Shown here: positions 1-24,714 of the stretch, in pieces
Layout of the letters: each line of letters starts with the position of its first letter
Numbering within the stretch: the first letter of the stretch is position 1
Source of the DNA: a virus
Reading direction: 5' to 3' (one strand)
Length of the DNA stretch: 24,714 nt
IMG/VR virus record: IMGVR_UViG_3300036770_003536
Location: 1 to 24,714 of that record
Made by a program: the position numbers and the translations under genes
Notes under the pieces: model-generated
What the model saw: only the letters and a program-made list of their open reading frames with translations
What the model was told of the DNA's origin: nothing
The model's database searches: none

Positions 1-158
1 AGCTCCATGTGCCGGTCTTCGAGGTTCTGGATGCGGCCACTGCTCGCGGATCGCCCTTCCATACCCTTGAGACGCTCATGCTGTGCACACGCCACCAAGG
101 CCAGCCCAAGGACGGCGATCGCCAGCGGCAGGTCGAATCCACAGAGCCTGGATGGCAT
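1..158 (-). CDS. Membrane/lipoprotein-like protein, 3' end outside window
   Basis: A reading frame opens with ATG at 158 and stays open to the window edge (52 codons). Its ATG overlaps the stop of the desaturase gene as TGATG, so it is probably translationally coupled to it. The N-terminus has one Arg, then a hydrophobic stretch (about residues 10-23) ending in LVAC, which fits a lipobox with Cys24 as the lipidated residue; it could equally be an uncleaved membrane anchor. The part after it is polar and charged. In a phage envelope cassette this layout suits a spanin-like lysis protein (inner-membrane Rz type or lipoprotein Rz1 type), but only the first 52 residues are visible and no family motif was recognised. 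The existence of the gene is well supported by the coupled start; the function is inference. Confidence 0.55.
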   Translation of the reverse strand, partial: MPSRLCGFDLPLAIAVLGLALVACAQHERLKGMEGRSASSGRIQNLEDRHME

Positions 159-685
159 CACGCCTGCCACCTTTCCACTCGCGGGTAGATCCGGAACCAG
201 TCGATCCCCAGCTCCTCGAGCTCGTCCCAGAAGCCGACGAACGACAGCACGGGATTGAGCCAGTCCGTGAGCGTGCAGTAATTCCGATCGAACGGCCGCT
301 TGTGGTGGTCCGCATGCTGCTCGGGAGACTGGAGCACGCCCAGGAGCTGCAGGCCGCGGATCGGCCGTCTGCACTTCTGGTGAGCCCACGCGTGGATCTC
401 GTTTGCCTGGCCGAGCATGAGAAACGTCACGGCCAGAAACGGCGAGCCGAGGAGACCGGCGACGCAGGCCGCCATGCCGGCCGGCAGGAGCGTCGTCCAG
501 TTCCGTTCGAAGTATCCCTTCCGTACGAACGCGAGCTGGTCCGTGTGGTGTTGGATGTTCGGCTGGATCACATGCTCGCCGATGATCGGCCAAGCCGGGT
601 TGCCGTAGCGGTCCTCCCACCAGTGAAAGACACCGGAGAGGAAGTCTGCCAACAGCCACGCGGCGAGGATTTCGATGAACGTCAC
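158..685 (-). CDS. Kua/CarF/TMEM189-like lipid desaturase
   Basis: A 175-aa membrane protein of the lipid desaturase family (CarF, TMEM189/PEDS1, plant Kua/FAD4). Family members introduce a double bond into lipid chains, for example the vinyl-ether bond of plasmalogens, using a histidine-bound di-iron centre. Visible motifs are FHWWED (His21), GEHVIQ (His38), HHTDQ (His46-47), NEIHAWAH (His98, His102) and EQHADHH (His124, 127, 128), followed by the family-typical CTLTDWLNPVL and FWDELE. Hydrophobic stretches lie near residues 4-20 and 66-95. The start chosen is GTG at 685, because AGGAAG precedes it at good spacing and because the frame upstream of it runs into the neighbouring gene; an ATG at 748 is the alternative. 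It sits 7 bases after the 44-aa membrane peptide gene and couples to the lipoprotein-like gene. The family call is firm. The exact substrate in this phage and host is unknown. Confidence 0.85.
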   Translation of the reverse strand: MTFIEILAAWLLADFLSGVFHWWEDRYGNPAWPIIGEHVIQPNIQHHTDQLAFVRKGYFERNWTTLLPAGMAACVAGLLGSPFLAVTFLMLGQANEIHAWAHQKCRRPIRGLQLLGVLQSPEQHADHHKRPFDRNYCTLTDWLNPVLSFVGFWDELEELGIDWFRIYPRVERWQA

Positions 686-692
686 GGTCGGT

Positions 693-827
693 CTACTTCC
701 TGAATGCCTGCATGACGTTGCGAAAGACCGCCGAGGCCATCCACGCAACGGTCAGGCAACAGACGATGAACAGCACGATTGGCCCCACGTAGAACAGAAG
801 CCCGATCCACCACACCCAGGAAATCAC
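693..827 (-). CDS. Small single-span membrane protein (44 aa)
   Basis: The GTG start at 827 overlaps the TGA of the thioredoxin-like gene as GTGA, giving a 44-residue product. A longer reading of the same frame from 968 would lie wholly inside the thioredoxin-like gene and is unlikely. The product begins with a Trp-rich segment (SWVWWIG), continues as one long hydrophobic helix (about residues 4-33, with CC at 23-24), and ends in a short basic tail (FRNVMQAFRK). It has the look of a small phage membrane peptide such as a holin partner, pinholin or regulator of a neighbouring membrane protein. No homologue was recognised. Its position between a membrane-anchored thioredoxin-like protein and a membrane desaturase suggests that it works with one of them or in lysis; this is inference. 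Confidence 0.55.
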   Translation of the reverse strand: MISWVWWIGLLFYVGPIVLFIVCCLTVAWMASAVFRNVMQAFRK

Positions 828-1753
828 GCCGCGGACGCCTTCGGCGAAGGCTTTGGCTCGGGAGCCGTCGAAGACGCGTTCGCGGTCGGGGCGATCTGGT
901 CGAGCGCCGATAGACGGGAGAGCATCGCTTCCATCAGCACGGCTTTCCGGTGCCGCTCCTCCCGCCACTGTGAGATTCTCGGCACCAACACCAACGCGAA
1001 AAATACTGCGATGAGAGTCAGTGCCACCGTCCCCAGGACGATCACCACCGTCGATAGGCCTGCGACTCCCGCCAGCGGTGACGGGGGTGGAATCAGCGGC
1101 AGGCCGTTCGGAAAAACCACCGGCCCAGTCGGGGGCGCGTTGTCATCTTTCGGAGTCGGCGACCACGGAGGGTCGTACCCATGGAACGCGGTTGAGTCAT
1201 GGCTCGAGGCGGATTGCACTCGCGAGACGTATCGACGCACGGCATCCGTGATCTGCCTGGCCAGCTTCTCGGGATCGCCTCCATACCCACCCTGGTAGAC
1301 CACGGTCTTCGGGTCGCCGAACCGCCCATTCCTCGGTGGCTGAACGATCACGGTCGGATAGCTTTTGACGCTGATCCCCTCGAACCGAAACGCCTGGCTC
1401 TTGTCCTCCCGAGGATAGACCTGGTAGTGGGCCCAAGATCGCTTCGGATTGGTTGGGTCGGCAAGCGCAAGCAGATGCTGGCTCGACTTCCAGTCAGCCT
1501 TGAGCTGCTCGCATGGGGCACAGCCCTGCATCGTGAGAACGGAGACGAACCACTTCCCGGAGTCATCCTCGGGGGTCGCCATCGCCTCGACGAACAGATC
1601 GTTCGGGCTCTGCTGGTGACCAGAAACGTGCTGCACGGTGTCGCCGAGGCGAAGCACCTCCGCAACGTCGACATCGGCGGGCTCATCGCCTCGCAGTAAA
1701 CCGGTCGCCGCGAACATCGCGACGACGATTGCCACAATCACAGGCCATCGCAT
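824..1753 (-). CDS. Secreted, C-terminally anchored thioredoxin-like protein
   Basis: A 309-aa protein with an N-terminal signal sequence (hydrophobic residues 4-20). A thioredoxin-like domain spans about residues 50-175. It contains the redox motif CAPC (Cys78 and Cys81) after the strand KWFVSVLT, and a SYPT segment with the expected cis-proline (Pro133). A proline-rich linker follows (about 194-230). A transmembrane helix lies at about 234-258, and a charged, Ala/Pro-rich tail of about 50 residues lies inside. The domain should therefore face the periplasm or outer side. Thioredoxin-fold proteins exchange or reduce disulfides. The ATG at 1753 follows AAGGAG at good spacing. The gene sits 19 bases after a secreted cysteine-rich papain-like protein, so that protein is a plausible client. 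A role in folding the many-Cys tail protein of this phage is also possible, though that protein would be cytoplasmic. The fold is clear; the partner is inference. Confidence 0.75.
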   Translation of the reverse strand: MRWPVIVAIVVAMFAATGLLRGDEPADVDVAEVLRLGDTVQHVSGHQQSPNDLFVEAMATPEDDSGKWFVSVLTMQGCAPCEQLKADWKSSQHLLALADPTNPKRSWAHYQVYPREDKSQAFRFEGISVKSYPTVIVQPPRNGRFGDPKTVVYQGGYGGDPEKLARQITDAVRRYVSRVQSASSHDSTAFHGYDPPWSPTPKDDNAPPTGPVVFPNGLPLIPPPSPLAGVAGLSTVVIVLGTVALTLIAVFFALVLVPRISQWREERHRKAVLMEAMLSRLSALDQIAPTANASSTAPEPKPSPKASAA

Positions 1754-1772
1754 CGTTGCACTCCTTCTGCTG

Positions 1773-2345
1773 TCACCACCACTGCCGATACGCCGGCCGC
1801 TCTGGGTGAGGGGGGTAATCGAGAATCACGCACCACTGGCCGCTCGCGAGGTGGAGCCGCCGAAATGCCGCTTCGTCGTACTCGTCGATGCGGCTGGTCG
1901 AGTTGTTGTTGCAGACGTACCAGCGGCCGGCGGCTGGGTCGTAGCCGGCGAGCGTCTGGAAATGAGCGGTCCCGGCGCCGATGGCACACGGCCGGCCCGT
2001 GGCGGCGGCCCACTTCATCCAGTCCCACGTGGGCGTGCCCGTCACGTTGTAGATGCGGATGCCGCGCCGGCGGGAGTATTCGGCGACACGCGAAGGCCAC
2101 GACCCACCGCGTTCCGCTGGGCCGTACTCGGTGTCCCAGAGGAGCGTCGCGGCTTCGGGGACGTTCTGATCGACGCCGCACATGCCGATTGAGCACTGCA
2201 CGCACGAGCCGTCCGGGTTTCGGAACCACGCCCGCAGCTCCTTCGGCAGGTCCATCGCCAGCCGCTGATCACGCGGCTCGGTCTCGGCGTAGCCGGCACC
2301 GATGCAGATCAAGGCCACCAAGGCGAGGATGCAGGCGCGGATCAT
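1773..2345 (-). CDS. Secreted papain/C39-like cysteine peptidase-like protein
   Basis: A 190-aa protein with a clear Sec signal (about residues 3-20, likely cut after GYA). The mature part carries GSCVQCS (Cys48), which matches the active-site pattern of papain-fold peptidases (GSCWAFS in papain). It also has AHFQTLAGYD (His128), like the C39 pattern GHFVVLVGYD, and CNNNS (Asn146-148) in the place of the third catalytic residue. Extra cysteines at 51, 56, 120 and 145 could form disulfides. Substrates could be a peptidoglycan cross-link (lysis or entry) or a host surface protein. No binding domain is present to choose between them. Its ATG overlaps the upstream stop as ATGA. The next gene encodes a secreted thioredoxin-like protein. 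The fold is inferred from three motifs in the right order, and activity is unproven. No other lytic enzyme was recognised in the window, so this is the best candidate. Confidence 0.6.
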   Translation of the reverse strand: MIRACILALVALICIGAGYAETEPRDQRLAMDLPKELRAWFRNPDGSCVQCSIGMCGVDQNVPEAATLLWDTEYGPAERGGSWPSRVAEYSRRRGIRIYNVTGTPTWDWMKWAAATGRPCAIGAGTAHFQTLAGYDPAAGRWYVCNNNSTSRIDEYDEAAFRRLHLASGQWCVILDYPPHPERPAYRQWW

Positions 2346-2740
2346 GCGGCGGGCTCCTTTCGGACGAGCTCGAGGATCTGTTCCATGGTTCCGCCCGCGA
2401 AGGCGATCACGAGTGCACGGAGGATGGGCTTAGCGAACGGCCAAATGGGGTAGAGGTAGACCGGAACGGCGTAGCCGGCGATGGCGTCAAACAGCCGGCC
2501 GACCAGGTCCATGACGGCGGCCTTCTTCTCCTCGTTCGTCATCCGCTGGACGGTGTCGAGGAACTTCGTCGCGAGCTTCATGAGCGCAGACGACAGCTCG
2601 GAAAACTCCGACCAGGAGAGACCGTCGGAGGCGGCCTGGCGGGCGTTCGCGATGAAGGCCGCGCCCTTGTCGTAGACGTCGCCCGGCGTGAGAAACCCGG
2701 CCTCGGGAAGCGTGACAATCGTCGTGGATGCGTCGGTCAT
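2342..2740 (-). CDS. Hypothetical membrane-associated protein, possibly holin-like
   Basis: A 132-aa protein with an acidic, polar first half that should be helical (about residues 38-75). A hydrophobic C-terminal half follows: a first segment near residues 84-100 containing YAVPVYLYPIWPF, a Lys, then a second segment near 105-116 (LRALVIAFAGG), ending in a charged helix. Two short hydrophobic stretches separated by a polar turn could form a membrane hairpin, as in some holins. No family was recognised. Its start overlaps the 71-aa gene by 4 bases, and its stop overlaps the start of the secreted peptidase-like gene as ATGA. A holin beside a secreted enzyme would make sense of the cassette, but the hydrophobicity is modest and this remains inference. 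Confidence 0.55.
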   Translation of the reverse strand: MTDASTTIVTLPEAGFLTPGDVYDKGAAFIANARQAASDGLSWSEFSELSSALMKLATKFLDTVQRMTNEEKKAAVMDLVGRLFDAIAGYAVPVYLYPIWPFAKPILRALVIAFAGGTMEQILELVRKEPAA

Positions 2741-2952
2741 TTTTCGAGGCCTTTCCTGCGGAGGCGGGATTGCATGATCAGCTCGGTGGCAGACTGCCCC
2801 GGTGTTCGCGACGTGATGCAGCCAATGCCCTCGGATCGCCGCGGTTCGTTGAAGAAAACGTGGTTGTGGCGGTCCGAAGCGGAGGCGATCGGCACCCGGC
2901 CATTCGCCGTGGTCCGGAACACTGTTTCCTCGGCCCGAGAAATGGCAGCCAC
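2737..2952 (-). CDS. Hypothetical 71-aa protein, first gene of the envelope cassette
   Basis: The GTG start at 2952 is preceded by AAGGAG at six bases. The stop overlaps the next start by 4 bases. The product is soluble, basic at the C-terminus (SRLRRKGLEK), and has no membrane segment and no recognised motif. The leader is very short: a candidate -10 (TACACT, 2978-2973) would place the transcript start about 14 bases before the GTG. It is thus probably the first gene of a separate transcript covering everything to the left edge. No function can be assigned. Confidence 0.55.
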   Translation of the reverse strand: MAAISRAEETVFRTTANGRVPIASASDRHNHVFFNEPRRSEGIGCITSRTPGQSATELIMQSRLRRKGLEK

Positions 2953-2970
2953 TCGTCGCTCCTTAGACCT

Positions 2971-3011
2971 TCAGTGTACTGCCGTTCAGGCGCGTCCCTC
3001 GGCGTCGAACG
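2971..3011 (-). promoter_or_regulatory. Candidate promoter element A (41-base repeat)
   Basis: On the minus strand this reads with TACACTG at 2978-2972 and lies directly upstream of the first gene of the left cassette. The 41 bases match 20675-20715 at 37 positions. The right half covers the last codons and stop of the kinase gene. TACACT is a fair -10 hexamer, but no convincing -35 is visible at 16-18 bases. Confidence 0.5.
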
Positions 3012-3870
3012 CGGTCTCGACCTGAGCCTTGAGGTCGTCCAGCGTGCCGTTGTTGTCGATCACGTGGTCGCCATCGCGGATGGCAATTCCCGCCTCACTG
3101 ACATGGGCGTTTGGCTGATCTGTGCCAGGACGCAAGATGTGCCAGATCTCGCCGCCGACCGACCTGAGAAACTCGGCTTCGTTCTCGAAACGAACGTCGG
3201 CCACGGCGATCACACTCGCGCCGCTTCGCTGCAGCGCCATGATCCTGAACCCGAGGATCTTGATCCAGAAGTCGTCGCAGACCATGCGGCGGCCCCATTC
3301 GGTGCCGAGCGTCTGCAGGAGCTGTCGCGGGCTCTTGCCGATCCACGGGATTTCACGGGCCTTCATGGCCGGCCGGCGGAGCCACTTCTCGTGCACGCCG
3401 AGGCAGCATTCGAGCATCGCGTAAATGGGGTCTGCGAGCTGGATCACCGTGGCGCCCGGGATCATTTCGGCGACCGTGGTCTTGCCGCTGCCGGCCCGGC
3501 CGTGGATCCCGATCAGCCGCGTCGGTGCACGGTTTTGCTGCGGCTCATATCCGGGAGGCAGCGTGACGATGTCTCCGCGGTCAACGGACGCAGACCAGAC
3601 CAGCTCACCATCCGGGGCGTCATCGCCTTCGGCGAGAGCTACCACCGTGCCGGGGTCGTGCTCGGCGACGCTTTGTCGGAGCTTGTTGACCTTGTCCTGG
3701 GTCGAACCCCAGCGGGCCTCGAGCTGCGACGCTTTCAGGCCGCCCACCTGGAAGGGCTTGTCGAACACGGCCTCCTTGAGAGGCTCCGCAGGAATGAACG
3801 TGAATTGCTCGTTCTCTTCGACAAACTTCTTGGGCAGGTCGTCAGGCAGTCCGTCGCCGTGCATCGTCAT
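2986..3870 (-). CDS. Deoxynucleotide monophosphate kinase with an N-terminal extension
   Basis: A 294-aa protein whose C-terminal ~180 residues look like phage dNMP kinases (T4 gene 1 type), which phosphorylate dNMPs to dNDPs to feed replication. Visible are the P-loop GRAGSGKTT (residues 124-132), ADPIYAML, the family-typical SPRQLLQTLGTEWGRR (180-195), VADVRFENEAE and a C-terminal VIDNNGTLDDL. The first ~115 residues are an acidic region without a recognised fold (about residues 15-110). T4's enzyme starts close to its P-loop, so this is an added domain. Start ATG at 3870 follows GGAG; a second ATG two codons on (3864) is possible. A nucleotide-metabolism gene placed after the tail genes and before the envelope cassette is out of the usual replication cluster. 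The kinase family call is strong. Confidence 0.82.
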   Translation of the reverse strand: MTMHGDGLPDDLPKKFVEENEQFTFIPAEPLKEAVFDKPFQVGGLKASQLEARWGSTQDKVNKLRQSVAEHDPGTVVALAEGDDAPDGELVWSASVDRGDIVTLPPGYEPQQNRAPTRLIGIHGRAGSGKTTVAEMIPGATVIQLADPIYAMLECCLGVHEKWLRRPAMKAREIPWIGKSPRQLLQTLGTEWGRRMVCDDFWIKILGFRIMALQRSGASVIAVADVRFENEAEFLRSVGGEIWHILRPGTDQPNAHVSEAGIAIRDGDHVIDNNGTLDDLKAQVETAFDAEGRA

Positions 3871-3928
3871 GGCTCCAGGGGAATGAGCGGCGGCATCCTC
3901 ACCTGGTCTGCACCGGCGTCAATACCAA

Positions 3929-4300
3929 TTAGGCGGGTTCTGGAGGAGCGACGATGACGGCAACCTTCCCCATGAAAGCGGTCCGCACAACTCCGCCGGC
4001 GGACTCGTACCGAAGGAACCAGTACCAGGGTTTCCTGGAATCGAGGGCGGCCGTGATCGTCTTTGGAATCGTGACCTCGATCATGGTGTGGACCGTCTCC
4101 GGAGGTGTCGGAGAGGGCTCTGGGTCGACCACCAAGGTGGGCTCAAACTCAACCTCGGGAGCCACGAGCTGGCTGTTGTAGATGCCGGACGTGACCGTGT
4201 AGCCGGTGAGGTCGAGCTCGACACGCACGTCGAACACCAGGTCGTCGCCCTGAACGAGCGTGATCGCCTTGTCTTCAGGTCGCTGGGTGACCGCTGCCAT
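3929..4300 (-). CDS. Small tail/baseplate-type protein (BppU N-terminal-like)
   Basis: A 123-aa protein starting at ATG 4300, which follows AGGAG at seven bases. The longer reading from 4405 would add unlikely sequence overlapping the previous gene, so it was not used. The opening ITLVQGDDLVFDVRV, the following LTGYTVTSGIY and the late WYWFLRYESAGGVVRTAFMG fit the small beta-sandwich found at the N-terminus of BppU-like baseplate proteins, which anchor receptor-binding parts. A Pro/Glu-rich loop sits mid-protein. It is the last gene of the tail cluster and has its own candidate -10 (TATACT) at 4328-4323, which may give extra expression. The fold assignment rests on pattern likeness only. Confidence 0.55.
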   Translation of the reverse strand: MAAVTQRPEDKAITLVQGDDLVFDVRVELDLTGYTVTSGIYNSQLVAPEVEFEPTLVVDPEPSPTPPETVHTMIEVTIPKTITAALDSRKPWYWFLRYESAGGVVRTAFMGKVAVIVAPPEPA

Positions 4301-4742
4301 GCGTTTGCTCCTCGTGAACGTCAGTATACCTGGGCAGGCGTGCAGCCCCGGCGGCCCGACGCGCGAGCGAGCATGCCGTTTTGACGACACCGATCGCCGC
4401 GGCATCGCTCCACGGAATCAGGAGCCGCCGCTTGCGATGCTCCCGCCGCATGACCTTGAGGATCTTCTCCAGAGCCTCGGGCGACTCACACCAATCCGGC
4501 CCGCGGGCATCCATCTCGGCCGCCATCGGGCCACACTCGCAGTCCTCGGTGGCGTCGATACCGATCCACGACAGCATCCGCTTGGTGAAGTGGCCTGGTC
4601 CTGGCGGGCCGGCGGGTTTCTTAGCCTTCGGGTCGTATGGTTTCGGCGGCGGCTTGCAGTTGCGAAACGTCGGCAGCCTGCGGGCGACATGGCCGCACGT
4701 CGTGCAGGTGAGCGTCACAGGATCGTAGCTGCATTGCGTCAT
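4275..4742 (-). CDS. Hypothetical protein with N-terminal zinc-ribbon-like CxxC
   Basis: A 155-aa protein. The start is ATG 4742, which overlaps the stop of the large tail protein as ATGA; the longer frame from 4838 lies inside that gene. Cys-containing motifs are TCTTCGHVARRLP near residue 15, a further NCKPPPKP, and ECECGPM mid-protein, suggesting a small metal-binding domain. A proline/lysine-rich linker (PPPKPYDPKAKKPAGPPGPG) follows the first motif. The C-terminus is basic (MRREHRKRR) and overlaps the next gene by 26 bases; that overlap also contains a candidate promoter. Comparable CxxC-bearing small proteins are common near tail genes of phages, but no function is known to me. Confidence 0.6.
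   Translation of the reverse strand: MTQCSYDPVTLTCTTCGHVARRLPTFRNCKPPPKPYDPKAKKPAGPPGPGHFTKRMLSWIGIDATEDCECGPMAAEMDARGPDWCESPEALEKILKVMRREHRKRRLLIPWSDAAAIGVVKTACSLARRAAGAARLPRYTDVHEEQTHGSGHPAT
4319..4330 (-). promoter_or_regulatory. Candidate -10 element C (TATACTG)
   Basis: The minus strand reads GGTATACTGACG here, with TATACT at 4328-4323, about 22 bases before the ATG at 4300 and its AGGAG. It shares TAYACTG with three other sites in front of minus-strand genes. It lies inside the 3' end of the upstream gene. No clear -35 is visible. Confidence 0.4.
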
Positions 4743-6793
4743 GCGATCACCATCGATCCGAAGCCCGTGAAGGCATAGGCGCTGATCCGGTGCGGATACG
4801 TGCCGGCGGCTGGGCCACACATAGGGGAATCCTGGCACCGAGATGCGCAGCCGTTTTCACCGTAGAACAAGCCGTAGCTACCACCACCACCGAAAACCGT
4901 CATGCACTTCTTGTTGCAATGGTTGCACTCGTGAGTGTCTTCGATGGATCCGTTCCCCGCGGAATCGAACTCCAATACCTCCCGGAACCCCCACGTCGCT
5001 CGAGGTGGCCCTGGGTTTTGTGTGGCACACGGCACAACCTCCACGAAAAGGTAGTCGCCATTCCATGAAGTGCCGCCCTCTTGCAGGGTGAGTACGTGAT
5101 CGCCTTCCGGTGGCGCTTGGTAGTGTGTCCAAGCCATCTCGATCGCAGTCGGTTCATCCACGCTCCAATACGACTGAATGTGAGCGATCAGACCAGTTGG
5201 ATACGTGTAGGAAACGGTCACCTCTTCGGGTGGAGCCGCGTCACCTTGGCAGCATGGCAGGCATGAGTACGGGCCGGCCCATTGGTTGTTTTCGTCGTAG
5301 GTGCCACCTTCCGACACGGATGCTGTGGTGCCGCTCGGGTGTGAGGCCTCGAACTCGATTGGATCGTCGACACCCACGAGCGTCTCGGCCGTCATGAGAA
5401 CGTCGCAGGTCATCGAATGAAGCGGGGTGGGGCTTCCGACTGGCGACTCAGTGATGAGCACCACGTAGGCGGGCTTTTCTGGACCTCGCCAGACAACTTG
5501 CAGCGCTCCGCGGGTGGCGTGGGCGGCATTGCCCGTGCAAAAACGGTGCTCGTAGACGCAAGCCGGCCGGCTCGCCTGGCAGTCGTCCATAGGAACCGAC
5601 GCTGTCTCTCGGCAGAAATGAGCCAGGTACGGGTAAAGCGGCCAGCCTTCCGAAACAGGGTAGTAGTCGGTGGCGTTGTCATTGCTGTCGACCTGGCCCT
5701 CGCGAGCACAGGGCCGCGCCCCCTTTCGGAGAACAAACGTCCTGCCGTCCAGGGCTGTGTCGCAGCAGCTCCGCACGTAGTCGGAACCGTTGTAATCGTC
5801 GCCGCCGTCGTCGAGAGCAATCCCCGTCAGGCTCCCAAACGTTGGACTCTCGGGATCATCGTCGATCGAGATCGTGAAGGTCGCGCCCGTGCCTCCGCCA
5901 CCGTCCACGGTTGCGGTCACGTCCGCCAGTAGGGCGGGCTCGGTTGGGTCCTCCTCGTAGTAAACGCCGCCATCGTCGACAACGATGATGTCGGCCACGC
6001 CGGTGTCTTTGAAATACTCGCCCGGGGAGTCGATCACGTATCCCGTGATTTCTCCGCTGCCGCCAACGGATGTGACGCGGCCGAATGCCGAATAGGACTC
6101 CTGCCCATCGGTGACCACGAAGGCGATCGGGTCATCGACAACGTAGCCGGTGCCGGCCGTGTCGATGCTCAGAGTGTCTACGCCCCAGATGTCACGGCCA
6201 TCGAGGTCCGTGCCGGCGGACAGGTTCACCGACAGGGCGCCGCCAGTGCCGATCGCTCCCGACAAGTCGGCCACGATCGTCGGCGCGGCCCGGACCGTGC
6301 GAACCCGCAGATACGCGGGCGACACCTCCATCACCTCTGGGCCGTAGTAGAGGTAGAACTGCTGATTGTCCGTGTAAGACCCCTCGTCGCCGCCGTCGAC
6401 GACGGCCGCCGATGCGATCCGCCAGTAGGGCCAGTCGCAATCGCCAGCCTCCTCGGCAAGCGTGAAAGTAACGGTCGAGTTGCTGTCTCCGGTGATCGTC
6501 GGTTCCACCCTGCCGATCGCCGCATACCCTCCGCCACCCGCCGTAAGGATCGGTGTGTCGACCGGGCCCGGGGTGGAGCCAGGTTCCGGGGCGTTCACGT
6601 AGCCGGCGGCGCCTTCGCCCTGGCACGAGCTGAACGCGAGCGGGATTCTGCTGACAGCCGGGAAGGCCGTCGCGAAGCCGCCGAGCGTGACCGTGAGGGT
6701 ATCGGGCAGACAACGCGACCGGGTGACAACCTGCGTCCCGGAGAACGGGTTTGTCACCAGAACCTTGCCGGCGCTGGTCACTGGCCTTCTCAC
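4739..6793 (-). CDS. Large cysteine-rich tail-tip protein (probable virion component)
   Basis: A 684-aa protein. The GTG at 6793 is preferred because it overlaps the previous stop as GTGA and is preceded by GGAGGG; the ATG at 6841 would intrude 52 bases into the previous gene. The N-terminal half has Gly/Asp-rich beta repeats of the type GTGYxxxDPI and GxVTSVGGSGxITGYVIDSPG, ending in a GGGGTGATFTISIDDD stretch. The C-terminal half (from about residue 340) is unusually cysteine-rich: RSCCDT, YSCLPCCQGD, ECNHCNKKC and NGCASRCQDSPMCG. Such repeats occur in phage tail fibres and tip proteins. Its place downstream of the tape measure and two smaller tail genes supports a tail tip or receptor-binding role. 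The cysteines could bind metal or form disulfides after release. No enzyme motif was recognised. Confidence 0.65.
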   Translation of the reverse strand: MRRPVTSAGKVLVTNPFSGTQVVTRSRCLPDTLTVTLGGFATAFPAVSRIPLAFSSCQGEGAAGYVNAPEPGSTPGPVDTPILTAGGGGYAAIGRVEPTITGDSNSTVTFTLAEEAGDCDWPYWRIASAAVVDGGDEGSYTDNQQFYLYYGPEVMEVSPAYLRVRTVRAAPTIVADLSGAIGTGGALSVNLSAGTDLDGRDIWGVDTLSIDTAGTGYVVDDPIAFVVTDGQESYSAFGRVTSVGGSGEITGYVIDSPGEYFKDTGVADIIVVDDGGVYYEEDPTEPALLADVTATVDGGGGTGATFTISIDDDPESPTFGSLTGIALDDGGDDYNGSDYVRSCCDTALDGRTFVLRKGARPCAREGQVDSNDNATDYYPVSEGWPLYPYLAHFCRETASVPMDDCQASRPACVYEHRFCTGNAAHATRGALQVVWRGPEKPAYVVLITESPVGSPTPLHSMTCDVLMTAETLVGVDDPIEFEASHPSGTTASVSEGGTYDENNQWAGPYSCLPCCQGDAAPPEEVTVSYTYPTGLIAHIQSYWSVDEPTAIEMAWTHYQAPPEGDHVLTLQEGGTSWNGDYLFVEVVPCATQNPGPPRATWGFREVLEFDSAGNGSIEDTHECNHCNKKCMTVFGGGGSYGLFYGENGCASRCQDSPMCGPAAGTYPHRISAYAFTGFGSMVIA

Positions 6794-7416
6794 AAGCCCT
6801 CCAACTCCTCGCAGCTCAGCTCGTCGAGCCACTTCAAGCATCCTTCCTCGTGAACGAGGAATTGCCGAACGGCCTCTTCGTCGAAGTCTGTCACGAGCCG
6901 AAGGTCGCGGAACCCAAGCTGAATGAATGCGAGCTTGCCGGCACCGGTGCCGGATTCCTTGGCGATGATCTTGGCCGAGCCCATGCAGTCAGAAACCAGC
7001 TCGTTCACAGTCGTGCCGGGATGACACCACGCATGACCAGCGTCACTGACGTTGATCTTTGTCTGCGTCACGCCCGCAACGGCCACCGGGCCCGTCTTGC
7101 CGGCTTTGATCGGCTCCAATGCCACACACCACGACGCCGACGATGCTGTCGGGGTGCCACCTGTGAGGACGGGCTCCGACTTAAACTGCGGCGACGTGAA
7201 CGCGACCGCGAGGCCGGTGATCGCCAGCACACCGAACTGCGGGACCACGCTTCCGCTGTTGTTCTTGCATCGCAGCATCGTGTAGGGCGGGGCCGCCATC
7301 GCAATGGCCCCACCCCCATTCGCCTTCGGCTCCTTCATGAGGCCGTTGACAAAGTTGATATGGTCGGCGGCGACCGCGATCCGCTGCCCGGGGCGAACTC
7401 CCAGCCTTGGGTCCAT
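6790..7416 (-). CDS. Probable virion structural protein
   Basis: A 208-aa protein without a recognised named domain. The N-terminus (GVRPGQRIAVAADHINFVNGLM) and the beta-rich centre (SGSVVPQFGVLAITGLAVAF) resemble small proteins found next to tail-tip genes in other phages. A short Asp/Glu-rich helical tail (FDEEAVRQFLVHEEG, then SCEELEGL) could be an interaction segment. It begins 2 bases after the stop of the preceding 329-aa tail gene, with GGGGATC upstream of ATG 7416. It is coupled to the large cysteine-rich protein by GTGA. A tail-tip role is inferred from position only. Confidence 0.55.
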   Translation of the reverse strand: MDPRLGVRPGQRIAVAADHINFVNGLMKEPKANGGGAIAMAAPPYTMLRCKNNSGSVVPQFGVLAITGLAVAFTSPQFKSEPVLTGGTPTASSASWCVALEPIKAGKTGPVAVAGVTQTKINVSDAGHAWCHPGTTVNELVSDCMGSAKIIAKESGTGAGKLAFIQLGFRDLRLVTDFDEEAVRQFLVHEEGCLKWLDELSCEELEGL

Positions 7417-7418
7417 GG

Positions 7419-8408
7419 TCAGATCCCCAGGTTTGCGATGAACTGGTCGCCTGCCGGGAGCTGCGGGATCAGCGGTGACACTGGCCGGCCAGGGCCGTTC
7501 TCCGAAACGATCTTGAGCGAAGCCCAGTTGTCGAATTCGTAGACGCGGTTCTTGTAGGCCGCGATGGGCCGGCGGATCAGCGTGTCGCTCTGCACGTCGT
7601 CCTGGTAGCGAATCCAGACGTATTCCCAGCCGAGCTTCTCAAACGCCGGGATCTCGTCGTCGTACTCATCGCTGTTCACTTTGAACGCGGCGATGTTCGG
7701 CCGGCACTCAAAATCGAACGTGAGCGTGGCGAAAGGCTGGTCACCCTGCCAGTTGCAGCGTGCCCCCATGAACAGGCACTCGCCCACTGCGAAGGCGCGG
7801 AACTTGACCAGGCAAAGCGTGCCCGTGAGCGTTTCGACGGCTCGGATGTACTCCTCGCTCATCGCGACGCCGGCCGGGAAGATCCACGTCTCGGAATACC
7901 GCATCCCGGGCTTGACGACGTCGACGCCCTGCACGCCCTGGGCGTTGACGTTGATTGCCCGGTCAAACTTCGGCTGGGTGTTTGGGTAGACCGTCTCGTC
8001 GAGGGCCTGGTAGATCCTCTCAGTGCGGCCGGTCGTGTCCCAGGCGATGGAGCCCGGGTAGATCTTGGTGTCGTCTTCCTCTTCCTCGGGGTTCTCTCCG
8101 TCGCCCCCGCCGCCTCCCTGGCCCTTCGTCACCAGCGTCTGGTAATCGGCGACGACGTCCCAGTAGTAGTTTCCGATGCCCGTGAGCGAGAGCCGCTTTC
8201 GCGACCAATACTTGCCGGAACCATCGGTGCTCACATACGGCGGCGCGTACGTGTTCATGATCGCGACAGCCCGATTGAAGCTGTCGACGCGGCCCATGAT
8301 GTAGCTGCGACGAACCTTCTCGATCTGGCCAGACTCGCTCTCGTTCGTGACCTCGCCGGACATGCTGTCCGACTTTTCCCAAACGCGGACGTCTGCAAGG
8401 AGCGTCAT
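7419..8408 (-). CDS. Probable tail-tip/baseplate protein downstream of tape measure
   Basis: A 329-aa protein coupled to the tape measure stop by ATGA (8405-8408). In siphophages the genes right after the tape measure encode the distal tail and tail hub proteins, and this one is in that place. The protein is beta-rich and aromatic-rich, with a low-complexity insert (KGQGGGGGDGENPEEEEDD, about residues 95-113) that looks like an exposed loop. No domain of the Dit or Tal families could be recognised with confidence. The middle part (SETWIFPAGVAMSEEYIRAVETLTG) and the repeated CLFMGARCNWQGDQPFATLTFDFECRP-type strands suggest a structural protein. Function is inferred from position. Confidence 0.6.
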   Translation of the reverse strand: MTLLADVRVWEKSDSMSGEVTNESESGQIEKVRRSYIMGRVDSFNRAVAIMNTYAPPYVSTDGSGKYWSRKRLSLTGIGNYYWDVVADYQTLVTKGQGGGGGDGENPEEEEDDTKIYPGSIAWDTTGRTERIYQALDETVYPNTQPKFDRAINVNAQGVQGVDVVKPGMRYSETWIFPAGVAMSEEYIRAVETLTGTLCLVKFRAFAVGECLFMGARCNWQGDQPFATLTFDFECRPNIAAFKVNSDEYDDEIPAFEKLGWEYVWIRYQDDVQSDTLIRRPIAAYKNRVYEFDNWASLKIVSENGPGRPVSPLIPQLPAGDQFIANLGI

Positions 8409-10501
8409 ACGAAGGCACCTCCGAAGTCCAGGATCCCGTGCCGGATCTTCTCGAGCGTCTCATTGCCCTTCGAGGTGAGCTTCGCGTGAGCCTCAACAGC
8501 CTTGACCACGTCTGCCAGGCCGGCCTTCATCGTGGCGATGACCTCTGTCATGCCGGCGGCCTGTTGCACCACCTGCTGGGCACCGTTGGCAGCCGCAGCA
8601 GCTCGAGGTGAGTCCGCCCCCGGCAGGACGTTTCCGCCGGCAGCCTGCGATTGCTCCATCAGGTCGGCCATGCGGCCGGTGTTGAAGGCCGTCTCGCTCA
8701 CCGGCGTTTCGAGGTTTGCGAGCTCGGGCGCGATGCCAAGGCCGACGGCGTCACCAAACGTGCCGAGCGTGGCTCGCGGCATGTCGAACCGTGAGGGCCC
8801 GCCTGACGGGCGATCGTAGAGGCCGGCAGGGTCGTCCGAGTTTGGGTTGCGAGCGAACGAGGCTACATCGAGGCTGCCGCCGGGCCCGAAGTCAGTCGGG
8901 GCACCAGGGCCGGGCGACATTCCGGATCCAACTCCGGTCGCTGCCGACTTGTCACCCTCGACGCGGGCCAGCCACGCGGCTGCGTCTTGCTTGACCTTTT
9001 CCAGCTCGGCCTTCGTCGGGCCGGCCGCCAGGTCCGCACCGCCAGCCCCACCTTCCTTAGATTTCTTGAGCTCCGCTTGGACCCCAAGAAACTCCGCCGA
9101 GAACTTCTTGATCGACGCCATCATGTCGTCGGTGGACTTCCGGAACGATGGCGAGAGCTGACGCGCTGCGTAGACCACAAGCCCGATCGCACCTGCAACG
9201 AGGACGATAATCGCCACCACGGGATTGAGCAGCATTGGCAGGCCTGTCAGCACCGACTGCACAAGCCCGATCCCTGCCGACATCACCTTCATCGCGTAGC
9301 CGATGCCGATCGCCCCGAGGCCGAATGTCAGGACGCTGCCGGTTGCCGTTCCAACGATCGTCGAAAGGATCGGGAATCCGTCGAGGAGCCAGCCGATGCC
9401 GCCGGCAACCTTCGTGAGGAAGCCGGCCACGTTCATCAGGGAAGGAGCGAGACCGTTTCCGAACGCGATCGAAACATCATCAACGGCACTAGTCAGAAAA
9501 CGGATCGCCCCGCCGAGGCCGGCGTCCATCTTCTTTGCCGTATCGGCTGCGACGTCGCCGGCGGCCACGATGTTGGCATGAAGCTTCCTGGTTTCGGTGA
9601 CGGTGCCTGCGATCGCCTGGGCTCCGGTGATGCCAAGCAGACCGAATGCCGCGTTGAATTTTTGCAGCCGCTCTCCGCTCGAAAGGTTCGCAGTGACGGC
9701 CGCCACCTCGCCAAGGGTGTCAACCAGCGGCCGTACGTTGCCGGCAGCATCGAGAAACGCCACGCCGAAAATGTCTTTGAGCGACGCGGCTTCGGCTCCG
9801 GTGATCGTCAGCAGACGTCGCAAGGCCGTTCCGGCGTTACTCCCCTGGATGCCGACGTTGCCGAGCGTGCCAAGGATGGCGGCCGTTTCTTCGATCGTCA
9901 TCCCTGTCTGGGCCGCGACCGGGCCGGCGTAACTCAACGCCTCGCCCAGGCTCTCAACCGAGTTGAACGACATGTTCGCCGCGGCCGTGAGGGTATTGGC
10001 CACCCGAGCCGCGTCGCCCGCGCCAAGATTGAACTGCCGCAGACTGGCCGCCATGATCCCCGACGAAAGCGTGGCATCCGTGCCCGTGGCCCGGGCCAGG
10101 TCCATGACGGCCGATGTCATGACCATGATCTCGTCGGGCTTGAAGCCCGCGCGGCCCAGCTCGCCCATGAGGCTCGCGACCTGGGTGGCCGTGAAACTTG
10201 TCGTGGCGCCGAGCTGCCGGGCCCTGGCCGTCAGGGCCTCGAGCTCCGGACCTGTCGCCTGCGAGACGGCGCCGGCCGACCGCATGGCATCGTCGAATGT
10301 GGCAAAGCTTTTGACCGCCAGCCCCATAGGGACGGCGATCATTCCAGCGCCCATGGCAGCGTTCATGCCCCACCGCTGCATGGCGGCACCGGTCTGGTTC
10401 ATCTTCGCCTGGACGCGATCCAGGGCCTGCTGGAACGGACCATCCTTGGCGAAGATCTCGACGTAGGCACCGCCGGCACGGACGGCTCCGGAAATGCTCA
10501 T
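8405..10501 (-). CDS. Tail tape measure protein, TP901 type
   Basis: A 698-aa protein. Residues ~60-290 are a TP901-type tape measure core: SFATFDDAMRSAGAVSQATG, LGATTSFTATQVASLMGELG, GNVGIQGSNAGTALRRLL and the rest follow the usual family order. A long hydrophobic region (about residues 340-445) contains three membrane-type stretches, as expected for the part that enters the host envelope. The C-terminal third is low in order, rich in Gly/Ser/Pro, and ends in a helical segment. Its ATG overlaps the chaperone extension stop as ATGA. By the usual rule of about 1.5 angstrom per residue, 698 residues would suit a tail near 100 nm; this is a rough estimate. No peptidase domain was seen. Confidence 0.9.
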   Translation of the reverse strand: MSISGAVRAGGAYVEIFAKDGPFQQALDRVQAKMNQTGAAMQRWGMNAAMGAGMIAVPMGLAVKSFATFDDAMRSAGAVSQATGPELEALTARARQLGATTSFTATQVASLMGELGRAGFKPDEIMVMTSAVMDLARATGTDATLSSGIMAASLRQFNLGAGDAARVANTLTAAANMSFNSVESLGEALSYAGPVAAQTGMTIEETAAILGTLGNVGIQGSNAGTALRRLLTITGAEAASLKDIFGVAFLDAAGNVRPLVDTLGEVAAVTANLSSGERLQKFNAAFGLLGITGAQAIAGTVTETRKLHANIVAAGDVAADTAKKMDAGLGGAIRFLTSAVDDVSIAFGNGLAPSLMNVAGFLTKVAGGIGWLLDGFPILSTIVGTATGSVLTFGLGAIGIGYAMKVMSAGIGLVQSVLTGLPMLLNPVVAIIVLVAGAIGLVVYAARQLSPSFRKSTDDMMASIKKFSAEFLGVQAELKKSKEGGAGGADLAAGPTKAELEKVKQDAAAWLARVEGDKSAATGVGSGMSPGPGAPTDFGPGGSLDVASFARNPNSDDPAGLYDRPSGGPSRFDMPRATLGTFGDAVGLGIAPELANLETPVSETAFNTGRMADLMEQSQAAGGNVLPGADSPRAAAAANGAQQVVQQAAGMTEVIATMKAGLADVVKAVEAHAKLTSKGNETLEKIRHGILDFGGAFV

Positions 10502-10842
10502 GGGTCACCCGCCTTTCGCGTGACCTCGCGGAACCCGATCGACTTCAAGAACGCGGCCGTAGCCGGCTGGGAGTCGACGAACTCGGCGGGCTCATCCAGG
10601 TATGGATGGAACGTGTATGCGGTCGGGGCCTTGCCGCTGCTGGTGTCCGCGTTGATTTGAGCGAGCAGGCCCATGAGCGATGCCGTGTGGTTCCATTGTT
10701 CGTTCGACTTGCCCCACGCCATCACGAACAGCTCGTGGAACGTGTAGCTCCAAGGCTTTACGCCGCATTGACCGGCGAACTCGATGGCGAGCTCGTAGGG
10801 GTCAACGAATTCACCAGGCTCTCCAGAGTCATCTTGTCGAGC
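10498..10842 (-). CDS. Tail assembly chaperone extension (gpT-like, -1 frame)
   Basis: Reading frame open through 10498-10842 and -1 relative to the upstream chaperone gene. Its only internal starts (GTG 10725, ATG 10722) lack a good ribosome site, yet the stretch before them reads as protein: GEFVDPYELAIEFAGQ and PWSYTFHELFVMAWGK. That pattern is typical of the second half of phage G/GT-type chaperones. A shift at CCAAAAG (10848-10842) would give 135 residues of the first protein plus 114 of this one, 249 aa in total; lambda gpGT is of like size. The stop overlaps the tape measure start as ATGA, the conserved place for this gene. In lambda the long form binds the tape measure while the short form binds tube subunits. 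Independent translation from 10725 (75 aa) is the alternative. Confidence 0.72.
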   Translation of the reverse strand, partial: ARQDDSGEPGEFVDPYELAIEFAGQCGVKPWSYTFHELFVMAWGKSNEQWNHTASLMGLLAQINADTSSGKAPTAYTFHPYLDEPAEFVDSQPATAAFLKSIGFREVTRKAGDP

Positions 10843-11246
10843 TTTTGGCTCTCTTCGTCCGCGGCGGCGCTGAGTTGATCCTTCAGCTCGTCCGTCAGCT
10901 CCCGAGCCTTCTTGAGGTTTTTCAGAATCAGCCCCCGAAGGGGCTCCTCGAAAAAATAGGCGAGGCCCTCCAGGACCAGGTCGTAGGCGATGCGGAACGT
11001 GTCAGGCGGAAGCTCCTCCTCGAAATCCTCCCGAGTGATGCCGGCCTTTTCGATCTGCCTGCTGAGGATCGCACAGAGCACGTCCATGAACATCAGATCG
11101 TTGTGGAGGTACTTCTCTCGCAGCTCAGGCTTCACGAAGATCACCGTGAGCCGTTCGCCCAGGATCTTCTCCGTGCGACGCACGACGCCCATCGTGATCC
11201 GGATGTGGTACTCGCGGCCGTCCAGCGTCTTGAACGAATTGGCCAT
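10758..11246 (-). CDS. Tail assembly chaperone (gpG-like)
   Basis: A 162-aa protein starting at ATG 11246, seven bases after GGAG; an adjacent ATG at 11249 overlaps the previous stop (TGATG) and is also possible. The opening KTLDGREYHIRITMGVVRRTE and the helical, charged middle part (EKAGITREDFEEELPPDTFRIAYDLVLEGLAYFF) fit the short form of siphophage tail chaperones. It lies between tail tube genes and tape measure, as expected. The C-terminus (NSLTPTSSPSSSPVNAA) is low-complexity, consistent with being the unshifted end, while the -1 frame below it encodes conserved-looking sequence. Confidence 0.75.
   Translation of the reverse strand: MANSFKTLDGREYHIRITMGVVRRTEKILGERLTVIFVKPELREKYLHNDLMFMDVLCAILSRQIEKAGITREDFEEELPPDTFRIAYDLVLEGLAYFFEEPLRGLILKNLKKARELTDELKDQLSAAADEESQKLDKMTLESLVNSLTPTSSPSSSPVNAA
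10842..10848 (-). promoter_or_regulatory. Candidate -1 ribosomal frameshift site CCAAAAG
   Basis: In the chaperone frame this reads C CAA AAG. A -1 slip lets the A-site Lys tRNA re-pair from AAG to AAA; the P-site re-pairing (CAA to CCA) has a middle mismatch, so the heptamer is not a perfect slippery site. It lies 28 codons before the zero-frame stop. GACCCCT near 10800 is a weaker alternative within the shared open window. Confidence 0.4.
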
Positions 11247-11248
11247 CA

Positions 11249-11620
11249 TCACTCTCCAAGGAACCAGGGTTTGAGTCGCACCTGCCACGACATAAGGCCG
11301 CGGAGCGAGACCGTGATCGGCGAGCCGACAATGACGACCGGCAGCTCCACAGCCACGTTGCTGATCGAGAGCGTCATGGGCTTGGGCGGGTGTTGATTGA
11401 ACTTCGCCTTGAACCGGTCGTAGTTGTTCTTCCAGAGAATCTGGATCGTGATGGTGGCGTCGGCGCTGATAACGAGGGTCGAGGCCCAGTCGTGGCCGGG
11501 AGGCGTGACCTCCACCGTGCGGCCCTCGACATCGATGTTGAAATCACGAGTGCCTTCGAGGATCTCCCCGTCCAGGTAGGCGTTCTGGTCGCGGCCAAGG
11601 AGGATCGTTTGGGTCGGCAT
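11249..11620 (-). CDS. Tail tube-like protein, paralogue 3
   Basis: A 123-aa protein beginning TILLGRDQNAYLDGE, then TRDFNIDVEGRTVEVT. That pattern (a short strand, Gly, Asp, then a strand-loop ending in a Val-Glu-Val-Thr type segment) is common at the N-terminus of phage tail tube proteins and matches the two upstream paralogues. The second half differs from theirs and carries LKPWFLGE at the end. It is the last of three tandem copies and its stop overlaps the chaperone start. No strong ribosome site precedes ATG 11620, so it may depend on coupling over a 25-base gap. A special role such as tube start or end, or a tail-tube accessory, is possible. Confidence 0.6.
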   Translation of the reverse strand: MPTQTILLGRDQNAYLDGEILEGTRDFNIDVEGRTVEVTPPGHDWASTLVISADATITIQILWKNNYDRFKAKFNQHPPKPMTLSISNVAVELPVVIVGSPITVSLRGLMSWQVRLKPWFLGE

Positions 11621-11645
11621 CGGTCACTCATGAGGATGCCCGGGA

Positions 11646-12002
11646 TCACGGAGGCGGCAGCGGAGTGAGCGCGTAGGAGATCTTGTATCCCTCGCGACCC
11701 TTGGGCGTGACCGTCTTCTCGATGTCGATGACGACCAGCTCCGACTCGAGCGACGTGTCATCAACCTTGCCGACCTCGAACGTGCCCTGGTCACCGACGG
11801 TCGCGGTGTGGTGGGTGCAGTTGCACACGACAGGGATGTCAACGAGGCCGACTTGGGTTTCGACCTGCGTCAAGGCGGTTCCCAGAAACACCGTCGCGTC
11901 GAGCTCGTCGCCATCGGCACCGATTTCGACGGACTCGATGTCGTCGTTCGCCACGCCAGGAATGCTCGAAACCTGGTCTCGGCCGAGGATCTTCACACCC
12001 AT
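11646..12002 (-). CDS. Tail tube-like protein, paralogue 2
   Basis: A 118-aa protein with LGRDQVSSIPGVANDDIESV at the start and REGYKISYALTPL at the end. Both parts line up with the preceding gene (LGKDYTISG and KEGFVTYKLTL). The intervening strands hold VVCNCTHHTATVGDQGTF in the place of the other copy's VAITCSDHTGNL, so a Cys and a His are shared. It has the size and beta-rich look of a tail tube subunit. ATG 12002 follows GGAG about 14 bases upstream and GAAAGA closer in. It could form mixed tubes with its neighbour or serve as a distinct segment. Confidence 0.62.
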   Translation of the reverse strand: MGVKILGRDQVSSIPGVANDDIESVEIGADGDELDATVFLGTALTQVETQVGLVDIPVVCNCTHHTATVGDQGTFEVGKVDDTSLESELVVIDIEKTVTPKGREGYKISYALTPLPPP

Positions 12003-12020
12003 GATTCTTTCAGGCTCCTA

Positions 12021-12374
12021 TCAGACGGCGATTGGATTGGCGGAGGCGGTGCCGGTCGTCAGCGTGAGCTTGTAGGTCACGAAACCCTCCTTGGGCTCGC
12101 TGCGGGGGGCCTTCACGACGATGAGGTTGCCCGTGTGGTCAGAGCACGTGATGGCGACGGAGGCGCCCACGCTGAACGTGGTGGCGGCCTCGGCAAGAAT
12201 CGTGCACTCAAACGTCTTCTTCGGGAGGCCGGCGACGTAACGCTTGAGCGGCAGAGTGCCGGCCCTGGTCGTGGCCTCGATCTTCTCGGCCTCAATCTTC
12301 ACTGTGAGGTCGGAAACGTTCTCGACCGCGCCGGAGATCGTGTAATCCTTGCCGAGATTGATCGTCTGGGCCAT
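12021..12374 (-). CDS. Tail tube-like protein, paralogue 1 (first copy)
   Basis: A 117-aa protein: LGKDYTISGAVENVSDLTVK, then EKIEATTRAGT, matching the usual tail tube opening (strand, Gly-x-x, strand, glu-ile-asp-ala-thr-like segment). Its C-terminus KEGFVTYKLTLTTG matches the next gene. It is the first gene after a terminator-like hairpin with a candidate -10 beside it, and has AGGAA before ATG 12374. Independent strong expression would suit a major tube subunit that is needed in many copies. This copy is the best candidate for the major tail protein. Confidence 0.65.
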   Translation of the reverse strand: MAQTINLGKDYTISGAVENVSDLTVKIEAEKIEATTRAGTLPLKRYVAGLPKKTFECTILAEAATTFSVGASVAITCSDHTGNLIVVKAPRSEPKEGFVTYKLTLTTGTASANPIAV

Positions 12375-12387
12375 CGGGAATTCCTCG

Positions 12388-12428
12388 AAAAACGGCGTTC
12401 AAAGCGGTGCCTGTGGCACCTGAACGCC
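12388..12428 (-). terminator. Terminator-type hairpin before the tail tube genes
   Basis: On the minus strand an outer stem of 8 pairs (GGCGTTCA with TGAACGCC) encloses an inner stem of 6 pairs (GGTGCC, loop ACA, GGCACC) with a small bulge. It is followed after one G by TTTTT (12392-12388). It lies 25 bases after the stop of the HK97-gp10-like gene and just before the first tube gene. Confidence 0.6.
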
Positions 12429-12437
12429 AGTATATGA
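12429..12437 (-). promoter_or_regulatory. Candidate -10 element D (TATACTG)
   Basis: The minus strand reads CATATACTGGCG, with TATACT at 12434-12429, next to the terminator hairpin. A start about seven bases on (near 12422) would begin within the left arm, leave the outer stem incomplete and give a ~48-base leader before ATG 12374. No clear -35 is seen. Confidence 0.42.
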
Positions 12438-12452
12438 CGCCCCGTGCGCGTC

Positions 12453-13235
12453 TCAGCCGCGGAAGGTGTTGCGGAACAACTCGGCGAGCTGAGGCCGGCA
12501 CTTCGCGAGAGCCGGTCGCATGAATGGGCGCGGTGGATAGACGACAGTCTTCTCCTTGCCGACCCTCTTCCAGCGACTGCCCATGGGAGTGTGTTGCGAC
12601 ACCCAACGGATAATCGGCTTCCGATTTGGCTCCCACCTCGGGATCACCACCCACGCGACGAGCTTGATGGTTCCGCCGAACTCATGGAGCCGCGGGACGG
12701 GGTGCCCTTTGTGAGATGGGCCGGCGACTGCGGAATGCGTCGAGCTGTCGTAGGCGTTGTAGAGGTTCCGGCGGAACCCAAGCATGTGACCAACGGGGGC
12801 ATGCGTGTGCGGTGGCGTGCCCGGGGCGGATGGCGGCTTGGTTTTGATCTCGCGGATCCGCTGGAGGACCTTTCGGCGGTCGGCCTCGGTGATGAGCCCC
12901 TCGCGAGACCGAAGGCCGCCAGAGCCTCTGAGGAAACGCCCGCGGCCGTCCCGCATGATCCCCGCGCGTTCCGTCGTCATTCCCGGCAGCCTGGCGATGT
13001 CCGCAAGCGAAAGCCCGGAATTCATGCCGACCACCTTGGGGATCGGCTTCGCCATGCCCACCTTCTTGATCGACTTCTGGGCGGTGCGGCGGACCAGGAG
13101 CGAGCCACGGGAAAGCCCGATGAACTCCGAGCGCGAGAGGGCCGAGATCACGCGGGCCCGGTCGAAGAACATCGACTTGTGGATCCGCATGCTCAGCAGG
13201 TTGCCGAGGGCACCCGGATTGATCCCAAACGCCAT
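12453..13235 (-). CDS. HK97-gp10-like tail completion/neck protein
   Basis: A 260-aa basic protein. The C-terminal part (YPPRPFMRPALAKCRPQLAELFRN) is the usual end of HK97-gp10-like proteins, which act at the tail-to-head joint, and HEFGGTI is another segment commonly seen in this family. It is longer than the typical 110-160 aa: about 100 residues (from ~60 to ~160) are an insert containing RPGMTTERAGIMRDGRGRF-type basic sequence and a PPSAPGTPPHTHAP linker. It follows the terminator-like gene by 8 bases with GGTGAG before ATG 13235. A terminator-type hairpin follows its stop. The family call rests mainly on the C-terminal pattern and gene order. Confidence 0.68.
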   Translation of the reverse strand: MAFGINPGALGNLLSMRIHKSMFFDRARVISALSRSEFIGLSRGSLLVRRTAQKSIKKVGMAKPIPKVVGMNSGLSLADIARLPGMTTERAGIMRDGRGRFLRGSGGLRSREGLITEADRRKVLQRIREIKTKPPSAPGTPPHTHAPVGHMLGFRRNLYNAYDSSTHSAVAGPSHKGHPVPRLHEFGGTIKLVAWVVIPRWEPNRKPIIRWVSQHTPMGSRWKRVGKEKTVVYPPRPFMRPALAKCRPQLAELFRNTFRG

Positions 13236-13243
13236 GACTCACC

Positions 13244-13726
13244 TCACGGAGCCGGGGCAGGGATCATCGGCAGATAAATGCCGAACATAACACCGATGTT
13301 GGTCGTGAACTGGTCACGCTGGTCGACCTCGCTCGGCACCGAAACCTCCGCGACATCGAGGATGTCGACGCCGGCCGGCAGGTCGTTCTTGAAGTGGTCG
13401 CTGCGGATGGCGTCCTGGATCGCCATGCCGAGGTCCTCGAGGGCCTCGATCTCCTCATCGGTGCTGACCACCTGCGTGATCCCGATATTGAGCGTGACCG
13501 CCGCGGCATTCGAGCGACGCGGGGCCGTCTGCATCCCGGTGGCCTCGTCCCAGGTCGTGGTCCCCGGAGAAACCGTCACGCGGAGCTGCTCGGTCTCCTC
13601 CCGGTCGAAGTCCGCCATGCGTCGATATACGGCGCCGATGGTCGTGATCGGAGCCGGCCAGGTGTAGGCCGAGAGAGCCGTCGCGAGGGCCTTGCCGATC
13701 GTGCGTTGGATGTGGGGGGAGCTCAT
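13244..13726 (-). CDS. Tail terminator-like protein
   Basis: A 160-aa protein starting at ATG 13726, coupled by ATGA to the previous gene; the longer frame from 14032 would lie inside that gene. Its build (helix HIQRTIGKALATALSAY, then strands around YRRMADFDREETEQLRVTVSPG, a helix STDEEIEALEDLGMAIQDAI, and a final strand NIGVMFGIYLP) resembles siphophage tail terminators (lambda gpU-like), which stop tube growth and join the head. It sits directly before the HK97-gp10-like gene, the common neighbour. No invariant motif exists for this family, so the call is structural likeness plus order. Confidence 0.55.
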   Translation of the reverse strand: MSSPHIQRTIGKALATALSAYTWPAPITTIGAVYRRMADFDREETEQLRVTVSPGTTTWDEATGMQTAPRRSNAAAVTLNIGITQVVSTDEEIEALEDLGMAIQDAIRSDHFKNDLPAGVDILDVAEVSVPSEVDQRDQFTTNIGVMFGIYLPMIPAPAP

Positions 13727-14118
13727 AGCGTCGCCGCCTCCCGAAACGCCTGGTCGATCTGCTCGCTCGTGAACCCGAGAGCGGCTGCCATCGGCACGAG
13801 CCAAGCGTGGGAACGATCGACGTATGGGGCGTATTCCCACTCGACGCGAACAGCCTCGCGTGTTGCCGCGTCTTGAATCGAGTCGATGGCAGCTTCGACG
13901 GTCGCCATGCTCACGCCATGAGCGACTAGCCAGAGCCGAATCTGCCTCGCCGACACTTGAGGAGGCACCGGTGATTCGTCTTCCGCTCGCTCCCAACCTT
14001 CGGGGAGTTGGTCCGCGGGGACCGCCGTGCATCCTTCCGGTGGAGCCCAGCCTGCAGGCACGTCAGGCCGCACGAATGTCACGACCTTGCCTTCAGCGTT
14101 CAGGATTGCGAGAGCCAT
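13723..14118 (-). CDS. Tail fibre-associated protein
   Basis: A 131-aa protein. The N-terminal part (ILNAEGKVVTFVRPDVPAGWAPPEGCTAV) and the C-terminal helical part (SARQIRLWLVAHGVS, then REAVRVEWEYA and ALGFTSEQIDQAFREAATL) are the two segments often seen in small proteins beside phage tail fibres, where they join or help fibre assembly. It starts 8 bases after the tail fibre stop, on ATG 14118, with TTTGAGCCTC-type partial pairing rather than a clear GGAGG. It is coupled to the terminator-like gene by ATGA. Family assignment is from pattern memory, not from a catalytic motif. Confidence 0.65.
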   Translation of the reverse strand: MALAILNAEGKVVTFVRPDVPAGWAPPEGCTAVPADQLPEGWERAEDESPVPPQVSARQIRLWLVAHGVSMATVEAAIDSIQDAATREAVRVEWEYAPYVDRSHAWLVPMAAALGFTSEQIDQAFREAATL

Positions 14119-14126
14119 TTTGAGCC

Positions 14127-15947
14127 TCAGTAGTAAACCGTTATGCGGACTAAAGCGCTGCCACCATTACCCCCCGCACCGCTGGTGAATCCGTTCAGGC
14201 AGCCTCCGCCACCTCCACCACCTCCGCCCGGCGCCCCACCGTTTCCACCGTTGCCTCCAGCACCGGCGTTGTTCCCACCACCGCCGCTGCCACCCATGCC
14301 CAGGAAACCGCGAGTGCCACCACTGCTTCCGTTACCGCCACCAGCAGTTCCGCCGCTCGCGGCAGTTCCGCTAGCAAGGCCGATCGGAATCGAAGTTGCG
14401 CCGCCTGCGTACTGGTTATTTGATGAGTCGACGCCGCCGCCGCCGCCACCCCCGACGGACGTGAAGGTTGTTGTTGAGCCGGCGCCGGCGCCGGCCGCAT
14501 CAGATCGACCATTGCCCCCCCCAGCAGGCGACCACTGACTGGCCCAAATGTTATTGCCGGCTGTAGAAGATGTCGCTGCCGCACCAGCTGATCCGCCCGT
14601 TGCGCCGAATGACATTGCAACGATCTTCGAGTTGATAGTCACTGACGCGCTCGCGCCGTTTGATCCAGCGTTCCCGTTTGTGTCGTCGGTTGAGACTCCA
14701 GCACCACCAGCTCCTCCAGATGGAGCAGCGATGGAACACGAAAGCGATTCAAGCTGTGACACTAGTAGCGAAGTTTCGCTCCACCCGCCCGCGCCACCGC
14801 CCGCGCCGCCGCATCGCGCCGACGAGGCAGCACCCCTGCGACCACTACCACCGCCTCCACCTGCCCCGACGCATAAGATTTTTACGGCTTTCGCCGTCGC
14901 TGGAATTGACCATGTGTAACTACCACCCGAGCCGGTCGCGCTATCAGGCTTGCTGGTTGCCGTGAAGTCGAACGCTTCCGACTTCGTGACCGTGACCGCG
15001 CCAGTCGAACCGTCGACGCTCGTGACTGGCGGAGCCGCGTAGGTCTGGTCGCCCCGAAGAAAAGTCGAGGAGTTCGCCGTGCCGCTTCCGAGTCTCGCGG
15101 TCGCCATCGTGCCGGAGGTGATGTCACTCGCCGAATGAGCGTGGCCCGTGGCTGACTTGCCATCGAGCGCCGACTGCAATCCCGTGACGGTCGAGATCGC
15201 TTGCTCGCCGGTGTGCGTCGTGCGGTCTCGGAGCTGCGAGTCTGATGCGTTCGCCGTCGCGCCAGTCGCGATGCCGTCCAGCTTCGTTTTCGCCGAGCTT
15301 GCGGCCCACCAGGCCGCGATGGCCTGGAATGCCCGGACGGCCGTCCACGCCCGGCGGGTGGTCGAAACTCCGGCCTCAGCTTCCTCCTGGCTGATCGTTT
15401 CGGCAGTCCACTCCCTCGCGTTTGTCACGCTGGCGTCGTTCGATGCGAGCTTGCCGTCGAGGGCCGTTTGCAGGCCGCTCACGTCCGCGATTGCATGGCC
15501 GTGCCCGGTGGCGCTCTTCCCGTCCAGGGCCGCCTGGAGCCCCGTCACGGTGCTGATAGCCTGCTCGCCGGTGTGGTTGCCACGCTGGATCGCGTGGGCC
15601 TGGGCGGCGTTTGCCTTCGTGGTAGCGTCCGTAGCTGCTGCTGCGATAGCGGCAGACTGAGCCGCGTTTGCTTTCGTCGTCGCGTCGGTGGCCGCGGCGG
15701 TCGCGACGGCCGTGTCTGCCGTGGCCTGAGCGGTCGAGACGGGCTTGTTCACGTCCGACGTGTTGTCGACGTTCCCGAGTCCAACCATCGACTTCGTGAC
15801 GCCCGCGACCGTGCCGGTGAATGTCGGATTGGCGATCGGGGCTTTGAGATCGACGGCGCCCTCGATCAGCGTGAGGTTCGTGTCGTGCTCGGCGGCCGTG
15901 AGGGGCCGGCCGACCACCAATCGCTTGACGAGGCCTGCGATGCTCAT
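14127..15947 (-). CDS. Tail fibre with repeats and a polyglycine tip
   Basis: A 606-aa protein. The opening (residues ~1-60) ends in TFTGTVAGVTKSMVGLGNVD and NTSDVNKPVS, the repeat usual in phage tail fibres. It is followed by a helical region with a doubled ATDATTKANAAQ unit and two copies of HTGEQAISTVTGLQ-ALDGKSATGH. A beta stretch (TYAAPPVTSVDGSTGAVTV) leads into AKAVKILCVGAGGGGG. From there to the end (about residues 355-606) the chain is almost wholly Gly/Ser/Ala/Asn with few cysteines, ending GGSALVRITVYY. Long Gly-rich tips in fibres such as T-even gp38-like adhesins fold as packed polyglycine helices with variable receptor-binding loops. The start overlaps the upstream stop as ATGA. 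Such a gene is normally downstream of the tape measure; here it lies between head and tail modules. Confidence 0.82.
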   Translation of the reverse strand: MSIAGLVKRLVVGRPLTAAEHDTNLTLIEGAVDLKAPIANPTFTGTVAGVTKSMVGLGNVDNTSDVNKPVSTAQATADTAVATAAATDATTKANAAQSAAIAAAATDATTKANAAQAHAIQRGNHTGEQAISTVTGLQAALDGKSATGHGHAIADVSGLQTALDGKLASNDASVTNAREWTAETISQEEAEAGVSTTRRAWTAVRAFQAIAAWWAASSAKTKLDGIATGATANASDSQLRDRTTHTGEQAISTVTGLQSALDGKSATGHAHSASDITSGTMATARLGSGTANSSTFLRGDQTYAAPPVTSVDGSTGAVTVTKSEAFDFTATSKPDSATGSGGSYTWSIPATAKAVKILCVGAGGGGGSGRRGAASSARCGGAGGGAGGWSETSLLVSQLESLSCSIAAPSGGAGGAGVSTDDTNGNAGSNGASASVTINSKIVAMSFGATGGSAGAAATSSTAGNNIWASQWSPAGGGNGRSDAAGAGAGSTTTFTSVGGGGGGGVDSSNNQYAGGATSIPIGLASGTAASGGTAGGGNGSSGGTRGFLGMGGSGGGGNNAGAGGNGGNGGAPGGGGGGGGGCLNGFTSGAGGNGGSALVRITVYY

Positions 15948-16366
15948 GCCGCGAAAACTCCTGGTTCAAACACACCGTCAACGAACACCGCAGTCGGCAG
16001 GGCCCGACGGATCGTGTGGACTCGTCGCAGGTTTTCGCTGCGGCTCGCCCAGGCCCACTCCTTGTCTCGCCCCTTCGGGAGCGTCACCTCGAACACCCGC
16101 TCCTCCTCACCCGCCATGTAAGTGATCCGGTCGCGTCGCTTTGGCTCGTTTGGATAGTCCGCGGTTGAAACGAAGAAATCCTTTGTCTCGATCCGGATGA
16201 TTTGCTGTGCCGCATCGATCATGTCCCACTTGCCGACCACGAGCGTGGCCTTGATCTCGTAGGAAACCTCCGGCTCGTCGACCGGCCAGTACAGGGCGTC
16301 GATCGACATGTGGAGCCGGCGAGTCTCCTCGAACATCGCCTCGCCTTCCGCGATCATGTCGCCCAC
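15944..16366 (-). CDS. Head-tail joining (stopper-like) protein
   Basis: A 140-aa protein. The start chosen is GTG at 16366, because GGAGG lies six bases upstream; ATG at 16357 is an alternative and the frame from 16429 would pass through a hairpin. The segment DFFVSTADYPNEPKRRDRIT followed by GEEERVFEVTLP resembles small head-closure proteins, which have a beta-barrel with an exposed loop. It is located after the decoration gene and before the tail fibre, the usual region for head-tail connectors. Sequence likeness is loose, so the exact role (stopper, adaptor) is uncertain. Its stop overlaps the fibre start by 4 bases. Confidence 0.5.
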   Translation of the reverse strand: MGDMIAEGEAMFEETRRLHMSIDALYWPVDEPEVSYEIKATLVVGKWDMIDAAQQIIRIETKDFFVSTADYPNEPKRRDRITYMAGEEERVFEVTLPKGRDKEWAWASRSENLRRVHTIRRALPTAVFVDGVFEPGVFAA

Positions 16367-16389
16367 GAAAAACCTCCAGTCAGCCCAGC

Positions 16390-16426
16390 GGCCGGGGCCC
16401 AGACGTGGCACGTCCGAGCCCCGGCC
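16390..16426 (-). other. Strong intergenic hairpin after the decoration gene
   Basis: A 9-pair perfect outer stem (GGCCGGGGC with GCCCCGGCC) continues through two mismatches into a further short stem around a small loop. It lies between the decoration gene stop and the next ribosome site. No T-run follows directly on the minus strand (TTTTT occurs about 20 bases on). It may protect or separate the upstream transcript or cause partial termination. Confidence 0.5.
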
Positions 16427-16441
16427 CACTCACGCTGGTGA

Positions 16442-16813
16442 TTAGGCAGGCTCACCCTGCGGGCCTTGCGGGCCGACAGCGTTGAGCTTGATGAGCACGT
16501 CGGTCGCGGCGGTCGTCGTCGCCTCGACGGTGATGCCTGCGAACGAGTCGCCATCACCCTCGACGTGCGTCACGTGGGCCTCCGACTGATCGAGATAGAC
16601 CATCGTGCCAAGGGCCCAGTCGGTGCTGGCGCCGGTCTTCTTGGCGGCCCTGAAAAGCCCCTCGACGTCGAGAGAACCCTTCGTGTTGGCCGGGATCGGA
16701 CGAGTCGCGACGCCGGTCATTTGGGTCCCGATCGGCACCATCGTCTTGACGGCAACGTCGGTGCCCGGCGTGTAGGGAATCGAGTTGCCAGGAGAAACGT
16801 ACGCAGCAGACAT
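16442..16813 (-). CDS. Capsid decoration protein (DUF2190-like) with a collagen-like end
   Basis: A 123-aa protein directly downstream of the capsid gene. The sequence SPGNSIPYTPGTDVAVKTMVP and the later TGASTDWALGTMVYLD with DGDSFAGITVEATT follow the small beta-rich DUF2190 pattern, a family commonly encoded next to the major capsid protein and thought to decorate the capsid. The C-terminus adds GPQGPQGEPA, a short Gly-X-Y collagen-like run, a fibre-like tip not always present in the family. The ribosome site is weak (GGTGA eight bases before ATG 16813). Hairpins stand on both sides of the gene (16861-16891 and 16390-16426), which may give it its own transcript level, as a protein needed in hundreds of copies would want. 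Confidence 0.68.
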   Translation of the reverse strand: MSAAYVSPGNSIPYTPGTDVAVKTMVPIGTQMTGVATRPIPANTKGSLDVEGLFRAAKKTGASTDWALGTMVYLDQSEAHVTHVEGDGDSFAGITVEATTTAATDVLIKLNAVGPQGPQGEPA

Positions 16814-16860
16814 TTGAGATCACCAACCTTTCCGAGAATGTGAATTGAGAGAACCGATTG

Positions 16861-16891
16861 CCTGGGGGCCGGCACGTCGCCAGCCCCCAGG
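16861..16891. terminator. Perfect hairpin between capsid and decoration genes
   Basis: A 13-pair stem (one wobble on the minus strand) with a 5-base loop: CCTGGGGGCCGGC, ACGTC, GCCAGCCCCCAGG on the plus strand. On the plus strand CCC and TTTTT (16895-16899) follow. On the minus strand, along the operon, no T-run follows. It could be a partial terminator, a stability element or a terminator for plus-strand transcripts. Confidence 0.55.
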
Positions 16892-16914
16892 CCCTTTTTC
16901 ATCACGCCGATCGA

Positions 16915-18861
16915 TCAGGCAGTCGCCATGCGGTAGACGCCCTTCGACTCGCCCTTGGCGACGCCGAAGTCGAAGAACCCTCGCATCTGGATGGCCAGCT
17001 TCGAGAAGTCCGCGTCCGCACTCTCCACCGTCGGCTGCTTGATGCCGTCGAGGAAAGCCACGACCATCGCCGGGAGGTCGCGGGGGTCGGCCCCGAGCCA
17101 CCAGGTCGTCGCGCTCGTCAGGTAAGACGAGACCACGAGCTGATACCGGCCCGCGAACGGGTTGCGGTTGCCCTCGGTCACGTCCTTGCCCGTGATGAGC
17201 AGGTCGCTGCCCATGATCTTGGCGGCCTTGATCTCGAGCTCCGGAGGCAGGACGAGCAGCTTCGGCATGATGCCGAGCGGCTGGTTGTCCGGCCCCTTGA
17301 GCTTCCGCCAGTCCGTGACGGCCAGCTCGAGCGACGTCAACGAGAAAGCGTTGTCGGCGTGGGCCGTACGCTTCGCGTAGTAGGTCGCGTTGTTCGCCTG
17401 GTACTCCGTCCAGAACTCGGTGTTGAGCTTGAGCCCAGCACCGCGGCCGAGGTGGCGAGGAATGTCGGACAACGCGTCCAGGTCATCGTTGATGATGTCC
17501 TGGCGAGTGATGCTCGACAGCCGACCGTAGGTCTTCGCCTTCACGGTCCGCTTCTCGTCGCCAACGTCAGCCGACGCCAGCTCCCCGTCGTTCCCGACTT
17601 CCTCGTACTCGAAGCCGCCGACCACGCGAACGCCGGTGACTTCCTTGAAGTCGCTGACGTTTCGCTCGCGGGCGATGGCGTTCCAGCCCGGCTCGACCGA
17701 GAAGAACCCGTCGAGGAGGTGCTTGCCGTACACACCACTCAGCACGTCGCTGATGTCGTGCGTCGCGGAGCCCTGGATGTAGGCAAACCGCAGCACCTCT
17801 CGGAGGTTTTCCTTCCGAACGCGGCTGCTGCCGGTGTACCCGTTGGCCCGGGCCGCCTGGACGAGGCACTCCTGAAGGCCGAAGCCTTCGCGGTTCATCT
17901 TGGCAGCCGCCTCGAGCGTGCGCTCGCTGAACTGCTTCTCGATGTTCCGCAGCCCGCCCCGGAGGCACAAAGCCGCCTGGACAGTGTCGCCGTCGGACTG
18001 GTCGTCGCCGCGGACGATGCCGGCAGGAGCCTGACCAGGAGCGTCAGGGCGACCGCCCCGAATCTTCCCGAGCACCTCCTTCCGCACCTCGGCGATGACC
18101 TCGGCCTTCACCTCATCGCGGAGGCTGGCACGGAGCTGGGCGATGGCCTCAGCCGACACCGAGCCTTCCTCGACGAGCGAGGCGCCGTCACCACCGGTCT
18201 TGGCGTTGACGCCAGGAAGGATGGAATCTTTCCCCGCGGCGACCTTCGCCGGGGCTTCCGCCGAGACATCAGTCTCGTCGGGCGTCTGGTTGGCGTTCTT
18301 CGCCATCGGGTCATCTCCATTCGCTTCCGCAGCGATCGCGGCCGACGTCTTGCTGTCGGCACCAAACAAAACAATCGAGACCTCGCGGAGCGTGGACGCA
18401 CGCACCACGTCGACCGGGCCTTCGAAGGTCCGGCCGTTGACTTTGACCTTGGCTCCCTGCTCGACACGCTCGATGCGATTCACATCCGCACCGATCGACG
18501 CCTGGAACTTCCACCCGCGGCGAGCGAGGCGGAGAGCCTTCTCGACTTCCTCGCCTTCACCGATCACATCGCCGGCGACCACGAGTACCTTGCCGTCGTT
18601 CTTGACCTCGCTCGCCTGGCCGACGGCGTGATCCATGTCGTATTGGTGGCCGAGCATCACGGCGATGAGGTCGCTCGTGTCCATGCCGGCGAGATCCACG
18701 ACGAGCGGCACACGGCTCCACCACTGGCGGATCGAGGCCCCCGTGTAGCCGACGAGCGAGAAACGAGCGTTGCCGTCCGGCTGACCGTCGGCACGGATCT
18801 CTGGCGAGGAAATCGTGGCCTCGCCGATGATCCGAAGATTGCGTTCGCGATGTGCAGGCAT
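16915..18861 (-). CDS. Prohead protease-scaffold-major capsid protein fusion
   Basis: A 648-aa protein in three parts. Residues ~1-180 are a prohead protease-like domain: MLGHQYDMDHAVGQ (His72/His78), WKFQASIGAD (Ser122) and REVSIVLFGAD, in the usual His-Ser order of these serine peptidases. Residues ~185-285 are polar and partly helical (SAEAIAQLRASLRDEVKAEV), as expected of a scaffold or delta region. From about residue 300 on is the capsid part, with RQDIINDDLDALSDIPRHLG, PKLLVLPPELEIKAAKI, NPFAGRYQLVVSSYL and VAFLDGIKQPTVESADADF, which fit HK97-fold proteins of the Mu gpT-like type. The protease should cut the fusion during head assembly. The start is 5 bases after the portal stop. An internal ribosome site at 18306 may make a 463-aa protease-free form. 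Confidence 0.88.
   Translation of the reverse strand: MPAHRERNLRIIGEATISSPEIRADGQPDGNARFSLVGYTGASIRQWWSRVPLVVDLAGMDTSDLIAVMLGHQYDMDHAVGQASEVKNDGKVLVVAGDVIGEGEEVEKALRLARRGWKFQASIGADVNRIERVEQGAKVKVNGRTFEGPVDVVRASTLREVSIVLFGADSKTSAAIAAEANGDDPMAKNANQTPDETDVSAEAPAKVAAGKDSILPGVNAKTGGDGASLVEEGSVSAEAIAQLRASLRDEVKAEVIAEVRKEVLGKIRGGRPDAPGQAPAGIVRGDDQSDGDTVQAALCLRGGLRNIEKQFSERTLEAAAKMNREGFGLQECLVQAARANGYTGSSRVRKENLREVLRFAYIQGSATHDISDVLSGVYGKHLLDGFFSVEPGWNAIARERNVSDFKEVTGVRVVGGFEYEEVGNDGELASADVGDEKRTVKAKTYGRLSSITRQDIINDDLDALSDIPRHLGRGAGLKLNTEFWTEYQANNATYYAKRTAHADNAFSLTSLELAVTDWRKLKGPDNQPLGIMPKLLVLPPELEIKAAKIMGSDLLITGKDVTEGNRNPFAGRYQLVVSSYLTSATTWWLGADPRDLPAMVVAFLDGIKQPTVESADADFSKLAIQMRGFFDFGVAKGESKGVYRMATA
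18304..18318 (-). promoter_or_regulatory. Candidate internal ribosome site in the capsid fusion
   Basis: GGAG (18318-18315) lies eight bases before an in-frame ATG at 18306 (Met186, MAKNANQ), exactly at the border of the protease and scaffold parts. Use of this start would yield scaffold-capsid protein without protease. Confidence 0.45.
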
Positions 18862-18866
18862 TCGGT

Positions 18867-20423
18867 TCAGGCCGCAGCCTCCTCCAGTTCCTCGGCGTCC
18901 TCGTCTTCCTCCTGGTCCTCGTCGTCCTCAGACGACGCAGCCGGCTGGAGGTCGGCCATCGTGAGGCCGCGCTTCTTCATGAACTCGATCTCGACGGCCC
19001 GCTGCTCGAGCTCCTCGCGCCAGTCCATGCCGCGAGCTGCGTAGAGCCGGGCGAGCGTGGTCGCATGGCTGGAAAGCCGGATGTGCTCCGCCTCGGCTTC
19101 CTTCTTGGGATCGATGTGGCCGAATTCATCCCAGGCCCACGACCAGTTCCACTGATCGAACGGCGGCAGGCCGTCCGGAATGAACCCGTCGATGAACATC
19201 GCCTCTTCGAGCCACCGCGAGAGGGCGGGGTCGAGAACGATCCGCTCGGCCACACTCCGCTCGGTGTCGAGGTGCTTGCGATAGACGAGGTAGTCGCCTC
19301 GCATCGTGGAGTAGTTCGCCCCAGTCGCGTCCATCGCGGCGACGATGTAGGGCATGTTGCATGCCCGGGCCGCTTGCGTGAGGAGCCGGCGTTCGAACTC
19401 CGCGTAGGTTTTCGTGGGGTGCTCGGCCTTGAGCTGCGTCGCGTCCCAGCCATCGGGGAGGGCGGTGATCATGCCGCGAACGAGCGGCATCGTCTCGAAT
19501 GGAGGAATGCCGTCGCCCTCTTCCGCAGACCTCTGGGACGGCGGGAGGTTCGACTTCATGATCGCGGCGAACAGCGCGGCCACTTCCGCGGCCGTGACCG
19601 TTGCCAGAGTGAACCGACGAAGCAGGGCGAACAGCTCGAGGGCCGGGATGATCTGCCCGACGCCGCGGTGCTGGCCGGGCCTGGTCAGGTGCGGCCAATG
19701 CACGACGTCCTCAGCCGGCACCCACCGGCCGCCGGTGACCGCCGCTCGCCACGTGCCAGCCCCCGGATGGTCGTGGAGGATGTGGTACTCGACGACGTTC
19801 CCGTAGACGTCGAACTTCAAGCCGTCGACGGAGCCGGTGTCGAGCCGCATGCTCGGATCGGCGACCTGGTCGCTTTCGATCGGCCGAAGGTCGAGCTGCA
19901 CACCGCGGAGGCGAGGGTTCGTGAACCAGATGGCGAACGGGTCGCCGTCTGTGACACGAGCCGACCGCATGATCCGCAGCTTTTCTGCGAGATCGACGGC
20001 GACCGTCCAGTCGTAGAACCGACGCTCGACGGCCTGAACCGCTTCGAGGCGGGCACCAGGAATATCGAGACGGAGGCGAGCACCCTTACCGACCAGGTCG
20101 GTCGCAAGCGTCTCCGCAATTCCGGCCACAAACGGGTTGTTTTGGGCCTCGTAGCGAGCCCTTGCACGGAGCTTTCGGCGGACAGCCGGCGAGAGTGCGG
20201 CGTCTGCCGAAAGGTAATCGGCCATCGACCAATGGCGAGTATTGAGATCGGTGTCCTGGGCCGCGTCGTACCGAGCGCGGACCATCGTCCGGATGGTCTC
20301 CTTCTGGCTGGCGATCGTCTGCCTCGCCTTCACGAGCGGGCTGTTCCGCTTCGCCGGTGCGGCCTGCTTTCGGCCGCTCGATCGCGCCCTGGTGACCGTT
20401 CCCTTGAGTGCTCGCTTCGCCAT
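18867..20423 (-). CDS. Portal protein, lambda family
   Basis: A 518-aa portal protein. The start is ATG 20423, one base overlapping the upstream stop (TGATG), with GGAGG nearby; the longer frame from 20468 lies inside the small gene. Characteristic segments include ARYDAAQDTDLNTRHW at the N-terminus, ARYEAQNNPFVAGIAETLATDLVGKG, ESDQVADP, a VDVYGNVVEYHIL-like strand region (LKFDVYGNVVEYHIL), VPAEDVVHWPHLTRPGQHRG and GANYSTMRGDYLVYRK. The N-terminus is basic, and the C-terminus is a long acidic tail (SSEDDEDQEEDEDAEELEE). The portal forms the ring at the head vertex through which DNA passes and on which the tail is joined. Confidence 0.92.
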   Translation of the reverse strand: MAKRALKGTVTRARSSGRKQAAPAKRNSPLVKARQTIASQKETIRTMVRARYDAAQDTDLNTRHWSMADYLSADAALSPAVRRKLRARARYEAQNNPFVAGIAETLATDLVGKGARLRLDIPGARLEAVQAVERRFYDWTVAVDLAEKLRIMRSARVTDGDPFAIWFTNPRLRGVQLDLRPIESDQVADPSMRLDTGSVDGLKFDVYGNVVEYHILHDHPGAGTWRAAVTGGRWVPAEDVVHWPHLTRPGQHRGVGQIIPALELFALLRRFTLATVTAAEVAALFAAIMKSNLPPSQRSAEEGDGIPPFETMPLVRGMITALPDGWDATQLKAEHPTKTYAEFERRLLTQAARACNMPYIVAAMDATGANYSTMRGDYLVYRKHLDTERSVAERIVLDPALSRWLEEAMFIDGFIPDGLPPFDQWNWSWAWDEFGHIDPKKEAEAEHIRLSSHATTLARLYAARGMDWREELEQRAVEIEFMKKRGLTMADLQPAASSEDDEDQEEDEDAEELEEAAA

Positions 20424-20635
20424 CAGCCGCAGCCTCCAGGAGGCTGGGCCTGTGCATGTCGCAGGCAACCAAAGGGAGATCCGGAGGTCGCGTTCTGCCG
20501 CTGCAGGAACTTGGCGGCCTCAACGGTTTCCTCGAGGTCGTGGTGTTCGACCTCGCCAGCTTCCGTCCGAGCGCGTTTCGGCTTGGTCAGGCCAGCAGCC
20601 ACGGCGTCGATGATTTCGTCGTTGTCGGCCGACAC
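20423..20635 (-). CDS. Small head-tail joining protein (gpW position)
   Basis: A 70-aa protein between terminase and portal, the place of lambda gpW. The GTG start at 20635 follows GGAG at seven bases. The sequence DEIIDAVAAGLTKPKRARTEAGEVEHHDLEETVEAAKFL-type pattern (helix, basic link, His-rich turn, helix ending in an aromatic) resembles small joining proteins in this position, although it has an added Gly/Pro/Cys tail (CLRHAQAQPPGGCG). It follows candidate promoter element B by about 40 bases, so it may begin a second transcript covering portal and capsid genes. The function is from position and likeness. Confidence 0.6.
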   Translation of the reverse strand: MSADNDEIIDAVAAGLTKPKRARTEAGEVEHHDLEETVEAAKFLQRQNATSGSPFGCLRHAQAQPPGGCG

Positions 20636-20674
20636 TGAAGCGCTCCAAATGGACGTTCGTCCACGTGTGTAGAT

Positions 20675-20715
20675 TCAGTGTACTGCCGTCCAGGCGCGTC
20701 TCTTCGCGTCGAACG
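20675..20715 (-). promoter_or_regulatory. Candidate promoter element B (41-base repeat)
   Basis: It begins one base after the terminase stop codon (reading the minus strand) and carries TACACTG at 20682-20676, about 41 bases before the GTG at 20635. It matches element A (2971-3011) at 37 of 41 positions; the 26 bases nearest the downstream gene differ at only one. No coding use is visible here. Confidence 0.52.
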
Positions 20716-20716
20716 A

Positions 20717-22888
20717 TCACATGCCTTGCCGCGCCATGAGCTCCGCGCGCCGCGCCGCGAGGGCCTCTCTCGTGTACACGCGCCGCTTGCGCATCGGAGC
20801 ACCCTCCGTTCCGACGTCAGAGATACCGACGAACGAAGCCGCCACTGCCGCGCCGGTGAGACAGTCGAGCCAGTCGTCTTCGCGACCAGGAAGCAGTGCC
20901 CAATACGTCATCACCTTGTCCTTGCCCTTGCGTTCCTCGGGCATGCTGCTGGTGAGGTGATCCGTCAGCAGGTCATGCGTGCCCTTCGGGAGCGTCAGGA
21001 CGCGAGGATCTCCCTTCGGGAGTTTCAGCCGGCTGATGACGAAAGACTTCCAGAGGTTGGAGTCGTAGACGACGTGCTGCTGCTTCTTGATCGTCTCGGT
21101 CATCCAGTCCGAACCGACTCGCTCGCTCCCCTTCGCGTCGCGCTCGCCAATGAGCTTCATGCCGGGGCCGATGTAGCGACCGTGCGTCGGCAGGATTCGT
21201 GGGCCGAACTTGTTCCGCCGGCAGAAATCACGCACCGTTCCTCGCTGCTGGGCCCAGTTGGCGTCGATGAAGAGCTGCCGGACCTGCAGGACTCCGTCCT
21301 CGTCTTCCCGGCCGAACTCGCGATTGAGGAGCTGATCGGTCAGTGCCTCGAGGCCGGCCAGGATCGCGGCCGAGTCCTGTGCCTGCTTGGATGCCTTTTG
21401 CAGCGTTTCTTTCAGGTCACGCTTCGTGAAATACGACCGGGCCTGGTCGGGATAGACCCCGTAGTCAACGAAGTGCCCGCGGAACTTGTCGCCCCAGGCG
21501 AGGACCGCCCAATACAGCACGTTCTGCTGGACGTCGACGAACGACGTGAGGGTGTGCATGCCGGCCGGCACGATCGACTGATCGACCGTCTTGAGCACCT
21601 TGTCCGTCACGTGCTCTGGCTTCAATGCGTCGGTCGCGGCCTTATCCTCGATCGGCTCGTTCTGGTACTCGGCGAAGAACGCAGCCTCGCCTCGATCGAT
21701 CCGGAGGTTCCATGCGTGCTGGATCGCGCTCAGCTCGTCGTCGGCCTTTCGTGCGGGCCAGGCCACCCGTGATCCGGCGTCCATCGCCACCTGGTTCTCG
21801 GCGTAGAACTGGTTCGCCCTGGCAACGCCCTGGCCGGCTCGCTGTCCGCCACGCCTCAGCTCCGCGTACTGTTCCCACAGTGCGGTCGCGGTGGGCCACT
21901 CGTAGACGAGCTTCATGCGGCGCCCCTGCCATCCAGGGTGCCGGTTGCGGTCGAGGAGACGATCGGCGAGGTCGTCCTTCGCGATGCACGTCACGGTGGC
22001 GAGCGCGGCGACCTTTCGGCCCGGGCCACCAAGGCCGAGGATCGCTCCTTGGATCACGGCTTCGCGGTCCGTGACCTGCTTCGGGCTCCTCGCGCTCTCG
22101 TCGGTCTGCGGGTCGTCGATCAGCACCAGGCCGGGGCGAACCTTGCGGCCGTCGGATGCTCGCTTCGCCGTCATGCCGCGGATGCGGCCGGTGATCCCCG
22201 CGACGCGAATGATGCCGCCCGAGGCCGGCGAGCCTGGGATGCTCGGGAACTGAACCTCGTTTTCCTTCCACTTGATGTGGGTGCTCTTGCCCTTGTAGGT
22301 CTGCCCCTTGGACCGTTGGTGGATCCGGTCGAGAGCGACGATCGGGAAAACCGCTCCCGGGAAATCCGCCAGGATCAGCTCGTTCGTCTCGGCCTCAACC
22401 TTGATGCTTTCGAGCATCGTGAGGGCGTGCCCCTCGTCGCTTCCGACGATCGCCACGAACTCCTGGTGGCCGAAGAGCAGTGCCCACAACGCGGCCGCCT
22501 CGACGAGCGACGTCTTGCCGGATCCGCGAGGCATCGCGAAGGCGAGCCGCTCGCCGTTGATGACTGCGGCCTCCACTGCCGCGATGATCTCGAGGTGGTC
22601 CTCTGACCACGTGAGCGTGAACGTGTTCGACAGGTACGTTTCACAGAACGCACGGAAGGAGTCGAGGCAGGCCTCCATCCTCGCGAGGTCCTGGATCGGC
22701 GGCAGCTCGCCGATGTCACGCGTCGCCTCCGATTGCTCTCGCGACCGTGCGGCCTGCCTGTCACGATGCGATTCGTAGGCCGAGCGAGGAGCGCCGGTGC
22801 GACGTTCGAGCTCCGCGATGGCCCGCAGTTGTGCGCGGGCTTTTTTCTTGGCCTCGGCGAGCTTCTCGTGCGTGGCCGTTGGCGCCAT
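20717..22888 (-). CDS. Terminase large subunit
   Basis: A 723-aa packaging motor. The ATPase part has PRGSGKTS (Walker A, residues 120-127), LVLIDDP (Walker B, 254-260) and a coupling-type VTCIAKDD. The nuclease part has acidic strands SFVDVQ (near 449-454), LFIDANW and DDWLDC. The layout and TerL-type spacing resemble the lambda gpA/GpA group. A ~60-residue basic, coiled N-terminus (KLAEAKKKARAQLRAIAELERR) precedes the motor and could bind the small subunit or DNA. The ATG at 22888 has GGAGG upstream at a distance (about 20 bases), so its ribosome site is weak. No recognisable small subunit gene lies next to it. A 5' start with the divergent region before it suggests that this is the first gene of the late operon. 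Confidence 0.92.
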   Translation of the reverse strand: MAPTATHEKLAEAKKKARAQLRAIAELERRTGAPRSAYESHRDRQAARSREQSEATRDIGELPPIQDLARMEACLDSFRAFCETYLSNTFTLTWSEDHLEIIAAVEAAVINGERLAFAMPRGSGKTSLVEAAALWALLFGHQEFVAIVGSDEGHALTMLESIKVEAETNELILADFPGAVFPIVALDRIHQRSKGQTYKGKSTHIKWKENEVQFPSIPGSPASGGIIRVAGITGRIRGMTAKRASDGRKVRPGLVLIDDPQTDESARSPKQVTDREAVIQGAILGLGGPGRKVAALATVTCIAKDDLADRLLDRNRHPGWQGRRMKLVYEWPTATALWEQYAELRRGGQRAGQGVARANQFYAENQVAMDAGSRVAWPARKADDELSAIQHAWNLRIDRGEAAFFAEYQNEPIEDKAATDALKPEHVTDKVLKTVDQSIVPAGMHTLTSFVDVQQNVLYWAVLAWGDKFRGHFVDYGVYPDQARSYFTKRDLKETLQKASKQAQDSAAILAGLEALTDQLLNREFGREDEDGVLQVRQLFIDANWAQQRGTVRDFCRRNKFGPRILPTHGRYIGPGMKLIGERDAKGSERVGSDWMTETIKKQQHVVYDSNLWKSFVISRLKLPKGDPRVLTLPKGTHDLLTDHLTSSMPEERKGKDKVMTYWALLPGREDDWLDCLTGAAVAASFVGISDVGTEGAPMRKRRVYTREALAARRAELMARQGM

Positions 22889-23044
22889 TTACAACGCCAC
22901 GACGGGCCCTCCGGCTCCGGAATACCGCACATTCCGCGGGCATTTCGGCCCAGAAAAAAAGCCCCCCGCGAGACTTGCTATCGGCACACGATAGGGCAAT
23001 GTACGGGTGTCCATGCACGACACCCAAAGCAAAGGAGAACGACG
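22889..23044. promoter_or_regulatory. Divergent control region with two dyads and an A7 tract
   Basis: This 156-base non-coding region separates the leftward late operon from the rightward 107-aa gene, so it should hold promoters in both directions. Visible are CTATCG, 5 bases, CGATAG (22978-22994), and GGGTGTC, 7 bases, GACACCC (23005-23025), the latter in the leader just before AAAGGAG and the ATG at 23045. AAAAAAA lies at 22954-22960, next to a C-run. TTGCTA (22975-22980) is a possible -35 for the plus-strand gene; no good -10 follows. The first dyad looks like an operator or small hairpin. Confidence 0.5.
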
Positions 23045-23368
23045 ATGAAACTTGCGAACGCCCGAATCGAGAAGCTTGCCGAGTCCAAGCGGGCCTACAC
23101 GGTCCGCGAACTGATCGAGGAGCTCGAGGGCCACGACCCTGACGCCCTGGTGGTCTTCTCGGTGAACTACGGGGACATCTGCAACACGATGCAGGCCCTT
23201 CCGATCGAGAGCGTTGACGAGCTCGACCAGTGCGAGGTGATCGCCGAATCGGCTTACAGCCAAAGCGGCATGAGCATCGAGAACGCCTTCGAGCGAGGCG
23301 GCTTCGATGAGGACGATGAAGAGGTCGATGTGCCCCACCCCGATTGCGGCGTGGTGGTTCTCCGGTGA
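23045..23368 (+). CDS. Small acidic phage protein, function unknown
   Basis: A 107-aa acidic protein and the only rightward gene in the window. ATG 23045 follows AAAGGAG at seven bases; longer upstream frames would pass through the control region and lack a ribosome site. The pattern RAYTVRELIEELEGHDPDALVVFSVNYGDICNT followed by SAYSQSGMSIENAF is that of a small protein common in phage genomes, with no known function that I can name. The C-terminus is strongly acidic (FDEDDEEVDVPHPDCG). It converges on the methyltransferase gene with 23 bases between stops. Being alone on its strand beside the terminase promoter, it might regulate or be made early; that is inference. Confidence 0.75.
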   Translation: MKLANARIEKLAESKRAYTVRELIEELEGHDPDALVVFSVNYGDICNTMQALPIESVDELDQCEVIAESAYSQSGMSIENAFERGGFDEDDEEVDVPHPDCGVVVLR

Positions 23369-23395
23369 TCGGCAGGGTGGAACCTTCGCGATCAC
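23365..23395. other. Hairpin across two convergent stop codons
   Basis: GTGATCG (23365-23371) pairs with CGATCAC (23389-23395). Inside, AGGGT can pair with ACCTT around GGA. The outer arms contain the stop codons of both the plus-strand gene and the methyltransferase. There is no T-run on either strand, so terminator activity is doubtful. Confidence 0.35.
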
Positions 23396-24642
23396 TGATG
23401 CCCAGCTCCGGAGGCTTCAAGGATGGCCCCGGATGCTGGGCTGGCCTCTGATAGGTAGGCCGTCTTTCCTGTGAGTTGTTCCCACCTGCGGACGATCACG
23501 TCGCAGTACCGCGGGTCGAGCTCCAGCCCGCAGCACCGCCGGCCGAGCTGTTCCGCGGCGATGAGCGTGGTGCCGCTGCCCAGGAAGCTGTCGAACACCA
23601 GCCCGCCCGGGCGACTGCTGTTGCCGATCAGGTAGGCGATTAGCGCCACCGGCTTCATCGTGGGGTGGTCGGCGTTGGATGTCGGCCGGTCGAACTCGAG
23701 CACCGTGGTCTGCGAGCGGTCCGAATACCACTCGTGGGCGGCCCCATCCTTCCACCCGTAGAGGCATGGCTCGTGCTTCCACTGGTAATCCTGCCGTCCG
23801 AGCACCAGGGCGTTCTTCTTCCAGATCAGGCACTGCCGCACCCGCTGGCCGCAGTCTTTGACGGCGCCGCGGAAGTTGAGGCCCTCGCTGTCGGCGTGCC
23901 AGATGTAGAACGCACCTCCCGGCTTGAGGGCTGCGAACGCCTGCTCGTAGGCCGCGCGGAGGAACGCACGGAAATCGGCGTCCGGCATGCTGTCGTTCGC
24001 GATCGTGAGGGCCTCGTCGGTCCCGCCCACGTAGGCGACGTTGTACGGAGGGTCGGTCAGCCAGATGTCGGCCAGCTCGACGTCCATCACGCGCTCGACG
24101 TCTTCGGCTCGCGTCGAGTCGCCGCAAAGCAACCGATGCTCGCCGAGGATCCACAGGTCGCCCGGCTTCGTGACCGGGTCCGCCGGCGGCTCCGGCACGT
24201 CGTCCTCGACGATCCCGGTCGGCTCGCCCTGGTAGAGGCCGGCCGCTGCCGCCACATCCGCGAGCATCTGCTGGACCGCCTCGCTCCCGGTGTCGAGATC
24301 ACGCAGGATGGCATCGAGCTTCACCGCGTCCGCCTCCGCCATCGCCGAGAGCGGGTCGAGCGTCGCGAGGATCTTGTCGGCCTCGGCCTGGTTCACGTCG
24401 AGCACCAGGACCGGCACCGGCTTGTCGCCGAGGGTCTCCACGCGGAGGTGACCGTCGATCAGCTCGAGCGTGCCGTCGTCGAGCTCCCGGGCCAGGACCG
24501 CGTCAGCGATGCCCACCTCGGCGAACACGCCGCGGAGCGCGTCGGCCTGGGCCTGCGGATGGGTCCGCCAATTCCTCGGGTTTGGGCGAAGATCGGAGGC
24601 CGGAACGCGGCGAAGCTCTCGGATTCGGTCCCTGATAAGCAT
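23392..24642 (-). CDS. ParB-domain/DNA methyltransferase fusion
   Basis: A 416-aa protein. Residues ~12-95 are a ParB/Srx-like domain with ASDLRPNPRNWRTHPQ and LIDGHLRVE (DGHLR at 63-67). From about 160 on is an amino-methyltransferase with DPPY (197-200) before FDSFLGSGTT (350-359), the beta-class order, and HPTMKPVALIAYLI in between. Such enzymes methylate adenine N6 or cytosine N4 and often protect phage DNA from host restriction or change gene control. ParB-methyltransferase fusions are common in phages. The ATG at 24642 has no clear ribosome site, and the frame stays open to the window edge, so the start could lie further upstream. No restriction enzyme gene is seen beside it. Confidence 0.88.
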   Translation of the reverse strand: MLIRDRIRELRRVPASDLRPNPRNWRTHPQAQADALRGVFAEVGIADAVLARELDDGTLELIDGHLRVETLGDKPVPVLVLDVNQAEADKILATLDPLSAMAEADAVKLDAILRDLDTGSEAVQQMLADVAAAAGLYQGEPTGIVEDDVPEPPADPVTKPGDLWILGEHRLLCGDSTRAEDVERVMDVELADIWLTDPPYNVAYVGGTDEALTIANDSMPDADFRAFLRAAYEQAFAALKPGGAFYIWHADSEGLNFRGAVKDCGQRVRQCLIWKKNALVLGRQDYQWKHEPCLYGWKDGAAHEWYSDRSQTTVLEFDRPTSNADHPTMKPVALIAYLIGNSSRPGGLVFDSFLGSGTTLIAAEQLGRRCCGLELDPRYCDVIVRRWEQLTGKTAYLSEASPASGAILEASGAGHQ

Positions 24643-24714
24643 GGGGCTTTGGGGGGCTTCTGGGGGTAGAGGGCCGCGCGAAAGAAAGTCAGTCGATACC
24701 TGCAGAGTTCGCGA

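Follow-up and report, generated by a model that had tools for sequence, protein, structure and literature searches.

Within a viral record 24,714 bases long (the window, that is, the whole stretch of DNA analysed here), the first 2,952 nucleotides carry a compact group of genes in which two separable modules meet. One pairs an exported protease of papain fold with a thioredoxin-fold protein tethered to the membrane; the other is a predicted membrane lipid desaturase. The protease and its thioredoxin-fold partner form a conserved mobile pair, and the phage family to which the window belongs has three exported-protease modules, this pair among them, that are interchangeable. Judged from its sequence, the desaturase is intact and falls in an uncharacterised PF10520 subfamily distinct from the plasmalogen enzyme. 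We tentatively propose that this group of genes of a temperate Planctomycetota siphovirus is directed at the envelope: the protease and the thioredoxin-fold protein would attack the host wall, and the desaturase would be optional.

Gene arrangement

The group comprises seven minus-strand genes (Table 1), with successive spacings of -4, -4, +19, -4, +7 and -4 bp. Identical gene order was found in a near-identical 45-kb contig (L002; 45,145 bases, extending the window by about 20 kb) and in a relative, L003, indicating that the arrangement does not reflect chance. The initial annotation had described these genes as tightly packed behind a single candidate promoter; the measured spacing and the order kept in L002 and L003 confirm the packing, but a search of positions 1-4900 for sigma-70-like promoters found none, compared with 0.8 expected by chance, and the promoter was abandoned. 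Outside the window, genes were called with a home-made caller, and the relatives used for comparison are mostly metagenomic fragments.

Table 1. Positions of the genes of the group and of the capsid genes in the window
Feature	Positions	Strand	Remarks
g71, small protein of 71 aa; opens the cluster	2737-2952	-	L003 homolog, 39% over 46 aa
132-aa protein	2342-2740	-	Immediately precedes the papain-like gene in L002, L003 and L043
Secreted papain-fold cysteine protease candidate	1773-2345	-	Cys48, His128, Asn147/148; fold
Exported, membrane-anchored thioredoxin-fold protein	824-1753	-	CAPC; N-terminal signal, C-terminal TM
44-aa single-span membrane peptide	693-827	-	Hydropathy 2.6; 4-bp overlap with the thioredoxin-like gene
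PF10520 membrane lipid desaturase, 'PNxxHH' subfamily, 175 aa, GTG start	158-685	-	Pfam E 1.7e-38
Start of 73-aa membrane-anchored coiled-coil-like protein	1-161, runs off the window	-	Complete in L002 at 6525-6746
Capsid cement and major capsid genes	16442-18861	-	Mark the planctomycete siphovirus family

A papain-fold protease paired with a thioredoxin-fold protein

A secreted papain-like protein and a membrane-anchored thioredoxin-like protein had been annotated from their motifs, and both folds were borne out by AF2 models and Foldseek searches. The model of the papain-like protein had a pLDDT of 87 and matched staphopain (E 4e-04) and a C39-like domain (E 1.2e-03) with a TM of about 0.5, and C48, H128 and N147/N148 were invariant in 24 homologs. 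The protein thus shares the fold and the Cys-His-Asn order of papain-fold peptidases such as staphopain and C39 domains and would be secreted like staphopain, but it differs from them in being a phage protein without a Pfam match, in showing no propeptide and in being paired with a thioredoxin-fold gene. The PDB sequence matches of its profile were short and to designed proteins, and they were dropped as spurious.

In the model of the partner protein, the thioredoxin domain was mostly above a pLDDT of 90, and a Foldseek search of the PDB returned DsbD-gamma and thioredoxins (best E 7.7e-05). Besides the CAPC motif, a proline at the cis-Pro position (P133) was invariant, and the signal and the membrane span were predicted from hydropathy. 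Both proteins very probably act outside the cytoplasmic membrane. The thioredoxin-like gene lies directly after the protease gene in 37 of 41 loci. The CxxC motif is kept in 37 of the 41 thioredoxin-like proteins and is missing from the other four, as well as from the distant L217 member, indicating that reduction is not required everywhere.

The 44-aa product is a membrane peptide with a single TM span, as annotated, and could be a holin; it has a close homolog in L003, and similar small TM peptides follow 11 of the 41 thioredoxin-like genes. The 132-aa protein had been considered holin-like, a description that was not upheld, given that the protein is weakly hydrophobic (peak hydropathy 1.31), has no clear membrane span and gave no family match better than E 0.02. 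A close search detected its gene in three viral contigs, and more distant members were located near papain-like or desaturase genes in L144, L145 and L148. The TM/coiled-coil gene at the edge of the window had been read as the start of a lipoprotein or spanin-like gene; it encodes a lipobox-like LVAC in the window, but the cysteine is missing from the L003 homolog, so that lipoprotein character is not conserved.

Phage family, host and exchangeable proteases

A Planctomycetota chromosome of 6.96 Mb was found to carry terL, portal, capsid, cement, papain, thioredoxin and c3 genes, through to the tape measure, in that order. The window shares the structural family of this prophage, indicating that its host is most likely a planctomycete. 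The papain-like gene was present in 3 of 392 sampled Planctomycetota genomes, one of which has this chromosome, compared with 0 of 299 and 0 of 195 in other genome samples; these counts alone are too weak to assign a host, and the integrated prophage carries the claim. L002 encodes a tyrosine integrase and a LexA-type gene, indicating that the phage is temperate.

In a survey for which contigs were chosen by their capsid protein only, 33 of them spanned the capsid-to-tail interval. Exactly one exported protease was encoded by 22 of them (papain-like in 8, trypsin-like c18 in 9 and trypsin-like P340 in 5), and none of the three was encoded in the surveyed locus of the remaining 11. Two proteases were found together in 0 of the 33 contigs, compared with about 5 doubles expected under independence when relatedness is not corrected for. 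In many relatives the slot of the protease module lies between the cement gene and the next gene (15944-16366 in the window), and in most of them the module is located among head-tail genes, not next to an obvious holin.

The c18 proteins of the relatives resemble DegS/HtrA-like membrane-anchored serine proteases in combining a trypsin-like domain with a membrane anchor, as does a protein of L252 in which Trypsin_2 (E 2.5e-11) and Thioredoxin_2 (E 2e-06) are fused in one exported, membrane-anchored chain. Unlike DegS/HtrA, these proteins are phage-encoded and either paired with a desaturase or fused to a thioredoxin, and the HtrA equivalog TIGR02037 was not matched (11.5 bits compared with 416).

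The same observations bear on an alternative to wall attack, namely superinfection exclusion or envelope remodelling during lysogeny, in which the protease would clip receptors or incoming phage proteins and a membrane altered by the desaturase would stop injection. Such a role would suit a temperate phage whose modules shift between positions like morons, membrane anchoring would fit standing guard, and the filling of one role by three unrelated proteases is also in its favour. However, the genes lie within the structural gene order and in the same direction, which would fit late rather than prophage-state expression, and no separate promoter-like site was found around them in the window. We consider exclusion less likely than the attack on the wall, which remains our working proposal.

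Two modules rather than one cassette

The initial annotation had suggested a survey of gene order in related phages, and its expectation of conserved order held for the close relatives and failed elsewhere. The whole gene set was found only in the window/L002 and in L003; in L043, the 132-aa, papain-like and thioredoxin-like genes are together and the desaturase lies several genes further on. The desaturase was present in 3 of 47 records with the papain-like gene, and the papain-like gene was present in 0 of 24 other desaturase-bearing viral records, indicating that a protease-thioredoxin module and a desaturase module, separable from each other, have met here. A fixed seven-gene cassette across phages is ruled out by the former count. 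The capsid survey covered 80 loci and found no desaturase in them.

Elsewhere, the desaturase adjoins a different exported protease: it directly follows the trypsin-like c18 gene in 17 of 18 c18 loci of another lineage, and c103-type papain-like genes stand beside it in L099, L100, L144 and L145. Many other desaturases stand alone in large phages. Of the envelope-directed programme that had been envisaged, the envelope-directed genes themselves, including a real desaturase repeatedly beside an exported protease, therefore stand, and the fixed cassette does not.

Alternatively, two unrelated cargoes may have come together by chance, the protease-thioredoxin pair having its own role and the desaturase serving membrane fluidity or stress. 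This would agree with the few protease-bearing records that contain a desaturase and with the many desaturases that stand alone, and also with the comparison of the window and L003, whose desaturases fall into different sub-clades despite 92% identity between their proteases. Against it, the desaturase recurs beside exported proteases of different kinds, and in L003 it is flanked by the 44-aa peptide and the coiled-coil gene in the same order as in the window. We judge a chance meeting of cargoes to be less likely, and continue to regard the desaturase as an optional partner of the protease module.

An intact desaturase distinct from the plasmalogen enzyme

The profile search that the initial annotation had called for gave a confident match of the desaturase to PF10520 (132.9 bits, E 1.7e-38; cut-off 26.4). 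The eight family histidines (H21, H46, H47, H98, H102, H124, H127 and H128) are present, together with D25, the equivalent of the essential Asp (D100), and the eight histidines and the Asp are invariant across 19 phage homologs. Membership of the lipid desaturase family is thereby confirmed, and the conserved residues of the protein suggest that it is very probably catalytically competent. Hydropathy revealed two clear hydrophobic stretches (the family topology has four helices). Close desaturase pairs were under purifying selection, with dN/dS values of 0.05-0.31 (0.31 for the window and L043), and at least 133 viral contigs encode relatives, ranging from temperate siphoviruses to a 390-kb contig. 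A PHROGs search returned no match for the desaturase, the thioredoxin-like protein or the papain-like protein; among solved structures, only polybromo matches were similar in sequence to the desaturase, and these were judged to be chance.

The earlier label 'Kua/CarF/TMEM189-like' is correct at the level of the Pfam family but not if it is taken to mean the plasmalogen enzyme. The window desaturase shares with the CarF/PEDS1 (TMEM189) plasmanylethanolamine desaturase the PF10520 domain, the eight-histidine pattern and the Asp next to the first histidine, and a phage enzyme of this type would make vinyl-ether lipids in the host. However, mouse PEDS1 H131, the PEDS1-specific histidine whose role has been described previously (PMC9131029, PMC8960569), aligned with K56 of the window protein, and F118 aligned with N43; all the phage sequences aligned lack an equivalent of either residue. 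Mouse PEDS1 carrying F118A retains 5.9% activity, and the Phe at this position is conserved in PEDS1 and FAD4 (PMC8960569), while homologs without H131 from plants and Alphaproteobacteria did not complement carF (PMC9131029). The CarF equivalog model NCBIfam NF045946 scored the desaturase at 80.1 bits, below its cut-off of 500. In a tree of 64 sequences, built without FAD4 and CarF, the phage desaturases fell into the 'PNxxHH' group, which a 100/100 branch of length 0.85 divides from the PEDS1-type planctomycete proteins. On these residues, the equivalog score and the tree, identity with the plasmalogen synthase was rejected, and plasmalogen synthesis by the phage is very unlikely.

Most phage desaturases in the tree form phage-dominated clades, and the desaturase of an Erythrobacter phage clusters with Sphingomonadales chromosomal proteins. 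Plant FAD4, the delta-3-trans 16:1 PG desaturase, also belongs to PF10520, has the eight histidines and is devoid of the PEDS1-specific histidine; the window desaturase differs from it in having Asn (N43) where PEDS1 and FAD4 keep Phe, and in belonging to a bacterial host without thylakoids. Our literature search found no description of a widespread phage-borne desaturase subfamily distinct from the plasmalogen enzyme, and searches for TMEM189 in phages or PF10520 in viruses found nothing on point.

It is hardly credible that the thioredoxin-like protein is a redox helper of the desaturase, comparable to peroxiredoxin Q (PRXQ), which enhances the activity of plant FAD4 (PMC12456178): although the two genes are near neighbours in the window, the thioredoxin domain is predicted to lie outside the membrane whereas the CarF histidines are cytoplasmic (PMC9131029), and a desaturase hardly ever accompanies the thioredoxin-like gene.

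Lysis and the host wall

Using Pfam, which misses divergent endolysins, we recognised no peptidoglycan hydrolase in the gene group or among the 58 remaining proteins that the 45-kb contig encodes. The scanned proteins of two further phages with a desaturase gave none either, nor did the structural half of another. L252 and L272 encode proteins that by eye resemble permuted NlpC/P60 and have no Pfam match, and the literature on planctomycete phage endolysins yielded nothing on point. Earlier work described the planctomycete wall as a disulfide-bonded protein sacculus (PMC2754498). Its YTV proteins are rich in cysteine (PMC8567305, PMC10632474), and Planctopirus limnophila can dispense with most of its genes for peptidoglycan synthesis (PMC10632474). 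The combination of no recognised hydrolase with a protein-rich, disulfide-bonded wall favours an exported protease acting with a disulfide reductase. Planctomycetes also have lysozyme-sensitive peptidoglycan (PMC4432640), so lysis may instead be carried out by an unrecognised hydrolase.

In the mechanism that we propose, the protease and the thioredoxin-like protein would be produced alongside the late gene products. The thioredoxin domain would open disulfide cross-links of the host wall, and the protease would cut the proteins of this protein-rich, cysteine-rich wall, bursting the cell or loosening its envelope so that phage can be released. The desaturase would be an optional partner: its active site would face the cytoplasm, and with electrons from a host donor it would introduce a double bond into a chain of a host phospholipid and thus change the membrane. 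That the protease and the thioredoxin-like protein serve lysis is a tentative reading, and participation of the desaturase in the same process is somewhat doubtful.

The group is similar to a canonical phage lysis cassette (holin, endolysin and spanins) in its compactness and in containing an exported hydrolase, a small TM peptide and a membrane coiled-coil protein. It differs in that it has no recognised peptidoglycan hydrolase or holin, a protease taking the place of the muralytic enzyme, and in that the module is usually located among head-tail genes in the relatives. It is conceivable, if speculative, that planctomycete phages lyse their hosts by proteolysis, with a protease and either a disulfide reductase or a desaturase dismantling the protein wall and replacing or adding to an endolysin.

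The mutually exclusive exported proteases provide a handle on the means by which phages get through a wall that is believed to owe part of its rigidity to cysteine-rich proteins, and the presence of a protease, a thioredoxin and a desaturase near structural genes suggests a mode of attack on the protein-rich planctomycete envelope that is open to laboratory testing. If the proposal is true, it would establish a protein-wall route to lysis, show planctomycete biologists which wall component carries load, and supply new enzymes for opening such walls.

Variation at the desaturase locus

The genes that the window shares in the same order with its relative L003 differ in their degree of conservation: the papain-like protease is 92% identical between the two and the thioredoxin-like protein 76%, whereas the desaturase (158-685) is only 61% identical, and the two desaturases fall into different sub-clades of the tree. 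The lower identity and separate placement of the desaturases, compared with the more similar neighbouring genes, suggest that one desaturase has taken the place of another at this position.

The protease and thioredoxin-like genes also occur in other forms in relatives (see table). The distant planctomycete locus encodes a transmembrane/coiled-coil protein, a papain-like protein, a 39-aa transmembrane peptide, a thioredoxin-like protein without CxxC and a 136-aa membrane protein. The NlpC/P60 look-alikes adjoin papain-like or trypsin-thioredoxin genes, and the HEITH protein is encoded two genes past the coiled-coil gene; a Pfam search of these three proteins returned no matches. Among the proteins scanned from prophage record G452 (L240/L241), where a trypsin-like protease and a desaturase occur as a pair, is a sulfhydryl oxidase of the Erv1/Alr family (Pfam E 1.2e-07). 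In the window, the kinase has a long N-terminal extension, its family match beginning at residue 111.

Features in the window and related sequences
Location	Feature	Remark
Window 2986-3870	Deoxynucleoside monophosphate kinase	Family match
Window 23392-24642	Protein with family matches to DNA methyltransferases as well as to ParB-like proteins	Upstream of terminase
L002:7167-7469	Small phage protein, HEITH motif	Motif is zinc-protease-like
L217:347-2363	Papain-like/thioredoxin-like locus	Distant planctomycete version
L252:5313-5933	Permuted NlpC/P60 look-alike	Judged by eye
L252:5930-7327	Trypsin-like protease, thioredoxin domain (CSPC), C-terminal membrane anchor	Fused in one phage protein
L272:8740-9402	Permuted NlpC/P60 look-alike	Judged by eye

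PEDS1-type proteins in Planctomycetota

In the alignment, the full PEDS1-type motif (equivalents of mouse Phe118 and His131) was present in PF10520 proteins of Planctomycetota genomes (L171, L174-L177, L179-L186 and L188-L191), as exemplified by the stretch PFREHHVDPREITRHDF. According to a review, bacterial CarF is found mostly in myxobacteria, Leptospira and Alphaproteobacteria (PMC9131029). Considered with that range, the motif indicates that some planctomycetes may synthesize plasmalogens aerobically.
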